Source of the DNA: Sulfurimonas sp.
GTDB taxonomy: Bacteria; Campylobacterota; Campylobacteria; Campylobacterales; Sulfurimonadaceae
Length of the DNA: 64,000 bases
Assembly (NCBI RefSeq): GCF_028694605.1
Contig: NZ_JAQVKP010000010.1
Span: 1-64,000, forward strand
Direction: 5' to 3'
The position numbers were made by a program, and so were the translations under genes. The notes below the pieces were generated by a model. That model saw nothing but the letters and a program-made list of their open reading frames with translations, did not search any database and was not told the DNA's origin. Positions 1 through 64,000 of this stretch are shown piece after piece; within the stretch, counting starts at the first letter, position 1; every line of letters begins with the position of its first letter.

Positions 1-1
1 T

Positions 2-67
2 AAGAAAATTGAGTTAATTAGAGCAAAACAACGCGAAAGCAAAATGAGAATGATTTTTTTAAAGTAA
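2..67 (+). CDS. C-terminal tail of a gene entering from the left (partial)
   Basis: A reading frame is open from the window edge to a TAA at 65-67 and encodes a short, very basic tail ending MRMIFLK. Its lysine- and isoleucine-rich composition matches the AT-rich genes that follow on the same strand, so it is probably the end of an upstream gene of the same integrative element. Only about 21 codons are visible, so no family can be named. Confidence 0.3.
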   Translation, partial: KKIELIRAKQRESKMRMIFLK

Positions 68-105
68 AAAATAGCTACAATGAAAAATTAGCTACTTGGT
101 GGGGA

Positions 106-288
106 TTGAATTTGCAAGTGGCTCATGAAAAAATAGATTATTACTTTAAAGGTTATAAACATAATTTAGATTATTTTTATAAGTGTGAAAATGAACATAA
201 AGAACAACTAATTAAAGAAATGAATGAACAACTTAAAAACATAACTAATTATATAAATACCTATATAATTAAGGAAGGTGCTAAATGA
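106..288 (+). CDS. Hypothetical small protein of the integrative element
   Basis: This 60-residue protein is rich in lysine, asparagine and tyrosine and has no motif I recognise. The likely start is TTG at 106, preceded by a purine-rich TGGTGGGG stretch; there is no better ATG. The stop overlaps the next start in an ATGA arrangement at 285-288, so it appears translationally coupled to the following gene. Composition is strongly AT-biased like the rest of 1-2782 and unlike the chromosome beyond the tRNA. The role is unknown; it could be a regulatory or accessory protein of the mobile element. Confidence 0.5.
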   Translation: MNLQVAHEKIDYYFKGYKHNLDYFYKCENEHKEQLIKEMNEQLKNITNYINTYIIKEGAK

Positions 289-722
289 AACTAGGATCAA
301 CTTTTTATTTAAACAATGAAAAAGAAATAAATTACTTTAACCTTTTTAAAAAATTGGTTAAAGATGATTATAAAAATATAAGTGAATTTTATAAAGAAAA
401 TATAAAAAAATATGTGATATTAAAATATTTATATAAGATAAAAAAAGAACTAAAAGAAGCTAATAAACTTTTAGAAATTGGTTTAAAAAGTGAAAATATT
501 TATATAAATTTTAAAGATGATGAATTTTTTTTAACTCCAAATAATACTGGTGTTGATGTTGTTTTTAATAAGCCTTTTATTGCTAAATTTGAAAAAAATG
601 AACTTATAGAAATATTTGAAAATTTAGAATATAGAACAAAAGAAGAAATATTTAAAGACATTAAAAAATATATTATAGATTTAAAAGAAATAGATCCTTG
701 GTCTAATTGTATTTGGTGTTAA
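285..722 (+). CDS. Hypothetical protein of the integrative element
   Basis: This 145-residue, highly charged protein is mostly predicted helix in its first 75 residues (repeated K/E-rich segments), followed by a more mixed segment with a short hydrophobic patch and a C-terminus ending in WSNCIWC. I recognise no catalytic motif, signal peptide or membrane segment. It starts with ATG overlapping the preceding stop and is followed within a few bases by the next gene, so it sits inside a tightly packed co-directional cluster of unknown genes leading to the FtsK-like translocase. Function unknown. Confidence 0.55.
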   Translation: MKLGSTFYLNNEKEINYFNLFKKLVKDDYKNISEFYKENIKKYVILKYLYKIKKELKEANKLLEIGLKSENIYINFKDDEFFLTPNNTGVDVVFNKPFIAKFEKNELIEIFENLEYRTKEEIFKDIKKYIIDLKEIDPWSNCIWC

Positions 723-724
723 AA

Positions 725-976
725 ATGATTAAAACTAAAATAATAGAAATGCTTTTAAGAAATTGGCAAAATAAAAAAATAATAATAATGTCAAAAGATT
801 TTAATAATTTTAAAGTTTTAGATGATGTTGAATATTTAAAAGAATATAAAAACAATATAACAAATTTTTATTATTATTTCTATTTTTTAGATTTTGGAAT
901 CATTGAAAGTAAACAATATTCTATATATAGATTTTTAAAAAATAAAGATAAATTATACAAAATAAAGGAGTGCTAA
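725..976 (+). CDS. Hypothetical small protein of the integrative element
   Basis: About 83 residues, starting at ATG 725, two bases after the previous stop; an upstream TTG at 707 would overlap the preceding gene and is less likely. The protein is rich in aromatic residues, with a run of tyrosines and phenylalanines around residues 50-60, and in lysine. No known domain is visible. It belongs to the same compact gene cluster as its neighbours, and its AT-rich codon use suggests it arrived with the element. Confidence 0.45.
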   Translation: MIKTKIIEMLLRNWQNKKIIIMSKDFNNFKVLDDVEYLKEYKNNITNFYYYFYFLDFGIIESKQYSIYRFLKNKDKLYKIKEC

Positions 977-978
977 AA

Positions 979-1308
979 ATGAAAAAAGAACAATTAAAAA
1001 AAATGCTTGAGTATGAAATGTTAGAATTAAATAACATACTAGATTATAAAAATGAAAATATTAAAGATAATTTAGTAGATTATCAAATTAAACATATTAG
1101 AAAAAATATAAAAGAATTTATAGAAAATTGCTTAAAAGAATTATATGAATTATTATTTAATTTAGAAAAAGAAAAAGAAATTATAAGCTTAAAAATGGAC
1201 AAAAAAAGCACTATATTATTATTAAAAATATCAAGATTTGAAACTAAATTTTATGATGAAATAAACAAGATAGAATATAAATATTTGAAAGGTTTGAAAA
1301 ATGAATAA
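979..1308 (+). CDS. Hypothetical coiled-coil protein of the integrative element
   Basis: About 109 residues starting at ATG 979, chosen over an upstream GTG because an AAGGAG ribosome-binding site lies about eight bases before it. The sequence is almost entirely charged heptad-like helix (many K, E, L, I), consistent with a coiled coil. There is no signal peptide or membrane segment. It overlaps the start of the FtsK-like gene by 8 bases, suggesting coupled translation and possibly a partner role, but this is inference; no family is recognised. Confidence 0.5.
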   Translation: MKKEQLKKMLEYEMLELNNILDYKNENIKDNLVDYQIKHIRKNIKEFIENCLKELYELLFNLEKEKEIISLKMDKKSTILLLKISRFETKFYDEINKIEYKYLKGLKNE

Positions 1309-2782
1309 TGCTAATAATAAATTTTATGAATTTGGGAGCTTTGATAAGTTTGGCAATCTTAATTCATCTTATTTTGTGATGATGAATATTTTTATAATCA
1401 TAATAACTTATTTAATAAGTGTAGCAATTTTTAATTATAAGCATTTTTCTTTTGATATTGGAAACATTATAAATAATTATATAACTTATTTTAAGAATGT
1501 TTATTATTTTAGTGATTCTTATGGTCTTTTAAAATACTTAATTGTAGATTATAAATATTTTATATTGTCTTTAATTTTTGTGGTTTTGTATGTTTATAAT
1601 GTTTTTAATGCTAAATTAGAACAAAGAAAACTAGCTAATTTTGGACTAGAAGATTATTATTTATATAAAAAGTTAAAAAATGGTGTTATATATAAAATTT
1701 TACCAAGTGCTATAATGGACTATGAAAAATTTACTAAACAATTTGAAAACATTTTACAAAGAAATAATAAAGGTAGTTGTGAAATATCTAGGGTAGATAA
1801 AACAAGCATTAAGATAATTTATAAAAATAAAATTCCAACCATTGAACAATTAAAAGATTACAAAATACAAGATTATTTAAAAAAAGATAAATTATTTTTA
1901 GGTTTTGAAGGTGGTTTAATTAAAAATATTGAACCTATTTATATAGATTTTAAAGATTTGCCCCATAGTTTTGCTTTATTAGGAACTAGTGGGGGTGGTA
2001 AGTCTAATAGTTTAAATCATATTCTATTTAGTATTTTTTATAATTTTAATAATGTTTATGAACTTAATTTTATAGATTTTAAAGGTGGTGTAGAAAGTGA
2101 ACCATATAATAGATTAGAACAAAAATATAAAACTAATAAAATAAATACTTATACAACATCAAGATTTGAACTTTATAAAAAATTAGTGAAACTAGATATT
2201 ATAAACAAAGCAAGGCAACAATATTTAAAAGATAAAGGTTTAAAGAAATTTAAAACTAATTTTATATATGTTTTCTTTGATGAAATTGCTGAAATTATGG
2301 ACTATACCCCATTTGATAAAGTAGAAAAAGAACAACATAATAGAACAAAAGAAATAATAGAAAGTTTATTTAGAACTGGTAGAAGTCAAGGGTTTAAATT
2401 ATTTTTTGCTACTCAAATTTTTACAACTATTGGAAGTGGTATAAGCAATAGTATTAAAACTAATACTATTTTTAGAATACTCCACAAAACCGAAAGTGAT
2501 GAAGGAATCCATAGTGTGATTGATAAAGAACCATTAGAAGAAAGGGGTATCAATCCTAAAACTTTTGGTGTTGGGGAAGTTGTTATTAAAAATGAAAACC
2601 TTTATTATCATTGTAGATCTTTATATGTGCCTGATGATTTTATAAATTATATACAATTACCTAAAACTAAAATAGATGTAGATTTTGAAAATGAAATTAA
2701 CAAATATATAAATATAATTTTAAAAGAATATAAGCTAAATGATTTAACAAAAGATGATTTATTTCCTAATTTAAAAACTTAA
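1301..2782 (+). CDS. FtsK/SpoIIIE (HerA-type) DNA translocase of the integrative element
   Basis: A 493-residue membrane ATPase likely to pump double-stranded DNA. Two hydrophobic segments lie near residues 25-45 and 85-105. A linker leads to the motor domain with Walker A GTSGGGKS at about residues 228-235, an FKGG motif after strand 2, Walker B VFFDEIAE near residue 324 and an arginine-rich FRTGRSQG segment near 360. Sequence after Walker B (TQIFTT) matches the sensor strand of FtsK and TraB families. It lacks the gamma DNA-reading domain of chromosomal FtsK. Placement beside a tyrosine recombinase and a tRNA suggests it moves the element between cells, as TraB/TraSA-type FtsK proteins do in actinobacterial elements; a plasmid-segregation role is also possible. 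Confidence 0.8.
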   Translation: MNNANNKFYEFGSFDKFGNLNSSYFVMMNIFIIIITYLISVAIFNYKHFSFDIGNIINNYITYFKNVYYFSDSYGLLKYLIVDYKYFILSLIFVVLYVYNVFNAKLEQRKLANFGLEDYYLYKKLKNGVIYKILPSAIMDYEKFTKQFENILQRNNKGSCEISRVDKTSIKIIYKNKIPTIEQLKDYKIQDYLKKDKLFLGFEGGLIKNIEPIYIDFKDLPHSFALLGTSGGGKSNSLNHILFSIFYNFNNVYELNFIDFKGGVESEPYNRLEQKYKTNKINTYTTSRFELYKKLVKLDIINKARQQYLKDKGLKKFKTNFIYVFFDEIAEIMDYTPFDKVEKEQHNRTKEIIESLFRTGRSQGFKLFFATQIFTTIGSGISNSIKTNTIFRILHKTESDEGIHSVIDKEPLEERGINPKTFGVGEVVIKNENLYYHCRSLYVPDDFINYIQLPKTKIDVDFENEINKYINIILKEYKLNDLTKDDLFPNLKT

Positions 2783-4263
2783 ATTAGGTAAATCTAAAAT
2801 ATTATTATTATAATTTTTTTCTATTTCATTAAAAATTATTGAGTTGATACATTCAAAAAGTTTATTCATATTCATTTGATTTTGATTATAAATTTTATGT
2901 GTTATATCTTTGTTTAGACTATGCCCCATTAAATACTTTCTTGTGTGTTCTTCTGCATTGGTTTTAAGAATTTCTTGTGAAAAATTCTTTCTAAAAGAGT
3001 GAAATGATTTCACATCTTCAATAATGATTTTATTAAGTCTCCTATTTAAAATTTTGCCTATTCTATCTACATTATTATCTTGAAAAAATAAGAATTGTCC
3101 TTTATTAATTTTTATTCTATCTTTTAAAATATTTAAAATATGTGGACTTATTGGCATTATTCTATTAGCATTTTTAGTTTTAGTTCCATTTATCTTAATA
3201 ATATTTTCTTTAAAGTCTATATCATCTTTTTTTATGTTTGCTATTTCTCCAATTCTTGCCCCTGTATATAAAGCAACTTTACAAAATTGTTTAAGTTCTT
3301 GTTCTATATCACTATTAAAGATTTTGATTAAATCATCTTTACTATATGCTATTTTTTCACTTTCCTCTTCCTCTAATTTTTTAACTTTTTTAACATGGTT
3401 GGTTTCTATAATTTCATTATAAACAAGGTCATCAAAAAAATTACTTATATTTACTAGGTGGTTATTTATGGTTTTATTGCTTAAAGTTTCAAAATTTTCT
3501 ATCTTATAGATTTTTTCAATTTCATCTATTTTTAACTTTTCAAACTTTTTAAATTTGCTCATGTTTGAAGGTATTATCATTAGATTTTTTTGAAATTGTT
3601 TAAAGAAAGCAAAATTATAAATAGTTTCATTATTGCTAAAAAATTTTAAATAATAAAAACTAGATATATAAGATTTTTTACTAGATATACTCCTTTTTTC
3701 TATATTTATTTTATGGTCTAAATATTTATTAAAATAATTTTCTATGTTGTTATAATTTATCTTTTTATCATCATCTTTTTTTTCCGGGATTGTTGCTATT
3801 TGATTATTAAATAAATTATATTTACTTGCTAGTTGTTTAGCTATCTTTTCTGCCATTTCCTCAGTTTGATTAGGATCATTTGGATCTGGTTTAACATCTA
3901 TTGTATAACTTATAGAATACTTATTATTTAACATATTGCTAATAGTAGTGTTTTTATTATCTTCATTAAATTCATCTCTAAAACTTTTTTTAAGTTCTTC
4001 TTGTGTCATTTTCAAATAGCCTTTTAATTTTTTTAATATCAAGTTTCTTAAATATTTAGCAAATTCAACATCTTTTGTTTTTAAACTATATCTTACAACT
4101 TTATTTTTTATTTTAATACATAAATAATAAGTATTTTCTCTTAAAATTATGTGTCTTAAATTATCCTTAAAAGTTGCCCACTTTTTAAATTTATTGTATT
4201 TTTTATCTTTTTTAAAATATTGAAGCTTTGAAAGTCCATAAAATAGGGGTGTTTGAGTGTTGC
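2771..4263 (-). CDS. Tyrosine recombinase (phage-type integrase)
   Basis: Integrase that would catalyse insertion of the element at the neighbouring tRNA-Ser gene. An N-terminal segment resembling integrase N-domains (YYLCIKIKNKVVRYSLKT) precedes a core-binding region and the catalytic domain with the expected boxes: TGARIGEI (first Arg), the lysine strand, HSFRKNF (His-x-x-Arg) and LMGHSLNKDITHKIYNQ (His and nucleophile Tyr). The start codon is unresolved. The frame is open through the tRNA to 4366, the first internal ATG (4009) would remove the conserved N-domain, and no in-frame ATG, GTG or TTG lies between; I draw it to the tRNA edge. Its last 12 bases overlap the convergent translocase gene. 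Composition is very AT-rich. Confidence 0.8.
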
Positions 4264-4351
4264 TGGTGGACAGTGAGGGATTTGAACCCTCGGTAGCTTT
4301 CGCTACGGCCGCGTTCCAGGCGACTAGATTAAACCACTCTCCCAACTGTCC
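4264..4351 (-). tRNA. tRNA-Ser (anticodon GGA)
   Basis: Read on the minus strand the 88-nt gene has a paired acceptor (GGACAGT with ACTGTCC), a D-arm, an anticodon loop CTGGAAC giving anticodon GGA, a long class II variable arm with a GAAA loop, a T-arm with GGTTCAAATCC, and an encoded CCA end. The anticodon reads serine UCC/UCU. The CCA end directly borders the integrase gene on the same strand, the usual arrangement for an integrative element that uses the 3' end of a tRNA gene as attachment site and leaves the tRNA intact. Confidence 0.95.
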
Positions 4352-4398
4352 TTTGTGGGAATGCAATTGTACATTCTCAAGGCTTAAGGAGACCTACA

Positions 4399-4440
4399 TT
4401 AATACCAAACTCAACTAACTATTGCTGAGTTTGGTATTAA
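4399..4440. repeat. 15-bp perfect inverted repeat, probable bidirectional terminator
   Basis: Arms at 4399-4413 and 4426-4440 pair perfectly around a 12-nt loop. The stem includes the last codons and the stop of the HTH gene, so it can end that transcript. The left arm and the loop share about 19 of 21 bases with one half of another hairpin at 10489-10540, which suggests a dispersed palindromic element rather than a plain terminator. Confidence 0.7.
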
Positions 4441-5073
4441 GTCGCTATAATCGTATTTTTGCAAGTCTATGTAGTATTTTTTGCCTATGGTTATGATTCT
4501 TGCATCATCTTTTGCGGTGCGCTCAAACTTCTCTTTGATTCTGTTACGCTCTTTTTTTGGAAAATCTCTGCTTTTAAGATATTTGTTTACAGAGACAAGT
4601 CTTCTTTCCTCTTGGGTTACGGTTTCTTGTGCCTCTTCTTGCGCTATCTCGCCCTCAATCATCTCTTGCGGGGTGTGAAGCATAAGTTTTGTGGAGATGG
4701 CATTGATGATATTTTTGAGCTGTTCATCTTTTTCTTTGTAGATACGTTCAATTTTTAAACGCTCTTCTATGAGCATCTGCTCTTTTTGGTCTCTTAGGCT
4801 TCTTGTCTCTTTTTCCAGTGTTTCTACTTTTTGCTGAAGCTTTTCGTTTTGCTCTTCTAAAAACTTATAGTAGCGCTCAGGAGTTTGATGGAGATTTTTT
4901 TGTGCGGTTGTTTTTTTTGTCAAAGGCTGCACGCTTTCCTCTTTCTCAATGATAACAAGTTTAACACCATCTTCGACTACACTTTGCAGAGAGCCTCTTC
5001 TTATACGGTTGTGAATCGCCTCTTTGGAGACCCCTAGAAGCTGTGCTGCATCATGGATGGTTACCTTTGACAT
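4411..5073 (-). CDS. MerR-like helix-turn-helix protein with long coiled coil
   Basis: A 220-residue protein. Residues 1-45 (TIHDAAQLLGVSKEAIHNRIRRG) form a helix-turn-helix of the excisionase/MerR type that would bind DNA. Residues 70-125 are heptad-rich coiled coil, followed by a charged segment and a C-terminal region ending KYYIDLQKYDYSDL. No ligand domain of classical MerR regulators is visible. It lies 9 nt upstream of yajQ on the same strand, with a strong hairpin over its stop codon. It may be a structural DNA-binding protein or a regulator; its target is unknown. It sits on the chromosomal side of the tRNA and its codon use is not that of the element. Confidence 0.65.
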   Translation of the reverse strand: MSKVTIHDAAQLLGVSKEAIHNRIRRGSLQSVVEDGVKLVIIEKEESVQPLTKKTTAQKNLHQTPERYYKFLEEQNEKLQQKVETLEKETRSLRDQKEQMLIEERLKIERIYKEKDEQLKNIINAISTKLMLHTPQEMIEGEIAQEEAQETVTQEERRLVSVNKYLKSRDFPKKERNRIKEKFERTAKDDARIITIGKKYYIDLQKYDYSDLIPNSAIVS

Positions 5074-5082
5074 AGCTGCTCC

Positions 5083-5580
5083 CTATCTCATATTTTCAAA
5101 AACGAGCGGTGCTTCCCACTCCATGGAGCGGATAGTTGCGATAACTTTTTGCAAATCATCTATCTTTGCTCCTTTTACTCTGATAGAGTCGCCCTCTATC
5201 TGTGCGGTTACTTTGAGTTTGAGATTTTTTATCTCGGCGACTATCTTTTTTGCCTCTTTGGACTCTATGTAGTCCACCACTTTGTATGTCGCTTTTCTTG
5301 TGTTGCCGCTTGCATTTTCAACTCTGACTTCCTCTAAAACCTTGGAAGAGAGATTTTGTTTGAGGAGTTTTGTTATAACGATATCTTTGAGTGCATCTAG
5401 TTTGTTATCGCTTGATGCGACTAACACCAGCTGTTTCTCTTTCTCTTTAAAGTCAATTTCATAGGTCGTACCCTTAAAATCATAACGGTTCGCAACCTCT
5501 TTATCCACCGAATTTATCGCATTTTTAAAACTCTGCATATCAATCTTTGCGCTTATATCAAATGAGTACTCTTTTGCCAT
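5083..5580 (-). CDS. YajQ family nucleotide-binding protein
   Basis: A 165-residue cytoplasmic protein matching the YajQ family along its whole length: the N-terminal SFDISAKIDMQSFKNAINSV, then RYDFKGT, and a C-terminal repeat of the same fold (KLKVTAQIEGDSIRVKGAKIDDLQ). Members bind RNA or cyclic di-GMP; in Xanthomonas a YajQ protein acts as a c-di-GMP effector. The start at ATG 5580 gives the usual family length. It is the middle gene between the SdhA/B-like pair and the HTH gene on the same strand. Family membership is secure; ligand here is inferred. Confidence 0.9.
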   Translation of the reverse strand: MAKEYSFDISAKIDMQSFKNAINSVDKEVANRYDFKGTTYEIDFKEKEKQLVLVASSDNKLDALKDIVITKLLKQNLSSKVLEEVRVENASGNTRKATYKVVDYIESKEAKKIVAEIKNLKLKVTAQIEGDSIRVKGAKIDDLQKVIATIRSMEWEAPLVFENMR

Positions 5581-5631
5581 TTTTAAACCTTTTATAAAAT
5601 AGTCCTAGATTATAACATAAAACGATGTTAG

Positions 5632-6330
5632 TTAAAACTGTGGACTTCCGTCAAACCCAAAACCGCCCCCAAAATTGGCAAAACTTGGGTCCGTATAGCC
5701 CAGCATAGCACTTCTTGCCCTTAGTTTTTCGATATCTGCTTTGCTTGAGATACCTTGCGGGCAGACGAGTGTGCATGCGTTGCAAAGGGTGCAGTCCCAA
5801 ACACCGTTTGCCTGGATGGTCTCTATCTTCTCTTTTGGATTTTGCTCTCTTTTGTCACTCACATAACGCAAAACTCTTGTTAATGCAAACGGTCCTAAAA
5901 ACTCCTCATTCACTGCATAAACAGGACATGTGCTATAGCATGAACCACAAAGAATGCAGTCACTTTGAAGAGCGTTTCTCTGCTCATCTTCCACGCTAAG
6001 CACTACTTCTTTCACAAAAGAGCTTTGATACGCTTTTGCTTTTGCATTCATGGCGTATGCTTTATCCATAGAAACTACCAAATCACGCAGGATTGGGACA
6101 TTGTGCAGAGGCTCTACCACATCGCCGTTTTGAAGTTGATGGGCGCATGCCAAAACCTCTTTACCGTTAACCCGCACCGCACAGCTTCCGCACACACTGC
6201 TTCTGCATCCGCTGCTATACGCCAGTGTTGCATCCACATTTGCTTTTAGCCGGTTAAGCGCTTCTAAAAGCGTTCTTCCCTCTGCCTCGTAAGAGACAAA
6301 CCCATCTTTTCTCTTTATGCTAATTTTCAT
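5632..6330 (-). CDS. Succinate dehydrogenase/fumarate reductase-type iron-sulfur subunit
   Basis: A 232-residue electron-transfer subunit. The N-terminal plant-ferredoxin domain has the [2Fe-2S] ligands in CRSSVCGSC plus a later Cys. The C-terminal domain carries CILCGSCYSTCP and CTLCNACTLVCP. The second motif has an extra cysteine compared with the CxxxxxC spacing that binds [3Fe-4S] in classical SdhB/FrdB, so two [4Fe-4S] clusters are expected, as in the non-classical type E enzymes. It overlaps the flavoprotein gene by 11 bases, so the two subunits are co-translated. No gene for a membrane anchor (SdhC/D) or a cysteine-rich CCG subunit (SdhE) follows; the next gene is yajQ. Confidence 0.85.
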   Translation of the reverse strand: MKISIKRKDGFVSYEAEGRTLLEALNRLKANVDATLAYSSGCRSSVCGSCAVRVNGKEVLACAHQLQNGDVVEPLHNVPILRDLVVSMDKAYAMNAKAKAYQSSFVKEVVLSVEDEQRNALQSDCILCGSCYSTCPVYAVNEEFLGPFALTRVLRYVSDKREQNPKEKIETIQANGVWDCTLCNACTLVCPQGISSKADIEKLRARSAMLGYTDPSFANFGGGFGFDGSPQF

Positions 6331-7924
6331 AACGCACCGCCATATCCCTGCCTATAAGAGAGTTTGCCTCAAATCTCGCTTCGCTTTGCGGTGCATCTGC
6401 TCTAAAATGCGCCCCTCTGCTCTCTTTTCTCTCAATGGCACAAAGCAAAATCAGCTCACCAAGCTCTAACATGTTTGCAAACTCCAAAAACTCCGTTAGG
6501 TTTGTGTTATACTCTTTTGCTTTATCGCTAACGCCCATTTTCGAGAGTGTGCTTCGCATCTCTTTTACTTTTGCGACTGCCTCTTGCATAGAGTTCTCTT
6601 CTCGCAAAATACCTACATTTTTGTAAAAAATCTCGCCTAGTTCTTGGTGTGCTTGGTAAAAATTTATCTCGTTTGTGTAGTTTTTTATCTCTTTGATTTT
6701 CGCTTCCCAAAACTCTTTTTTGCTCAATGCGCTTACAAGCGGCAATGACTCTTTTATATGACGTACCGCACTCTCCCCTGCTTTTTTTCCAAAAACAACG
6801 ACTTCTAAAAGCGAATTGCCGCCAAGTCTGTTTGCGCCATGAACTCTCTGGTTTGCACACTCTCCAACTGCAAAAAGTCCCGCTATGTTTGTTTGTGCAT
6901 CTGCATCCACCAAGATACCGCCCATGGTGTAGTGCGCTGAGGGTTTGATGGGGATGAGTTCACGGATGGGGTCAACACCCTCGTAAAGTTTTGCAAGTTT
7001 TGCCTCTTGCGGCAGTTCATGCTCTATGAACTCTTTGCCCAAATGTCGGATGTCCAAAAAGACGCTCTCGCCTTTAAGCATCTCTTTATGGATGGCACGT
7101 GCGACCTCATCACGTGGTGCCAGTTCGTTTGTAAAACGCTCCCCTTTTGAGTTGAGCAGATACCCGCCTGCGCCTCTGGCACTCTCTGAGATAAGAATGG
7201 AGGAGTTTTTCATCGCTGTAGGATGAAACTGTATGAACTCCAAGTCACTCAGCACCGCCCCCGCTCTAAATGCCGCCGCTACTCCGTCTCCGCTTGATGC
7301 AACGGAATTTGTGGAGTGGTTATGAAAAACTCTGCTGTATCCGCCCGTTGCAAGGATAACGCTTTGGGCTTCATGCACTTCTGCTTCGCCGCTTCTTTTG
7401 TTTAAAACCAAAACACCGCTAACGTATGTTTTGTTAGCATCACTGTGTGTTAACAAATCCAAAAGATAACGCTCGTTTAAAAACTCTATCCCCACTGCCA
7501 CACATCTGTCATAAAGCGTGTGAAGTATTTTCAACCCTGTATAGTCTTGTGCATAACAAGCTCTGGCGGCGGATGCGCCTCCGAGTTTTCGCTGTGCGAT
7601 TTTGCCATCTTTGGTTCTGCTAAAAGGTACGCCTATGCCATCAAGCCATGCAAGCACCTCCGGTGCGCTTTGGCACAAAAACTCCACCGCACTCTCTTTT
7701 GCCATACCGTGCGCCGATTTGAGCGTGTTTTGAATATGTGCTTCAACGCTGTCTTCCCCTGCATTGCCCAAAGCGGCATTGATGCCCCCTTGCGCCATGC
7801 ATGTTTGGCTTCTTGTGGGGTACTCTTTGGTAATCACCGTTACCTTTGCCCCTCTTTCATGTGCGCTAAGTGCGGCGACAAGCCCCGCTCCGCCTGCTCC
7901 TACTACGATAACACTATTTTTCAT
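6320..7924 (-). CDS. Succinate dehydrogenase/fumarate reductase-type flavoprotein subunit
   Basis: A 534-residue FAD protein with the N-terminal dinucleotide motif GAGGAGL, the substrate-site motif FHPTAM, RGAGGYLLN, the arginine helix ELAPRDEVARA, HYTMGGI and the C-terminal FAD motif GANRLGGNSLLE. These support reversible succinate/fumarate chemistry. At the position where classical SdhA/FrdA have the histidine that covalently binds FAD (RSHT), this protein has RSQT, so the flavin is probably non-covalent. There is no Tat signal, so it should face the cytoplasm. It overlaps the iron-sulfur gene downstream and the sensor kinase gene upstream by 11 bases each. It could instead be an L-aspartate-oxidase-like enzyme, but the paired Fe-S gene favours an SDH/FRD-like role. 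Confidence 0.85.
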   Translation of the reverse strand: MKNSVIVVGAGGAGLVAALSAHERGAKVTVITKEYPTRSQTCMAQGGINAALGNAGEDSVEAHIQNTLKSAHGMAKESAVEFLCQSAPEVLAWLDGIGVPFSRTKDGKIAQRKLGGASAARACYAQDYTGLKILHTLYDRCVAVGIEFLNERYLLDLLTHSDANKTYVSGVLVLNKRSGEAEVHEAQSVILATGGYSRVFHNHSTNSVASSGDGVAAAFRAGAVLSDLEFIQFHPTAMKNSSILISESARGAGGYLLNSKGERFTNELAPRDEVARAIHKEMLKGESVFLDIRHLGKEFIEHELPQEAKLAKLYEGVDPIRELIPIKPSAHYTMGGILVDADAQTNIAGLFAVGECANQRVHGANRLGGNSLLEVVVFGKKAGESAVRHIKESLPLVSALSKKEFWEAKIKEIKNYTNEINFYQAHQELGEIFYKNVGILREENSMQEAVAKVKEMRSTLSKMGVSDKAKEYNTNLTEFLEFANMLELGELILLCAIERKESRGAHFRADAPQSEARFEANSLIGRDMAVRYEN

Positions 7925-10475
7925 TTTGCCTGCCTATCTCTATGGTAAATTTCGCACCATCCAATGTATTTTGGGCATAAATTTTGCCTTTATGATATTG
8001 CTCTACAATGTTCTTTACCATATAAAGCCCAAGTCCGGTGCCATTTTTATCGAACTTTGTAGAAAAATACGGGTCAAAAATCTTCTCTCTGATTTTCTCA
8101 TCAATTCCAAGAGCATTATCACTTATCTCAACCACGCAAACATCCTCTTTGTCGTAACTTTTTATCACTATCACGCCATCTTTGATACGCTTCTCATTTA
8201 ACTGCTCTCTAGCATTATTTATGATGTTAAGAAGTGCTTGGAGAAACTCATTTTGAAAAAGTTTGAGTGTTGATTGCGACTCAAGCTCCAGATGCAACTT
8301 CACATTTTCGGACAAAAGAGTATCCTCTAAAAGGTTGGATGCTTTGAGAAGTAGCGTATTGAGATGAACCTCTTCTTGAAGCTTGCTTGGTCTGTAAAAA
8401 TCGCTAAAATCAGAGATAATCGCACTAAGCTCCTGTGTTTGCGCTCCTATCTTTTTGAGCTTCTCTTCTAAAAGTGCTACAAACTTATCCCTCTCTTTGG
8501 CGTCGCTTAAGTCATATTCTTCAAGCTCTATCGCCATCAAAAGAGAGATTTGAAGTGCGGCTATGGAACTAAGAGGCTGTCTCCATTGGTGCGCAACCAT
8601 ACTTATCATCTCGCCCATTTGTGCCAGTCGAGATTTGTGCAGCAGGTAGCTGTCCTTTTGCTGCATCTCTTGCACCGCCTCTTGCACTCTTCGCTGCAAA
8701 TCCTCTTTGAGTGCTTCTAGCTCCTTGTTCTTTTTATCTAAAAGATGCTGTCTGTACCAAAAGACAAAAAAGAGCAGTATAGCCACGCCCAAAACTTCTT
8801 TTATATAGGCAAATGAGGTACTTTTTACATAGTTGATGGTAATCCAACGATTAATCATCTTATCGATACCCATTTTCTCTATCTCTTGTGCACCTTTTTC
8901 AAAGATAGTATAAAGCAACGCCTCGTCTCTGGCAACTCCAAAGCGCATCCCTACCTTTTCTTCAAACTGTCCTGCAATCTTCAAATGCCCGTTGGAAGTA
9001 TTTTTAAAAGCATAGGCAGTTGTTATAAAAGTATCGATATATCCAAAGTATTTTCCATCCTCAACACCGGCAAACCCCTCATTAAGCGAATTGACATATG
9101 AAACACGCAACTTAGGGTATCTTCTTTGGAGCTCATGCACAAATGGATTATCTTTTGTCGCTGCAAAGTTTTTCTCCATAACACTTTGCATATCTACTAT
9201 ATAGTTTTGCGTGTTGTGTGTTACTACAACAAGCGGTTCATAGTGATAGGTCGAGGTTACATGCAAAAAGTTATTGCACATAGACTCTGTTGCTATAGGC
9301 ATTACATCGCATTTGCCCTCTTTAAAGTTTGTTAGACATTCTTTCCAGCTTTTTGCAAAAACCGGACGAAAAGTAGTATTGATATGTTTTTGCAGCTCTT
9401 TTAAAAGCTCATCCCCAATCCCTCTTAGCTTACCGTTTTCCTCAAAAGCAAGCGGTGCTAAAAGATTTGGTACACAGATGCGAATCTCTTTTTTCTCTTC
9501 CAGGTAACTTATCTCTTGAGGAGTAACCACTACTCTGCTTGATTTAAAAAGAGCCTTTTGAATATCCACATCCGATGCCACAAGCCCCATCACCCTATAG
9601 ATATCCAAAATCCTCTTCATCTTTGTTATCTCTAGCATGCCAAGAGGTATATCGCCGACAAAAGCAAGTTTCTTCAACTCCTCTGCCTCAAAATGAAGTG
9701 CCTCTTTACTCTTTTGCAGGGCATTATACTTTTTGTAGATAATCTCTACTGTTTCATCTATATTTTCAAAAGCATACTTCCATCCTCTCAAAGATGCCTC
9801 TTGAAATCTTGCTACCCTTTGCGGATGCTCGTTTGCCTCTTTTTGCGAGGTAAAAAGGATGTCGCTGTAAAAATCAAACCCACTCTCTCTAGGTGAAAAA
9901 CAGCGGTAAGATACATTTCTTTCTTGCAATAAAAAAGGCTCATTTGAGCTATAGCCGGCATATAAATCAACCTCTTTGTTGATAAGCTGCTCTAGGTTAA
10001 ATGTATGTTTTTGAAAATCTATACTCTTCTCATCTACTTGTGCAGATTTTATCATCGCATAAACTGATGCACTCCCAATGGCATCTTCGGTCATCATAAT
10101 CTTTTTATGCTCAAAATCTTTGATACTTTTTATCCCAGATGATTCAAGAGCGATGAGTGTTATGGGAGAGGATTGAGACACTGCACTAAGAAGCGAAATC
10201 TCTTTGCCTTGCGCAAAGTACAAGATAAGGCTTGAGCGCCCTATGCCGTAAGTAGTTTTACCGCTTAAAACATCTTTCACGGCATCCACATCATTGCCAT
10301 ATTTTTTTATCTCTACATCAAAACCCGCATCTTCGTAAAAACCCTTCTCTTTTGCCATATAGTAGCCTGCAAATTGGAACTGGTCTAACCACTGAAGCTG
10401 CAATGATACTTTCTCAAGCTTTTCATGAGCAAATAAAGCAGTGATAAAAAGAAAAAAAAGCGTTACATATCTCAT
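7914..10475 (-). CDS. Sensor histidine kinase with two periplasmic binding-protein domains
   Basis: A membrane sensor of about 853 residues. After a signal peptide comes an NMT1/THI5-like binding domain (LQLQWLDQFQFAGYYMAKEKG), then a second SBP_bac_3-type domain starting near residue 320 (EIRICVPNLLAPLAFEENG), one transmembrane helix near 560, a coiled coil, a HisKA domain with the phospho-acceptor in MVAHQWRQPLSSI, and an HATPase domain with N-box NIINNAREQ and G-boxes DNALGID and GTGLGLYMV. The start at ATG 10475 is preferred over a TTG at 10496 because it places the signal peptide first. No response regulator lies next to it. Ligands are unknown; such modules bind small organic molecules. 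Confidence 0.85.
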   Translation of the reverse strand: MRYVTLFFLFITALFAHEKLEKVSLQLQWLDQFQFAGYYMAKEKGFYEDAGFDVEIKKYGNDVDAVKDVLSGKTTYGIGRSSLILYFAQGKEISLLSAVSQSSPITLIALESSGIKSIKDFEHKKIMMTEDAIGSASVYAMIKSAQVDEKSIDFQKHTFNLEQLINKEVDLYAGYSSNEPFLLQERNVSYRCFSPRESGFDFYSDILFTSQKEANEHPQRVARFQEASLRGWKYAFENIDETVEIIYKKYNALQKSKEALHFEAEELKKLAFVGDIPLGMLEITKMKRILDIYRVMGLVASDVDIQKALFKSSRVVVTPQEISYLEEKKEIRICVPNLLAPLAFEENGKLRGIGDELLKELQKHINTTFRPVFAKSWKECLTNFKEGKCDVMPIATESMCNNFLHVTSTYHYEPLVVVTHNTQNYIVDMQSVMEKNFAATKDNPFVHELQRRYPKLRVSYVNSLNEGFAGVEDGKYFGYIDTFITTAYAFKNTSNGHLKIAGQFEEKVGMRFGVARDEALLYTIFEKGAQEIEKMGIDKMINRWITINYVKSTSFAYIKEVLGVAILLFFVFWYRQHLLDKKNKELEALKEDLQRRVQEAVQEMQQKDSYLLHKSRLAQMGEMISMVAHQWRQPLSSIAALQISLLMAIELEEYDLSDAKERDKFVALLEEKLKKIGAQTQELSAIISDFSDFYRPSKLQEEVHLNTLLLKASNLLEDTLLSENVKLHLELESQSTLKLFQNEFLQALLNIINNAREQLNEKRIKDGVIVIKSYDKEDVCVVEISDNALGIDEKIREKIFDPYFSTKFDKNGTGLGLYMVKNIVEQYHKGKIYAQNTLDGAKFTIEIGRQNEK

Positions 10476-10488
10476 GGCTTGATTATAC

Positions 10489-10540
10489 AAATCCAACTAA
10501 CTTTATGCACTTAAAATAAAGTTAGTTGGATTTGGTATTA
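10489..10540. repeat. 18-bp perfect inverted repeat with GGTATTA tail
   Basis: Arms 10489-10506 and 10516-10533 are perfectly complementary around a 9-nt loop, followed by GGTATTA at 10534-10540. It sits between the stop of the VTT-domain gene and the start of the sensor kinase gene, so it can serve as a terminator for the former. On the minus strand its outer sequence nearly matches the hairpin at 4399-4440. Confidence 0.75.
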
Positions 10541-10942
10541 CACCACAAGAGCTAGTGCGTAGTATCTGGCAACTCTTAGAGTTCCTGCGATAAGCACAAA
10601 CCAAACAAACCTAAGCCTGACAACTCCCGCCACAAGCGTAAGCGGGTCACCTATGAGAGGAAGCGGCGAGAGCAGAAGTGCGAGATAGCCGTATCTGTGT
10701 CCGTACGTGTAAGAGAGTGCACCGACTTTGGAAGATAGAAGTTTTGTTTTGGTTTTTTCATAGAGCAGATAGCCCAAAAAATAGTTGACAATAATGGCAA
10801 GAGTATTGCCGCTTGAAGCAAAAAATAGTGCCTCTTGTAAAGGCATGCCGCTCTCAAGGGATGCCACAAAAGCAACTTCAGAGCTAAAGGGAAAAATGGT
10901 TGCAGCCAGAAAAGCCCATAAAAAAAGAGTTACTTCTGCGAT
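10538..10942 (-). CDS. VTT-domain (DedA/YqaA-like) membrane protein
   Basis: A small inner-membrane protein. The segment FLAATIFPFSSEVAFVASLESG followed by NTLAIIVNYFLGYLL and RYGYLALLLSPLPLIGDPLTLVAGVVRLRF matches the VTT/SNARE-associated family, which includes lipid scramblases and flippases. The start is uncertain. A GTG at 10867 would remove the conserved first membrane segment, which is clearly encoded in frame upstream to about 10942, where only non-standard codons (an ATC at 10940-10942) are available after the preceding in-frame stop. The gene overlaps the end of the dehydrogenase gene by about 13 bases, so translation may be coupled. Substrate unknown. Confidence 0.7.
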   Translation of the reverse strand: MAEVTLFLWAFLAATIFPFSSEVAFVASLESGMPLQEALFFASSGNTLAIIVNYFLGYLLYEKTKTKLLSSKVGALSYTYGHRYGYLALLLSPLPLIGDPLTLVAGVVRLRFVWFVLIAGTLRVARYYALALVV

Positions 10943-11874
10943 GCGTCATGCTCCAAAAAGGTTTGGATATTATGTACCACGCCTTCAATGAGTTTCTCTC
11001 TTGCCTCAACACTTGTCCAAGCGATATGGGGAGTGATATAGAGATTTTCATGGTTTTTGACACGAAGCAGCGGATGGTTTTCTCGCATAGGCTCTTGCGC
11101 CAAAACATCAAGTCCTACCAAAATTTCTTTTGTATCGATAATGCGTGCAACCGCCTCCTCATCGACAATCCCGCCTCGCCCAAGGTTGAGAACTACCGCT
11201 CCGTCTTTGCAAATGAGCAGTTGTTCATATCCTAAAAGATTGCGTGTTTTTTCATTTAGCGGTGCGTGGATAGAGATGATGTCGCTTGTTTTTAGCAAAG
11301 TATCAAGCTCTAGGCGCATATACTCTTGTGTGCTGTTTTGTCCGCTTGTTGACGTGTAGCACACCTCTGCACCAAACGCCTCTGCCACCTTCGCCACACT
11401 GCGCCCTATCTCACCCAAACCTATAATACCCCATCGTTTACCCTCTATCTCAAAAAATGAGCGTGAAACATCGGTAAAGATGGGACTTTTTGAGTAGGAG
11501 CCGTTTTTGACATAGCTATCATAATATCCGGAGTGACCGATAAGATAAAAGAGCATTGAAAAAGTGTGTTGCACAACCGAATGAGTGGAATAACCTGAGA
11601 CATTTTTGACCTCTATGCCTCTTTTATGCGCCGCTTTTAAGTCAATGTTGTTTGTCCCTGTCGCCGCAACACAGATAAGTTTGAGTTTTGATGCCCCTGC
11701 CATAAGCGTATCGTCGATAACAACCTTGTTTGTTACTATAACATCGGCGTTAGTTATGCGCTCCTTTGTCTGCTGCGGTGAAGTTGTTTGAAACACCTCC
11801 ACCTCTCCAAACGCCTCAAAAGCGCTTAAATCGGTATCGCCAAACGTAAGCGCATCAAGCAGAACGATTTTCAC
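10930..11874 (-). CDS. D-2-hydroxyacid dehydrogenase
   Basis: A 314-residue NAD(P)-dependent oxidoreductase. The nucleotide-binding motif GLGEIGRSVAKVAEAFG is near residue 150. The catalytic set is visible: Arg in LNLGRGGIVDEEAV, Glu in LAQEPMRENHPLL and His in ITPHIAW. This fits hydroxypyruvate/glycerate dehydrogenase-like members of the family. The start is GTG at 11872-11874, immediately next to the purT stop, so it is in an operon with purT and is followed by the overlapping VTT gene. The exact substrate cannot be read from sequence. Confidence 0.88.
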   Translation of the reverse strand: MKIVLLDALTFGDTDLSAFEAFGEVEVFQTTSPQQTKERITNADVIVTNKVVIDDTLMAGASKLKLICVAATGTNNIDLKAAHKRGIEVKNVSGYSTHSVVQHTFSMLFYLIGHSGYYDSYVKNGSYSKSPIFTDVSRSFFEIEGKRWGIIGLGEIGRSVAKVAEAFGAEVCYTSTSGQNSTQEYMRLELDTLLKTSDIISIHAPLNEKTRNLLGYEQLLICKDGAVVLNLGRGGIVDEEAVARIIDTKEILVGLDVLAQEPMRENHPLLRVKNHENLYITPHIAWTSVEAREKLIEGVVHNIQTFLEHDASQK

Positions 11875-13038
11875 TTAGCTGTCTCTTACTTTTGTGATAA
11901 GCTCTCTTGCTCTCTCAAGCGCTTTGTCTGCTTTGTCAAAAACAAGTGCGACCGCAAGGCGTCTGCCTTTGTGTGCTTCGGGCTTGCCAAAAACACGCAC
12001 ATAAGAGGTATCACTAAAAAGTGATTCATCTACCTCAACCACAGGTGCGTAGTTATGAACCTCCGACTTAAACGCCGCACTTGCTCCCTCGCCGTAAAAA
12101 GTAAATCCAAGCGGAAGACCGAGAACTGCGCGCAAGTGAAGGGCAAACTCACTTTGAGACTGTGTGATAAGCGTTACCATTCCCGTATCATGCGGGCGGG
12201 GAGAGACCTCTGAGAAATAGACCTCATCACCTTTTACAAAAAGCTCCACCCCAAAGAGACCGCGACCGCCAAGACCATCAGTGATAGCCTTAGCTATCTC
12301 TTGCGCCTTTTGTTTTGCCGCCTCACTCATCTGCATCGGCTGCCACGAAAATACATAGTCTCCATCACGCTGTTCATGTCCGATTGGTTCGCAAAAAACC
12401 GTCTCTTTGCCGTTTCTAGCCGTAAGCATCGTAATCTCATAGTCAAAGTCTATAAATGCCTCAACTATAAGCTCGCTTGCATCACCGCGTGCCTCTTTTG
12501 CCATCTCCCATGAAGCTTCAATGTCATCTATGCTTCGTGCCACGCTCTGACCATGTCCCGATGAACTCATAACAGGTTTTATAACACACGGAAAGCCCAG
12601 ACGCTGCGCCGCATCCCTTAGCCCCTCTTTAGTAGTAACAAATTCATACGCACCGGTTTTAAGCTCCAACACCTCAGCGGCAAAAGTACGGATATTTTTA
12701 CGGTTCATGGTTTTACTAACAGCGTTAGCATTTGGTATAACGTTATACCCTTTATCTTCCGCTGCAAAAAGCGCATCGATGCTGATAGCCTCAATCTCAG
12801 GAAGTATATAATCGGGTTTTTCACGGTGGATAATCTCTAAAACCGCATCTTTGTCTTGCATATTGACGACGTAAGAGCGGTGGGCTACATGGTGTGCCGG
12901 AGCATTTTGGTATCTGTCAACTGCGACAACTTCAAGACCAAGTCTTTGAGCTTCAATAGCAACCTCTTTGCCTAGTTCGCCGGAACCCAGAAGCATGATT
13001 TTTTTTGAATTTGATTTTAATGGAGCAGAAAAACGCAT
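11875..13038 (-). CDS. purT: Formate-dependent phosphoribosylglycinamide formyltransferase PurT
   Basis: A 387-residue ATP-grasp enzyme that makes formyl-GAR from GAR, formate and ATP in purine synthesis, replacing the folate-dependent PurN. Recognisable parts are the N-terminal [36 protein letters not shown], the ATP-grasp segment [15 protein letters not shown] and the metal-site region [11 protein letters not shown] with [14 protein letters not shown]. Length is normal. The start at ATG 13038 has an AAGGA site, but that site lies inside the 3' arm of a 12-bp hairpin directly upstream. It begins a run of abutting genes (purT, dehydrogenase, VTT protein). Confidence 0.93.
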
Positions 13039-13040
13039 GA

Positions 13041-13068
13041 TAATTCCTTCATTGATATGAAGGAATTA
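13041..13068 (-). promoter_or_regulatory. Perfect hairpin covering the purT ribosome-binding site
   Basis: Arms 13041-13052 and 13057-13068 pair over 12 bp around a 4-nt loop. In the purT-sense RNA the 3' arm contains the AAGGA ribosome-binding site and ends two bases before the ATG. It may terminate or process the flgE message upstream, limit purT translation, or both. No U-run follows, which argues against a simple intrinsic terminator. Confidence 0.6.
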
Positions 13069-13088
13069 TAGCAAAGTAGAATTAAAAA

Positions 13089-15893
13089 CTATCGTTTGAG
13101 TCCGATAAGCGTCTCAAGAAGTGTATCTGAAGTGGTAATAGTCTTACCGTTTGCCTGATACCCTCTTTGGATGATGATAAGCTGTGTAAGCGAGAGCGAG
13201 AGGTCAACGTTGGATGCCTCAAGCGCTGAAGCCTGCATAAATCCACGTCCAGCCGTTGCCGCCGTTCCTATGATTGGGTCTCCAGAGTTGGCGGTTTGCA
13301 CGTAAACATTGCTGCCCTCTGCCGCCAAACCTTCGTTGTTTGTAAACTTAGCCATACCGATTTGTGCCAAACCAAAAGAGCGACCATTGCTAAATGAACC
13401 AACCAAAGTACCGCTTTGGTCAATTCTGATACCGACCAAATCCCCGCCCGTAAATCCATCTTGGCTGATTCCCGATGTAGAAGATTTGCTATCAAAACTG
13501 GTCATCCCGTCAAACTGGTTTGCAGTTCCAAGTTCAAGAGAGACCTGCTGGTTTGGAGCTGAACCGTTATTTGCCGTAAAAGAGATATTCGGCGGATTAT
13601 ATGTTGCTAAAGAACCGTCATTGTTGAAACGTACAAATCCGTCTTTCTCGTTATAAGGCAAAACAGTATCGATAACCGCAGGCTCGGGTACGCTTACACG
13701 CATGCTCCAAGTACTTCCCGTAGAAGCATCAACCGCAGTTTTTCTATACTCGGTTCTAAGGGTATGTTTTGAGCCTAAAGAATCAAAGATATCGATACTT
13801 GCCGAGTGTGTAGCGGCATTGAAACTTTGTGAAAAAGCCGTTCCGGTACTTCCCGCTTGAAGTGTTGCATTGAGCGCTTCCATGCTTCTGGTAAAACGTG
13901 TATTTTCCGTAATACCGCCGCCAAGAATACTACTTGAATTCATGCCTGTAATAGCAAGGTTGATATCATAATCTCCTGCCGAACCGCCGGGATTTTTTAG
14001 TTCAAATTTACCCTGTTCATTGACAGAGAGTTGAATATTATTGAGAACAACATCATCTGTTGCGGCAACTATAGTTTCTGCTGCAGAAACTGCAACTGTT
14101 CCATCACCGTTTGTTGCCGTAACTTCAAAAGTTAAAGAAGCAGTCGTATTGTAATTTTGCATAATCAATGCGTTGCTAGCAGTATCATAAACCGCAACAA
14201 CATCTGTTCTGCCGGAGTTTGCATTAATATATGATGCATAGTAAGCCCCATTGTCATCAGCTGAATTAAAAGCCGGACTTAATGCAATGTTATTGTCAGG
14301 AATGACCATAGAAACACCGTCTATCTCAACCGTAATAGAGTTAGAAGTACCGTTAGTCGAGTCAATTACCGTAGCAGGCGTTGTTGTTGTCGGGGTAACT
14401 ACTATCGTCGTACGCGCTTCTTGCTCCATAGCATAACGCAAGTCCGCAATCGTTGAAAATGTTTTATCGGCACCTACCGCCGCGCTCGCACCTGCCGGGT
14501 CATACTGGTATCTAAACGCGGTAATATCCGTTGCAGCTATAAATCCGCTGTTGTCATCACCGCCAACGGCAGTAAGGCGGATATTGTGTGATGAAAGTTC
14601 GTTGCTGTTTGAATTGATAAGCGTGATTCTGCCTGTTGTAGTGTCATAAGTAGCCAAGATTCCCGTAGTCGGTGTTTGCGCATTAATAGCAGATACATAA
14701 CGCACGGCATTTTGCGATGCACTCTCTCGTCCCGTTCCGCCGCTTGTTGTAATGGTTTTTACATCGCCATTGTCTAGTGTAAAGGTAAGAGCAAGTTGAT
14801 TGCCGCCTATAACCGGCGTAGCAGCAAGTCCGCTTGCACCCGCCGTTGCAACCGTCATGGCTATTGGAGTAGAATTTGTATTGGTAATATAGAGTTCACC
14901 TGTCACATTATCATACGTAGCCGCTAAACCGCTTTTTCCGGCTGCATCAAGAGCGTTATTGATAGCGGCAGCATATCTCGCACCGTTTTCATCTGCCGTA
15001 TGTACATCTGCCGTTGCGGTATCATTAAGGACAATATTTACTCCGTCAACTGTGACATCTATAGAAGCATTTGTTAGATTATCATCGCTTGTTACCGTGC
15101 CTATAGCATAAGTCGAAGCACCTACCTGTCCGGCAGCTACAACTTCAGAGTTTTGAAAAGATGCCCAGATACCTTGTCCTGCCTGAAGACTGAATGCCTC
15201 TCCGCTGTCGTTGAACATAACGCCCATGCTATCAGCTTCTATAGAGTTGCCGTTTGCATCAAACGCATCTCCTTGCCCGGGATTTGTGATACTGTTTGGC
15301 TCTCCCGATGGCACTGAGTACGCAGGCGAAAATGCATCTACAAGCGGACCGGAGTTAAGATTGGCTTTAATAACTACATTTTGTGTAGGCTGTGCAGGCG
15401 TTGTAAGCCCCGGAGGTATATTGATGTTTGTAATAGGCGCGGTAGAGTCCACTTTACCTGTTATAGAATCTCTCAGCCATCCTTGCACGATAAAACCGTT
15501 ATTGTCAACAAAGTTTCCGCCTGCGTCAAACTTAAAGTCCCCCGCACGTGTATATTTGTAAGTATTACCGCCATCGGGAGAGACGATAAAAAACCCGTCT
15601 CCTTGAATAGCCACGTCCGTGTTCTTATCAGAGTTTTGTACAGAACCTTGCGAGAAGATACGTGTCGTTGAACTTACCGTTGAGCCAAGCCCGACTTGAA
15701 CAGGATTTTTACCGCCAAGTTCTCCTTGCGGAGCTGTTGCTATGGCTTTTGTTTGCGCTAAAAGGTCTGAAAAGTTTGCACGAGAGTATTTAAAACCCGA
15801 GGTGTTGACATTTGCTATGTTATTTGATTCGACGTCCATTGCGATTTGATGTGCCTGAAGTCCTGAGACACCTGAATAGAGTGATTTTAACAT
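13089..15893 (-). CDS. flgE: Flagellar hook protein FlgE (long form)
   Basis: A 934-residue structural protein of the flagellar hook. The N-terminal LYSGVSGLQAHQIAMDVESNNIANVNTSGFKYSRA motif region and the C-terminal ALEASNVDLSLSLTQLIIIQRGYQANGKTI region are the conserved rod/hook ends that form the D0 coiled coil. It is about twice the E. coli length. The centre (roughly residues 240-620) holds three related segments of the pattern VDGV..N..Y..AIN..ATYD..TG..I, which look like repeated surface-exposed domains. A sigma54 promoter lies 33 bp upstream. Long FlgE is typical for the epsilonproteobacterial hook. Confidence 0.93.
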   Translation of the reverse strand: MLKSLYSGVSGLQAHQIAMDVESNNIANVNTSGFKYSRANFSDLLAQTKAIATAPQGELGGKNPVQVGLGSTVSSTTRIFSQGSVQNSDKNTDVAIQGDGFFIVSPDGGNTYKYTRAGDFKFDAGGNFVDNNGFIVQGWLRDSITGKVDSTAPITNINIPPGLTTPAQPTQNVVIKANLNSGPLVDAFSPAYSVPSGEPNSITNPGQGDAFDANGNSIEADSMGVMFNDSGEAFSLQAGQGIWASFQNSEVVAAGQVGASTYAIGTVTSDDNLTNASIDVTVDGVNIVLNDTATADVHTADENGARYAAAINNALDAAGKSGLAATYDNVTGELYITNTNSTPIAMTVATAGASGLAATPVIGGNQLALTFTLDNGDVKTITTSGGTGRESASQNAVRYVSAINAQTPTTGILATYDTTTGRITLINSNSNELSSHNIRLTAVGGDDNSGFIAATDITAFRYQYDPAGASAAVGADKTFSTIADLRYAMEQEARTTIVVTPTTTTPATVIDSTNGTSNSITVEIDGVSMVIPDNNIALSPAFNSADDNGAYYASYINANSGRTDVVAVYDTASNALIMQNYNTTASLTFEVTATNGDGTVAVSAAETIVAATDDVVLNNIQLSVNEQGKFELKNPGGSAGDYDINLAITGMNSSSILGGGITENTRFTRSMEALNATLQAGSTGTAFSQSFNAATHSASIDIFDSLGSKHTLRTEYRKTAVDASTGSTWSMRVSVPEPAVIDTVLPYNEKDGFVRFNNDGSLATYNPPNISFTANNGSAPNQQVSLELGTANQFDGMTSFDSKSSTSGISQDGFTGGDLVGIRIDQSGTLVGSFSNGRSFGLAQIGMAKFTNNEGLAAEGSNVYVQTANSGDPIIGTAATAGRGFMQASALEASNVDLSLSLTQLIIIQRGYQANGKTITTSDTLLETLIGLKR

Positions 15894-15925
15894 CTAAAAT
15901 CCTTTTGATTAAAAGTAAGAGTAGT

Positions 15926-15943
15926 TAGCATTTAGCGTTCCAA
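15926..15943 (-). promoter_or_regulatory. Sigma54 promoter for flgE
   Basis: On the minus strand the sequence TTGGAACGCTAAATGCTA has GG and GC separated by 10 nt, matching the sigma54 -24/-12 consensus in its epsilonproteobacterial form (TTGGAAC...TTGC). It is 33 bp upstream of the flgE start. Middle-class flagellar genes, including hook genes, are sigma54-dependent in Campylobacter and Helicobacter. Confidence 0.85.
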
Positions 15944-15946
15944 TTT

Positions 15947-17242
15947 TTATGCGCTCATATTGAGTGCTTTTTGGAGCATTTCATCTGCCGTTGTAATTGA
16001 TTTTGCATTTGCATCATAAGATCTTTGCAACACGATAAGCTCTGTAAGACCCGCTGCCATCTCAACATTGGAACCCTCGATGCGGAAGTTGGCAAGAGCA
16101 GTTCCTAAGATATTTTGACCATTGGCATCTTTATAAAACAGAGGTTCGCCGCTGTTGGAGGACTCCATAAATCTTGTACCGCTTATACGATCAAGCCCTT
16201 TGTTGTTTGCAAAGTGAAATACGGCTACGGTTCCTATACTGCTCTGTTCACCGTTAGAGAATGTTGCAATTATCTGACCATTTTGGTTGATATCGTACCC
16301 TACAAGATCTCCGCCCTCTTTACCGTTAGACTGGCTTGAAGCACTAAAAGTGCTATCAAAAGAGATTATGCCCTCATACATACTGCCAAGATTGAGCGCA
16401 ACACTTGTACCATTGTTGTTAATACTCCCTAGCGTAGTTGATAAAAGCGCCCCTGATGCATCAAAAGAGACAGAACCAAACTGCGTATCGTAAACTTCAG
16501 CCGGAAGATAGACTGTTTCATTTGCTTCAGCATCATAAATAGCTTCTTGTTCTCTGCTTTGTGCTGTTGCTTTGATATCCCACTGGCTTCCGGGAAGTAC
16601 TTGCGGGTCTGCTTTGCTAAACTCTAAACGGACAGTGTTTCTGTTGCCCTCTGCATCTATTGCCTCTGCACTGACAACTTTTATAGCATCTTCTACACCG
16701 ATGTTACCAAAAAAATCAACTTCTGTTGTCGGAACTATAGGGAAGGTAAGTTCTTGAGGAAAACGGAGTTTTTGCTGCGCATTTACGTCACCAAGCGGTA
16801 CCTCCACCAACGCCTCTGTAAGCACGCCGTCTGCAATATTATTACCCATTGTTCCAAGTACATAGTAGCCGTCATTGGTCACAAGGTCTCTGTTTACATC
16901 AAAGACAAAACTGCCATCACGAGTGTATATAGGCTCTTGCTCCCCTTGGATACCAAACCACCCATCCCCTAAAATAGCCAAATCAGTACTTCTTTGAGTT
17001 AATGCAAGCGTTCCTACAGACTCATCCATACTCACTGCATGAACTCTCGAACCCACACCTATAGTGCCATCTACGGACGATGAGAGTGCCGTGCTTTCAC
17101 TATTTTCAAAAAGAGAACTAAACTCTGCCACATAGGCACGAAAACCGTTCGTGGAGATATTGGAGAGGTTGTCTGCAACGACATCAATCCCGTACTGATG
17201 GGTTTGGATACCGCTAATACCCGTATAAAATCCCTGAATCAT
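15947..17242 (-). CDS. Second FlgE/FlgF-type flagellar hook-basal body protein
   Basis: A 431-residue protein with the flagellar rod/hook N-terminus (IQGFYTGISGIQTHQYGIDVVADNLSNISTNGF) region and a C-terminal helix (NVEMAAGLTELIVLQRSYDANAKSITTADEMLQKAL). Internal GGDLVGYDINQNGQIIATFSNGE resembles the FlgE D1 region. It is about the length of E. coli FlgE and lies between flgD and the long flgE, one base after flgD. It could be a minor hook protein, hook base segment or a FlgE paralogue; the precise position in the hook is inferred only from homology. Confidence 0.85.
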   Translation of the reverse strand: MIQGFYTGISGIQTHQYGIDVVADNLSNISTNGFRAYVAEFSSLFENSESTALSSSVDGTIGVGSRVHAVSMDESVGTLALTQRSTDLAILGDGWFGIQGEQEPIYTRDGSFVFDVNRDLVTNDGYYVLGTMGNNIADGVLTEALVEVPLGDVNAQQKLRFPQELTFPIVPTTEVDFFGNIGVEDAIKVVSAEAIDAEGNRNTVRLEFSKADPQVLPGSQWDIKATAQSREQEAIYDAEANETVYLPAEVYDTQFGSVSFDASGALLSTTLGSINNNGTSVALNLGSMYEGIISFDSTFSASSQSNGKEGGDLVGYDINQNGQIIATFSNGEQSSIGTVAVFHFANNKGLDRISGTRFMESSNSGEPLFYKDANGQNILGTALANFRIEGSNVEMAAGLTELIVLQRSYDANAKSITTADEMLQKALNMSA

Positions 17243-17243
17243 C

Positions 17244-17909
17244 TTAGTAAACCTCTTTTACCTCACTAAGCTCAACATACGATGAGCCAAGTTTTACATA
17301 TGTCTTGCCGCTGTCAAATTTAACAGATTCTATCGGGTAAGCGCCCATACGTGTCGTTAGGCTGTCACCGTCTGAATTTGTATATTTTGCCGAAGCATAG
17401 TAGATACCGCTGTCAAGCGCATTTCCGGCTGTATTTGTTCCATCCCATGTAAACTGATAAACACCCTTAGGATTTGTCCCGACATCAAGAGTTTTAAGAA
17501 CATTGCCGTTAACATCTGTTATCTCAATAGTTCCCTTGCTGACATTATCCGGAAAGTACATCTCAAATGTGGTATCAGCACCCTCATCAAGCACAATTGC
17601 ATTGCTTCCAAGGTCTGCTGTTTTGCCGATTGCGGCAATAGTACTAAACTGCTGTGTAGTACCGAGTGCGGCAGCTAAATCTGAGAGTGCTTTATTGGTA
17701 TTATCGGTTGCTTCAAGCGTAGCAAGCTGTGATGTTTGCGTCAAAATCTTCTCGCTGTCCATAGGCTCTGTCGGGTCTTGGTTTTGAAGCTCCACCAAAA
17801 GAAGCGTCATAAAGTCATCTTTGCCTAAAACTGATTTATCTTTCGTTGCAGTTGCTGCAACATACTCTGCATTTGTAGCCGCATTTAAACCTGTTGATGT
17901 AATTGCCAT
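17244..17909 (-). CDS. flgD: Flagellar hook capping/assembly protein FlgD
   Basis: A 221-residue scaffold protein that caps the growing hook. The conserved N-terminal block is GKDDFMTLLLVELQNQDPTEPMDSEKILTQTSQLA, recognisable as FlgD. A FlnID/FlgD Ig-like region follows (GVYQFTWDGTNTAGNALDSGIYYASA), with a Tudor-like C-terminus. It is located directly between fliK and the hook gene on the same strand, as in Campylobacter. It is translated 10 nt after the fliK stop and is probably expressed from the sigma54 promoter upstream of fliK. Confidence 0.92.
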   Translation of the reverse strand: MAITSTGLNAATNAEYVAATATKDKSVLGKDDFMTLLLVELQNQDPTEPMDSEKILTQTSQLATLEATDNTNKALSDLAAALGTTQQFSTIAAIGKTADLGSNAIVLDEGADTTFEMYFPDNVSKGTIEITDVNGNVLKTLDVGTNPKGVYQFTWDGTNTAGNALDSGIYYASAKYTNSDGDSLTTRMGAYPIESVKFDSGKTYVKLGSSYVELSEVKEVY

Positions 17910-17919
17910 AATTAACCCC

Positions 17920-19536
17920 TTATATATATCTTGGAACTATAATCTCTAAAGAGCTTAGTATCTCTTCGTGCGCATCTTCATTTTCAAAGTAGTTATACTC
18001 TTGATGCGCCTTTTGCTCATTTTGTCGTTGCTGTTGCCCTGCGTTTGTACTTGCATCGCCACTCTGTGAACCGCTGCTGAAATTAAATGTAGCATTATTT
18101 ATTCCATTGTTATTTAGCTGTACTCTTAGTTCGTTGATGTTCATAGAGAGTGTTTGGATAGCTGTGTTGTTGGAGCTGATGTTCACATGCAGATTTTTGC
18201 CTCTTTGCACCACCGTCAAATCAACTTCTCCGAGGTTTTGCGGATTGAGCTGCACCTTAACCCTTGTAAAAGGAGAGCGGTAGTCATCGATGGCGCTTTT
18301 GACATCATTTGAGAGGTACTTAATCATCTGTTTTGCTTCATTTATCTTTACTTCAAGACTATCGGCTTTATTTGTCGCTATAGACTCTGACTTTGCGGAC
18401 TGCGTTTCATTTTGCTGTGATGCAAACGACTCTCCATTCAAAAGCTGCTCTAAGTTTTTGTTATCATTAGACGCACTTGGGGCAACTACCTTAGCGGTAG
18501 CGACAGAAAAATCTGCCGTTAGCGATACATTTTCGCTAGATGGTTTTTCACCGCGAAGAAGAAGCGAGAGTGTATCCTCTGCTCTCTCTTTTTGTACTTT
18601 TTGCTCTGTTTTTTGTACTACGTTGCCAACCTTGGCTTGTACAATCTGCTCCGTTGAAGTGTGTTGAAGTGCGGCTTGAGCCTTAAAAAGAGGCACTTCT
18701 TTAAGCTCTTGGGGCATCTCTCTCAATTTTTCATAGCTTCGCGCTTCTGTTTGAACAGCAACTTCACTCTGTGGGGTTACACTCTTTCGCTTCTCGTGTA
18801 CCATCTCTTTTGGCACTTCTATTTTAAGCTCTTTTTTCTCCTGCACCGTCTCTTTTGGTATCTCAGATTTAAACTCTTCTCTCTCTTGGGCAAGTTCGGC
18901 TTTCAACTCTTGTTTTACTAAAACTTCTTCTTTAGCTTTTGGAGTCTCTGCTTTGGGCTCTTTTTTCTCTTGCAGCGTCTCTTTTGGTATTTTTGTTTCT
19001 ATATCATCTTGCACAAGCGTTTGCGAGATATCTTTAGCACTGGAGCGCACCTCTTCAAATGTTATCTTAGCTATGTCAATATCAAATTTTTTAGCAACCT
19101 CAACAAGTCCTCTAAGTGTTGTCGGAAGTTCTTTTATCTCGGCTTTTTTGTAACCGTCACTCTCTTGAATTTTTGATTTGAGGTAGTTTTTGGCTTTATG
19201 AACAAGCTCTTTTATCTCCTCTTTACCCAGCGTTGCCACTACTTTAGGGTTCAACTCCAAAAACTCTTCACCGTTTTTAGGAGTTTTTTTCTCTTCGCTT
19301 TGCATAAGAGAAGCAAGTATTTGTGTTTTTGAAGAAGTTTTTTCTGTTTTTAGAGTTGTCTTTTCATCAAGCGACAAAACCAAAGAGCCATTTTGAACTG
19401 CTTTTATATCTTTTGTGTTGCCGACACCCTTTAAAAGATCAGCAAACGAGACTAAAGGTTTTTCGCTTAAAGCCGACAAATTGAACGGTAAAGACGAAGA
19501 TGAAGCCTTACTATTTTTCATATCCAGCAAAACCAT
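17920..19536 (-). CDS. fliK: Flagellar hook-length control protein FliK
   Basis: A 538-residue protein that sets hook length and switches export specificity. The C-terminal domain shows the FliK core: VKVQLNPQNLGEVDLTVVQRGKNLHVNISSNN then TLSMNINELRVQLNNNGI. The N-terminal two thirds are low-complexity and contain imperfect repeats of the type IPKETxQEKKELK between residues about 165 and 250, consistent with a ruler segment. The ATG at 19536 has a GGAGAGG site. The order fliK-flgD-flgE equals that of Campylobacter jejuni. A sigma54 promoter lies 33 bp upstream. Confidence 0.88.
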   Translation of the reverse strand: MVLLDMKNSKASSSSLPFNLSALSEKPLVSFADLLKGVGNTKDIKAVQNGSLVLSLDEKTTLKTEKTSSKTQILASLMQSEEKKTPKNGEEFLELNPKVVATLGKEEIKELVHKAKNYLKSKIQESDGYKKAEIKELPTTLRGLVEVAKKFDIDIAKITFEEVRSSAKDISQTLVQDDIETKIPKETLQEKKEPKAETPKAKEEVLVKQELKAELAQEREEFKSEIPKETVQEKKELKIEVPKEMVHEKRKSVTPQSEVAVQTEARSYEKLREMPQELKEVPLFKAQAALQHTSTEQIVQAKVGNVVQKTEQKVQKERAEDTLSLLLRGEKPSSENVSLTADFSVATAKVVAPSASNDNKNLEQLLNGESFASQQNETQSAKSESIATNKADSLEVKINEAKQMIKYLSNDVKSAIDDYRSPFTRVKVQLNPQNLGEVDLTVVQRGKNLHVNISSNNTAIQTLSMNINELRVQLNNNGINNATFNFSSGSQSGDASTNAGQQQRQNEQKAHQEYNYFENEDAHEEILSSLEIIVPRYI

Positions 19537-19568
19537 AACCTCTCCTTTTTCAAAGATTTTGGAACTAT

Positions 19569-19586
19569 TAGCATTTACTATTCCAA
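19569..19586 (-). promoter_or_regulatory. Sigma54 promoter for the fliK-flgD-flgE2 operon
   Basis: Minus-strand sequence TTGGAATAGTAAATGCTA has GG and GC separated by 10 nt, as in the flgE promoter, and lies 33 bp upstream of fliK at the same distance from the start as the other. The two elements share TTGGAA and TAAATGCTA, so the assignment is mutually supporting. Confidence 0.8.
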
Positions 19587-19605
19587 TTGAGCTATAATTT
19601 TGTCT

Positions 19606-19845
19606 ATGAAATCATTGCTTCTTTTTTTGCCGTTATTGTTGTGGGCGCAAAGCCCCTTTGAGACATCGAAAAAAAATATGGATATGTCTGCTTATGAAAC
19701 AAAAAAGAGTGAAGCCAATCTGCAAGCCTCTCAAAATATAAAGATAAAATGCAGATTAGTGTGTGACAAGAAGGTATATAAAGAGCAGACGATAGCGGAT
19801 GCTATCGAATTTTATAAAAAGTCTAAAGAGTTTAGTAGGGATTAA
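19606..19845 (+). CDS. Small secreted protein of unknown function
   Basis: About 79 residues. The N-terminus MKSLLLFLPLLLWAQS is a signal peptide with a probable cleavage after WAQS or nearby. The mature part is short and charged and has two cysteines (CRLVCDK) that could form a disulfide in the periplasm. The ATG at 19606 has no ribosome-binding site, while TATAAT lies at 19593-19598, so the message may be nearly leaderless. It is divergent from fliK and its last bases overlap the convergent gene that follows. No family recognised. Confidence 0.6.
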   Translation: MKSLLLFLPLLLWAQSPFETSKKNMDMSAYETKKSEANLQASQNIKIKCRLVCDKKVYKEQTIADAIEFYKKSKEFSRD

Positions 19846-20248
19846 AACCATCCAAACATCTCAAATCATTTTGATATCGCACGCTCACACCGTCTCTTAG
19901 CTCAATCACAAGCGATTGTGTATTTTCTCCGTCAATTGGGTAACTAACCATGTGCGAGTAAAGCTCTTGGGCAAAAAACTCCGAAAACATTTTTTTAACG
20001 ATTTGAGCACCGTACTTGTCTGTATATGGAAGGACAAAAAAATAATCCGCTTTATCATTTACGATTGCATCAGAATTTCTCAAAATTTCCTTAAGAGAAG
20101 CATCAATAACAGATTGCTCTACATTTGAGAAATCACAATACAAAAGCGTAAAACTCTCTGCACGGTTTTCATCAAGCCTCTGTGCCAAACCTACCGTCAA
20201 ATCCAAAAGTTCTTTAAAATTATCAAATCCAAAATGTACTCCCGCCAT
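19832..20248 (-). CDS. Short protein resembling a degenerate GGDEF domain
   Basis: A 138-residue soluble protein without recognised catalytic motifs. The pattern LLYCDFSNVEQ, then LKEILRNSDAIVNDKADYFFVLPYTDKYGAQIVKKMF, follows the strand-helix order of GGDEF domains (LLFIDLDNFK ... LR.SD...RxGGDEFxxxLP.TD..GA), but the GGDEF signature itself is replaced by NDKADYF and the metal-binding residues are gone. It therefore cannot make c-di-GMP and might be a binding or scaffolding remnant. The resemblance is my own reading and needs a profile search. It lies 16 bp downstream of the PP-loop gene on the same strand. Confidence 0.5.
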   Translation of the reverse strand: MAGVHFGFDNFKELLDLTVGLAQRLDENRAESFTLLYCDFSNVEQSVIDASLKEILRNSDAIVNDKADYFFVLPYTDKYGAQIVKKMFSEFFAQELYSHMVSYPIDGENTQSLVIELRDGVSVRYQNDLRCLDGFNPY

Positions 20249-20264
20249 CTCTTTCCTCCAAATT

Positions 20265-21245
20265 TTACATAATTGTATAAGGTTTCAACTCATCTCTTGA
20301 AGCAAACGGTGTTGCTTCAATCTCCTCTTTTTCATCTAAAGAGAGCTTGTACGCCGTATCTTCTTTTGTTTTGCAATATGTCAAGATGATTTTTGCCGCA
20401 AGCTCTTTGTCAGCCTCTGTTGCGCTTTTGCTAAGAAGTGAATGAGGTCCGGGAAGTCCAAGCGTCTTTATGTGGTAGTACTTCTCGTTTACGATATTTT
20501 GAAGATGCACATTTTCATCTCTGTTTCTTCCCACAACAAGCTTTGCCCCATCCGGAAGTCTCAGATGGCGACCATATTTCATTACAGGGATATCTCTTAC
20601 CTCAAAAGTATCATGCTTTATAAAGTCAAACATCTTTTTGGCAAAATTCTCATCCGTCAAAAGACATCCGCCCCCAGGACTCTCAAAGTCCTTAAGACCT
20701 ATCTCTTCTACAAGCTCAAGCTGCCTATCACGGCTTCTTCCCACGATGCCCTCAAGCTTTTCTCTGTCCACCCAGCCGTTTATCTCAGCGATTGTCGGTG
20801 CAAGAGCTTTAGCAGATAGAGGACGCAACAAAAGTCCATTACAGTTGCTCTCATTAAGTACCGTCTGCATAGCCTCTTTATTTTGGCTCATCGGACGCTG
20901 CCCTAAAACCTCGCCGCTGATGAGAAAAGATGCACCCTCTGCTTCCATAACTCTCTTTGCAACCGCAAACATCTTTGCATGACAATCGATGCACGGGTTG
21001 AAGTTTTTTCCGTATCCATGTTTTGGGTCAAAAAGAACATCTTGTAAAAATTCGCTCTCAATGTCTATAATTCTCAGTTCTGCCCCGACTTGTTTGCAGA
21101 GATTGAGCATATGTTCATATCTGTCCTTGGTGCTTCCAAAGCCTGTGTTGATATTGACCGCCAAAACTTCAATGCCCTGATCTATAATAAGTTTTAATGC
21201 TAAAGTCGAGTCTAATCCGCCACTAAAGAGTGCGATTGCTTTCAT
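20265..21245 (-). CDS. PP-loop ATP pyrophosphatase, probable tRNA thiolation or related enzyme
   Basis: A 326-residue cytoplasmic protein. The N-terminal SGGLDSTLAL is the PP-loop of N-type ATP pyrophosphatases, followed by LAVNINTGF. A CIDC pair in NPCIDCHAKMF lies where MnmA/ThiI-type sulfur transferases have a catalytic cysteine. The middle region GQRPMSQNKEAM and LLLRPLSAKALAPT resembles the MnmA/ThiI group. The C-terminal half (KYGRHLRLPDGAKLVVGRNRDEN) looks like an RNA-binding NFACT-R-like module. It is usually labelled argininosuccinate-synthase-domain protein in this phylum, but the ArgG signatures are not evident. A tRNA sulfur-modification role is inference. Confidence 0.65.
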   Translation of the reverse strand: MKAIALFSGGLDSTLALKLIIDQGIEVLAVNINTGFGSTKDRYEHMLNLCKQVGAELRIIDIESEFLQDVLFDPKHGYGKNFNPCIDCHAKMFAVAKRVMEAEGASFLISGEVLGQRPMSQNKEAMQTVLNESNCNGLLLRPLSAKALAPTIAEINGWVDREKLEGIVGRSRDRQLELVEEIGLKDFESPGGGCLLTDENFAKKMFDFIKHDTFEVRDIPVMKYGRHLRLPDGAKLVVGRNRDENVHLQNIVNEKYYHIKTLGLPGPHSLLSKSATEADKELAAKIILTYCKTKEDTAYKLSLDEKEEIEATPFASRDELKPYTIM

Positions 21246-21290
21246 CTTCTTCCTTGTACTATATATAATTTCATTTTATAGAATTATACA

Positions 21291-21677
21291 CTACTTATCT
21301 CTTCTGCTTAAATTAAGTTTCACTCTTTGTTTTTCAAGCTTCTGAATCTTCTCTTTTGTGGTAGGCAGTAATAGTTTTTCAAGCTCTTCAAGCCTGCCAA
21401 ACGTTCTCATCACTTTAATAAAATTTATCATCGAGATACTCCCCTTTTGTTCATAGTTAGAGTATGTTGTTGGGGAACTTAAGCTTGCTTCTTTTGCGAA
21501 GTCGGTCTGCTTTTTATTTTGAGAAAGTCTTAGTTCTTTTGCTCTAAGTGCTAAGACCATTGCTATCTCTTCATCTGTAAGAGCAGCAAAAGCGCTATTT
21601 GGATTGAGTTTATTTTTGAGTTTTTTCTTTACTTTTACTGACGAAGCTTGCAGTTTTTTTAAAAGGTCATTGCTCAT
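21291..21677 (-). CDS. HipB-like helix-turn-helix antitoxin/regulator
   Basis: A 128-residue protein with a central XRE-type helix-turn-helix (LRAKELRLSQNKKQTDFAKEASLSSPTTYSNYEQKG region at about residues 45-85) flanked by basic ends. It shares its first base with the stop of the HipA-like gene (TAATG overlap), so the two are co-translated. As the DNA-binding partner it probably represses the operon through the palindrome at 22945-22997 and neutralises the kinase. The order toxin first, antitoxin second is reversed relative to E. coli hipBA. Confidence 0.75.
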   Translation of the reverse strand: MSNDLLKKLQASSVKVKKKLKNKLNPNSAFAALTDEEIAMVLALRAKELRLSQNKKQTDFAKEASLSSPTTYSNYEQKGSISMINFIKVMRTFGRLEELEKLLLPTTKEKIQKLEKQRVKLNLSRRDK

Positions 21678-22930
21678 TACAGTACCCCTTGTAGTGTTCT
21701 TTTGCTTGTGTGTTCTATGATTTGTTTTTGCTTTGATGGCACAACCCCATAATCTTTAAGTAGTTGTGGCAACTCATTGTCTCGCAAGTTTTTCAAATTT
21801 TGCAAAGAAGCTGCAACAAACTCTAAATCAATTGAAAATTCAGTTGCTAGTGTAGTAATATCATCAATATCAATAAGTGAAAGAGCTTTGCCATATAATG
21901 ATAGTTGATGCTCTACTGTTTGTTTTTCCCCTTTTGCAAATGTTAAGTCATAGGCGGGTGTGGCTCTCCACCGAAAATCACTATCACACATAAAAGAGAA
22001 GTTTCTACTATGATCATCTTGATTTACAAACATATAGTTAAAAAGCATTTGCAAGAAAAGTTGTTTTAAACTTCCTAATGCTCCTAATTTTACAGCAGTT
22101 CTAAGTAAATCTTCATACCCTATCATTCTTGGAATATTATAATCTAAGTGAAGTAAGCCTGCAAGTGAATGAACATGGTATCTTTTTCCACTTGGCTCTA
22201 TATCAAACCGTTTAGTCACAAAATGGTGTTTATCATCAGTTTGAACCAAATAACAATCTGCCATATCAATACCACTTTTTCTAGCAAGCCGATAATAAAT
22301 ATACTCGACTTTAGAATATGTTGATTTATTTTCATCATCATCATTTGATGTATCATCATACTTGATAATTGCATGTATAAATCCATCTTTTAGTGGTTTT
22401 GTGCGATCACCTAAAAATACCTCTTTTGTATCAAGATTTATTGCACCTACTGCTTTACTTCTAGCACCGCCTACAAATGAGTGAGCACTTATCAAAAAAG
22501 CATCTTGCAATGAATGATAATCTCCCCCCTTTTTTAACTCCTTAGCTTTTTCAAACATAGATTTTAATTCTATCGTTTCAATAAATCCATTTTCTTTTTC
22601 CATTGATGGTTCATATGTAATTGCTCCAAGTCCCCTATTCCCCATAAAAAGTAGTTTATCACTTACAGTTGGATATTTGTTGGAGTTTTGTAAAAAGAAG
22701 TTGTTCAATATTTCATTACCAAAATTCCCTGGTAATGAATCACTAATAAATCCTACAACTCTCTCAAGATGTACTAAATGTGTTGTATCTATCTCTTTTT
22801 GAGTAGAACTTAACATTAAAGGACTTACTTTATAGCACAAATCATCTACAAGTTTAAGATATACTCTATCTCCTTCTTGATACATATCTGCTATATGATG
22901 ATTAAAAATATAAATTGAAATTTTTTGCAT
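21677..22930 (-). CDS. HipA-family serine/threonine kinase toxin
   Basis: About 417 residues. It shows the HipA pattern: an N-terminal subdomain, an activation/phosphate-binding region (FLISAHSFVGGARSKA), the kinase core with KRFDIEPSGKRYHVHSLAGLLH, the catalytic loop NQDDHSRNFSFM and the metal-binding PAYDLTFAKG. HipA kinases phosphorylate GltX or other targets and slow growth. The catalytic Asp and metal Asp/Asn are present, so it looks active. The start at ATG 22930 was chosen for its AGGAGT site and family length. It is co-transcribed with the HTH antitoxin gene. Confidence 0.85.
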   Translation of the reverse strand: MQKISIYIFNHHIADMYQEGDRVYLKLVDDLCYKVSPLMLSSTQKEIDTTHLVHLERVVGFISDSLPGNFGNEILNNFFLQNSNKYPTVSDKLLFMGNRGLGAITYEPSMEKENGFIETIELKSMFEKAKELKKGGDYHSLQDAFLISAHSFVGGARSKAVGAINLDTKEVFLGDRTKPLKDGFIHAIIKYDDTSNDDDENKSTYSKVEYIYYRLARKSGIDMADCYLVQTDDKHHFVTKRFDIEPSGKRYHVHSLAGLLHLDYNIPRMIGYEDLLRTAVKLGALGSLKQLFLQMLFNYMFVNQDDHSRNFSFMCDSDFRWRATPAYDLTFAKGEKQTVEHQLSLYGKALSLIDIDDITTLATEFSIDLEFVAASLQNLKNLRDNELPQLLKDYGVVPSKQKQIIEHTSKRTLQGVL

Positions 22931-22944
22931 ATTCACTCCTAACA

Positions 22945-22997
22945 CATAAATATTTGTAATTATAGCAAATTTCACTATGTAACTACAAATATTTATG
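22945..22997 (-). promoter_or_regulatory. Promoter and operator palindrome of the hipA-hipB operon
   Basis: Two 18-nt arms, 22945-22962 and 22980-22997, are complementary at 17 of 18 positions and separated by 17 bp. On the minus strand TGCTATAAT, an extended -10, lies between and partly in the arms, with transcription expected to start shortly before the AGGAGT site. This is the layout of an autorepressed toxin-antitoxin promoter bound by a dimeric HTH protein. Confidence 0.7.
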
Positions 22998-23097
22998 ATA
23001 AAGTGAACTATCTAATTGCTTCAACAAGTTAACTTTAGAGGTGCCCTTTAACTAATGTAAGATACAATGTCATCTAAATATCCTCTTAGGACTTCAG

Positions 23098-23967
23098 ATG
23101 TCAACCAATCAAATAACTATCAAACATAACAAGCACCGTATCCACCCTTGTCCTAATGAGCAAAAACTCGCTCTTCTTAATATGTTGCTTTCTCAAAACA
23201 GCGGTTTAAGCATAGTTATTGCACTCTCCGACAACAGCCTTCTGACAAAAGAGGCTATAACAGAGCCAAACGTTACTGTTTTAAGTGATGAGGAGTTAGC
23301 GGGGTTGCCTGAACTAAAATGTGAACTGCTTATCAGCTATGACCTACCGCAAAGCGCAGAGATCTACATCTCAAGGCTATCAAAAACAACAGATAGCGCA
23401 ATTGCTATGCTTGATATAAGTGAGCAAAACAGTCTCTACCCCATAGAGACACTTCTTGGAAGAGTTATCAGACAAGAGGTTGTTACAGGCTTTGAGTATC
23501 CGGAACAACCAAAAATGAAAATAGCTCCAAAACCGTCTCTAAAGCCAAAAAGTGACGCAAAAAAGGTTCAGCGAAAACCATTCGACAAGCCAAAGCGCGA
23601 CAAAAAACCTTTTGAAAAGTCAGATAGACCAAAAAGAGAGGATGAAAAGTCGGAGCACAGATCTTTTGAAAAACCAAAATATGGCAAACCAAAAAAAGAT
23701 GGCGAGAAGTCTAAAAGCAAATCATTTGACAAGCCAAAGTACGATAAACCTAAAAAAGAGGGTGAAAAACCCAAATACGACAAAAAACCAAACAAATTCT
23801 TAGGCAAAGACGAAAATGGCAAAGCAAAATTTTCCGGCAAAAGCGGCGAGAGAAACCATCGCTACGACGGAAAACCTAAAGAGAGCACCGAAGCACCAAA
23901 AAAAGAGGGAAGAAAGATATCTATAAAAGCGTTAAAGCCAAAAGAAAACTCAGAGCCTAACTCTTAA
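23098..23967 (+). CDS. Orphan helicase C-like domain with lysine-rich tail
   Basis: A 289-residue protein in two parts. Residues 1-135 look like the second RecA domain of a DEAD-box RNA helicase reduced to its skeleton: KLALLNMLL, ISYDLPQSAEIYISRLSKT corresponding to the DxPxxxxxYxHRxGRT motif, but the final GRxGR signature is absent and there is no first RecA domain or Walker A. Residues 145-289 are disordered, made of repeated K-P-K-x-D-K-P-K-K units and very basic. It may bind RNA or ribosomes without ATPase activity. Its 3' end overlaps the convergent dnaG by 11 bases. Function unknown. Confidence 0.65.
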   Translation: MSTNQITIKHNKHRIHPCPNEQKLALLNMLLSQNSGLSIVIALSDNSLLTKEAITEPNVTVLSDEELAGLPELKCELLISYDLPQSAEIYISRLSKTTDSAIAMLDISEQNSLYPIETLLGRVIRQEVVTGFEYPEQPKMKIAPKPSLKPKSDAKKVQRKPFDKPKRDKKPFEKSDRPKREDEKSEHRSFEKPKYGKPKKDGEKSKSKSFDKPKYDKPKKEGEKPKYDKKPNKFLGKDENGKAKFSGKSGERNHRYDGKPKESTEAPKKEGRKISIKALKPKENSEPNS

Positions 23968-25609
23968 AAGGTACGAGAACTCCTCGCTTGAGCTGTGTGA
24001 TTATGCCACGCACCTTGCGAATATAAAAAGCTTTTTGTTCAAAGTTCATCTCTGTTTGCGCATTTACTTTCTTATACTCTCTCTCATAATGTTTTATCAA
24101 AAAAGCAATCAGTTCCGCTTTAAGTGCCTCTTGCGTTTGGAGCGGCTTAATTTGTTCATCTACCAAAATCGCCATAAGTACTGGATGTGCCGCCTCACCC
24201 TTGAGTGCCAGAGCAAACTCTTGTGCGTGAAACTGTAAAAGCGACGGGTCTAAAACATCTAAAATCTGATCTATAAATGCAGGATTTTCCAAAACCGTCT
24301 TGATAAGGGCAAGCTCCCACATATCTTTATGACGGCTCTTGTCTATGAGGGCTTTGTTGTGATTTACATTTGCCGTACTTGCAATCTTGACAAAAGAGGG
24401 ACTTAGTCCTAAGCGTGACGCAAGATAGGATTTGTACTCCTCCTGAAGCAGCGGCGAGAGAGTTTTTAAGTATCCGGTTGCTTCTTGCAGTGCACTCTCT
24501 TTTGCCTTTGGGTCTAAAAGATTGTAAAACGACAAAATCTCATCCAAAACAAACTCTATAAACGGACGAGGTTTGCGAAACATGGCAGATAGCTCTTCAA
24601 CAGCCCCTTTTTTGACCATATCGGCAGGGTCTTGCCCGTCAGAGAAGATAACAACACCGCCATTAAATCCGCTGACACTAAGAAGTTTTGACGCTTTGAG
24701 TGCAGCCGTACGCCCAGCTCTGTCGCCGTCATAAGCCATGATGATTTTTGGCTCGCCTTTGCGCAAAAGGGGAAGGTGCTCAGGAGTAAGTGCAGTCCCC
24801 AAGGTCGCCACGGCGCTGGTAAAGCCAGCCTGATGAAGCATGATAACATCAAGATACCCCTCTGTGATGATTATCTCTTTTATCTTATGGATGGTTGTTT
24901 TTGCATGATGGTAGGCGTAAAGAAGCCTTGATTTGTTAAAGTATGGCGTCTCAGGTGAGTTTATATATTTTGCCTGATGTCCCGTTATGGTTCTGCCGCC
25001 AAAACCGACTATTGTACCATTTGGCGAATGAATCGGAAATGTGATGCGCTCTATAAATCTCGCAAAAACTCTCTTCCCCTCATACCCGACAATGCCCATC
25101 TCTATGGCTTCGTTCATATTTAAAAACTGAGAGTTTATGTAGTTTATAGTGGCATTAGAATCGGGCGCGTACCCTACACCAAACTTTTCCAAACTGCTCT
25201 CATAGATACCGCGTTCTTTGATATAAGAGAGAGCCTGTTGATTTTTGACAAGCAAAGAGTGGTACCACGCATCTATCTTTTGCATAATCCCCGAGTGAGG
25301 TTTGTTTTTTTTAACATCGCTGTATGAAAGAGAGAAGTTATAGACAGAGGCAAGTTTTTCCAAAGCTTCCGGATAGCTTAGTTTTTCATGCTCCATTACA
25401 AACTTGATGCTATCGCCTCCCGCCCCACAGCCAAAACAATGATATATCTGCTTTGAGGGACTGACAACAAAAGAGGCGCTCTTCTCCTCGTGAAACGGGC
25501 ACGGCGCTTTGTAGTTTGCGCCTGATTTTTTCAGTTCAAGATAAGAGCCTACAACATCAACAATATCAAGGCGTGCTTTGAGAGCTTCAATGGAATCTTG
25601 GTTTATCAT
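23957..25609 (-). CDS. dnaG: DNA primase DnaG
   Basis: A 550-residue primase that makes RNA primers for replication. The N-terminal zinc-binding domain has CPFHEEKSASFVVSPSKQIYHCFGCGAGGD, followed by the RNA polymerase domain with FGGRTI and the TOPRIM motifs TEGYLDVI and AYDGDRAGR. The C-terminal part is the helicase-interaction region. Length is typical of Campylobacterota primases. The start at 25609 gives the normal N-terminus (MINQDSIEALKARLDIVDVVGSYL region). Confidence 0.95.
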   Translation of the reverse strand: MINQDSIEALKARLDIVDVVGSYLELKKSGANYKAPCPFHEEKSASFVVSPSKQIYHCFGCGAGGDSIKFVMEHEKLSYPEALEKLASVYNFSLSYSDVKKNKPHSGIMQKIDAWYHSLLVKNQQALSYIKERGIYESSLEKFGVGYAPDSNATINYINSQFLNMNEAIEMGIVGYEGKRVFARFIERITFPIHSPNGTIVGFGGRTITGHQAKYINSPETPYFNKSRLLYAYHHAKTTIHKIKEIIITEGYLDVIMLHQAGFTSAVATLGTALTPEHLPLLRKGEPKIIMAYDGDRAGRTAALKASKLLSVSGFNGGVVIFSDGQDPADMVKKGAVEELSAMFRKPRPFIEFVLDEILSFYNLLDPKAKESALQEATGYLKTLSPLLQEEYKSYLASRLGLSPSFVKIASTANVNHNKALIDKSRHKDMWELALIKTVLENPAFIDQILDVLDPSLLQFHAQEFALALKGEAAHPVLMAILVDEQIKPLQTQEALKAELIAFLIKHYEREYKKVNAQTEMNFEQKAFYIRKVRGIITQLKRGVLVPFKS

Positions 25610-25650
25610 AGAAGGGATTATACAGAAGTGATAGTTAAAAGGAAATTGTA

Positions 25651-25684
25651 CTAAAATAGGTTAACGGTAAAAAACCTATTTTAG
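25651..25684. terminator. 12-bp perfect hairpin between dnaG and the small secreted gene
   Basis: CTAAAATAGGTT at 25651-25662 pairs with AACCTATTTTAG at 25673-25684 around a 10-nt loop. It lies 24 bp after the stop of the 43-residue gene on the minus strand and before dnaG, so it probably ends that short transcript; runs of T are weak. Confidence 0.55.
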
Positions 25685-25707
25685 AAGGAGAAATAAAAGT
25701 CCAGATA

Positions 25708-25839
25708 TTAGTGAATATCTGTAGTCGGGTGATTAGGTTTGCTAATCGGTGTTTGTGTTTCTTGAGTGTCGTAGTGAACTACGTTGTCAGCTTGGAGGGC
25801 ACCTAACAATATTGTGATTGTCAAAATGATTGTTTTCAT
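25708..25839 (-). CDS. 43-residue secreted peptide
   Basis: An ATG at 25839 with AAGGA seven bases upstream opens a 43-codon frame ending in TAA at 25708. The N-terminus MKTIILTITILLGALQA is a typical signal peptide with an A-x-A-like cleavage site; the mature part of about 26 residues is polar, with histidines (HYDTQ, NHPTTDIH) and no cysteine. It lies alone between dnaG and rpsU with a hairpin after the stop. The upstream AT-rich region contains TGAGAATAA motifs like those in Fur boxes. Function unknown. Confidence 0.6.
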   Translation of the reverse strand: MKTIILTITILLGALQADNVVHYDTQETQTPISKPNHPTTDIH

Positions 25840-25873
25840 TCTGTTTTCCTTGGTAAGAACGCATTACGCTCTA

Positions 25874-25964
25874 AATTTTTAAATCGGAGAAATTTTATCT
25901 GATTTAAAAATTATTCTCATTGATTTATATCAATTTTAGAAGGAAATTTCTAAAATTTGAGAAT
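25874..25964. repeat. AT-rich block of nested inverted repeats upstream of rpsU
   Basis: The block contains a 12-bp perfect repeat (25874-25885 with 25901-25912), a closing pair ATTCTCA/TGAGAAT (25913-25919 with 25958-25964), and inside that a 5-bp TTGAT/ATCAA hairpin and a 10-bp perfect hairpin (25932-25941 with 25948-25957). It separates the small secreted gene from rpsU. TGAGAATAA occurs on both strands and resembles half of a Fur box. It could be a regulatory DNA site or a structured leader. Confidence 0.5.
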
Positions 25965-25990
25965 AAAATTTTAAATAAAGTTATTTATGC

Positions 25991-25996
25991 TAAAAT
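25991..25996 (+). promoter_or_regulatory. Extended -10 promoter of rpsU
   Basis: TATGCTAAAAT at 25986-25996 is an extended -10 (TGCTAAAAT) 36 bp before the rpsU ATG, preceded by periodic A/T tracts instead of a clear -35, as usual for sigma70 promoters in this phylum. Confidence 0.6.
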
Positions 25997-26032
25997 TCGC
26001 TTTCAAATCTTAAAGAAAGTGGGTGATGTGAT

Positions 26033-26245
26033 ATGCCAGGTATCTATCTTCGCAGCGATGATAATTTTGACGCATCTTACCGCCGTTTCAAGAAGCAGAC
26101 TGACCGTAACTTAATCGTTACTGAAGCTCGTGCTCGTCGTTTCCACGAAACGAAAACTGAAAAGCGTAAGAAATTCTTAATTGCTTCTCGCAAGAAAATG
26201 CTTAAACGTCTTTATATGCTAAGACGTTACGAATCACGCCTCTAA
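26033..26245 (+). CDS. rpsU: 30S ribosomal protein S21
   Basis: A 70-residue basic ribosomal protein. The N-terminus [25 protein letters not shown] and the central [25 protein letters not shown] match S21, which helps the 30S subunit recognise the ribosome-binding site. It is a single-gene unit with its own extended -10 promoter and a UUCG-capped terminator directly after the stop. Length and composition are normal for the family. Confidence 0.95.
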
Positions 26246-26246
26246 T

Positions 26247-26274
26247 TATATAAGCCTTCGGGCTTATATATCTT
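26247..26274 (+). terminator. rpsU intrinsic terminator with UUCG tetraloop
   Basis: TATATAAGCC (26247-26256) and GGCTTATATA (26261-26270) form a perfect 10-bp stem closed by the very stable c(UUCG)g tetraloop, followed by TCTT. It begins one base after the rpsU stop and also lies just before the convergent dgt stop. Confidence 0.85.
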
Positions 26275-26279
26275 CTCAT

Positions 26280-27374
26280 TTATCTTCCATACATCTCATT
26301 ATAAAACGACAAGGCGTATCTGTCGCTCATTGAAGCGATATAATCAGCGATAACCCTATGCTTCTTTTTTGATTCCAGCTGTTTGTAGTAAAATTTCGGC
26401 AACATTTTGGGCTCTTCCGTCAAACCGCTGTAAAGCCCCTTAATCGCCTGTTTTCCGGCAAACATCTTTGTCATAATATCTTTATGCTGATAGAGTTTTG
26501 CAAAAAGGAGTTTTTTGAGTTTTTTTATCTCTGTCTCAAGTTTTGAATCAAAACCTATAGGCAGCTCACTCTTGCTATCAAGAGAAGCGGCGTAAATTTT
26601 GGTGTTGTCAATTTTGTCTTTTGAGTACTCTATAAGTGAGTAAACAAGATGGTTGATAAGGTGAGAGACAAAGCGGTAGCGAAACATCTCATCCTCTTCC
26701 TCTCTTATGCCCTCGTTTTTAACCTTTTGTAAAATCTCCTTGATTAGCGCACTCTCCCTCAAATCCTCAAAACGGATAAGTCCGGAGTTCACCCCGTCAT
26801 CTATATCATGCGTGATATAAGCTATCTCATCGGCACGATCCACTACCATCGCCTCAATGCTCGGATGCGTCTCAAGATGAAATTGCTCATCGATGCAAGG
26901 TGGCAAAAAACTCTTTTTATAAGGATAGGAGTGTTTTAAAATCCCCTCAAGCGTGGCAAATGTAAGATTAAGCCCGTCAAAACCGTTGTATCTTTTCTCT
27001 AGGCGAGAGACGACACGGAAACTTTGGAAATTGTGATCAAATCCGTTGCCGTGTCCATCTTCTCTCAAACACTCATCAAGCGTATCGCCGCCTATATGTC
27101 CAAACGGGGTATGCCCCAAATCATGCGCAAGTGCAATAGCTTCCGCAAGTGATTCGTTCAAACCCAAATGTGAAGTGATAGAGCGGGCGATTTGCGAAAC
27201 TTCTATGGAGTGGGTAAGGCGAGTACGAAAAAAGTCGCCCTCCTGATTTAAAAAAACCTGTGTCTTATACTCCAGTTTTCGAAAACTCCCCGAGTGAATG
27301 ATTCTGTCACGGTCTCTCGCATAGGGATTTCTAAAATCATCATCAATGCTGTAAAATCTATAATCAGGCTTCAT
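26280..27374 (-). CDS. dgt: Deoxyguanosinetriphosphate triphosphohydrolase (dGTPase, HD family)
   Basis: A 364-residue HD-domain phosphohydrolase that cleaves dNTPs to deoxynucleoside and tripolyphosphate. The metal-binding motifs are seen in order: HSIEVSQIARSI, AHDLGHTPFGHIGGD and DRADEIAYITHDIDDG. The N-terminal DRDRIIHSGSFRKLEYKTQVF is typical. It shares one base with the preceding phnA-like gene, making it the last gene of a thyX-lipoprotein-phnA-dgt cluster in which two genes control dNTP pools. Confidence 0.92.
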   Translation of the reverse strand: MKPDYRFYSIDDDFRNPYARDRDRIIHSGSFRKLEYKTQVFLNQEGDFFRTRLTHSIEVSQIARSITSHLGLNESLAEAIALAHDLGHTPFGHIGGDTLDECLREDGHGNGFDHNFQSFRVVSRLEKRYNGFDGLNLTFATLEGILKHSYPYKKSFLPPCIDEQFHLETHPSIEAMVVDRADEIAYITHDIDDGVNSGLIRFEDLRESALIKEILQKVKNEGIREEEDEMFRYRFVSHLINHLVYSLIEYSKDKIDNTKIYAASLDSKSELPIGFDSKLETEIKKLKKLLFAKLYQHKDIMTKMFAGKQAIKGLYSGLTEEPKMLPKFYYKQLESKKKHRVIADYIASMSDRYALSFYNEMYGR

Positions 27375-27928
27375 TATGCTTTTTTTAAAAATTCGGTTTT
27401 GAGGTAGATTTTTGTTCCATTAACTCTGCCCTCTATGTGTCCCTCGACATCTTGCGGGATTGTTATATTGCGTACCGTTGTACCTCTTTTTGCGGTAAAA
27501 CCTGCGCCTTTAACTTCCAAATCTTTAAGGATAACAACACTGTCGCCCGCATTTAAGGTAACGCCGTTTGCATCTTTAACGACAACCCCGCTTGAAGTGC
27601 CGCTAGTGGCATCTGCCCAAGCTTTTACCTCCTCTTCCATGTACATCATGTCAACCAAATCTTCTCTTCCAAGGCTCTTTAAAAGCCTGTAGGACATTAC
27701 TAAAACAGCAGAAACTTCACTCCACATACTCTCGTTTAGGCAGTTAAAATGTGTCTCATCCATTTTGTCGGGATTTTCTACCTGCTCTTTGCATGTTGCA
27801 CAAAGATAGATAGACTTTTGTGCACTCCCGTCCGATGGTGCAATCTCAAAAACACTTAAACCCTCACTGCTGCCGCAAAGCTCACATTTACCGCCGCTTC
27901 TGGCAATCAACTCTTTTTCAATACTCAT
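27374..27928 (-). CDS. PhnA-family zinc-ribbon protein
   Basis: A 184-residue cytoplasmic protein. The N-terminal zinc ribbon has CELCGSSEG and YLCATCKEQ; the C-terminal PhnA/YjdM domain has VVKDANGVTLNAGDSVVILKDLEVKGAGFTAKRGTTVRNI. The family name derives from a link to phosphonate use, but YjdM proteins are not shown to be phosphonoacetate hydrolases in general and no phosphonate genes lie here. It overlaps the lipoprotein gene by 4 bases upstream and dgt by 1 base downstream. Function uncertain. Confidence 0.85.
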   Translation of the reverse strand: MSIEKELIARSGGKCELCGSSEGLSVFEIAPSDGSAQKSIYLCATCKEQVENPDKMDETHFNCLNESMWSEVSAVLVMSYRLLKSLGREDLVDMMYMEEEVKAWADATSGTSSGVVVKDANGVTLNAGDSVVILKDLEVKGAGFTAKRGTTVRNITIPQDVEGHIEGRVNGTKIYLKTEFLKKA

Positions 27929-28152
27929 TTTTTCTCCTCTTTTTTAAATTCTATCGCATCCTCAGGAAGTGCAGATGAACTCTTCTTTTTGTTATCAAAG
28001 GCTTTTTGCGCCTCCTCTTCCTTATAGTTTCTGCACTGTTCTATTTTTGCAGGATCATCATTTGAACCGATATTTTCACACATCGCAACATTGAACTCAA
28101 AGTAAGAACATCCGCTAAACAACAAACTTGACGCTAAAATATACTTCCACAT
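27925..28152 (-). CDS. Small lipoprotein
   Basis: A 75-residue protein with an N-terminal lipoprotein signal: MWKYILASSLLFSGCSYF, where LFSGC is a lipobox and the cysteine would carry the lipid. The mature part is highly charged with a second cysteine pair region (CENIG, CRNY) and ends in a lysine/glutamate-rich tail. It is located between thyX (3 nt away) and the phnA-like gene (4-nt overlap). Membrane anchoring is well supported; function is unknown. Confidence 0.75.
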   Translation of the reverse strand: MWKYILASSLLFSGCSYFEFNVAMCENIGSNDDPAKIEQCRNYKEEEAQKAFDNKKKSSSALPEDAIEFKKEEKK

Positions 28153-28155
28153 ATA

Positions 28156-28989
28156 TTATCCTTTTTTGATTATCAAATCTAAATATTTTGATGGTGTTTT
28201 TCGCATCATCTCTTGAGCCAGCCATCTTATCTGAAAGTACGCCGCACCGCTGTTTCGAAGTGTGAAATAGTTCTTCAAACTTCTAAGATTAAACGTCACC
28301 ACCATATCAACTTTAACATTATCACTTATGATGTGCTTAAACGCATCGCCGACATTTCGCTTCTTTTTTCCGCTCTCAAGCGCATCATAAAGTGCTTGCG
28401 CATTACCCTTGTGCTGCTCTAAAAAAACAAGTGAACTTTTTGCAACCGCAATCTCATAAAAATCTGTAATCATCTGTGCCTGAAAACACAATTTATCGTA
28501 CATCGCTCCTATTTCGATTCTGTTGTAAGCCTCATCACATGTTACAAACATATCAAAACCAAGCACTTTTTGGATAAAAAACTCTTTATCCCCTGTTGTT
28601 TGTGAAGCTACAAAAGCATTTATAACCGAACTCATCGTATAGCGCGTACTTCTGACGCTTATGGCTTGTATGCGATGGCGTGCATGCTCTTGAAGAACAC
28701 CTCTGCTAGTTCCTCTTATCAGAAAACTCAAATTTGCATGTTCTAAAATCGAGTGGTGAAAATGCGTCCAAGCCAAATCATGCAGGAGATTTGACTCCTC
28801 TATGGCATTGATTTTTTTACATGCTTCTTCATCCAAAAGAGCATGTTCCATGAACCTAATCGCCTCATTTTCACTATTTTCAAATGAATCATAGCAAGTT
28901 CTAGCTGCCGCTTCCGCCACACCTATGCCCGTATCTTGCATCAAGACTACTTCAGGTTTTGAATATTTTATGCCATACATCTCTTCCAT
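28156..28989 (-). CDS. thyX: FAD-dependent thymidylate synthase ThyX
   Basis: A protein of about 277 residues that methylates dUMP to dTMP using methylenetetrahydrofolate, FAD and NAD(P)H. The ThyX signature RHRIQAISVRSTR is complete, with FHHSILEHANLSFLIRGTSR before it and LRSLKNYFTLRNSGAAYFQIRWLA after it. I start at ATG 28989 because a GAGGGTGG site lies just upstream; an earlier ATG at 29016 is open but has poor context. No thyA is visible in the window. It heads the cluster with dgt. Confidence 0.93.
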   Translation of the reverse strand: MEEMYGIKYSKPEVVLMQDTGIGVAEAAARTCYDSFENSENEAIRFMEHALLDEEACKKINAIEESNLLHDLAWTHFHHSILEHANLSFLIRGTSRGVLQEHARHRIQAISVRSTRYTMSSVINAFVASQTTGDKEFFIQKVLGFDMFVTCDEAYNRIEIGAMYDKLCFQAQMITDFYEIAVAKSSLVFLEQHKGNAQALYDALESGKKKRNVGDAFKHIISDNVKVDMVVTFNLRSLKNYFTLRNSGAAYFQIRWLAQEMMRKTPSKYLDLIIKKG

Positions 28990-29111
28990 ACAACCACCCT
29001 CACTTATACTAGACATATTTTACAATGAAAATGCTTGATGTATTCAAAGATTCTGTAATAATGGCGTAATAAATCAAATCTACTATTGCAAAAAAAATTA
29101 TGGAGAAAAAA

Positions 29112-29783
29112 ATGAAAATTTTACTCTGCATCTTTACTCTGTCTCTGCTTCTAAACGCCTCTATATTTACCAAAGAGGAGAACAAAAGCGGAGTTTTAAT
29201 CGAGGAGTTCAGACAAAACGTCAATGATACGAACTCTATTATCTGGAGAGGAGATTACGACAAAATACCCTCACATAAAGCAAGTGTATCATCTATAACA
29301 AAGAAGATACAAAACCTTAAAATAGCACAAGAAAAAAAACAGGAGCTTACGGCAAATCTTCAAAATTATGCAGCTATTGTCGATATAATCGCTCTAAACC
29401 TTCAAAAAGAAGCGCCTAAACTCAAAAGCCACTATGAAAACAGTATTGCTAATCTCGACGCTTTTAATAAAAAGATATCAAGCGTAGGTCTCTATGCGCT
29501 CTCTTCTGGCTGGAGAGAATTAAGCAGCATTAAAAACAGTTTTGTAAAAAAGCCAAATCCTACACTTGAAAAAAAATTTGACAATATGTTGAGCGAAATT
29601 ATTGTAACCATAACGGAACTATATCTTGATGATGAAGCAGAGAGTTTTTTACTGGGCTATCTTGAGAACTATAAACTCTATTTTAAAGAAATAACAGCTG
29701 CATACTCAAAAGCAAATTTCAGCAAAATCAACGAACTTAAACCATTAAGCTATAAAATCAAAGCAGAACTTGAGCTTCTTTAG
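29112..29783 (+). CDS. Secreted helical protein of unknown function
   Basis: About 223 residues. MKILLCIFTLSLLLNASIF is a signal peptide; the ATG at 29112 has a GGAG site, while the ATG at 29100 lacks one. The mature protein is nearly all helix with repeated charged heptads (SITKKIQNLKIAQEKKQELTANLQNYAAI), lacks cysteines and ends in a charged helix. It resembles the periplasmic helical region preceding some mechanosensitive channels, but no channel domain follows. It is convergent with pcm, ending two bases before its stop. No function assigned. Confidence 0.65.
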   Translation: MKILLCIFTLSLLLNASIFTKEENKSGVLIEEFRQNVNDTNSIIWRGDYDKIPSHKASVSSITKKIQNLKIAQEKKQELTANLQNYAAIVDIIALNLQKEAPKLKSHYENSIANLDAFNKKISSVGLYALSSGWRELSSIKNSFVKKPNPTLEKKFDNMLSEIIVTITELYLDDEAESFLLGYLENYKLYFKEITAAYSKANFSKINELKPLSYKIKAELELL

Positions 29784-29785
29784 CG

Positions 29786-30433
29786 TTATTTCTGTATTCC
29801 ATCTAAAATGGGGACAAAATCGCATCCCTCAAGCTCCTCTTTTTGTATAGATTGTCCTTTTTTTCTAAAACGAACGATTATCTGCTTTGAGCCGTTCTGC
29901 ATCGGAGCAACCAAAATGCCGCCGTCACTAAGCTGATCAAAAATCTTTTGCGGTATCTCTTTGGCTGTTGCAGAAAAAAGGATACGCTCAAACGGTGCAT
30001 ATTGCGCCCATCCGCTTTGCCCATCATCAAGCTTTGTGTGGATATTGTTTATGCCAAGTTTTCTAAAACGCTGTTTTGCTTCAAGGATAAGCGGCTCAAT
30101 CCTCTCGATGGTAAAAACACCGCGAAAAAGATGTGACAAAACTGCCGCCTGATAACCGCTTCCGCACCCTATCTCCAAAACTTTATCCTCTTTTTTCGGC
30201 TCCAAATATTGTGTCATCTTGGCAACGGTAAGCGGGGAGCTAATCCACTGTGACGACCCCATAGGAAGTGCATCAAGCTTATAGGCATTGTGTCTAAAAC
30301 CGGCAGGAACAAACTCCTCTCTGTTTGTTTTGGCAATAGCATCTTTCACACTCTGAGCAAGAGGAAATTTTTTATGGCATTCCTCTGCCAATTTTGTAGT
30401 TTTTATAGCGGTTATTTTATCCAATGCCGACAT
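29786..30433 (-). CDS. pcm: Protein-L-isoaspartate O-methyltransferase
   Basis: A 215-residue methyltransferase that starts repair of isoaspartyl residues in aged proteins using S-adenosylmethionine. The family block PLTVAKMTQYLEPKKEDKVLEIGCGSGYQAAVL includes SAM motif I, and FERILFSATAKEIPQKIFDQLSDGGILVAPM follows. It overlaps the upstream nitrilase-like gene by 17 bases, and that gene overlaps nrdB, so the three are one operon. Confidence 0.93.
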   Translation of the reverse strand: MSALDKITAIKTTKLAEECHKKFPLAQSVKDAIAKTNREEFVPAGFRHNAYKLDALPMGSSQWISSPLTVAKMTQYLEPKKEDKVLEIGCGSGYQAAVLSHLFRGVFTIERIEPLILEAKQRFRKLGINNIHTKLDDGQSGWAQYAPFERILFSATAKEIPQKIFDQLSDGGILVAPMQNGSKQIIVRFRKKGQSIQKEELEGCDFVPILDGIQK

Positions 30434-31157
30434 CCATATATCTTCTCATTGCCACTATCTCTTTTCTATCGTAACAAACTTCCAAAGAGGCTTTTGCCCC
30501 GTTACGTTCTGCTTCTCCATGAGGTCTGATTATACCGCTTAATTTTGTACACTCCGCATTTTGCGAATCACTTGCAACGACATAACACTGATTCATCACC
30601 GCAAGCGCCTCTGTCAGCACCCTGAAATGCTCTGTTCGCAAAACTCCCCACCACGACGGAACAGCGATAACATCACACCCCTCAAGCCTCTGCCAAAACT
30701 CTTTAAAGCGAAGTTCAAAACAGATAAGAACACCTATCTTTATGCCATCGACCGTGACAATCTGCACCTCATCACCGCTTCCCTCAGACATGTACTTATG
30801 CTCCTCGCCAAAGCGAAAAAGTTTTGCTTTTGCTCTCTCAAAAACAACTTCGCCGTTATGAAAAATCTTGGCAAAATTAAAAACTTCGCCATCTCTTTTC
30901 TCTAGCATGGTAAGAACTATTATCTTCCCATGCGATGCAGTTTTGAGTGCTTCATTCGCCGGATGAGAAAATGCCACAGCCTCTTCATAATTTTCATAAT
31001 CAAAGCCCGTTAAACATACTTCCGGAGCCACTATGAGGGACTTTTCTTCTCTGCTCTCTATAAGTTCTAAGAGAATTTTGAGATTTGCGTGATAATCTTT
31101 TGTTGTATCAAAAAGAAGTGAACAGAGCTTGTATTCGCTTATCTTAGAAGTCATCAT
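30417..31157 (-). CDS. Carbon-nitrogen hydrolase (nitrilase superfamily)
   Basis: About 246 residues. The Glu-Lys-Cys triad is in place: Glu in [15 protein letters not shown], Lys in [12 protein letters not shown] and Cys in [14 protein letters not shown]. It could be an amidase such as omega-amidase or a deaminated-glutathione amidase; substrate cannot be told. The start is one of two tandem ATGs (31157/31154) embedded in the end of nrdB, with a TTG just before. It lies in the nrdB-nitrilase-pcm operon and overlaps both neighbours. Confidence 0.85.
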
Positions 31158-32166
31158 CAAAAGTCAAACTTCCCTTTGAGTAGTTTGCAACCGTTCCCTC
31201 AAAAAAGTTTGTTTTTTGGTCGTTGAATTTTGAAAAATCATCCACCCATTTGATAGGGTTTGTGACATTGTAAAGCTTGGCAAACCCAACTGATGCAAGT
31301 CTGTCATCGGCTAGGTACTGGATATACTGCTCTATGATGGCATCTGTAAGCCCCAAAATCTGTCCGCCGGTTATATATTTTCCCCACGCCACTTCAAGTG
31401 CCACTGCTTCTTTGAACATCTCTATTACCTCAGCTTTAAGCTGCTCCGTAAATAGGTCGGGTCTCTCTTTTCTAAGCGAATTTATAAGGTTCTGAAAAAG
31501 CACCAAGTGTGTCACTTCATCTCTTTGGATAAAACGTATCATCTGTGCGGAGCCTAGCATCTTGCCGCTTCTAGCAAGTGTATAGATATAAGCAAAACCG
31601 CTGTAAAAGTATATGCCCTCTAAAATCTGATTTGCGAAACATGCTTTGACAAAGTTATGTTCTGTCGGGTTTTTAGATAGCTCTTCATAAACTCTTGCGA
31701 TTGCATCATTTTTACCTTTTAGCATCATGTCACGTCTCCAAAGGTCGTAAATCTCTTTAGAGTTTGCAGAGATACTGTCAACCATGACCGCATAACTTTG
31801 TGAGTGGAGCGCCTCTTCAAAAGACTGACGCACTAAGATTAAGTTGATTTCAGGGGATGTCACATAAGGGTTGATGTTGTCTATAAGGTTGTTTGTTTGA
31901 AGAGAATCCATAAAAATAAGCTGTGAGAGCGCTTTATCATAAGCCGCTTTTTCCACATCGGTTATCTGTTTGTAGTCGCTCACGTCACGTGTCATATCAA
32001 CCTCTTTTGGAAACCATGTATTGTTAAGCATCATCTCCCAAAGATTATAAGCCCACTGGTATTTGATATCGTTGAGTTCAAAAATGCCTGTAGGATTACC
32101 GCCAAAAATTCTTCTGTCGTTTACATTTTCATTTGATTCAGGATTATATATTTTTTTTCTGTTCAT
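31144..32166 (-). CDS. nrdB: Ribonucleoside-diphosphate reductase beta subunit
   Basis: A 340-residue class I radical-generating subunit. The diiron ligands appear in [23 protein letters not shown] and [12 protein letters not shown]. It pairs with NrdA, whose gene is about 17 kb away at 49500-51866. An AGGAG site precedes ATG 32166. It is first in an operon with a nitrilase-like gene and pcm. The C-terminus ends TFDDDF, the acidic tail that docks to NrdA. Confidence 0.95.
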
Positions 32167-32317
32167 TTTTTCTCCTAAAATTTTAGTATAGGATTATATC
32201 TTTTTCTATAAAAATCCGTCTTTAAATATACTTTACAAATTTGTCTAATTCAAATGCTCTATCTTTTCATATATTGATTTCTCTTATAATTGTGCAAAAT
32301 ACGAACAAGGAGAAAGT

Positions 32318-33244
32318 ATGAAATTTACTCTTATTTTCATACTTATAACAACCATGATAGAAGCATCAAAATTACAATCGTTAGAAGAAAAAATCAAACA
32401 ACTTACCGAGGAAGAGAAGCGTGTGCTTCTTCATAAAGGAACCGAACATCCGTTCGTCGGAAAATATACAGATGAAAAATCAAGAGGCATCTATACATGC
32501 AAACTCTGCGGCACCCCTCTTTTTGATTCAAGCACAAAATTTGATTCTCACTCAGGATGGCCAAGCTTTGATGATGCCATAGATGGGGCTATTAAAAGAG
32601 TTCCTGATAGTGACGGAAGAAGAGTTGAGATTGTATGTGCAAACTGTGGTTCACACTTAGGGCATGTTTTTGAGGGAGAGGGTTTTACCTCAAAAAACAC
32701 AAGACACTGTGTAAATTCCATCTCTCTAAATCTGATTAAAAAATCTGATATTAAAGATGAAAATCTCTCTTACGCATACTTTGCGGGCGGCTGTTTTTGG
32801 GGTGTTGAGTATTTTTTACAAAAACTTAGCGGCGTCAAAGAGGTCGTATCCGGTTTTATGGGCGGGCATGTAAAAAATCCGAGTTACTATGAGGTTATCC
32901 GTTTGGACACGGGACATCTTGAAACAGTAGAGGTCATTTACGATAAAAACAAAATATCTTATGAAGAACTTGCAAAAGCATTTTTTGAGATTCACGACCC
33001 AACCCAAACTAACGGTCAAGGTCCAGACATCGGCAAACAGTACCTCTCTGCAATTTTTGTCAATAGCGAAGAAGAGAAAAAAATTATTAGCAAACTTATT
33101 AGCAAGCTCGAAACAAATGGCTATAAAGTCGCAACAAAAATCATAGAAAAGTCAGAGTTTTACCCAGCTGATGAGGGCCACCAAAATTACTACGACAAAA
33201 AGGGAAGCAGACCATACTGCCACTCTTACGTTAAAAGATTCTAA
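32318..33244 (+). CDS. Secreted bifunctional methionine sulfoxide reductase MsrB-MsrA
   Basis: A 308-residue fusion. After a signal peptide (MKFTLIFILITTMIEAS) comes MsrB with zinc-binding CKLCG and CANCG, GWPSFDDAI and the catalytic RHCVNS; then MsrA with its GGCFWGVEYF active site and GYKVATKII/GHQNYYDKK region. It reduces both sulfoxide isomers of methionine, here probably in the periplasm, where an electron donor would be needed. The order B then A matches secreted fusions in Helicobacter and Campylobacter relatives. AAGGAG precedes the ATG. Confidence 0.93.
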   Translation: MKFTLIFILITTMIEASKLQSLEEKIKQLTEEEKRVLLHKGTEHPFVGKYTDEKSRGIYTCKLCGTPLFDSSTKFDSHSGWPSFDDAIDGAIKRVPDSDGRRVEIVCANCGSHLGHVFEGEGFTSKNTRHCVNSISLNLIKKSDIKDENLSYAYFAGGCFWGVEYFLQKLSGVKEVVSGFMGGHVKNPSYYEVIRLDTGHLETVEVIYDKNKISYEELAKAFFEIHDPTQTNGQGPDIGKQYLSAIFVNSEEEKKIISKLISKLETNGYKVATKIIEKSEFYPADEGHQNYYDKKGSRPYCHSYVKRF

Positions 33245-33257
33245 ATGACTCTTTTAG

Positions 33258-33497
33258 CTATTTCCCTTGAAATGCCGGTTTTTCCATAGGCTTTACAAAC
33301 TCTTTTGCAGACTTGTCTATTGATTCGATAACCTCATTTTTATAGTCAGTTGCCGTATAGCCTGTCTCATGGGAGTAGATAATATAGACACCTATTCCCA
33401 ACATCAATAACATCATCTTAAAACTATTATTTTGATAAAAAGTAAAAGCCATTAAAGCCACTACTGCCAAAGAGAGCGGATACATATACCCATCCAT
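33258..33497 (-). CDS. Small membrane protein of unknown function
   Basis: About 79 residues starting at ATG 33497, chosen for its AAGGAT site; a longer open frame to 33596 is AT-rich and less protein-like. Two hydrophobic segments (YPLSLAVVALMAFTFY and FKMMLLMLGIGVYIIYS) suggest two membrane helices, followed by a charged C-terminal tail ending PAFQGK. It is convergent with msrBA, 13 bp away. No family recognised. Confidence 0.55.
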   Translation of the reverse strand: MDGYMYPLSLAVVALMAFTFYQNNSFKMMLLMLGIGVYIIYSHETGYTATDYKNEVIESIDKSAKEFVKPMEKPAFQGK

Positions 33498-33609
33498 TTT
33501 TTTATCCTTGAAAAAAGTTTTATAAAAGAATAGCATAGCAAAAAGAAGTGAATATTTTTGTGAAAAAATGGAGTTTTTTATGCCCATAAAGGGCATAAAT
33601 ATAGATTTA

Positions 33610-35409
33610 TTAGCGGCTGTTTCTTTTTCTTTCGCTCTCTGTTAAAAACTTTTTGCGAATACGGATATTTTTTGGTGTAATTTCCAAAAGCTCATCATCT
33701 TCAATCCACTCTAGCGCACGCTCTAGTGACATTTCACGATGAGGGATAAGCTTAATCGCCTCATCTGCACCGCTTGAGCGAACGTTTGACTGTGCTTTTC
33801 CTTTGATTGGGTTAACGACCAAGTCATTTGAGCGTGAGTGTTCACCGACAATCATACCCTCATAAACTTTTGTTTGTGGTCCAAGGAAAAGAACACCGCG
33901 GTCTTGGATGTTAAATAGTGAATATGCCAGTGTATCGCCGTTTTCCATAGAGATAAGCGCGCCATAGCTTCTTGACTCAACTGTGCCGCTGTATGGGCGG
34001 AATTCTAAGAAAGAGTGGTTCATGATACCCTCACCCTTAGTGTCCGTCAAGAACTGTCCACGGAATCCGATAAGAGCACGTGCAGGAATCTCAAATTCAA
34101 TTCTCTGGAAGCCTTGTCCCATCGGAACCATTGACTTCATCTCAGCTTTTCTTTTTCCAAGACGCTCAATTACCGTACCGCTTAACTCTTCAGGAACGTC
34201 GATAACAAGGTGCTCAAACGGTTCACATTTTACACCTTCGATTTCTCTAACGATAACTTCCGGACGGCTGACACCAAACTCATAACCTTCACGTCTCATA
34301 TTTTCAGCTAAAATCGTGATTTGTAACTCGCCACGACCTGAAACTTTAAATTTACCCTCGCCTACAACTTCAAGCTTCATAGCAACGTTTGTTGTCATCT
34401 CAGCTTCTAGTCTGTCTTTGAGCTTGTTTGAAGTAACGTGTTTACCCTCTTGACCTGCAAGCGGAGAGTCATTTACGGAGAAAACAACCGTCAAAGTCGG
34501 CTCTTCGATATGCATCGGGTCAAGCGGCATCGGGTTTGCAGGATCACAAATAGTATCTCCGACATCTACAGTTTCAAGTCCGGCAAATGCAACGATATCA
34601 CCGGCTTCCGCCTCCCCAATTTCCATACGGTTAAGTCCGTGAAAACCGATAAGTTTAGATATTTTACCTTTTACAAGTTCGCCGTCAGCCTTTGCAAGCA
34701 TAACATTATCGCCTTTTTTGATAACACCATTAAAAATACGGCTGATACCGATTTTTCCTACATAGTTATCATAGTCAAGTGTGAAAACTTGCGCCTGTGT
34801 GTGGTTTTCTCTATCACCCTCAGGTTCCGGGATTTTGTCCAAAATAGTCTCAAAAATACACTCAAAATTTCCGTCCGGGTCAGCCATATCGAGCTTTGCG
34901 ATACCATCACGCGCAGCAGCATAAATAACCGGGAAATCAAGTTGATCTTCCGTTGCATCCATTGCAGCAAAGAGGTCAAACATCTCATCTACAACGCGAT
35001 CAGGCTCTGCTGAAGGTTTGTCAATTTTGTTGATAACAACGATTGGTTTTTTACCTAGAGCAAGCATCTTTTTAACAACAAATTTTGTTTGTGGCATAAC
35101 GCCCTCATACGCATCAACAAGAACCAAAACACCGTCAACCATCTTTAAAACACGCTCAACTTCTCCACCAAAATCGGCGTGGCCTGGAGTATCAATGATA
35201 TTTATTTTATGGTCTTTATAACGAATTGCCGTATTTTTAGACAAAATCGTAATACCACGCTCTTTTTCCAAAGCGTTGCTGTCCATCGCTCTTTCTTCAT
35301 GCTGTTCGTGAGCGCCAAACGTCCCTGATTGTTCTAACAAACCATCAACAAGTGTAGTTTTTCCGTGGTCAACGTGGGCAATAACTGCGATATTTCTGAT
35401 TTTCTGCAC
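33610..35409 (-). CDS. typA: Translational GTPase TypA/BipA
   Basis: A 599-residue ribosome-associated GTPase linked to ribosome assembly and stress growth. The G motifs are [35 protein letters not shown] and NKIDKP. Domain II, the EF-G-like domains III and V and the family-specific C-terminal domain (RFFP-like region ending KRNSR) give the normal length. It stands alone on the minus strand, divergent from the cca-type gene. Confidence 0.96.
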
Positions 35410-35533
35410 AAGGCATCCTTTATTTGGTACAAATGACCAATTTAAAATTTTTTGCGATTTTATCTAAAATAATGTTATAAAAACGTAAAAGCAATGATAT
35501 AATAAAAGCAAGACGCAAAAAAAGATAAAAAAA

Positions 35534-36763
35534 ATGGAAATTATAGACTATCCTATAGAGATTGATATCATCTTTGACACATTGAAAAAAAGCGGTATTA
35601 AGCCTATTTTAGTGGGTGGTTATATCAGAGATAAGCTTCTTAATAAGAAATCAAAAGATATTGATATCGAACTCTACGGAGTCTCATCTTTAGCTAAAGT
35701 TGAAAAAATTTTGCAAAAATTTGGAGATGTAAACAGCGTTGGAAAGAGTTTTGGTGTTTGCAAAATAGTGTTTAAAGGATATGATTTAGATTTTTCTCTA
35801 CCAAGAAAAGATAATAAAATAAAATCCGGACACCGTGGATTTGACGTAGAGATAGATTCAAATTTGGATTTCAAAACTGCTGCTTCAAGAAGAGATTTTA
35901 CCATCAATGCAATTGGCTATGACATTATAGAAAAAAAAATAGTTGACCCATTTAACGGCAAAGAAGATTTAAAAAACAGAATTCTTCGGGCTGTTAATCT
36001 GGATAGTTTTGGGCAAGACCCTCTAAGGGTTCTGCGTGCTGCCCAGTTTTGTGCCAGATTTAATTTTCAAATCGAATATAACTTATATCTTACATGCAAG
36101 GATATGGTTTCTAAACATTTACTTGATGAACTGCCAAAAGAGAGAGTATTTGAAGAGATAAAAAAACTTCTGCTAAAGTCGCAAAAACCATCAAGGGGGT
36201 TTAAACTCTTAAAGGAGTTCGGGTTTGATTTTTTTACGGAAAATATGTTTATTACAGATATAGTTGCCAAAAAACTAACAACAAACAAACAAACAAATCT
36301 TGTTTTAATGTTAGCTGCACTCTGTTATAACTTTAAGCAAAAAGAGACAGAACTGTTTCTTACAAAACTTACAAATGAAAAAAAACTTTTTCAAAGAGTT
36401 GTAGCACTTATTGAAACTCATAAAAAATTAAATGATTTAAATGACGATTACGCACTCTATAAGCTTGCTGTACTAACAAATATTGGAGAGCTTTTGATTT
36501 TAAGCAGTTCTATTTATACTCTAAAGGGTAATTCAGAAATGGTCAAAAAATGTGAAGATATCTATAAAAGAGCAAAAGAGTTAGGCATTATAGACAAAAA
36601 ACTCCCACCACTTTTAATGGGCAGAGATATCCTAAAACTTGAACTTCATCCATCAGCAAACTTTTCTCAGATTTTAAACGATGCCTATGAAGCTCAAATG
36701 CACGGCAAATTTAAAAACCATGACGAGGCTTCGATTTGGCTAAAAGAGTATTTAAAGCTTTGA
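35534..36763 (+). CDS. CCA-adding-type tRNA nucleotidyltransferase
   Basis: A 409-residue class II nucleotidyltransferase. The N-terminus has GGYIRDKLLNKKSKDIDIELYG with the catalytic DxD, then RRDFTINAIGYD and DPLRVLRAAQFCARFNF typical of CCA/poly(A) polymerases. The C-terminal part is helical and ends with a conserved SANFSQILNDAYEAQMHGKF block. It maintains tRNA 3' CCA ends, or may be one half of a split CC/A-adding system. It overlaps the convergent queF by 12 bases. Confidence 0.85.
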   Translation: MEIIDYPIEIDIIFDTLKKSGIKPILVGGYIRDKLLNKKSKDIDIELYGVSSLAKVEKILQKFGDVNSVGKSFGVCKIVFKGYDLDFSLPRKDNKIKSGHRGFDVEIDSNLDFKTAASRRDFTINAIGYDIIEKKIVDPFNGKEDLKNRILRAVNLDSFGQDPLRVLRAAQFCARFNFQIEYNLYLTCKDMVSKHLLDELPKERVFEEIKKLLLKSQKPSRGFKLLKEFGFDFFTENMFITDIVAKKLTTNKQTNLVLMLAALCYNFKQKETELFLTKLTNEKKLFQRVVALIETHKKLNDLNDDYALYKLAVLTNIGELLILSSSIYTLKGNSEMVKKCEDIYKRAKELGIIDKKLPPLLMGRDILKLELHPSANFSQILNDAYEAQMHGKFKNHDEASIWLKEYLKL

Positions 36764-37129
36764 ACTATCTATCTCTATAACAGTATGAACATTTCCTCGT
36801 GGGTTATAGTCTGCTACGATTTTCATATATTTTGGTTTTAGTTTTCTCTCTAAAACTTCATAAATTTCATTTGCACCGTTTTCATGCGATATATGTCTGT
36901 CTCTAAAAGAGTTTATATAAAGTTTTATAGCTTTTAGCTCAACTACCCATTCATCGGGCGTATATTCAAGATATATTGTTGCAAAGTCGGGATAACCGCT
37001 TCTTGGACACAAACAAGAAAACTCAGGAAGAGTCATCTTTATAAGATAGTCTCTTTTATATTGGTTCGGCCAAATCTCCAAATCCTTTTCCACATCAAAC
37101 TCATTAATAATTTTTTCACCGTATTTCAT
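36752..37129 (-). CDS. queF: NADPH-dependent 7-cyano-7-deazaguanine reductase QueF
   Basis: About 125 residues, the short unimodular QueF type. It reduces preQ0 to preQ1 in queuosine synthesis. The catalytic Cys lies in EFSCLCPRSGYPDFATIYLEY and the E-H pair in INSFRDRHISHENGANEIYEVL. Tandem start codons (GTG, ATG, ATG at 37135-37127) overlap the upstream stop in GTGATGATG; I take the third because the AAGGAG site is then at normal spacing. It is coupled to the GGDEF/EAL gene upstream. Confidence 0.92.
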   Translation of the reverse strand: MKYGEKIINEFDVEKDLEIWPNQYKRDYLIKMTLPEFSCLCPRSGYPDFATIYLEYTPDEWVVELKAIKLYINSFRDRHISHENGANEIYEVLERKLKPKYMKIVADYNPRGNVHTVIEIDSSKL

Positions 37130-37131
37130 CA

Positions 37132-38538
37132 TCACTCCTTAATTTTTTCTAGTGGTGCTAAAAATCTGCCTTGCAAATAATTAACTCCTACATCTTTAAA
37201 TAACTCTCTGCTCTCTTCATCTTCAATCATTTTCGCCCAAGTTTTCATACCTTTTTCATGTGCCATTGTATTAAAACCGCTAAGAATATTTTTATATCTG
37301 TTTTTATCCATTTTTTTACTATAAAAAGAGTCAAAACGTACCATATCTATATCTAAATCTCTTAAATACAAAAACGATGTATGTATAGAGCCTAATCTAT
37401 CAACTGCAATTGTAATTCCAAGTTCTTTTAATTGCTTTAGGTAACTGTTAAATTTTTCTATTTTTGGAAAATATTCATTTTCACTAAAAAGCAGAATTAT
37501 TCTGCCTTTAACACACTCATTTTTTTGAAACAACTCCTTGATTTTTGTTAAAACAACCGGATTTCTAATTGAGGTAGGTGCAATAGAGAGAGCAAATTTT
37601 TCATCTTTTGATTTTTTACAAATTTCTATAACCTCTTCTAAAACGATAATATCATATTCATGCATCAGTCTTAATTTATCCAAAATTTTCATATAATCTT
37701 TTTGATGCAATATTTTTTGTTCAGTCGTATTTAGTTTGATAAAACACTCTTTTAATGTAGCTTTTTCATCTTCAAAAACTTCTTGTATAAAAAATGTTAT
37801 ATCTCTTTTTTTGATTGCTTGAATGACAAAATATTCTAAATCACTTGGATCTATAATCTCTTGTATCGGTGTGAGATACTTTGAATTTTTATTACTGTTT
37901 TGAAGTTCAAAAAGATTTTCTATAAGATAATCAATATTTTTTGAAAATCTTATATCATTGAGAGCTGCGGAAATTTGTATCTCAATATCATCTACTTTAA
38001 ACTCTTCACTTTTAAGACACATTAATTCTATAATAGTTTTATACTGTTCTTTATCTCCGCTAAATCCAATAATAAAATCACCGCCTTTAATACGACCAAT
38101 CGGAAAATTAATAATCTCTTTAGTTTTTAAATACTCAGCTATCCATAAAACTACTTCAAAAAGTACTTTATCTCCATATTTAATACCATAGCGTTTATTT
38201 ATCTCATATAGATTGTCAACGCTTATAAGTAAAAGCGTGTATTCTCTGCTATTTTTAATCTCTTCTTTTAAATAATTATAAATATACTCCCTTGTAAAAG
38301 TTTTTGAAATGTTATCTGTTATTTTTGTATCAAAACCTTTATAAATAAGATAAAAAATAAAGTAGATACTAAAAAGCAGTACCAAAACAGCTTCAATATA
38401 AAAAGATGTACTGATAGTTTTTTGGCTTGTATAAAATGTATGTAAAATAAGTGCTAAAACAAGAGCAAAAATAGGAAGCACCATCCTTAGAGCTAGTCTA
38501 AAGCGGTACTCTCTCTCTTTAGTTTGCGGAAGAAGCAT
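37132..38538 (-). CDS. Membrane protein with degenerate GGDEF and EAL domains
   Basis: A 468-residue protein. Two membrane helices (residues about 12-70) precede a GGDEF-type domain whose signature is KGGDFI, missing the Glu, and an EAL-type domain that lacks EAL and whose DDFG-like loop reads VDRLGS. The catalytic residues for both c-di-GMP synthesis and breakdown are therefore largely lost, so it is probably a c-di-GMP or protein-interaction sensor. It lies 9 nt after gyrB and overlaps queF, and is likely co-transcribed with gyrB. Confidence 0.8.
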   Translation of the reverse strand: MLLPQTKEREYRFRLALRMVLPIFALVLALILHTFYTSQKTISTSFYIEAVLVLLFSIYFIFYLIYKGFDTKITDNISKTFTREYIYNYLKEEIKNSREYTLLLISVDNLYEINKRYGIKYGDKVLFEVVLWIAEYLKTKEIINFPIGRIKGGDFIIGFSGDKEQYKTIIELMCLKSEEFKVDDIEIQISAALNDIRFSKNIDYLIENLFELQNSNKNSKYLTPIQEIIDPSDLEYFVIQAIKKRDITFFIQEVFEDEKATLKECFIKLNTTEQKILHQKDYMKILDKLRLMHEYDIIVLEEVIEICKKSKDEKFALSIAPTSIRNPVVLTKIKELFQKNECVKGRIILLFSENEYFPKIEKFNSYLKQLKELGITIAVDRLGSIHTSFLYLRDLDIDMVRFDSFYSKKMDKNRYKNILSGFNTMAHEKGMKTWAKMIEDEESRELFKDVGVNYLQGRFLAPLEKIKE

Positions 38539-38547
38539 TACTGTTTT

Positions 38548-40857
<2,310 letters not shown>

Positions 40858-40881
40858 TTATAACTCCATATAACTTTTACT

Positions 40882-40939
40882 TAAGTAATAGACGACAAAT
40901 AATTTCATAGCTATGAGATTATTTGTCGTCTATTACTTA
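40882..40939. repeat. 58-bp near-perfect palindrome upstream of gyrB
   Basis: Arms 40882-40903 and 40918-40939 are perfectly complementary over 22 bp. Inside, after one T/G mismatch, the centre TCATAGCTATGA is itself a 12-bp palindrome, so the whole element can fold with almost no loop. It lies 25 bp before the gyrB start codon, in the 5' leader of gyrB, and could be a protein-binding operator or an RNA structure. Confidence 0.75.
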
Positions 40940-41007
40940 TTTTAAGCCATTCTATCTAATTTATTCTAAAAGGAAGTTTTATAGGCTCTGAAGAGGGGAT
41001 AGAGGTT

Positions 41008-41052
41008 TTTAGATTGCTCCGTTTTTTATTTAGAAAAACGGAGCAATCTAAA
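41008..41052. repeat. 19-bp perfect inverted repeat after dnaN
   Basis: Arms 41008-41026 and 41034-41052 pair perfectly around a 7-nt loop, 17 bp after the dnaN stop. It is a candidate dnaN terminator, though in the dnaN direction it is followed by A/C-rich sequence and not by a U-run; a T-run is present on the opposite side. Confidence 0.65.
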
Positions 41053-41068
41053 CTTTTTTAAAAAGGTT

Positions 41069-42136
41069 TTAGATAACTATTGGCATAACTACCGTTTTAA
41101 AATTATCATCACGTAAAACAAATGGCAAATTGCTCTCATTGAGTCCAATCGTAAATTCCGAATTGTTTATAACATTTAAAAAATCTAAGAGATATTTGCT
41201 ATTTATGGCAATAACAAAAGGGGATGAGAAGTTTGTTTTGTATTTTATTTCAGTCTTGGCTTCAATGTTATCATCACTTAAAGATTCAAAAATAATAGCG
41301 TCGTTCATAAAAGTAATTTTTACATCAGAGGAGATAGTAGTAATTTGCTTTATAGATTCTATCATAATTGCTTTTGGGAGAATTAGTGTATTTGCCACTT
41401 CTTTAGGGATTATTCTTGAATATTCAGGAAACTTTCCATTGATTAGTTTTGTAAAAAAAGTATATTGATGCGAATGGATAATTAAATTATTTTCATCATA
41501 GTAAAGCTCTATATTGTCAAAGAAAAGCTTTTGAATCTCGATAATTGCTTTTTTTGGAACTATTATGGAAAGTTCTGAACTACTTTGGTTTTCTATATTT
41601 ACAACAGCTAATCTTCTTGTGTCTGTTGAAGCGAAATTAATACTGTTCTCTTTAATATCTATAAGCGCACCGTTGAGTTCAAACTTAGGATTATTGGTAT
41701 CGATGGACGGAGTAATTTTTCTTAAAGAGTCAATAAGAGAGTGTGAATCAATGAGAATACGTGGTTTTCCCTCATAAACAGGAAATGCAGGAAACTCGTT
41801 GTATGAAAAAGTAGGAAGCTTAAATTTAGAGTGAGCTTGAGATATATATAAGAGTTCATTTTTAACTTCTAAATTGATTTCACCGTCTTTTAGAATTCTT
41901 ATAATGTCCAGTAATTTTTTACCATTGGCAGTAATGCTTCCATTTTCAAAAATATTTATTTTGTCTGTAGAGGCTATAAGTCCTATTTCATAATCTGTTG
42001 CTTTTATGATAAGTTTATTATCAGAAGCATTTATAAGAACATGAGATGTAATTTGGGAAGTATCTTTTTTTTCTAAAAAAGGCTGTATGTGAACTAAAAT
42101 ATTTTCAATGATGGATTTTTGGATTGTAACTCTCAT
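41069..42136 (-). CDS. dnaN: DNA polymerase III beta subunit (sliding clamp)
   Basis: A 355-residue clamp protein. Three repeated clamp domains are visible; GSITANGKKLLDIIRIL, FNYMF-free central LNGALIDIKENSINFASTDTRRLAVV and the C-terminal PFVLRDDNFKTVVMPIVI are typical. The last residues VVMPI form the conserved end of DnaN. It is placed downstream of dnaA on the same strand, separated by a 166-bp gap that carries DnaA boxes. Confidence 0.95.
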   Translation of the reverse strand: MRVTIQKSIIENILVHIQPFLEKKDTSQITSHVLINASDNKLIIKATDYEIGLIASTDKINIFENGSITANGKKLLDIIRILKDGEINLEVKNELLYISQAHSKFKLPTFSYNEFPAFPVYEGKPRILIDSHSLIDSLRKITPSIDTNNPKFELNGALIDIKENSINFASTDTRRLAVVNIENQSSSELSIIVPKKAIIEIQKLFFDNIELYYDENNLIIHSHQYTFFTKLINGKFPEYSRIIPKEVANTLILPKAIMIESIKQITTISSDVKITFMNDAIIFESLSDDNIEAKTEIKYKTNFSSPFVIAINSKYLLDFLNVINNSEFTIGLNESNLPFVLRDDNFKTVVMPIVI

Positions 42137-42139
42137 TTT

Positions 42140-42275
42140 TTATCCTATTTATTATTATAATTTTTAGTATTAGTAGTAGGAGCAAGTGATAATGTGAATA
42201 TCACCGTATAAGCCCAATTTTACAGGTTGCTTAAATGTGATGAACAGACATAATTGCTTTCACATTTGTTCACTT
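42140..42275. other. Probable oriC (oriC2-type) in the dnaA-dnaN gap
   Basis: The gap contains DnaA-box-like sites TGTGAATAT (42193-42201), GCTTTCACA (42256-42264) and TTGTTCACT (42266-42274). Read on the minus strand, the first box is followed after a GC-containing spacer by CCTACTACTAATACTA (42165-42180), which matches the repeated 3-nt DnaA-trio pattern, and then by a stretch almost purely A/T. Box, spacer, trio and AT-rich DUE in that order are the core bacterial unwinding arrangement. Epsilonproteobacteria have bipartite origins around dnaA. Confidence 0.7.
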
Positions 42276-42302
42276 AAGCAATTATATCTTTTTTTTACTT
42301 TT

Positions 42303-43613
42303 TTAAGAAGATGACGTAATTTTGTTCGTTAATTCCTCTATTTTAACTTTAAAATCTTCATCATTTTGTATAAGTTCGTTTATTTTTTTAAGCGTATGGC
42401 TTATGGCTGTATGGTCTTGCATTCCAAAGTACTGAGCGAGCTGCGGCATAGTATTTTGTGTTAGTTCGCGGCAGAGATATATGGCTATTCTTCTCGCATA
42501 AACTAGGTTTTTACTTCTGCCTTTTGAGCGAATTTCACTTGGTTTTATGTTTAAGTCTTTTGCGACATTTTGGGTAATAATATCAAGAGTCAGATTTGCT
42601 CTGTTTTCTTGAAGTTGGTCTTTAAGTACATTTTTTGTAAATTGTAAGTCTATGTCAACATGCATAAGCTGTGAATATGCATGAAGCTTAGAGAGAATAC
42701 CTTCAATTTCACGGACATTGCTCTCAATAACGGTTGCGATATAGTGAATAATATCTTTTGTAAGTGTGACTTTATTTATCTTACACTTATTTTCAATAAT
42801 TGCTATTTTAGTTTCTAGCTCAGGCGGCTGAATATCTGCGACAAGCCCATGTTCAAAACGGCTTTGAAGTCTTTTTTCAAGTCCTGCTATCTTTTTTGGA
42901 TGTTTATCTGCTGTTAAAATAATCTGTTTGCCAACACCTTTAAGCGCTTCAAAGGTGTGAAAAAACTCCTCTTGAATCCCCTCTTTGTTGCTTAAAAACT
43001 GTATATCATCAATGAGTAAAACATCGCATTTACGGTACTTTTCTTGAAATCTCTCCATAGTTTTGTTTCTTACATGACGGATAAAATCATTTAAAAACTG
43101 CTCAACAGTCGTATAAACGACGATTTTTCCCTGATTTTGTAAAACATTTCCTGCTGCTTGCATAAGGTGCGTTTTTCCAAGACCCACACCGCCATATATA
43201 AAAACGGGATTATACAAAATACCCGGTTTTTCGCTAACACTCTTTATGGTTGCGTATGCAAACTGGTTTGAACCGCCGACCATAAAGTTTTCAAATGTAT
43301 GAGATGGGTTAAGGAGCGAGTGTTGTTGGGGTTTTTGCTCTTTTTTTACCTCTGCTTTTTTGTCTTCTACTTGATTTTTAAGTGTAATATTTACATTAAG
43401 ATGAAGTGAGTGATGAACTTCAAAAAGGTGTTTGATTTTTGAGGCATACTTATTTTTAATCCAGTTTAGAACAAGGTTGTTTGGTGCATAAAAGATAGCC
43501 GTATCATTTGTCGATTTTTTTGTATCAAAGATGAGGTGTTTGATATATCTGTTGTACTCTATTTCAGATATCTCTTCTTTAAGCAGAAGTAAAATTTTTT
43601 CTCCGATATTCAC
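42303..43613 (-). CDS. dnaA: Chromosomal replication initiator DnaA
   Basis: A 436-residue AAA+ initiator. Domain I (residues 1-75) and a linker lead to Walker A GGVGLGKTHLM, Walker B LLIDDIQFLSNKEG and the Box VII arginine region LQSRFEHGLVADI. Domain IV carries the DNA-binding signature DHTAISHTLKKIN. It binds the DnaA boxes on both flanks. Its stop lies 28 bp before the nearest box of the dnaA-dnaN gap; ruvC is divergent. Confidence 0.97.
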   Translation of the reverse strand: MNIGEKILLLLKEEISEIEYNRYIKHLIFDTKKSTNDTAIFYAPNNLVLNWIKNKYASKIKHLFEVHHSLHLNVNITLKNQVEDKKAEVKKEQKPQQHSLLNPSHTFENFMVGGSNQFAYATIKSVSEKPGILYNPVFIYGGVGLGKTHLMQAAGNVLQNQGKIVVYTTVEQFLNDFIRHVRNKTMERFQEKYRKCDVLLIDDIQFLSNKEGIQEEFFHTFEALKGVGKQIILTADKHPKKIAGLEKRLQSRFEHGLVADIQPPELETKIAIIENKCKINKVTLTKDIIHYIATVIESNVREIEGILSKLHAYSQLMHVDIDLQFTKNVLKDQLQENRANLTLDIITQNVAKDLNIKPSEIRSKGRSKNLVYARRIAIYLCRELTQNTMPQLAQYFGMQDHTAISHTLKKINELIQNDEDFKVKIEELTNKITSSS

Positions 43614-43713
43614 AAAAAGCCTTTTATATATTTATGTGAATAGTAGCTATAATTCCCATAAACAAAGTTAAAACTATGTGAATAGCTCGTATATTACATG
43701 TGAAAGTAGATGA
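43614..43713. other. DnaA-box cluster upstream of dnaA (oriC1-type)
   Basis: Three same-oriented DnaA-box-like sites lie in 100 bp: TGTGAATAG at 43635-43643, TGTGAATAG at 43677-43685 and TGTGAAAG at 43699-43706 (reverse complement cores TTCACA). TATAAT at 43648-43653 points toward ruvC. The set fits the upstream half of a bipartite epsilonproteobacterial origin and may also mediate dnaA autoregulation. Confidence 0.65.
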
Positions 43714-44193
43714 ATGATAATCTTAGGAATAGATCCGGGAACAAGAAAAATGGGCTATGCTCTTATCTCTTTTGAGAATGGAAAAATAGCACTCATCGAA
43801 GCGGGGCTTATAAAGATTAAAGCCGAAGAGCTACAGTTTCAAATCCCGCAGATGGTTGAGGCTTTTGAGAGTATATTTAAAAATCACAAGATAGACGAAG
43901 TCGCAATGGAAGATATTTTTTATGCACATAACCCAAAAACAACCATAAAACTCGCTCAATTCCGTGGAGCAATAATGCTTATGCTTCTTCAGCAATTCGG
44001 GCAGTTTAATGAGTACACCGCACTTCAAGTAAAACAAGCACTAACAGGAAACGGAAAAGCGACAAAAGAGCAGGTAGCATTTATGGCAAAGAGGCTTTTA
44101 AATATAAAAAAAGAGATAAAACCGCTAGACATAACAGACGCTATCGCCGTTGCAATAACGCACTCTCAGAGAGTTAGACTAAAGCTGCAATAA
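43714..44193 (+). CDS. ruvC: Holliday junction endonuclease RuvC
   Basis: A 159-residue resolvase acting with RuvAB. The four acidic active-site residues are in [26 protein letters not shown], and the C-terminal [12 protein letters not shown]. Length is standard. The gene is divergent from dnaA and shares the 100-bp promoter/origin region with it. A weak hairpin with a T-rich tail follows around 44220-44255. Confidence 0.95.
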
Positions 44194-44339
44194 CTCCTGT
44201 CAAACGAACTCCTAATCAACGCTATTAAATCTCAAACAGAGCGTATCTAAGATTTTTTTATAAGCCTATATTTTAAAATTAAAAGTAATTTAAACATATA
44301 TATATTATTATGACATACATCATAATAAAGGCTATCATA

Positions 44340-45662
44340 ATGTTTATAAACAGAAAAGATGAGCTTCAAGCGCTAGAAAACGAATATTCTAAAAAAAATG
44401 CTTCATTTAGTGTTATTTACGGCAGAAGAAGAGTTGGCAAGACGGCTCTCATTGGTCAATACATCCAAAATAAGCCACATTTCTACTTTTATGCGACTGA
44501 ATCCAACCTTGACGGGCAGCTTGAAAAGTTTGTAAAAGAGATTTTAAAACTCTCTGCATTGCCTTATGCCAGTAACCTGTCATTTAAAAATTTTGAAGAA
44601 GTTTTTGAGTTTATATCTACACTTAAGTTAGAAAAAAAACTTATTATTGCAATAGACGAGTATCAAAATCTATGCTATCTTGACAAAAGCTTCTCCTCTG
44701 TTTTGCAAAAATCATGGGATATGCACCTCTCTAAATCAAATATACATCTCATTTTATGTGGCTCTGTTTTTTCTATGATGCACTCTGAAGTTTTAGCCTA
44801 TAACGCTCCGCTTTATGGCAGAAGAACAACAAACATTCATTTAAAGGCTATAAAGTTTAGGTACTTAAGGGAGTTTTTACCAGGTATGAAAAAAACAGAG
44901 CTTATGGAGATATACGCTTCATTTGGAACTATCCCGAAATATCTTCAAATGTATGAAAAAAATAAAAGTTTTGAACAAAATATAGTTGATAATATTTTGG
45001 ATAAAAATTCTTATCTTTACAGTGAGGGCAATTTTTTGCTAAAACAAGAAATAAGTGATGCAGGAAGCTACTTTGCAATTTTAGAGAGCATATCAAAAGG
45101 CAATACAAAAGTAGGAGACATCGCAAAAGATTTGAAACTGCACTCATCTTATTTGCCAAAATATTTGGGCAAACTCATTGAGCTTGACATCTTAGAAAAA
45201 GAGGTACCCGTTACCGAGTCTAATCCGCTTAAAAGTAAACTTGGAAGGTATAAAATCAAAGATAAGTTTCTAAATTTTTGGTTTTACTATGTTTATAAAA
45301 ACTATAACTATCTTGAAATAAATCAAACCGAGCAGGTTTTGCAAGAGATAAAATTAAATTTTAACGATAGATTCGTATCTTTTGCATTTGAAGATGTTAT
45401 ACACGAAGAGATATTGCTTGAGCCGTTAAAATATTTAGAGTTTATACCTACAAAAATCGGGCGATGGTGGAGTAACAAAGAGGAGATCGACCTAGTAGCG
45501 TTTGATGATGAAAACATCTGTTTCATAGAGTGTAAATGGCGAAATAAAGTTGATAAAAAAAAGGTAGAGCAGCAACTGATAAATAAATCAATCCATCTCA
45601 AAGATGAAAGAAGACGCTCTTTTTTAGTTATAACCAAAGAGGAATTTGAAGCTCAAAAATAA
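44340..45662 (+). CDS. AAA ATPase with C-terminal PD-(D/E)XK-like (DUF234) domain
   Basis: About 440 residues. Walker A GRRRVGKTALIGQ near residue 30, Walker B KKLIIAIDEYQNL near 105 and a SMMHSEVLAYNAPLYGR sensor stretch match the archaeal-type ATPase family. A winged-helix region follows (LKLHSSYLPKYLGKLIELDILEK), then a C-terminal nuclease-like fold with RWWSNKEEIDLVAFDDENICFIECKWR, containing the E-x-D and E-x-K residues. These proteins are common but poorly understood in mobile and defence settings. I start at ATG 44340 rather than 44310 because Walker A spacing then matches the family. Confidence 0.8.
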   Translation: MFINRKDELQALENEYSKKNASFSVIYGRRRVGKTALIGQYIQNKPHFYFYATESNLDGQLEKFVKEILKLSALPYASNLSFKNFEEVFEFISTLKLEKKLIIAIDEYQNLCYLDKSFSSVLQKSWDMHLSKSNIHLILCGSVFSMMHSEVLAYNAPLYGRRTTNIHLKAIKFRYLREFLPGMKKTELMEIYASFGTIPKYLQMYEKNKSFEQNIVDNILDKNSYLYSEGNFLLKQEISDAGSYFAILESISKGNTKVGDIAKDLKLHSSYLPKYLGKLIELDILEKEVPVTESNPLKSKLGRYKIKDKFLNFWFYYVYKNYNYLEINQTEQVLQEIKLNFNDRFVSFAFEDVIHEEILLEPLKYLEFIPTKIGRWWSNKEEIDLVAFDDENICFIECKWRNKVDKKKVEQQLINKSIHLKDERRRSFLVITKEEFEAQK

Positions 45663-45750
45663 TTTATGCCAACAATTTCTCTTGTTTTATATCAAATAGC
45701 AAAAAAGCCAAAGATAGTATAATCTCTTCATTAAAATGTTAAGGAAAATT

Positions 45751-46716
45751 ATGAATCCGTACTTAAATTTGCCTGATGGACATCCTGTGAAGGTCTATCT
45801 GGAAGAAAATATGTTGATGAGAGGTTTGATAGCAAGTATCAGCAGTATCAACATAGTTGACAATTTTGAAGAGTTTGAAGATAAGTTCAAAAAACTTTGT
45901 CTTGTAGAGAAACACTTTGCAAGAAAAGAGAACCAACTTTTTCCGTATCTGGAAAAGTACGGTTGGACAAGTCCAAGCCAAAATATGTGGGCTTTTCACG
46001 ATGATATAAGAGCAGAGATAAAAACTGCTAGGTCTTTAGTTGAAGAAAAAAATATGCCTGCGCTTATGCAGCAACTGCAGAGAGTTTTTGGCTCTCTTGA
46101 ACATATTATGCAGGTTGAAGAGGGGAGACTTCTGCCAAATGCTATGAATATGTTGGATGAAGAGGATTGGAAAGAGATGCGTTCAGGCGATGAGGAGATA
46201 GGCTGGATGTTTGATAAGGCTCCTGCGGCGTATCCTCCGCATATTGAGGGCGAATACATCCATCCGTCTCAAGATAAGCAGAAGAGAAAACTTCCCTTTT
46301 CACTCGATGGCAGAATTAAGCTTGATGAGGGCTATATGCTCCCAGAGCAGATTAACTGGCTTTTGAAGTTTATGCCTGTTGATATTACTTATGTCGATGA
46401 GAATGATATCGTTATCTTCTATAACCGCGGGGATGAGAGAGTATTTCCAAGAAGTGCGGGGATTATCGGGCGTGAGGTTAAATTTTGCCATCCTCCAAAG
46501 TCCGTAGATCAAGTTTTGATGATTTTACGCGAGTTTAGAGCAGGTCGCAAAGATGAGGCTGAATTCTGGATAACATTCAAGGGCAAGTTTATTCACATAC
46601 GCTATTTTGCTATCAGAGATGATGAGGGTAACTACAAAGGTGTTATAGAAGTTTCTCAAGATGTCACACATATAAGACAGTTAGAGGGTCAAAGAAGACT
46701 GCTTGACTGGGAATAG
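45751..46716 (+). CDS. Hemerythrin-like/DUF438 protein with C-terminal PAS domain
   Basis: About 321 residues. The N-terminal region has a DUF438-like start and a hemerythrin HHE-type helical bundle (CLVEKHFARKENQLFPYLEKYG, AFHDDIRAEI, FGSLEHIMQVEEGRLLP), suggesting a diiron or haem-linked redox sensor. The C-terminal PAS domain (VDITYVDENDIVIFYNRGDERVFPR and a GVIEVSQDVTHI end) completes it. There is no output kinase or HTH. ATG 45751 has AAGGA. It probably senses oxygen or nitric oxide; target unknown. Confidence 0.8.
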   Translation: MNPYLNLPDGHPVKVYLEENMLMRGLIASISSINIVDNFEEFEDKFKKLCLVEKHFARKENQLFPYLEKYGWTSPSQNMWAFHDDIRAEIKTARSLVEEKNMPALMQQLQRVFGSLEHIMQVEEGRLLPNAMNMLDEEDWKEMRSGDEEIGWMFDKAPAAYPPHIEGEYIHPSQDKQKRKLPFSLDGRIKLDEGYMLPEQINWLLKFMPVDITYVDENDIVIFYNRGDERVFPRSAGIIGREVKFCHPPKSVDQVLMILREFRAGRKDEAEFWITFKGKFIHIRYFAIRDDEGNYKGVIEVSQDVTHIRQLEGQRRLLDWE

Positions 46717-46718
46717 TG

Positions 46719-46860
46719 TATAATTGCCAAAAAATTCTGCCTCGTAAGAGGCTAGCTTTAGTGCCATAGCGGCTAGCGTAGATATCGTGATTACTCACGA
46801 TATCGTGCCAAATAGATGAAGGGGTTCCTTCATTTTATGAAATAAAATTAAGGAGACAAA
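46719..46860 (+). promoter_or_regulatory. Promoter and structured leader upstream of ppnP
   Basis: TATAAT at 46719-46724 is just after the stop of the PAS gene. The predicted leader (about 46731-46860) folds into a GCCTC-GTAA-GAGGC hairpin with a GNRA loop (46739-46752), a GCTAGC/GCTAGC pairing (46751-46756 with 46772-46777, alternative to the first), a perfect 10-bp hairpin around TTAC (46781-46804) and a 7-bp hairpin (46816-46833). It ends in AAGGAG before a GTG start. The density of structure suggests a cis-regulatory RNA; class not recognised. Confidence 0.55.
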
Positions 46861-47172
46861 GTGTCAAAATTTGAAAATGTTAGTGTAGTGAAAAAAGCAA
46901 ATATCTACTACGATGGAAAAGTAACAAGCAGAACGGTTGAGTTTGCAGACGGTTCAAAAAAAACTCTCGGAATCATGATGCCGGGGGATTATACTTTTGG
47001 GACGGATGCTGCTGAAATCATGGAGATTATGAGCGGAGAGCTTGACATCAGACTTCCAAATGAAGAGTGGAAAACACTTCATACACCAGAGACATTTAGC
47101 GTACCTGCAAACTCATCGTTTGATTTAAAAATAAAAACAGTTACAGATTACTGCTGTTCGTATATAAACTAG
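46861..47172 (+). CDS. ppnP: Pyrimidine/purine nucleoside phosphorylase PpnP (YaiE-like)
   Basis: A 103-residue cupin-fold enzyme that splits nucleosides with phosphate into base and ribose-1-phosphate. The family is recognised by [47 protein letters not shown] and by [12 protein letters not shown] near the end. The start is GTG at 46861 with AAGGAG upstream. It has its own promoter and a structured leader, so its expression may be controlled. The stop codon is inside the terminator shared with the convergent trxC. Confidence 0.9.
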
Positions 47173-47194
47173 TTATGCAAACTGCATAACTAGT
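47168..47194. terminator. Bidirectional terminator between ppnP and trxC
   Basis: A 12-bp perfect stem (47168-47179 with 47183-47194) closes on a 3-nt loop. It contains the stop codons of both convergent genes and the last trxC codons, so both transcripts must end in this stem region. Confidence 0.75.
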
Positions 47195-47595
47195 CTGTTT
47201 AGGCTTTGCTCATCTAGTGCGCCTGAAACTCTGTGAACCTCTCTACCGCCTTTAAAGACTATAATCGTCGGAATACTTCTTATACCAAACCTTCCGCCTA
47301 GTTGCTGTTCATTTTCTGTGTTTACTTTTACAAAAAGTGCTTTTAGCGGAAAGTTTTTTGCACTTTTTTCAAAGTTTGGAGCCATCATACGGCATGGACC
47401 GCACCACGGTGCCCAGAAGTCAACCACTACCGGAATATCGCTATTTACGACGAATTCGTCAAAGTTAACAGTTGTTAACTCGACCGGTTTGGTCTCTAAA
47501 AGTGAATTTTTGCACTTGCCGCAGTTGGCTTTTGTATAGGACTCTTTTTGCGGAACATTGTTGACGCTTTTACAATGAGGACATACTACTCTCAT
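47173..47595 (-). CDS. trxC: Thioredoxin TrxC (thioredoxin 2 type)
   Basis: A 140-residue cytoplasmic thioredoxin. The N-terminal zinc finger has CPHCKS and CGKCKN, and the thioredoxin domain has the active site DFWAPWCGPCRMMAP and the cis-proline loop RSIPTIIVF. Trx2-type proteins reduce disulfides and respond to oxidative stress. It is convergent with ppnP and upstream of the htrA gene on the same strand. Confidence 0.93.
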   Translation of the reverse strand: MRVVCPHCKSVNNVPQKESYTKANCGKCKNSLLETKPVELTTVNFDEFVVNSDIPVVVDFWAPWCGPCRMMAPNFEKSAKNFPLKALFVKVNTENEQQLGGRFGIRSIPTIIVFKGGREVHRVSGALDEQSLNRLVMQFA

Positions 47596-47613
47596 TTTTT
47601 ATCCTCCAAATTT

Positions 47614-48999
47614 TTATAAAACAACGGCATAGATAGAGCCTCTTCTGTAGATAAACAGTCTCTTTTTCTCTTTGGATGCACTTAGGCGTTTAAAATCTTC
47701 CAATGAAGTGATTTCGCTGTTTTCCACTTGGATAATAATATCATTTTTTCTTATACCTATCTTATGAGCTTCGCTTTTCTCATCGACTGTGGTAACGAGT
47801 ACGCCGTTTGTTTTGATACCGAGCTGTTGTCTCTCTGCGGTGCTTATCTCTGAGAGTTTCATGCCTTTGTATTCGTAAGAACCGTCGGCTGTTTTATTTT
47901 CGGATGTTCCGAGTTTTATGCCAAGAGTATTTATCTTTTTATCTCTTAAATATTTGAGATTGACGGTTTTGGACGGAGCGTAAGAGCCTATGGTGTTTTT
48001 AAGTTCGCTTGCGCTTGAGACTTTTTTGCCCTCAACCTCGATGATTAAATCTCCTCTTTTAAGTCCTGCTTTTGCCGCCGGAGAGTTCTCTTCAACGCTT
48101 GTGATAAGTGCACCATAGTTGTTATCATAAAAACTGCTCATGTCGTTATCGACATCGGCTATGTTTACTCCAAGATAGGCACGAGTGTATTTGCCGCTGT
48201 CAATAAGGCTTGTTGCAATCGTTGTAACCATGTTTGCGGGGATGGCAAAACCAATGCCGACATTGCCGCCTGATTTTGAGATGATAGCGGAGTTGATTCC
48301 AATGAGATGTCCTGCCGAGTTGATGAGCGCACCGCCGGAATTACCAGGGTTTATGGAAGCGTCTGTCTGGATAAAGTCTTCATACTCTACAATTCCAACG
48401 CCATTTCTGCCTGTTGCCGAGACGATTCCCTGTGTTATGGTCTCTCCAACCCCAAAAGGGTTGCCGAGTGCAAAAACCACATCGCCCACTTTTACTTTGT
48501 CGGAGTTGAAAAAAGTTGCTGCATTGAGGTTTTTTGCCTCAATCTTGACAACTGCCAAATCACTCTTCTCATCCTTGCCGATAAGTTTTGCTTCGTACTC
48601 TTTTTTATCTCCCGCAATAGTGATGATAATCTCATCCGCCCCATCTATAACATGGTTGTTTGTTATAATGTAGCCGTTTTGCGAGATGATAACGCCTGAA
48701 CCAAGAGACTGCTCAATCCGCTCTTGCGGAACTTGTCCATACCCTTTAAAAAATTCCCTAAAAAACGGGTCGTTATAAAAAGGGTTTGCGCTTAGTCCCG
48801 CACTGTTTACCTTTTTTTTAATAGAAATATTGACTATGCTCGTTCTAACATTTTCTAAAACATTGTTATAAGAGAGTATGCGATTTTGGCTTGTGGGATG
48901 CTCACGCTCTACCGATTGTGGTGCATATTTGAACTCTACACCCTCTTTTGCATAAACAAGTGCAAATGCTAGCAGTGAAAGCAGAATAACTTTTTTCAT
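47614..48999 (-). CDS. Periplasmic serine protease DegP/HtrA (Do)
   Basis: About 461 residues. The signal peptide MKKVILLSLLAFALVYA sends it to the periplasm. The trypsin-like domain carries the His in TNNHVIDGA, the Asp in KSDLAVVKI and the Ser in INPGNSGGAL, and is followed by two PDZ domains (GVNIADVDNDM... and MKLSEISTAERQQLGIKTNG...). It refolds or degrades damaged envelope proteins. ATG 48999 is preceded by GAGGAG; an in-frame upstream extension lacks a signal peptide. Confidence 0.93.
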   Translation of the reverse strand: MKKVILLSLLAFALVYAKEGVEFKYAPQSVEREHPTSQNRILSYNNVLENVRTSIVNISIKKKVNSAGLSANPFYNDPFFREFFKGYGQVPQERIEQSLGSGVIISQNGYIITNNHVIDGADEIIITIAGDKKEYEAKLIGKDEKSDLAVVKIEAKNLNAATFFNSDKVKVGDVVFALGNPFGVGETITQGIVSATGRNGVGIVEYEDFIQTDASINPGNSGGALINSAGHLIGINSAIISKSGGNVGIGFAIPANMVTTIATSLIDSGKYTRAYLGVNIADVDNDMSSFYDNNYGALITSVEENSPAAKAGLKRGDLIIEVEGKKVSSASELKNTIGSYAPSKTVNLKYLRDKKINTLGIKLGTSENKTADGSYEYKGMKLSEISTAERQQLGIKTNGVLVTTVDEKSEAHKIGIRKNDIIIQVENSEITSLEDFKRLSASKEKKRLFIYRRGSIYAVVL

Positions 49000-49072
49000 G
49001 AAAACTCCTCGTATTTTGTAACAAAATGTTATAACTAAAAGGTTAATAGATTTTCTACTTTTCATTCATGGT

Positions 49073-49106
49073 GAGCTTGTCGAACCACTGGCTCTTCGAC
49101 AAGCTC
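49073..49106. repeat. Dispersed-type palindrome with TTCGACAAGCTC arms
   Basis: GAGCTTGTCGAA (49073-49084) and TTCGACAAGCTC (49095-49106) form a perfect 12-bp stem with a 10-nt loop. This GAGCTTGTCGAA core is a known repetitive palindrome type in many bacteria, so this is probably one copy of an intergenic repeat. It lies between htrA and a hypothetical gene. Confidence 0.65.
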
Positions 49107-49133
49107 AGAGCGAACGTTTTAGTTAGAGGTGCC

Positions 49134-49499
49134 CTAAAATGAGCCTTCTTTGTATTTTAGCGAGGTTGCTTTGATGTAGCAGATAGAGTTTGTAGCAGCT
49201 AAGGGAGTGTTGTAAGCTCCTAGCGCAAAAGTAAAAGTATTGTCCATAAAAAGAAGTGTTATGCCATTGCTCATATCAATGTGTGGCAATTTTGAGTTCT
49301 CAACAACTTTTGCATCGCTTACGCCCTTAAATTCAAGCTCGATAATTATCCAGTCAAATCCTCTTGCCGCATCTTGTGCGGTAAAAGTAATTTTAATGGC
49401 GGTAGGAGCCAGAATCTCTATAGACCTAAGCTCTGCATCTATAAAACTGCCAAATCTCTTTAGAAAGCTGTTTATATCATTTTTTGAGAGCGGTTTCAT
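49134..49499 (-). CDS. Hypothetical protein downstream of nrdA
   Basis: A 121-residue cytoplasmic protein without recognised motif. It reads like a mixed beta/alpha fold: KITFTAQDAARGFDWIIIELEFKGVSDAKVV and MSNGITLLFMDNTFTFALGAY. The start ATG at 49499 abuts the last codon of nrdA (stop at 49500), so it is probably co-translated with nrdA. It may be a small accessory gene; function unknown. Confidence 0.65.
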   Translation of the reverse strand: MKPLSKNDINSFLKRFGSFIDAELRSIEILAPTAIKITFTAQDAARGFDWIIIELEFKGVSDAKVVENSKLPHIDMSNGITLLFMDNTFTFALGAYNTPLAATNSICYIKATSLKYKEGSF

Positions 49500-51866
49500 T
49501 TATTGGCAACCGACACATTCCATGCTTCTGTCTTCTACATCGCTTGCCATTTGAGGCGATTGTGAACGAAGATAGTAGGTGGACTTAAGACCAAGCTTCC
49601 ATGCCAGCGTGTATATCTCATTTAGGTATTTGCCGCTTGCTTTGTCCAGAGTGATAAAAATGTTAAGGCTTTGTCCCTGATCTATCCATTTTTGGCGGAT
49701 TGCCGCTGCTTTAATGAGAACTGTTTGGTTGAGTTCGTAAGCGGATGTGTAGTACGCCCAAGTCTCAGGAGAGAGTTCAGGAACAACAACAGGGATAAGT
49801 CCCGAGAGGTTCTCTTCAAACCATTTTCTTTTAAATACAGGCTCAATCGCTTGAGTTGTTCCTGTTAAAATTGAGATGGAGCTAGTCGGTGCTATAGCCA
49901 TCAGATAACCGTTTCTCATGCCTTGTTTTTTAACTTTTGCTCTCAGAGCTTCCCACTCATAAGCAGAAGCGAAAAGTCCGCCGCGATCGATGAGATTTTT
50001 AACCTCTGCATTGGCATGGTCCATAGGCATAACACCTTTGCTCCATTTAGAGCCTTCAAACTCCGGGTAAACTCCTTTTTCAAGTGCAATATCTGAAGAT
50101 GAAGAGATTGCATTAAAACTAACTGCTTCCATAATTTCGTCTATTTTGTCAAAGTGTTCTTGACTTCCCCAAGTGATTCCTTTTTGTGCCAGCATCTGCG
50201 CTTCGCCCATAACACCAAGACCTATCGCTCTTGTTTTCATGTTAGTGCGTTTTACTTTTTCCAGCGGGTAGAAATTTAGGTCGATAACATTGTCCAAGGC
50301 GCGGATAGCGATTGGAACGATTCTGTCGATATCCTCTTTTGTGTTGATGCGGGAGAGGTTCACTGAGGCGAGGTTGCAAACTGCGGTATCGCCGTTTACT
50401 TTCTCTTTTTCAACCACATAAATCTCTCTGCCGTCTAACGAATCCAGAGCCGTTACTTTTTTAGCAGGTTTTTGCAGTCCGCTATCTACTTTGATAATCT
50501 CATCTTCTTCATAACTAACACTCTCGCCGTTTGCAAAAATAAACTTGACTTTGTAGTGGTTAGGGTTTGTGTTTTGGAAGATTTCCGTACAAAGGTTGGA
50601 ACTTCTTATAACACCCGTATGATTGTTAGGGTTGGCACGGTTTGCATTGTCTTTGAAGCATAAAAACGGACTGCCGCTCTCAAAGTAGGATGTTAGTATC
50701 TTTTTCCAGAGGTTTTTAGCTTTTATCTTCTCTTTGATGATATTTTGGTTATTTTCCAGTTCTATGTATCTTTTGTTGAACTCTTCGCCGTAAAGCGTCG
50801 TCAGCTCTTTTGTATCGTAAGGGTCAAAAAGCGTCCAGATACCATCCTCTTCAACTCTTTGCATAAAGAGGTCGTTTAGCCAAAGTGCAGGGAAGAGGTC
50901 ATGTGCACGGCGGCGTTCTTCGCCAGAGTTTTTCTTCAAATCCAAAAAGTCGTTTATATCGATGTGCCACGGCTCCATGTAAACAGCGATAGCACCTTTG
51001 CGTGTCCCAAGCTGGTCAACTGCAACAGCTATATCGTTAGTGATTTTTAAAAACGGGATAGTTCCGCCTGCCGCATTTTTATGTCCGTCGATGTACGAAC
51101 CCATGGAGCGGACATTTGTCCAATCCCAACCTATGCCTCCGCCGAATTTTGAGAGAAGTGCCATCTCTGAGTAAGAATCAAAAATCCCTTCTATGTTGTC
51201 GGGAGTTGAACCTATGTAGCACGAGCTTAGCTGATGTCTTGTTGTTCTTGCATTGCTTAGAGTTGGGGTTGCTAACATAACTTCAAATGTTGAAATCATG
51301 TTATAAAACTTGATGGCCCACTCCTCTTTTTTCTCTTCCCTTTGCGCTAAAAACATAGCAATTGCCATAAACATATGCTGAGGCAGCTCTATGGGGCTAG
51401 AGTTTCTATCTTTGATAAGGTATCTATCGTAAAGTGTTTTTACGCCAAGATAGTTAAAGAGCATATCGCGTTCTGGTTTGATATGTTTCTCAAGCTCTTC
51501 AAGGTTGTACATCTCCTTTAGACCCAAAAGAAGCCTTCCCTCTTTCTCGCCCTTTTCAAAATAGCTTCTCAGTGATGAGTAGCCTGTAAAGCCGTTTACT
51601 TCATGATAAAGGTTAAATAAAAAGAGTCGTGAAGCGACAAATGTCCAGTTTGGAGCATCTATGTCTATCTTGTCCACTGCTGTTTTGATTAGTGTCTGCT
51701 GTATCTCTCTTGAGGTAATGCCATCGCGAAAATGAATCTGTGCATCAACTTCCAGCTCGCTTTGAGAGACGTTGCTAAGACCTGCAACGGCAGCAGAAGT
51801 ATATTTTTGAATCTTCGTAATGTCAAGTTTTTCAGTTCTGCCGTTTCTTTTTATAATTGTTATCAT
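49500..51866 (-). CDS. nrdA: Ribonucleoside-diphosphate reductase alpha subunit
   Basis: A 788-residue class I catalytic subunit. The N-terminal ATP-cone (IKRNGRTEKLDITKIQKYTSAAV) controls activity. The active-site region has SSCYIGSTPDNIEGI, the radical cysteine in NLCTEIF, and the glycyl/thiol region with NLASVNLSRI; the C-terminal MECVGCQ carries the shuttle CxxC. It makes dNTPs with NrdB, whose gene is far away. It is on the same strand as its small hypothetical partner downstream. Confidence 0.96.
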   Translation of the reverse strand: MITIIKRNGRTEKLDITKIQKYTSAAVAGLSNVSQSELEVDAQIHFRDGITSREIQQTLIKTAVDKIDIDAPNWTFVASRLFLFNLYHEVNGFTGYSSLRSYFEKGEKEGRLLLGLKEMYNLEELEKHIKPERDMLFNYLGVKTLYDRYLIKDRNSSPIELPQHMFMAIAMFLAQREEKKEEWAIKFYNMISTFEVMLATPTLSNARTTRHQLSSCYIGSTPDNIEGIFDSYSEMALLSKFGGGIGWDWTNVRSMGSYIDGHKNAAGGTIPFLKITNDIAVAVDQLGTRKGAIAVYMEPWHIDINDFLDLKKNSGEERRRAHDLFPALWLNDLFMQRVEEDGIWTLFDPYDTKELTTLYGEEFNKRYIELENNQNIIKEKIKAKNLWKKILTSYFESGSPFLCFKDNANRANPNNHTGVIRSSNLCTEIFQNTNPNHYKVKFIFANGESVSYEEDEIIKVDSGLQKPAKKVTALDSLDGREIYVVEKEKVNGDTAVCNLASVNLSRINTKEDIDRIVPIAIRALDNVIDLNFYPLEKVKRTNMKTRAIGLGVMGEAQMLAQKGITWGSQEHFDKIDEIMEAVSFNAISSSSDIALEKGVYPEFEGSKWSKGVMPMDHANAEVKNLIDRGGLFASAYEWEALRAKVKKQGMRNGYLMAIAPTSSISILTGTTQAIEPVFKRKWFEENLSGLIPVVVPELSPETWAYYTSAYELNQTVLIKAAAIRQKWIDQGQSLNIFITLDKASGKYLNEIYTLAWKLGLKSTYYLRSQSPQMASDVEDRSMECVGCQ

Positions 51867-51927
51867 GTTTGCTTCCTAAAAATTTACTATTTTTTATTAA
51901 AGAAATATTAGCAGAATTTTGTCATTT

Positions 51928-53256
51928 TTATTTAAAAACCCTATTAAAAATTTTATCTACATTTTTAGTATAGTAATCATAATTGAAACATTCACGAATT
52001 GCCTCTTCGCTTAGACTTGCTCGTAACTCTTCATCTGCTAAAAGGTGGTTTAAGTATAAACTTTCGCCTTTTTCGTTTGTAGTCGGTTTGCCTTGTTGTA
52101 TCTCTTCCCAAACCTTCATCGCATTTCTTTGCACTATGCGGTAAGCGTCTTCACGGCTGACACCTTTGAGCGGAAGTTCCAAAAGAACCCTTTGAGAAAA
52201 AACAAGTCCGCCTGTCAGGTTTAGATTTTTCATCATATTTTCAGGGTAAACAGTGAGGTTAGCTATAACGCTGTTCATGCGGTGTAACATAAAGTCGCTC
52301 GTTATAAAACTATCAGGAAGCCAAAATCTCTCCGTTGAAGAGTGGCTTATATCTCTCTCATGCCAAAGTGCTACATTTTCCATGGCAGGTATAGAGTACG
52401 CTCTGATGATTCTTGCCAAACCTGTTATGTTTTCCGTTAGTATAGGGTTACGTTTATGCGGCATTGCGGATGAGCCTTTTTGCCCTTTTGCAAAATACTC
52501 TTCGCACTCATAAACTTCCGTTCTTTGCCAGTGGCGAACTTGTACGGCAAATTTTTCTATCGAACTGGCAAGAAGAGCTAGCGCAGAAGCCAGTCTTGCA
52601 TATCTGTCTCTTTGAATTACCTGGTTTGATGCAGGAGCGGGTTTTAATCCGAGATACTCACATGTAAGCTCTTCAAGTTCAAGAGGAGCGTGCGCAAAGT
52701 TGCCCATTGCACCGCTAACTTGTCCTACACTTATAACATCAAGTGTTTGTTCAAGATTTTCTAAATGTCTAGCCATTTCATCGTACCAAACAGCTAACAC
52801 AAGACCAAATGTTATAGGTTCTCCGTGTATCCCGTGACTTCTTCCTACCATCAAAGTCATCTTATGCTCGTAAGCTCTTTTTTTGATAGACTCCATAACC
52901 ATCTTTACATCTTCTATGATTAACTCTAATGAGCTTTTCATCTGAAGAGCAACGGCCGTGTCAACTGTATCCGAACTTGTCATGCCATAGTGAAACCATC
53001 TGCTCTCTTCGCCCAGAGTTTCGGAGACGCTTGTCGTAAATGCTATAAGGTCATGGCGAGTGATAGCTTCTATCTCGTCTATTCTTTTTATGTCAAAACC
53101 TGCATTTTCAACTATCTTTCTTGCGTCTTCATCAGGTATAAGCCCCAACTTGTTCCAAGCTTTTACAGCCGCTTTTTCTACATCAAGCCAAGCTTGGTAT
53201 TTTGCCTGCATCGTCCATTTTGAACTCATCTCTTCTCTTGCGTATCTTTCTACCAT
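51928..53256 (-). CDS. purB: Adenylosuccinate lyase
   Basis: A 442-residue fumarase-superfamily enzyme acting twice in purine synthesis (SAICAR and adenylosuccinate cleavage). The signature KGSSAMPHKRNPI is complete; the N-terminal HDLIAFTTSVSETLG and TSSDTVDTAVALQ segments and the RSHGIHGEP region are typical. The gene is alone on the minus strand, with a divergent RluA-type gene upstream. Confidence 0.95.
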   Translation of the reverse strand: MVERYAREEMSSKWTMQAKYQAWLDVEKAAVKAWNKLGLIPDEDARKIVENAGFDIKRIDEIEAITRHDLIAFTTSVSETLGEESRWFHYGMTSSDTVDTAVALQMKSSLELIIEDVKMVMESIKKRAYEHKMTLMVGRSHGIHGEPITFGLVLAVWYDEMARHLENLEQTLDVISVGQVSGAMGNFAHAPLELEELTCEYLGLKPAPASNQVIQRDRYARLASALALLASSIEKFAVQVRHWQRTEVYECEEYFAKGQKGSSAMPHKRNPILTENITGLARIIRAYSIPAMENVALWHERDISHSSTERFWLPDSFITSDFMLHRMNSVIANLTVYPENMMKNLNLTGGLVFSQRVLLELPLKGVSREDAYRIVQRNAMKVWEEIQQGKPTTNEKGESLYLNHLLADEELRASLSEEAIRECFNYDYYTKNVDKIFNRVFK

Positions 53257-53337
53257 TTCTTCAACCTGATTATTGTAAAATTTGTGTTATTAAAGTTCCA
53301 AATTCTACATAAAAAACCATAATAGAAGGATTAAGAA

Positions 53338-54252
53338 TTGCCCTTTGTAATGAAAAAAATGTTTGCAAAAGAAAAAGAGAGAGCTTTTGTCTTTTTAAAA
53401 AGAGAGCTAGGGATTTCTCAAAGAGATATTCAAAGATATATAGCTATCGGAAGAGTTCTTGTAAATGGCGTTCCTATCACAAAGCCATCGGAGTATTTGG
53501 AAGGTACGTTTGAGTATATCTGTTTTGAGCCGGTTTCAAAAGGTTTGGCACCGCATGAAGTACATGAAAACTTTGTAGTTTTTGACAAACCAAGCGGTAT
53601 GCTTATCCATCCGCAAAACAGACACACAGAGTACTCTCTTATAGATGAGCTGCGCTCCCAGTTTGGCATGGAAGCAAATATAGCACATAGAATAGACCAA
53701 GAGACAAGTGGTCTGGTTTTGTGCGCAAGAGACAAAAAGAGTGAAATAGACATCAAAATGATGTTTCAAGAGAGAGAGATGAAAAAGAAGTATCTCGCAA
53801 TGGTTCACGGAGAGTTAAAAGAAGAACTTCGCATTGATGCTCCTTTGCTCCGCTATGATGATGAGAAGAGTGCGCTTGTGAGAATGGTAGTAAAAGTTGA
53901 TTCAAGCGGTAAAGAGTCTTTGACATTTGTAAAACCGCTAAAGTATTTTCCTCATTTAAATACAACGCTCGTAGAGTGCTCTCCACACACAGGAAGACAG
54001 CATCAGATAAGAGTACATATGTTTCACATGAAACATCCAATAGTCGGCGATCCGGTTTATGGGCAAAGCGAGGAAAATATAGTTAAGTATTTAGACAGAG
54101 AGTTAGAGAGAGATACGAGAGTAAAGCTAAGCGGTGCAAGAAGATTGTTGTTGCATGCAAACGAGTTGGAATTTGAGCTTTACGGCAAAAAATACAGTAT
54201 GAAAAGCAATGTGGATTTTGAGCAGATTTGTTTTGAAAGTATGAAAGGTTAG
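53338..54252 (+). CDS. RluA-family pseudouridine synthase
   Basis: A 304-residue RNA-modifying enzyme. Residues 15-70 form an S4-like RNA-binding segment (FLKRELGISQRDIQRYIAIGRVLVNG), and the catalytic motif is HRIDQETSGLVL with the essential Asp; HTGRQHQIRVHMFH follows. The start is TTG at 53338, supported by AAGGA seven bases upstream, and the next ATG is at 53350. Target uridine is unknown. A parS-like 18-mer lies inside the gene over the VHMFHMKHP codons. Confidence 0.85.
   Translation: MPFVMKKMFAKEKERAFVFLKRELGISQRDIQRYIAIGRVLVNGVPITKPSEYLEGTFEYICFEPVSKGLAPHEVHENFVVFDKPSGMLIHPQNRHTEYSLIDELRSQFGMEANIAHRIDQETSGLVLCARDKKSEIDIKMMFQEREMKKKYLAMVHGELKEELRIDAPLLRYDDEKSALVRMVVKVDSSGKESLTFVKPLKYFPHLNTTLVECSPHTGRQHQIRVHMFHMKHPIVGDPVYGQSEENIVKYLDRELERDTRVKLSGARRLLLHANELEFELYGKKYSMKSNVDFEQICFESMKG
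54019..54036. other. parS-like palindromic site (copy 1, inside the RluA-type gene)
   Basis: ATGTTTCACATGAAACAT differs from the widely conserved ParB site TGTTTCACGTGAAACA by one central base. The identical 18-mer occurs at 57224-57241. Both are 10-15 kb from dnaA, the usual neighbourhood of parS. Coding constraint could also explain this copy. Confidence 0.55.
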
Positions 54253-54620
54253 AGGTACCCTAAATTTATTCGAGATAGATGTGAATAACTTTTTGTATCT
54301 TTTAGAGAAAATTCAATCATTTCTTTAACATCAAACCATAAAAGCTCTGAAAGTCCCTAAAATAGGTGTTTTGCTATCTATGTGAATAGATGCGATTCAG
54401 GATATTTTTATATAAATATTTTCTTAAATCGGGAAAGAATTTTCAAATTTATTTTTTATAAAACTTGCTTTTGTTCACATATTAGAACAATGTGTGAATT
54501 GTACACATTTTGAAAAAAAAAGATAAATTTTTTATGGAATAAATTATTTTTAAGAGAGTTTTTTAAAAGAAATTTTTTGAGAGTTTTTACAACTTTATTA
54601 GTTATAGTAGGATAAAATTA
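54253..54620. other. Gene-free AT-rich region with a cluster of DnaA-box-like sites
   Basis: About 400 bp without a convincing gene. It holds TGTGAATAA (54280-54288), TGTGAATAG (54381-54389), TTGTTCACA (54471-54479) and TGTGAATTG (54493-54501), followed by an extremely A/T-rich stretch around 54510-54600. The cores are the same TTCACA cores as next to dnaA. It starts with a dispersed TTAGAGGTACCCTAAA motif (54249-54264). It might titrate DnaA or act in replication timing. Confidence 0.5.
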
Positions 54621-54654
54621 TACTCATAGACGACCTCCCTGGTGTGTTGGTCGT

Positions 54655-54762
54655 TTACTCTCTTTCGTCATCTTTGGAATTAGCAGCTTTTATAAAACCG
54701 ACAAGACCCACAGCAAAAACAATTACCAGAAATACAATCTGAAAAACTTCTACATAACTCAT
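54655..54762 (-). CDS. 35-residue membrane peptide coupled to rlmN
   Basis: An ATG at 54762 overlaps the rlmN stop in an ATGA arrangement and opens 35 codons ending TAA at 54655. The peptide has one hydrophobic helix (VFQIVFLVIVFAVGLVGFI) and a charged end (KAANSKDDERE). Coupling to rlmN and the clear membrane helix support a real small protein. Function unknown; similar tiny membrane proteins can be regulators of larger membrane complexes. Confidence 0.55.
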   Translation of the reverse strand: MSYVEVFQIVFLVIVFAVGLVGFIKAANSKDDERE

Positions 54763-55829
54763 TTATCTTCACTCGCAGTTTTCTCTTTTAGCTGACCGCA
54801 TGCCGCACTTATATCTATGCCTTTAGAGTCACGGATGGTGCATAAAAGCCCATGGCTGATAAGATATTCTTGAAAAGCAACCATATCTTTTTTCTCCGGT
54901 CTCTCATAAAGGGTGTCCGGATATGGATTGAAGTAGATGAGATTTACTTTTGCTTTGATGCCTGAGAGAAGCTTTACAAGCTTTTTAGCGGAGCCTAAGT
55001 CATCATTTTTGTTTTTAATGACGAGATATTCAAACATAACTCTTTTTCTTGTATCAATCGGGAAGCGTTTTACGGCATCTATGATAGAGGCTATGTTATG
55101 TGCTTTGTTCATAGGGATGAGTTCTGTTCTTAGCGCATCATCAACCGCATGAAGCGAAATGGCGATGTGGACACCCAAGTCCATCTCTCCCAGTTTGTCT
55201 ATCTTTGTGCTTAAACCGCTTGTTGAGACCGTTTGTCTTTTGCCGGAGATTGCCAGTCCCTCTTCTTCCTGAAATATCTCTATCGCTTTTGCAAGGTTTG
55301 CAAGATTGTCAAGCGGTTCGCCCATGCCCATATAGACTATGTTTATCATTCTGTTATGTTTGTGGTGATTGTCTCGTTTGAGCGCAACAACTTGAGCGAC
55401 AATCTCCGCCGCACTCAAATCCCTTGTAAAACCGCCTTTGGCAGTGAGACAAAAGGCACACCCTACTTTGCATCCGACTTGCGTGGAGACACAGATGGTG
55501 TATTTTGCTTCCTGCGTAACATTTCCCTCTTCATCCGTTATCTCCTCTTTCATCTTTAGCCAAACAGTCTCGATGGTTTTAGCGTCTTGTAGTTCAAAAA
55601 GGTACTTTATGGTTCCATCTGATGCGACCTCTTTTTTTACGATTTTCAAAGGGTCTATAACAAATTTCTCGCTTAGTTCATCACGCAATGTTTTTGGCAG
55701 ATTTTTCATCTCATCGTATGATGTTACATAGTTATGATAGAGCCAACCGTAAATCTGTTTTGCTCGAAATGATGGTTTTACTTCTGTTAGTAACTCTTTG
55801 AGGGTAAATTGATAAAGGGAAGGTTTCAT
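54759..55829 (-). CDS. rlmN: Dual-specificity RNA methyltransferase RlmN
   Basis: A 356-residue radical-SAM enzyme that methylates 23S rRNA A2503 and tRNA A37. The radical SAM cysteines are in VGCKVGCAFCLTAKGGF and the substrate-forming cysteine in DISAACGQL. GEPLDN and the LIYFNPYPD region are as expected. It overlaps the upstream phosphorylase gene by 4 bases and the 35-residue gene downstream, so hisF, the phosphorylase, rlmN and the peptide form one run. Confidence 0.95.
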   Translation of the reverse strand: MKPSLYQFTLKELLTEVKPSFRAKQIYGWLYHNYVTSYDEMKNLPKTLRDELSEKFVIDPLKIVKKEVASDGTIKYLFELQDAKTIETVWLKMKEEITDEEGNVTQEAKYTICVSTQVGCKVGCAFCLTAKGGFTRDLSAAEIVAQVVALKRDNHHKHNRMINIVYMGMGEPLDNLANLAKAIEIFQEEEGLAISGKRQTVSTSGLSTKIDKLGEMDLGVHIAISLHAVDDALRTELIPMNKAHNIASIIDAVKRFPIDTRKRVMFEYLVIKNKNDDLGSAKKLVKLLSGIKAKVNLIYFNPYPDTLYERPEKKDMVAFQEYLISHGLLCTIRDSKGIDISAACGQLKEKTASEDK

Positions 55830-56368
55830 TTTTTTGTTAGCTCCTTTATTCGTTTTTTTACATGTTCATTTAGCAGTTGTTTTGCTTTTTCATGATTTTG
55901 TATAAAATCCTGATGCGCATTTTTGTTAGTGTAGTTTGTTATACAAAAAACTCCACCGGCTGGTATGTTAAACTCTTGCGCTACTTTTAAAACTGCAAAA
56001 AATTCCATATTTTCGATGCCGATTCCTAGGCGCAAAAACTTTTTTGTTAGCTCTTCGTTAGTAGAGATATAGTTGGAAGAATTGACGATAACATCTTTTT
56101 TGTTAGTTGTGTTAGTTGAGATAACATTGTCCAGTGGCGTATAAGCGTCGCCTGACAAAAAAGCAAGTTCGATATTTGATGCGGTTTTTGATTCGGCGAT
56201 GTCAAAGATACCCAGCTCACCATAGCTTCCGGCACTCCCTACAAAAAGTAAAAATTCTGGTTTGTCAAAAAGGCATGCTCTTGTGAGATTTACGGTTGTC
56301 TCTATCAACCCTACTCCCATAGGTGTGGCAAAATCAAAAGTTTCATTGTTCCCAGCACAGATAATCAT
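55826..56368 (-). CDS. Purine-nucleoside phosphorylase/MTAN-like protein
   Basis: A 180-residue cytoplasmic protein. [28 protein letters not shown] and the [16 protein letters not shown]-like [32 protein letters not shown] fit the nucleoside phosphorylase/nucleosidase superfamily (the conserved E in ENMEFFA and the phosphate/base site). It is shorter than typical family members (about 230-240 residues), so substrate and activity are uncertain. It overlaps hisF by 4 bases and rlmN by 4 bases. Confidence 0.75.
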
Positions 56369-57126
56369 AGACGAACCGGAATATTATTTGCGTGGAGATA
56401 GTGCTTGAGATCCATGATATCTATCTCTTTGTAGTGAAATATACTCGCCGCAAGTGCAGCATCCGCACCATGCTCAAATGCTTCTTTTATATGTTCCATC
56501 GTTCCTGCCCCACCACTTGCTATCACGGGCACATTGACTGCTCGGCTGATGAGTTCTGTGATAGTTAGCTCAAATCCTGCTTTTGTACCGTCTGCATCCA
56601 TGGATGTTAAAAGTATCTCACCGCTTCCTCTATCGACTGCCTCTTTTGCCCATTCCACTGCATCGAGTCCAGTGTCAACTCTTCCGCCGTTGAGATAAAC
56701 ATGGTATCTGTCTCCGGTTTTTTTAACATCAATTGCCGTGACAATGCACTGTGAGCCAAATCTCTTTGCGCCTTCATCTATAAGTTCAGGTCTTTTGACG
56801 GCTGCCGAATTTACACTTACTTTGTCGCAGCCGACATTTAAAAGTTTGTAAATATCCTCAAGTTTTCGTATGCCGCCGCCGACTGTTAGGGGAATGAAAA
56901 CTTCTTTTGCAACCTGTGCAACGATATCTACAATCGTATCACGGTTGTCGCATGATGCAGTGATGTCGAGAAATGTAATCTCATCCGCACCTTCTTGGTT
57001 GTATCTTTTTGCAACCTCTACAGGGTCGCCTGCATCTTTGAGACCGACAAAGTTAACACCCTTGACAACACGCCCGTCTTTAACATCAAGACACGGGATA
57101 ATTCTTTTTGCAAAGTAGTTATTCAA
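56365..57126 (-). CDS. hisF: Imidazole glycerol phosphate synthase cyclase subunit HisF
   Basis: A 253-residue TIM-barrel that, with HisH, makes IGP and AICAR in histidine synthesis. [19 protein letters not shown] includes the catalytic Asp, and [25 protein letters not shown] and [13 protein letters not shown] are phosphate-binding blocks. I start at TTG 57126 (LNNYFAKR), which gives the standard HisF length and has AAAGG upstream; the longer frame to 57171 does not look conserved. Confidence 0.93.
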
Positions 57127-57223
57127 AATAAAAGCCTTTGATAATATTGTAAAATTATACTTATTTATCACTTATAGTTGTATTTGGCAGCAACTTTCAA
57201 AATAGACCTCTAAAAGAAGCTGA

Positions 57224-57241
57224 ATGTTTCACATGAAACAT
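57224..57241. other. parS-like palindromic site (copy 2, intergenic)
   Basis: The 18-mer ATGTTTCACATGAAACAT is identical to the one at 54019-54036 and one base from the consensus ParB site. This copy is in the hisF-rsmA gap, free of coding constraint, which strengthens the case that both are functional ParB binding sites. Confidence 0.6.
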
Positions 57242-57312
57242 TTTTGCTTATTGTGATAAAAAAACAGCAGTATTAACTAAACATAAGCAAAATTATAATA
57301 TAATCGCCCTCA

Positions 57313-58119
57313 ATGGAAAAAATTGTAGCTAAAAAGAAATTTGGACAGAATTTCTTAAAAGACAAAACTGTTTTACAAAAAATCGTCGAAGCGATGCCCA
57401 ACAACGACCATAAAATCGTAGAGATTGGACCTGGCTTAGGTGATTTAACTAAATATTTAGTAGATGTCAAAAGTGTAGAAGCTTTTGAGGTCGATACCGA
57501 TTTGTGTAAACTGTTGCAAAATAAGTTTGAAAAAGAGATCGCAACCAACCGCCTTCGCATAAATTGCGGGGATGTTTTAACGGCTTGGAAGAGTGAACTT
57601 ATAGAAGAGTCGTATGATTTAGTGGCAAATTTGCCATACTATATAGCGACAAATATCATTCTAAAAGCCCTCGCAGATCCAAAATGCAAAAATATACTTG
57701 TAATGGTGCAACTTGAAGTTGCAGAGAAGTTTTGCGCTCGTGAGGGTGATAAAGTTTTTGGATCTTTGGGTATTATAACCCAGAGTGTCGGAGATGCACA
57801 CATAGTTGTGAAGGTTCCGCCAACGGCTTTTGAACCACAGCCAAAAATAGACTCCGCAGTTTTTTTGATACAGAAAAAGAGTGATAGAAGTGATGAATAT
57901 TTTGAGGATATGCTAAGAGTTGCATTTGCACAGCCTCGAAAAACTCTGATGAAAAATCTATCAGCGGTGTATGAAAAAAACATGCTTCAAGAAGCTTTTG
58001 AAAAGCTATTGCTTACACAAACCATTCGTCCTCATCAAGTCTCTACGCTTGACTATCACCAACTCTATAAACTAACAAGGAGTTTGGATGGAACAACAAG
58101 AGAGTCAGGAAAGCGTTAA
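57313..58119 (+). CDS. rsmA: 16S rRNA dimethyladenosine transferase RsmA (KsgA)
   Basis: A 268-residue SAM-dependent enzyme that dimethylates two adenines near the 3' end of 16S rRNA. KKKFGQNFLKD at the N-terminus, SAM motif VEIGPGLGDLTKYL, and NLPYYIATNII are diagnostic. The ATG at 57313 is used. Its last 32 bases overlap the RNase J gene, and an AAGGAG site for that gene lies inside rsmA. The pair forms an operon as in Helicobacter. Confidence 0.94.
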   Translation: MEKIVAKKKFGQNFLKDKTVLQKIVEAMPNNDHKIVEIGPGLGDLTKYLVDVKSVEAFEVDTDLCKLLQNKFEKEIATNRLRINCGDVLTAWKSELIEESYDLVANLPYYIATNIILKALADPKCKNILVMVQLEVAEKFCAREGDKVFGSLGIITQSVGDAHIVVKVPPTAFEPQPKIDSAVFLIQKKSDRSDEYFEDMLRVAFAQPRKTLMKNLSAVYEKNMLQEAFEKLLLTQTIRPHQVSTLDYHQLYKLTRSLDGTTRESGKR

Positions 58120-60037
58120 AAGCATTTCTCAAGAAAATCGTAAACAGTACAACAACAATAAAAGACATAATAGTAATGGCAGACCAAATAACCAAAATGT
58201 CGATAAGCCTGCAACACAATCAAATGCAAATGCAAATGCAGCAAATAAAAATAAAAATATTTCAAAGGGGCGTCGTCGTCAAGGTTTGCCGGTAGATGAA
58301 AACCTCAAAGCATTTGTTGAACTTAACCAAGAATCACACAGACAGAGACTTAACCCTCACTATAAATTGGATTTAAACTCAAGAGACAAAGTTCGTATTA
58401 CACCGCTTGGCGGATTGGGTGAAATCGGCGGAAATATTACAGTATTTGAAACACAAAATGAGGCGATTCTTGTCGATGTCGGGATGAGTTTCCCAGATGA
58501 AGACATGCATGGCGTTGATATCTTAGTTCCGGATTTTGCATATATCCGTGAGATAAAAGATAAGATAAAAGCAGTTATCATCACTCACGCTCACGAAGAC
58601 CATATCGGTGCGATGCCTTATCTTTACAAAGAGATGCAATTTCCTATTTATGGCTCTCCTCTTCCTCTTGCGATGATAGCAAGTAAGTTTGATGAGCATC
58701 ATATTAGAGAGTTTAAACAGTACTTTAATCCGATTGAAAAGAGAAAAATCTATAAAATCGGCGAAGATTTTGAGATAGAGTGGATGCATATGACCCACTC
58801 AATCGTTGATTCTTCTTCTCTTGCTATCACTACGGCATGCGGAACTGTCATCCATACCGGAGACTTTAAAATCGACCATACGCCGGTTGATGGCTACACT
58901 GCAGATTTGCATAGACTTGCATACTATGGAGACAAGGGAGTTCTTTGTCTGCTAAGTGACTCAACAAACTCTTACAACACTGTTTCAACGCCTTCAGAAC
59001 TAAGTGTTGCGCCTGCGATGGATAGAGTATTTGCAAAGGCAGAAGGAAGAGTTCTCCTCTCCACTTTTAGCTCAAATATACACCGTGTATATCAGGCTAT
59101 TCAGTATGGTATGAAGTATGGACGTAAAGTCTGTATTATCGGGCGTTCTATGGAGAGAAATATTGAAGTAGCGATGCAGTATGATTATATCAAGCTCCCA
59201 AAAAACATTTTCGTAGAGCCTGAGCAGCTTGCAACTATGAATGACAAAGAGATTCTTATTGTGACAACAGGTTCGCAAGGCGAGACAAGCTCTGCTCTGT
59301 TTAGAATGTCTATCGGTGAACATAGACATGTAAAGATTAAGCCTACGGATTTGATTGTTCTCTCATCACGCCCTATTCCCGGAAATGAGGGTTCTATCTC
59401 CGCGATGCTTAACCACTTACAGCGTGCCGGTGCAAAAGTGTCCAACGACAGAGATATTCACGTCTCGGGTCACGCTTCCATAGAGGAGCAAAAGCTTATG
59501 CTTCGTTTGGTAAATCCTAAGTTCTTCTTGCCTATCCATGGAGAGTATAACCATGTTATGAAGCATAAAGAGACTGCTATGATGTGTGGCGTTCCTGAGC
59601 GTAATATCTATATCATGAACGATGGAGACACCATAGAAATCGCTCCAAAATATATGAGAAAAGTCAAAACGGTAAGAACCGGTAAAACATATATAGATAA
59701 CCAAAATAATCATAAAATCGATGATGATATCGTTATCGACCGTCAGAAACTTGCATCAGACGGTATTGTTGTTATTGTTGCGCAGATTGACGGACAGCAC
59801 TCTACAATGCTTTCAAAGCCAAATGTTACCTCTTTTGGTCTTGTTGCAGACAAGCAGGATAAACAGTTCGCAAAAGAGATGGAGGATGTCTTAGAACACT
59901 TCCTTAGCAACATCAAAGAGGGTCTGCTTGAAAACCCAAGAGCGCTTGAAAATGACCTTCGCCAAGCTGTGAGAAAGCATATTTATAGAAGAATGAAAAA
60001 GTATCCGCTTATCGTTCCGCATATTTTTGTGATGTAA
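58088..60037 (+). CDS. Ribonuclease J
   Basis: A 649-residue metallo-beta-lactamase RNase with 5'-exo and endo activity. An N-terminal disordered extension of about 95 residues, rich in Asn, Gln and Lys, precedes the core, as in Helicobacter RNase J. The core has LGGLGEIGGNITVFE, the zinc motif ITHAHEDHIGAMPYL, HTGDFKIDHTPVDG and the beta-CASP motif VLSSRPIPGNEGSI, with PIHGEYNHVMKH near the end. It is the main RNA-decay nuclease in this phylum. AAGGAG is at a normal distance before the ATG. Confidence 0.95.
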   Translation: MEQQESQESVKSISQENRKQYNNNKRHNSNGRPNNQNVDKPATQSNANANAANKNKNISKGRRRQGLPVDENLKAFVELNQESHRQRLNPHYKLDLNSRDKVRITPLGGLGEIGGNITVFETQNEAILVDVGMSFPDEDMHGVDILVPDFAYIREIKDKIKAVIITHAHEDHIGAMPYLYKEMQFPIYGSPLPLAMIASKFDEHHIREFKQYFNPIEKRKIYKIGEDFEIEWMHMTHSIVDSSSLAITTACGTVIHTGDFKIDHTPVDGYTADLHRLAYYGDKGVLCLLSDSTNSYNTVSTPSELSVAPAMDRVFAKAEGRVLLSTFSSNIHRVYQAIQYGMKYGRKVCIIGRSMERNIEVAMQYDYIKLPKNIFVEPEQLATMNDKEILIVTTGSQGETSSALFRMSIGEHRHVKIKPTDLIVLSSRPIPGNEGSISAMLNHLQRAGAKVSNDRDIHVSGHASIEEQKLMLRLVNPKFFLPIHGEYNHVMKHKETAMMCGVPERNIYIMNDGDTIEIAPKYMRKVKTVRTGKTYIDNQNNHKIDDDIVIDRQKLASDGIVVIVAQIDGQHSTMLSKPNVTSFGLVADKQDKQFAKEMEDVLEHFLSNIKEGLLENPRALENDLRQAVRKHIYRRMKKYPLIVPHIFVM

Positions 60038-60049
60038 TATACAGAGTTT

Positions 60050-61315
60050 TTATCTCTGTATATCTCTGTACCCATCCTCTTCACTCATCATTGTTCCGTA
60101 AATCCGTACTGTTTTTCTATCGTTTTGTTTAAACTCTTTTGTGTATCCCATATAGTGGTTGATAAGAGTGTAGATATCGTTGTGGGATGCTATTTTTTCA
60201 AGGTGCATTTCAAGGTTTGAGTGCATCACAAGCGGCACGGAGTAAATCTCTTTCTCAAATCTGTTATGACCCGTCTTTCCATTTTCACCAAGCATCTCTC
60301 CATGATCTGAGACAAAGATAAAAATATATGGTTTTGAGGAGTTACTGCTTACATAAGCGATAAGTTGGCGCAAGACAGTATCCGAATAGAGCATAGAGAG
60401 ATGGTATCTTTGCTCTATTGAGGTGCTTCTACTTGCATTTTCATAGTAAATATAAGGGCTGTGCTCCCCTTGCATCTGGAGTACGATAAAATTTTTCTCA
60501 TCCAAAGAGAGAGTTTTGAGATGTGTGAGCAGCTCTTTATCGTCCCGCGAACCTTCCACTTTAAATGTATCTATATGCCCAGTGGAGAGATAAGGGAGTA
60601 TGTATTGCAAACTCTTTTGACTTTGCGTTGTAAAAAAAGATGTCTTGTAGCCGTTTTGTTTTGCCAGCAAAAAGAGATTGTTTTGCAAATCTAGCGTTTT
60701 TGGAGAGAGTGCGCCATTGAGAAGCAGAGGCAGGGCAATATCGGTATTTGTCGCTCCGCTTAGTATGGTTTTGTAGTTGTAGTTTTCAAATATCTTATAA
60801 CGCTCTTTGAGGTGTTCACGGCTTCTCATACTCTCGCCCAGCACTAAAATAATGTTGTTATCGCTCCGGTAGAGCGGTATATTTTTATGCTCCTCACTTT
60901 TTTGAATGACACCCTGCCCTTTTTGTAAAAAAAGAGCTTTGACACTCTCTTTGATGAGCACAAGTGAAGCATCATGCAGTTTTTCTTGAAGCCAAAAGGA
61001 AAATAGCAGAAAAAGAGAGAGCAAAAATGCCGGAATAGTGCTTTTTTTATAACTCATAGATATGACAATAAAAGAGGTTACCCCAACCACAAAAAGTGGA
61101 TAAAGCACCATTTCATAAAGAGTTCCAAGTGTCTCAAACGTTTCTGTTATATGTGTAAAAAACAGATAAACATCACTAGAGCGAACATGTGTACCAAAGT
61201 AGGCGATAAAAGTAAAATGGATAAGATATAAACTCTCTAAGGCGATAAGAAGAATTTTAAAATAGTTAGATTTTGAAAAAAGAGAAAGCAGCGCAAAGAG
61301 CATCAAAAATTCCAA
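60050..61315 (-). pseudogene. Phosphoethanolamine transferase-like sulfatase-fold protein, N-terminus apparently frameshifted
   Basis: The open part encodes 421 residues: membrane helices up to about residue 110, then an EptA/sulfatase-like catalytic domain (ILVLGESMRS, GATNTDIALPLLLNG with the probable Thr nucleophile, VSDHGEMLGENG). Such enzymes add phosphoethanolamine to lipid A or flagella. This frame has only a TTG start at 61315 and begins in a membrane helix; upstream in the same frame more membrane-type sequence is open. A separate frame from ATG 61457 carries KTAIFLASALLSKLPFF, the expected first helix, and ends at a stop near the A6/A7 tracts at 61341-61357. One base too many there explains both. 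Confidence 0.6.
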
Positions 61316-61524
61316 AAGTGAAAACTCAAATCCACTCTGAAAAAAGAGTAAAAAAAGGTAGTTTTGAAAGTAAAGCAGAAGCGAGAAAAATAGCAGTTTT
61401 ATTTGAGAGCCTTTGTGATAAAACAGATAGTTTTAAATTAAAAAAATATATTAGCATATAAAGCCCGACTTTGGAATATTTGAAATAACATAAAAATTTT
61501 TATGAATATGATAAAATACATTTT

Positions 61525-61824
61525 ATGAACACACAATACGAAATAATAAATTTTTTACAAAACAATCGTAAGCTTTTGTTAGAAAAATATCATGTCACAA
61601 AGATAGGTCTCTTTGGTTCTTTTGCTCGTAATGAACAACAAGAGAATAGCGATGTTGATTTATTGGTAGAGCTTGAAGATGGCACACAAAATATTTATGA
61701 TTTAAAAGATTCTCTTAAACAATTTCTCTCTTCTTCCTTTAATCGCAGCGTGGATATCGCTCGGGAGAAATATCTCAAACCCTATGCAAGAGAACAAATT
61801 TTAAAAGATACTTTGTATGTATGA
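61525..61824 (+). CDS. MntA-type minimal nucleotidyltransferase antitoxin
   Basis: A 99-residue protein with the MNT signature GLFGSFARNEQQENSDVDLLVELED (GSFAR, then D-x-D). MntA antitoxins inactivate their HEPN partner by AMPylating a tyrosine near its active site. The following HEPN gene overlaps by 8 bases, so the two are coupled. The MNT gene is complete with all key residues. Confidence 0.85.
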   Translation: MNTQYEIINFLQNNRKLLLEKYHVTKIGLFGSFARNEQQENSDVDLLVELEDGTQNIYDLKDSLKQFLSSSFNRSVDIAREKYLKPYAREQILKDTLYV

Positions 61825-62141
61825 CAATATCGCTTTTAATCTTCATGCTCTTGTTGAATCTATTGAAAAAATAGAGCTATACTCAAAAGATTTTGATGAC
61901 GCAGATGAATTTTATCATGACCAAAAAAGCTTTGATGCTTCAATTTATAGTAATAGGCGAAATAATTTTTCGATTAGATGAAAAGTTTAAAATTTCTCAT
62001 AGTGAAATACCTTGGCAAAAAATAAAAGATTTTAGAAATATTATTGCACATGATTACTTTGGTATAGATGCAGATGAGATTTGGGATATCATAAATAATA
62101 AGCTTTTACCTTTGAAAAATGATATTAATGGATTGCTATAA
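61817..62141 (+). pseudogene. HepT-type HEPN ribonuclease toxin, frameshifted
   Basis: The first frame starts at ATG 61817 (MYDNIAFNLHALVESIEKIELY...) and runs off family after the A6 tract at 61923-61928. The second frame continues as LMLQFIVIGEIIFRLDEKF with the HEPN active site RNIIAHDY, where R-x4-H is the RNase motif and the Tyr is the AMPylation target. Removing one A from the tract joins them into a normal-length HEPN protein. As written, the toxin is probably lost unless slippage restores it. Confidence 0.7.
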
Positions 62142-62190
62142 TTAAATAGTGTCAGTCACTTTTTTGAAGTGGTACAGGAATTAGTGAATC

Positions 62191-62358
62191 GTTATGGCCC
62201 CCTTTCTCACTCGGATATGCTATAATTTAAGCGTATCTGCTATCGCTATTGCCATTGTTATAGCCCCCTTTCTCACTCGGATATGCTATAATTTAACAAG
62301 TTTTGATAAGTCTTTTAAGTTTGTTATAGCCCCCTTTCTCACTCGGATATGCTATAAT
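62191..62358 (+). CRISPR. CRISPR array, type II-C-like, three repeats and two spacers
   Basis: Three 36-nt repeats at 62191-62226, 62257-62292 and 62323-62358 begin GTTATAGCCCCC and end GGATATGCTATAAT; the last two are identical and the first has one change (A to G at position 6). The spacers, 62227-62256 and 62293-62322, are exactly 30 nt. The repeat closely resembles that of the Neisseria meningitidis type II-C locus (GTTGTAGCTCCC...GTGCTACAAT). Its 3' end is an extended -10 promoter (TGCTATAAT), as in Neisseria, where each repeat starts its own crRNA. A matching tracrRNA lies downstream. No cas gene is in the window. Confidence 0.93.
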
Positions 62359-62371
62359 CTTCTTCTCTAAA

Positions 62372-62392
62372 GCCCTGCGGTAGGCGGTTTTT
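62372..62392 (+). terminator. Possible terminator after the CRISPR array
   Basis: GCC (62372-62374) and GGC (62383-62385) can pair around an 8-nt loop, followed by GGTTTTTT. The stem is short, but the T-run directly after it supports an intrinsic terminator ending array transcripts before the tracrRNA promoter. Confidence 0.4.
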
Positions 62393-62431
62393 TACCAATT
62401 TTTTTATAAAAAAAATATTATATCATAACAG

Positions 62432-62525
62432 ATATAGTTTATCCGAGTGAGAAACGAGTGGGCTATAATAAGCAGGTTATGGTTCCTGCGCAAGGCTCTG
62501 AACATTGTTCATCCTCAAAAAAACC
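62432..62525 (+). ncRNA. tracrRNA for the type II-C-like array
   Basis: The anti-repeat has ATCCGAGTGAGAAA (62441-62454) and GGGCTATAAT (62460-62469), which pair with the repeat 5' half including one G-U pair; a short bulge separates them. The tail then reads AATAAGCAGG, a GCAGG/CCTGC hairpin (62472-62489), GCGCAAGGCTCTG and a TGAAC/GTTCA hairpin (62499-62511). The segment GCAAGGCTCTG parallels GCAACGCTCTG in the Neisseria tracrRNA. An AT-rich -10-like TATTATATC lies about 62416-62424, so transcription may begin near 62430. Ends are approximate. Confidence 0.85.
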
Positions 62526-62635
62526 AATTCTTTCATGCCAAGCTGCAATAAATTGAAATATAAATTAAATTACATAAACTTCTCAGCAACTTATCGGTAC
62601 CCTATCACTTATAAAAAATTCTAAAAGGCATAACA

Positions 62636-63220
62636 TTGTCAGATAAACAAGATACAGAATTTGAAAATGCAGTAAAAACAATGATGCTCCATGTTGGGGA
62701 AAACCCAAGCAGAGAAGGACTTTTAAAAACTCCGCAAAGAGTTAAAAAAGCATATGAGTTTATCTTCGGCGGGTATAAAGAAGATCCAAGGGAGATACTT
62801 AAGTCCGCTCTTTTTACAAGCTCAAACGATGAGATGGTGCTTTTAAAAGACATAGAATTTTACTCTACTTGCGAACACCATCTTTTGCCTATAATAGGGC
62901 GTGTTCATGTGGCATATATACCAAATGGTAAAGTAGTAGGGCTTTCAAAAATTCCTCGCGTAGTCAATGTGTTTGCACGCCGTATGCAGATTCAAGAGCA
63001 GTTGACGGAACAGATAGCCGATGCCATTATGGATACGATTCAGCCAAAAGGTGTGGCAGTCGTTATACAGGCAAGACACATGTGTATGGAGATGAGAGGT
63101 GTTGAAAAAATCAACTCAACCACAACTTCGTCGGCTCTTCGCGGGTTATTTAAAAAAGATGAAAAAACAAGAAGCGAATTTTTCTCTTTGATAAACTCTC
63201 CTAACGGTTCACGTTATTAG
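62636..63220 (+). CDS. folE: GTP cyclohydrolase I
   Basis: A 194-residue enzyme that converts GTP to dihydroneopterin triphosphate for folate synthesis. Zinc ligands are in [21 protein letters not shown] and [27 protein letters not shown] is conserved. The start is TTG at 62636 (AAAGG upstream). It lies just past the CRISPR region, so the array has no link to its function. Confidence 0.93.
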
Positions 63221-63247
63221 AGTTATGCCAAGCAAAGGACTTCCGCA

Positions 63248-64000
63248 GTGCCTCTAAAATCGCTTAAGGAAAAAATCTCAAACAAAAAGTATTCGGTTAC
63301 ATTTGGTGAGGTTGTAAAAATCAATGCGACCGTTATCACTGCCCGTAGTCTTAAGGTAAGTATCAGCGACATCGTCAAGATAGTTTCCAATGAGACGAAT
63401 CAAGAGACTATCGGGATGGTAACGGAGATAGACGGTACGACTTTTTTTATCACTCCTTTTAGTTTTGTAGAGGGATTTTGCTCCGGCGATAGAGTGTTTT
63501 TGGACCAGACAGGACTTAATATCCCTGTTGGTGCATCCCTTTTGGGGCGTGTTGTTGATCCGTTCATGCGCCCCATTGACGGCAAGGGAAGCGTGAACAG
63601 TTCAAAGCTCTCCCCAATCATCAAAGCCCCCATCGCTGCCATGAAGCGTGGTATGATAAATGAGGTTTTTAGTGTCGGAGTAAAAAGTATTGACGGGCTT
63701 TTAACATGTGGAAAAGGGCAAAAACTAGGCATTTTCGCAGGAAGCGGTGTCGGAAAATCGACACTTATGGGGATGATTGTACGTGGTGCGGTTGCACCCA
63801 TAAAGGTGGTTGCGCTTATAGGCGAGAGGGGAAGAGAGGTTCCTGAATTTATAGAAAAAAACTTAGGCGGCAATCTTGAAAATACCGTTATCGTTGTTGC
63901 AACATCGGATGATTCGCCGCTGATGCGAAAGTATGGTGCATTTGCGGCAATGAGTGTGGCGGAATTTTTCAAAGATCAAGGACTGGACGTTCTCTTTATC
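63248..64000 (+). CDS. fliI: Flagellum-specific ATP synthase FliI (partial, runs off the window)
   Basis: The gene starts with GTG at 63248-63250 (AAGGA eight bases before) and is open to the window end, 251 codons. It shows the FliI N-domain, VGASLLGRVVDPFMRPIDG, the P-loop GIFAGSGVGKSTLMGM near residue 163 and ALIGERGREVPEF. It energises export of flagellar subunits by the type III apparatus. The rest of the gene lies beyond the window. The long antisense open frame at 63400-63972 is its shadow. Confidence 0.9.
   Translation, partial: MPLKSLKEKISNKKYSVTFGEVVKINATVITARSLKVSISDIVKIVSNETNQETIGMVTEIDGTTFFITPFSFVEGFCSGDRVFLDQTGLNIPVGASLLGRVVDPFMRPIDGKGSVNSSKLSPIIKAPIAAMKRGMINEVFSVGVKSIDGLLTCGKGQKLGIFAGSGVGKSTLMGMIVRGAVAPIKVVALIGERGREVPEFIEKNLGGNLENTVIVVATSDDSPLMRKYGAFAAMSVAEFFKDQGLDVLFI

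Follow-up and report, generated by a model that had tools for sequence, protein, structure and literature searches.

At the left end of the 64,000-nucleotide stretch that we analysed (the window), from a Sulfurimonas genome assembled as 2.15 Mb in 25 contigs, lies a group of AT-rich genes beside a tRNA gene. GC content is 0.17-0.22 as far as position ~4250 and 0.40-0.49 beyond. The tRNA-Ser(GGA) gene (4264..4351, minus strand; Rfam tRNA, 50.6 bits) is followed inwards by a gene for a tyrosine integrase (2771..4258, minus strand; PF00589, 2.8e-18; PHROG integrase, 1.7e-36), whose start is putative, the open frame extending to 4366. Convergent with it is the gene for a membrane DNA pump of 493 aa (1301..2782, plus strand), which exceeded the cut-offs of both FtsK_SpoIIIE (PF01580; 31.2 bits, cut-off 24) and DUF87/HerA (25.8 bits, cut-off 23.2). 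The original prediction had named a tRNA-Ser, a tyrosine recombinase, an FtsK/HerA-type translocase and very low GC, all of which were borne out. Further to the left, on the plus strand, are genes for a 145-aa protein without a confident family (285..722) and for two proteins to which no function was assigned (83 aa, 725..976; 109 aa, 979..1308; both counted from ATG, within ORFs of 89 and 112 aa).

Completion of the element across an IS

Window position 1 is the first base of contig C18, and positions 1..124 (no strand assigned) belong to one terminus of a multicopy IS inserted in the element, the same 124-127 bp being present at seven other contig ends. This insertion accounts for the contig break and for the fact, recognised in the original prediction, that only the right end of the element is in the window. 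The other IS terminus was found at eleven contig ends, one of which, C17, goes on at 15-21% GC. Of all pairings, C17 with C18 gave the longest match, a 5-bp target duplication (ATGAA), and their joined flanks restored the frame of a 62-aa ORF that the IS had split and whose downstream part lies at 125..288 (plus strand). GC content is equal in the two halves, and the low-GC stretch on C17 halts at an exact 17-bp copy of the tRNA-Ser 3′ end, TGGTGGACAGTGAGGGA. Together, these four observations identify the start of C17 as the missing half. The repeat forms attR at 4264..4280 and attL at C17:3738-3722 (L009), and since the low-GC stretch ends at this copy, the element is, as judged from the joined sequence, complete and integrated in the tRNA-Ser gene. 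Without the IS it measures 7,763 bp at 19% GC, in a host of 40-45% GC.

An octamer, GTTGCCCA, occurs once at the right end (4173..4180, plus strand) and three times, in steps of 11 bp, within the left end, that is, at element positions 7656 and 93, 104 and 115, in the same orientation at both ends. This placement would fit arm-type sites of the integrase, as expected. Five relatives of the genus keep the tRNA-Ser gene together with its upstream neighbours; the downstream side varies, and in one of the five (G286) a different integrase lies downstream of the tRNA-Ser.

The left half contributes a 528-aa Rep (element 919-2505) and a 173-aa SSB-like protein (2681-3202), the pump gene occupying element positions 4784-6265. 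In eight Reps, the columns E249, H251, H257 and H259 (HUH, E-x-H..H-x-H) and Y301 and Y305 (Y-x3-Y) are invariant. Two sister Reps (L078 and L079, from loci described below) scored above the Phage_GPA (PF05840) cut-off; the Rep of this element is divergent and matched PF23343 at 0.002, below the cut-off. HUH nucleases were among the top folds, and since VIA-align of the Rep model was weak (best Z 8.5), we base the HUH assignment on the motifs and on PF05840 in the sisters. From these sequence features, Rep is probably an HUH replication initiator of the phage GPA/G2P kind, which may also act as a relaxase. Short repeats lie upstream of rep (TTTAAACCA three times, TTGTTCAAATGTA twice) and mark a candidate origin. 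A plasmid search found no match to this Rep, and with a sister Rep it found distant replication endonucleases only.

The 173-aa protein resembles a duplicated form of the SSB-like protein of the sisters: a one-sequence search matched it twice, with i-E values of 0.004 and 1e-4. No SSB family was matched by the SSB-like proteins, and we infer an SSB function from the position beside Rep and from weak profile scores. Further small ORFs of the element encode a 75-aa protein with a signal peptide and three repeats and a 53-aa TM protein. Read end to end against Pfam and PHROG, the whole element gave no match to a T4SS or phage structural family. An ICE was therefore rejected for lack of a T4SS in the element, and a tailed or PM2-like prophage for lack of any structural PHROG or Pfam match. 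Thus, the element appears to consist of an integrase, a rolling-circle Rep, a probable DNA-binding protein, one membrane DNA pump and little more. The original prediction had proposed looking to the left for a direct repeat of the tRNA 3′ end and for relaxase or T4SS genes, and had held that a full T4SS or phage structural genes there would speak against it; what the left half supplied was the 17-bp copy, the HUH Rep and the SSB-like gene, with no T4SS and no virion genes.

The pump and its relatives in the phylum

The pump has two N-terminal TM segments followed by the FtsK alpha and motor parts. When its profile was compared with solved structures, TcpA of pCW3 (6o1w) was best at E 1e-25, with FtsK at 2e-21. 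TcpA also headed the Foldseek search (4e-18) and VIA-align (Z 26 over 250 residues at 2.5 A, FtsK reaching 24 or less). The profile gave 91 bits to clostridial plasmid TcpA, 90-100 bits to chromosomal FtsK and 37 bits to pIJ101 TraB, and four Zot proteins did not match it. Because the protein stops ~35 residues past the motor fold, there is no room for a C-terminal winged helix of the TraB type. By profile and fold, the closest relative of the pump is TcpA, a coupling protein of conjugation, rather than TraB or Zot. A phage search with the pump returned only FtsK-like proteins, 24-30% identical, from phages of Bacillus and Staphylococcus. A defence-type HerA was rejected, as PADLOC matches were only weak (mad8/HerA) and the pump accompanies Rep and the SSB-like gene, without a nuclease partner.

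We sought relatives with a pump profile (A1) across 397 genomes of the phylum. Thirteen places in 12 genomes, belonging to four families, matched at E 1e-47 or better, the best at 1e-73 to 1e-180; chromosomal FtsK proteins scored 1e-20 to 1e-29. Ten loci were readable as elements (our own, L078, L079, L084, L088, L090, L092, L093, L134 and L135), and L133 and L136 look degraded. In each of the ten resolved loci, Rep, the SSB-like gene and the pump occur together with an integrase nearby. The integrases are diverse, and all ten sisters retain the R, R and H columns. The SSB-like protein is of 84-95 aa in the sisters, compared with 173 aa here; in L090 its frame was found by translation. The Reps of L134 and L135 are more distant (PF23343 at 0.027 for L135, no match for L134), and we called these genes Rep by their position and the weak L135 match.

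Seven of these loci are closed by exact repeats of 17-24 bp that end no more than 3 bases from the 3′ end of a tRNA or tmRNA gene: our own element (17 bp, tRNA-Ser, 7,763 bp), L079 (18 bp, tmRNA, 6.0 kb), L088 (24 bp, tRNA-Gly, 9.6 kb), L092 (20 bp, tRNA-Leu, 7.5 kb), L093 (17 bp, tRNA-Met, 9.0 kb), L134 (20 bp, tRNA-Leu, 6.5 kb) and L135 (22 bp, tRNA-Ser, 11.5 kb). In the four of the seven that were checked, the repeats exceed every match in shuffled loci. The 12-bp repeat that L078 has at its tmRNA does not exceed the matches in shuffled loci, and no att repeats were found for L090 and L133. The minimal members, L079 and L134, consist essentially of the integrase, the pump, the SSB-like gene and Rep, plus an ORF of 51 or 69 aa, which leaves no gene able to encode a capsid. 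By these sequence comparisons, the element is evidently one member of a little-noticed family of 6-11.5 kb elements in the phylum.

Outside this set, peptide-pattern scans of genome and viral contig collections with single proteins gave no relatives, and a profile scan of the genome contig collection gave weak FtsK-like matches only, with L094 and L095 proving on inspection to be chromosomal FtsK. Searches of open-licence papers brought up no account of elements of this kind in the phylum. Restriction-modification genes are carried by several family members, and a CBASS operon neighbours one. The tmRNA tags of relatives read ANNT.Y.PAYA, which we take to be compatible with epsilonproteobacterial tmRNA tags and so with a host in the Campylobacterota, as named in the original prediction.

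The low GC had also been read as a mark of recent arrival. Such an arrival is plausible; low GC is nonetheless no clock, since the sister L079 is likewise of 22% GC, in a host of 39-43%, and low GC is better seen as a trait of some members.

Comparison with known systems and possible mode of transfer

The original prediction had likened the element to AICEs, whose core modules are Int, an RCR Rep and an FtsK-type Tra (PMC3218068). We looked for a PF00589 or PF07508 Int, an RCR or Prim-Pol Rep and a PF01580 Tra in one att-bounded element. PF00589 and PF01580 were both over cut-off within att repeats, and Rep was recognised by its HUH motifs and by PF05840 in the sisters. The likeness therefore holds for the parts list, as the integrase and the FtsK-type pump are joined, in the completed sequence, by a rolling-circle Rep. 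It extends, with AICEs and pIJ101-type plasmids (PMC3218068), to integration at a tRNA 3′ end and to the absence of a T4SS and of phage structural genes. It does not extend to kinship: the pump is closer to TcpA than to the TraB lineage and lacks the C-terminal winged helix that reads clt, the sister Reps are Phage_GPA/G2P-like, with a weak match for the present copy, where an AICE would be expected to have a Rep of the RepSA, RepAM or Prim-Pol type, there are no spd genes, and the host is not an actinomycete. Movement of double-stranded DNA, as in the actinobacterial elements, is also difficult to envisage through a Gram-negative envelope.

Closer parallels are found among streptococcal IMEs, which combine RCR-type relaxases with TcpA (PMC5357655, PMC5704250). 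Like the non-canonical ones, the present element is compact, with a tyrosine integrase, an RCR-initiator-like protein, a TcpA-type pump, a tRNA target and no mating pore; one relaxase class of these IMEs, PHA00330, is of phage Rep type, and tRNA genes are among their several targets. Unlike them, it resides in a Gram-negative phylum, has a Rep of the GPA/G2P kind with an SSB-like gene between Rep and pump, and an integrase convergent with the pump, and its hosts have no recognised helper T4SS. Of the features expected of an IME, the integrase, the att sites and a TcpA-type coupling protein are present; for the relaxase, the HUH and Tyr motifs are conserved and the HUH-like fold is weak; and no mating-pore gene was found in the element. 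The coupling proteins of pCW3 and of ICEBs1-Tn916 (TcpA, ConQ) likewise join N-terminal TM segments to an FtsK-like motor, but there a full T4SS is encoded on the same element.

A helper was sought in the host genomes. VirB4 (PF03135) is absent from all ten. Among 150 genomes of the phylum, 37 have it, mostly members of two families (f2 and f3) in which the pump profile detected no elements across the 397 genomes. PF12846 was never over cut-off in this search. A VirD4 family protein is present in our own genome (on C25, near a 1256-aa gene, without VirB4) and in one other (G056). The absence of VirB4 thus gives no evidence of a resident helper, and leaves room for a transient one.

We somewhat favour an IME-like element with an RCR relaxase and a TcpA-type pump, mobilised with the help of an outer channel encoded elsewhere, because TcpA is paired with RCR-type relaxases in the streptococcal IMEs (PMC5357655, PMC5704250). 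Int would excise a circle, which Rep would nick at an origin close to the rep gene, starting rolling-circle replication and remaining bound to the DNA like a relaxase. The SSB-like protein may cover the displaced strand while a TcpA-like ring in the inner membrane would push the DNA out; in the recipient, Int would insert it at a tRNA or tmRNA 3′ end. Since the element encodes nothing spanning the outer membrane and the hosts have no VirB4, the outer part would most likely be borrowed, be it from a helper present only transiently or from some other channel in the envelope.

That absence of VirB4 from the ten hosts, with PF12846 never over cut-off, could also be taken to mean that no T4SS, own or helper, is involved, and that the single FtsK-family pump moves DNA between cells unaided. 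The family would then be a Gram-negative counterpart of AICEs in which, in as little as 6 kb, Int, Rep, the SSB-like protein and a TcpA-like inner-membrane pump suffice between diderm cells. The core modules are indeed the same three as in AICEs (PMC3218068), the two minimal members have no other large gene, and the pump's match to TcpA is only slightly better than that to the FtsK double-strand translocases. We nevertheless consider this unlikely, as single-pump transfer is known only in multicellular actinobacteria (PMC5704250), the pump is nearer TcpA than TraB and is missing the C-terminal winged helix, and a Gram-negative outer membrane would have to be crossed with no conserved gene for it. 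Another reading places the function inside the cell, with the pump segregating circles or anchoring replication at the membrane, and natural transformation or phage providing the spread. FtsK-type pumps segregate DNA too, the pump is the sole transfer gene, and some hosts may be competent. Yet its closest relative is a conjugation coupling protein, and it stays linked to Rep and the SSB-like gene in ten loci whose integrases are diverse, in parallel to mobilization modules, so that we regard an intracellular role as improbable.

The remaining candidate is an inovirus-like provirus or satellite, in which Rep, the SSB-like protein and the ATPase would be analogues of G2P, G5P and G1P, and small TM ORFs would encode coats or a helper inovirus would package the DNA. 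Inoviruses of the same phylum resemble the element in their related HUH Rep, small integrated genome and FtsK-HerA ATPase, a class to which pI also belongs (PMC6813254), and TM ORFs of 53 and 51 aa are present in our element and in L079. However, a genuine pI has Zot as its closest domain (PMC6813254), whereas here it is FtsK_SpoIIIE, and the four Zot proteins missed the pump profile. The inoviruses of the phylum carry a Zot-type pI and a secretin-like gene; the elements carry neither. Seven Rep relatives from the phylum and IMG/VR (L080, L082, L087, L089, L091, L101 and L102) adjoin a Zot-type ATPase, with its P-loop at the N-terminus and a TM segment near residue 210. In a Rep tree, in which the branches of our own Rep and of L079 are long, these seven and eight element Reps were split by a 100/100 branch, each side always with its own pump type. 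Moreover, the family does not share the small TM ORFs: L084, L092 and L093 have none between Rep and FtsK, and a clear Zot gene is present in only one of the ten hosts. With no Zot and separate Rep clades we set the inovirus assignment aside, and consider a virus-like or satellite way of life quite unlikely.

Published descriptions limit coupling proteins of the TcpA type to Firmicutes (PMC5357655) and conjugation by a single pump to multicellular actinobacteria (PMC5704250). A Gram-negative element family with a TcpA-like pump, in hosts without VirB4, turns the passage of DNA through the outer membrane into a testable question. Surveys based on T4SS or relaxases overlook such elements, which may also spread defence genes, since several of them carry restriction-modification genes and one neighbours a CBASS operon.

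Host genome features

An insertion sequence (IS) terminus occupies window positions 1-124, and termini of the same IS lie at eighteen other contig ends. This IS, which has ends ...TGCAAGTGGCTC, is present in about 8-11 copies, with target duplications of 4 bp in most cases; its family was not identified because the assembly contains its ends only.

On the contig that carries the other half of the element, attL is directly adjoined by a HATPase-like and STAS-like (DUF4325) gene pair (L009:3990-5122), for which weak DrmA-like PADLOC matches were obtained. A second low-GC island, separate from the element, was located at positions 819-8352 of L054 (contig C25). It carries a 1256-aa gene alongside one for a coupling protein of the VirD4 type, and VirB4 is absent from it.

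Rep-like and pump domains in larger proteins, and inovirus-like proviruses

In a genome of the host's genus (G251), a 1346-aa protein (L085:7688-11728) seems to combine, in one chain, a UvrD-type helicase and a relative of the element Rep; an FtsK-like gene lies near its gene. A pump domain of the element type sits near the C-terminus of a 1733-aa protein in G186 (L083:970-6171). Inovirus-like proviruses encoding an HUH Rep, a Zot-type ATPase and a secretin-like gene were observed in genomes of the host's phylum (L080, L082, L087, L089 and L091).

Accessory genes in or beside related elements

Restriction-modification genes were detected within two related elements (L135:1979-6883 and L078:13728-14750). 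In G031, the Rep-SSB-FtsK module of L090 is adjoined, at L090:2765-7673, by part of a type III methyltransferase and by a Type II CBASS-like operon comprising JAB, E1-E2, cyclase and phospholipase genes, with strong PADLOC matches; the left boundary of this element was sought at the locus and not found.

Small lipoproteins encoded by elements from two families (L078:11201-11434, L092:11880-12236 and L093:14198-14557) share a K..GG... G.G..IYGLGA-like pattern, and possibly have an exclusion or envelope role.

Follow-up and report, generated by a model that had tools for sequence, protein, structure and literature searches.

The locus lies at positions 62191-62530 of the window, by which we mean the whole stretch of 64,000 nucleotides of Sulfurimonas sp. 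DNA that was analysed, and comprises three CRISPR repeats of 36 nt, two spacers of 30 nt and a tracrRNA gene (Table 1), in agreement with the original prediction. This format of 36-nt repeats and 30-nt spacers is also that of the relatives, and an extended -10-like sequence stands at the end of every repeat. The Rfam model CRISPR-DR34 matches the three repeats at 28.3, 32.5 and 32.5 bits (E = 0.011, 0.00075 and 0.00075, respectively), in all three cases below its gathering score of 35. The repeat is not dispersed over the genome: positions 62320-62530 have three matches at E <= 1e-5 in the genome from which the window comes (hereafter, the own genome), all of them within the locus (6 of the 15 first-look candidates were scored), and positions 62150-62640 have no match in plasmid or phage collections. 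To the left, the toxin-antitoxin pair that had been described as damaged consists of an intact MntA-like gene (PF01909) and a HepT-like gene whose coding sequence is divided between two frames (PF01934).

Table 1. Features of the locus and its surroundings (positions in the window, except in the last row)
Feature	Position	Strand	Remarks
Sulfatase-like gene, left flank	60050..61315	-	named by eye; G126 (intact locus), G039 and G040 (both empty at this site) have it on the left as well
MntA-like nucleotidyltransferase (antitoxin) gene	61525..61824	+	intact; PF01909; finds no match in the 10-kb stretch from G126
HepT-like ribonuclease (toxin) gene	61817..62141	+	frameshifted into two ORFs; PF01934 on the 82-aa ORF
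CRISPR repeat 1	62191..62226	+	a single base off repeats 2 and 3; 3' end is extended -10-like TGCTATAAT
Spacer 1	62227..62256	+	
CRISPR repeat 2	62257..62292	+	
Spacer 2	62293..62322	+	no credible target
CRISPR repeat 3	62323..62358	+	leader side
Leader	62359..62416	+	repeat 3 and leader align with G126 over 97 nt at 91% identity
Putative deletion joint in A-tract	62408..62417	.	against G126, leader-side homology to 62416, tracrRNA-side homology from 62411
A+T-rich -10-like stretch ahead of tracrRNA	62416..62432	+	conserved with relatives
tracrRNA anti-repeat	62433..62471	+	
tracrRNA stem-loop 1	62472..62489	+	outer pair G62472-C62489; A-T in relatives
tracrRNA stem-loop 2	62499..62511	+	
tracrRNA 3' segment AACCA	62522..62526	+	able to pair with the loop of stem-loop 1
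folE, GTP cyclohydrolase I, right flank	62636..63220	+	
Type II-B CRISPR-Cas9 locus (cas9, cas1, cas2, cas4, array)	G000 contig C25, about 132.9-142.4 kb (L158:4924-14418)		

A tracrRNA anti-repeat that matches the repeat, one of the type II-C traits that we tested, is present: 76 nt past the array, two inverted matches to the repeat follow one another, the first of 22 nt and the second of 15 nt. Local alignment of this region with the reverse-complemented repeat gives a score of 19, compared to a maximum of 12 in 2000 mononucleotide shuffles of 62359-62640. The anti-repeat had been described as fully complementary, which is too strong, given that the identity is 91% over the 22 nt and 87% over the 15 nt, with a bulge between the two segments; cofolding of repeat and anti-repeat predicts the same bulged duplex here and in the relative G126 (-46.5 and -45.9 kcal/mol, respectively). 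Further along the tracrRNA (62477-62526), the loop of stem-loop 1 shows a covarying pairing with a segment near the 3' end. Across 25 sequences, the mean longest Watson-Crick pairing of a loop is 4.84 bp with its own tail vs. 4.01 bp with swapped tails, and the observed mean was reached by 1 of 10,000 permutations, a statistic that is inflated by kinship among the sequences. The pairing is uneven, with 2 pairs in G127 and 3 pairs in G026, G103 and G121 (5 or 6 if G-U pairs are counted), and the tracrRNA in the window retains 5 pairs. As predicted from sequence, this arrangement is reminiscent of the guide RNA of Campylobacter jejuni Cas9. A review describes a triple helix between the stem-loops of that RNA (PMC7737000).

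None of the cas genes that would complete such a system was found in the window, and no cognate cas9 or cas1 was found in the rest of the genome. In the window and in the contig to 75 kb, tblastn searches for cas9, cas1 and cas2 returned only noise (best E = 0.16), which upholds the claim that the window contains no cas gene; the operon cas9-cas1-cas2 without csn2 or cas4, another type II-C trait tested, is missing from the window and present in the relatives G029 and G126. The own assembly, rated 100% complete, has a total of 2,148,404 bases on 25 contigs. It yields no match to the general Cas9 profile TIGR01865, whereas 15 of the 60 genus genomes searched do; of 14 control genomes, 4 gave a match to this profile and 0 a match over the cut-off. 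With the 980-aa Cas9 of G029 (P0001) as the query for the cognate II-C Cas9, no match at E <= 1e-5 was obtained in the own genome vs. 43 of 135 genus genomes, some of which hold only distant Cas9 types (28-41% identity). The only match of the G029 Cas1 in the own genome is a distant Cas1 (34% identity) encoded on contig C25. This protein is the sole Cas1 detected in the genome by Pfam and belongs to type II-B. The Pfam family PF18541 was silent in the own genome and equally so in 14 of 14 controls, and is therefore uninformative. The array shows the defining trait of an orphan, in that neither its surroundings nor the assembly yielded cognate cas genes.

The type II-B locus on contig C25 (Table 1) encodes a Cas9 of 1328 aa that matches TIGR03031 at 785.6 bits (cut-off 399.4); this profile has 3 matches among the 135 genus genomes, with the cut-off exceeded only in the own genome, and no match in the 14 control genomes. 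The locus has an array, with 46 repeats detected, and its own 17-nt anti-repeat between cas4 and the array (L158:10864-10880). Because of this II-B Cas9, the own genome is not Cas9-free, as TIGR01865 alone would label it, and what is missing is the cognate II-C Cas9. The suggestion that Cas9 is encoded elsewhere therefore holds for a Cas9 of another subtype, accompanied by cas1, cas2, cas4 and its own array, and fails for the cognate II-C Cas9 and Cas1, which were not found. Presumably, CRISPR defence in this organism rests today on the unrelated II-B system. As a separate matter, we compared the 45 stretches between the II-B repeats to the window and to the G126 and G077 stretches; the best match (E = 4e-4; 16 nt, window 29364-29349) was judged to be due to chance given 45 queries, and cross-targeting between the II-B and II-C systems, of which there was no other sign, was rejected.

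Comparison with the genus shows that the RNA part of the locus belongs to a widespread family. Positions 62320-62530 match 30 of the 135 genus genomes at E <= 1e-5, and 27 of these 30, including the own genome, match in the tracrRNA part, with G052, G088 and G105 matching only in the repeat or leader. A matching Cas9 (at least 69% identity to P0001) is found in 27 of the 30, either whole, cut at a contig end (several genomes, e.g., G042, G085, G103 and G105) or broken, internal stops being present in G074 (contig C83), G077 (C36; one stop) and G121 (C1). The 3 genomes without a matching Cas9 are the own genome, G052 and G088, the latter two with matches near contig ends; the G088 match (L154:217-314) consists of a single repeat and the leader and, by eye, possibly the last codons of cas2, a gene that tblastn did not find there. 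Conversely, G109 has a Cas9 of the family without a match to the RNA part. Two scraps of the same family were also observed: a cas9 N-terminal fragment with an anti-repeat in G016 (C57; L065:4948-5137), and a second tracrRNA copy in G075 (L144:3292-3395). Such further scraps and broken cas9 genes show that decay of II-C systems happens elsewhere in the genus, too.

An 18-base anti-repeat pattern was found in 36 stretches of named GTDB genomes, of which 27 belong to the II-C family, 25 of them titled Sulfurimonas, 1 Epsilonproteobacteria and 1 Helicobacteraceae; the other 9 stretches come from unrelated taxa, have only 16 to 20 bases in common and are not accompanied by such a Cas9. The assignment of the locus as II-C-like was right. 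The operon of G029 is cas9-cas1-cas2, and its Cas1 and Cas2 fit type II models. The best-scoring PDB chains for the G029 Cas9 are 1082-1095 residues long, and 5x2g, which we take to be a shortened construct of C. jejuni Cas9, scores 332.9 bits; given the length of the best chains, this Cas9 cannot simply be classed with the short Cas9 of C. jejuni. The repeat and tracrRNA had been thought to point to transfer from a Neisseria-like source, which we do not uphold: their spread within the genus, for the most part together with a matching Cas9, and the loop-to-tail pairing resembling that of C. jejuni argue against such a source, and the II-C system is best read as native to Sulfurimonas.

A complete II-C locus occupies the same chromosomal site in G126 (C38; JAOTSA010000003.1, Sulfurimonas sp. 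isolate MAG10). There, the order is sulfatase, an array of 16 repeats, leader, cas2-cas1-cas9 on the opposite strand, tracrRNA and folE, and the proteins are of 107 aa (Cas2), 297 aa (Cas1) and 978 aa (Cas9, without stops); in G126 and G029 alike, the array would be opposite to the cas operon in direction, provided that the -10-like sequences at the repeat ends set the direction of the array. The two loci share the site by folE, a near-identical repeat, a leader and tracrRNA that are about 90% identical, and the order of their common parts, whereas G126 has cas9, cas1, cas2 and 16 repeats, compared to 3 repeats without any cas gene in the window, where the MntA-HepT pair lies on the left. Protein identity between the window and G126 is 96.9% for FolE, 96.8% for the fliI part, 97.3% for the rnj part and 82.1% for the sulfatase. 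By the fliI part, the rnj part and the sulfatase, G126 is nearer to the window than G039 and G040 are; for FolE, this order is narrowly reversed (97.4% in G039 and G040). The presence of an intact locus at the same site strongly supports the view, already offered as an alternative in the original prediction, that the locus is the residue of a lost system. In G039 and G040, the site is empty, with no gene between the sulfatase and folE; G077 also has a II-C system beside folE; and G005 carries at folE another type II system, comprising a Cas9 of 1115 aa, cas1, cas2 and an array with a different repeat. The folE site is variable, with defence genes being gained and lost there.

The homologies with G126 on the leader side and on the tracrRNA side come together in an A-tract of 8 nt (Table 1). 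In G126, 4296 bases, containing cas2-cas1-cas9, lie between the two homology end points, and the tracrRNA-side match lies 17 bases from the cas9 start codon. An alignment of eight sequences shows that the leader core ends in an A-tract, and the region before the tracrRNA is A-rich in most relatives; with A-tracts on both sides, a deletion between short A-tracts would be the simplest event. As a rough clock only, we used fourfold-degenerate sites, of which 133 of 379 differ between the window and G126 in four flanking genes or gene parts. For the tracrRNA, we defined 71 conserved columns within 62411-62512, each identical in 23 or all of the 24 relatives with a Cas9 beside the tracrRNA. Three of these relatives have a cas9 with stops; G023 and G027 were not included, and the scraps in G016 and G075 were treated separately. 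The window departs from the consensus in 2 of the 71 columns, 62472 and 62489, the two partners of one base pair (G-C in place of A-T), vs. a neutral expectation of about 12 since the split from G126; the scraps in G016 and G075 depart in 22 and 7 of the 71 columns, respectively. Thus, the tracrRNA is better kept than expected under neutrality, which indicates that either the loss was recent or the RNA is still constrained, recent loss being the simpler of the two.

Among the 135 genus genomes, the two spacers occur at up to 3 mismatches only in the own array, and neither is present in G126. A 21-mer of spacer 1 is found in no viral contig, and an 18-mer of spacer 2 is found in 13, each of which has between 7 and 11 mismatches to the full 30 nt, which we took as chance; in the phage collection, spacer 1 hits 9 records (best E = 2) and spacer 2 hits 112 records (best E = 0.2 among the 10 matches listed). 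The first 18 nt of spacer 1 (62227-62244) are identical to part of a gene of the own genome (G000:C13:160557-160575) that, by eye, is the 3' end of a DAHP synthase gene, with 6 mismatches over the 30 nt. The seed of a spacer lies in the half toward the following repeat. That spacer 1 caused the loss by self-targeting was rejected, given that the 18 matching bases lie in the half farther from that repeat and the other half contains the 6 mismatches.

In our reading, the locus is very probably (a probability of about 0.92) what remains of a type II-C CRISPR-Cas9 locus, once complete in this lineage between the sulfatase-like gene and folE, from which the cas genes were deleted. A deletion of about 4.3 kb, reaching from the A-tract in which the leader ends to the A-rich sequence immediately ahead of the tracrRNA, would have taken cas2, cas1 and cas9, including the cas9 start codon, and would have spared the array, the leader and the tracrRNA with its -10-like region. 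If still transcribed, the remnant would yield crRNA:tracrRNA duplexes without an effector. The remnant, the joint, the complete locus at this site in G126 and the failure to detect a cognate Cas9 or Cas1 in the assembly are read directly from sequence; we infer that G126 represents the ancestral state, that one recent deletion between A-tracts produced the present state and that, without the cognate Cas9, the locus confers no immunity; the remnant is most likely inert. Several points weigh against the deletion reading: the spacers are missing from G126, the conservation of the tracrRNA also fits a retained function, and the comparison covers one strain of the species. Furthermore, the left side is unlike that of G126 (the MntA-HepT pair, and 3 vs. 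16 repeats), so that more than one event shaped the site, and the FolE of G039 and G040, with their empty site, is as near as that of G126, which leaves some room for a history of separate gain.

The conservation of the tracrRNA would be read differently if the locus were maintained as a source of guide RNA only, with the dual-RNA activated by an incoming II-C Cas9 or loaded by the II-B Cas9 across subtypes, and with constraint rather than recency preserving the tracrRNA; we consider this improbable. The form in which the RNAs are kept for a cognate Cas9 met at times, via plasmid, phage or DNA uptake, and then become active again is slightly less probable still. It would account for the conserved tracrRNA columns being intact save for one compensated pair, and it has a counterpart in the orphan CRISPR2 of Enterococcus faecalis, a precedent for a dormant type II array that reportedly worked once the cas9 of CRISPR1 and the predicted tracrRNA were supplied (PMC5491264, PMC4894674). 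However, the array has just two spacers, without a credible target, the cognate Cas9 was not found in the own genome, and recent loss explains the conservation equally well.

Service in trans by the resident II-B Cas9 is very unlikely. This Cas9 is present in the same genome, along with cas1, cas2, cas4 and an array, but the repeat in the window differs from the II-B repeat, to which it looks unrelated, and the II-B locus has its own anti-repeat. In published cleavage tests, moreover, dual-RNAs were interchangeable only within one type II subcluster (PMC3936727). With exchange so limited, use of the remnant RNAs by the II-B Cas9 would not be expected. We give as little credence to an assembly artefact, in which the cas operon is present in the cell and was collapsed at the joint. 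The position of the joint within an 8-nt A-tract could suggest such a collapse, but the stretch shared at the joint is far exceeded by the usual assembly word sizes, and in this assembly, with its 25 contigs and full completeness rating, the cognate cas9 and cas1 were detected on no other contig. Least credible is a Cas-independent regulatory RNA, kept for a role without Cas9 such as pairing with a transcript, to which the 18 nt shared by spacer 1 with the C13 gene and the extended -10-like sequence closing each repeat might point, but only 18 of the 30 nt match before the identity is lost, these 18 are in the half farther from the next repeat, and spacer 1 (up to 3 mismatches) occurs in 0 of the 134 other genus genomes. 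For a scaRNA-like role, in which a small RNA would act together with tracrRNA and Cas9 on a transcript of the host, this partial match of spacer 1 is the one pointer noted.

Loss events of this kind are known, and the II-C remnant described here is a well-resolved case. Orphan arrays are already known, and isolated arrays without nearby cas genes are mentioned in PMC5608340 and PMC12282179; we found no prior description of an array with its tracrRNA but without cas9 in the open literature, that is, mostly outside subscription papers and as far as the texts were available. Among related genomes, a single chromosomal position shows the complete locus, the empty site or the cas-less remnant, so that the origin of an orphan array is visible here. 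The locus is a natural test case for the replacement of one subtype by another and for the speed at which guide RNAs decay after loss of the nuclease, its bearer having a second, unrelated Cas9 system. In Mollicutes, type II systems are often inactivated or decayed (at least 8 of 21, in the portion of PMC6882279 at hand), so that the two cases are alike in the frequent decay of type II systems within one clade; they differ in that an array and tracrRNA left by a clean deletion are not among the degraded systems described in that portion. The orphan CRISPR2 of E. faecalis, as presented in PMC5491264 and PMC4894674, is likewise a type II array that lacks its own cas genes, but is of type II-A and had its tracrRNA supplied together with cas9, whereas the array described here is of type II-C and still has the tracrRNA gene beside it.
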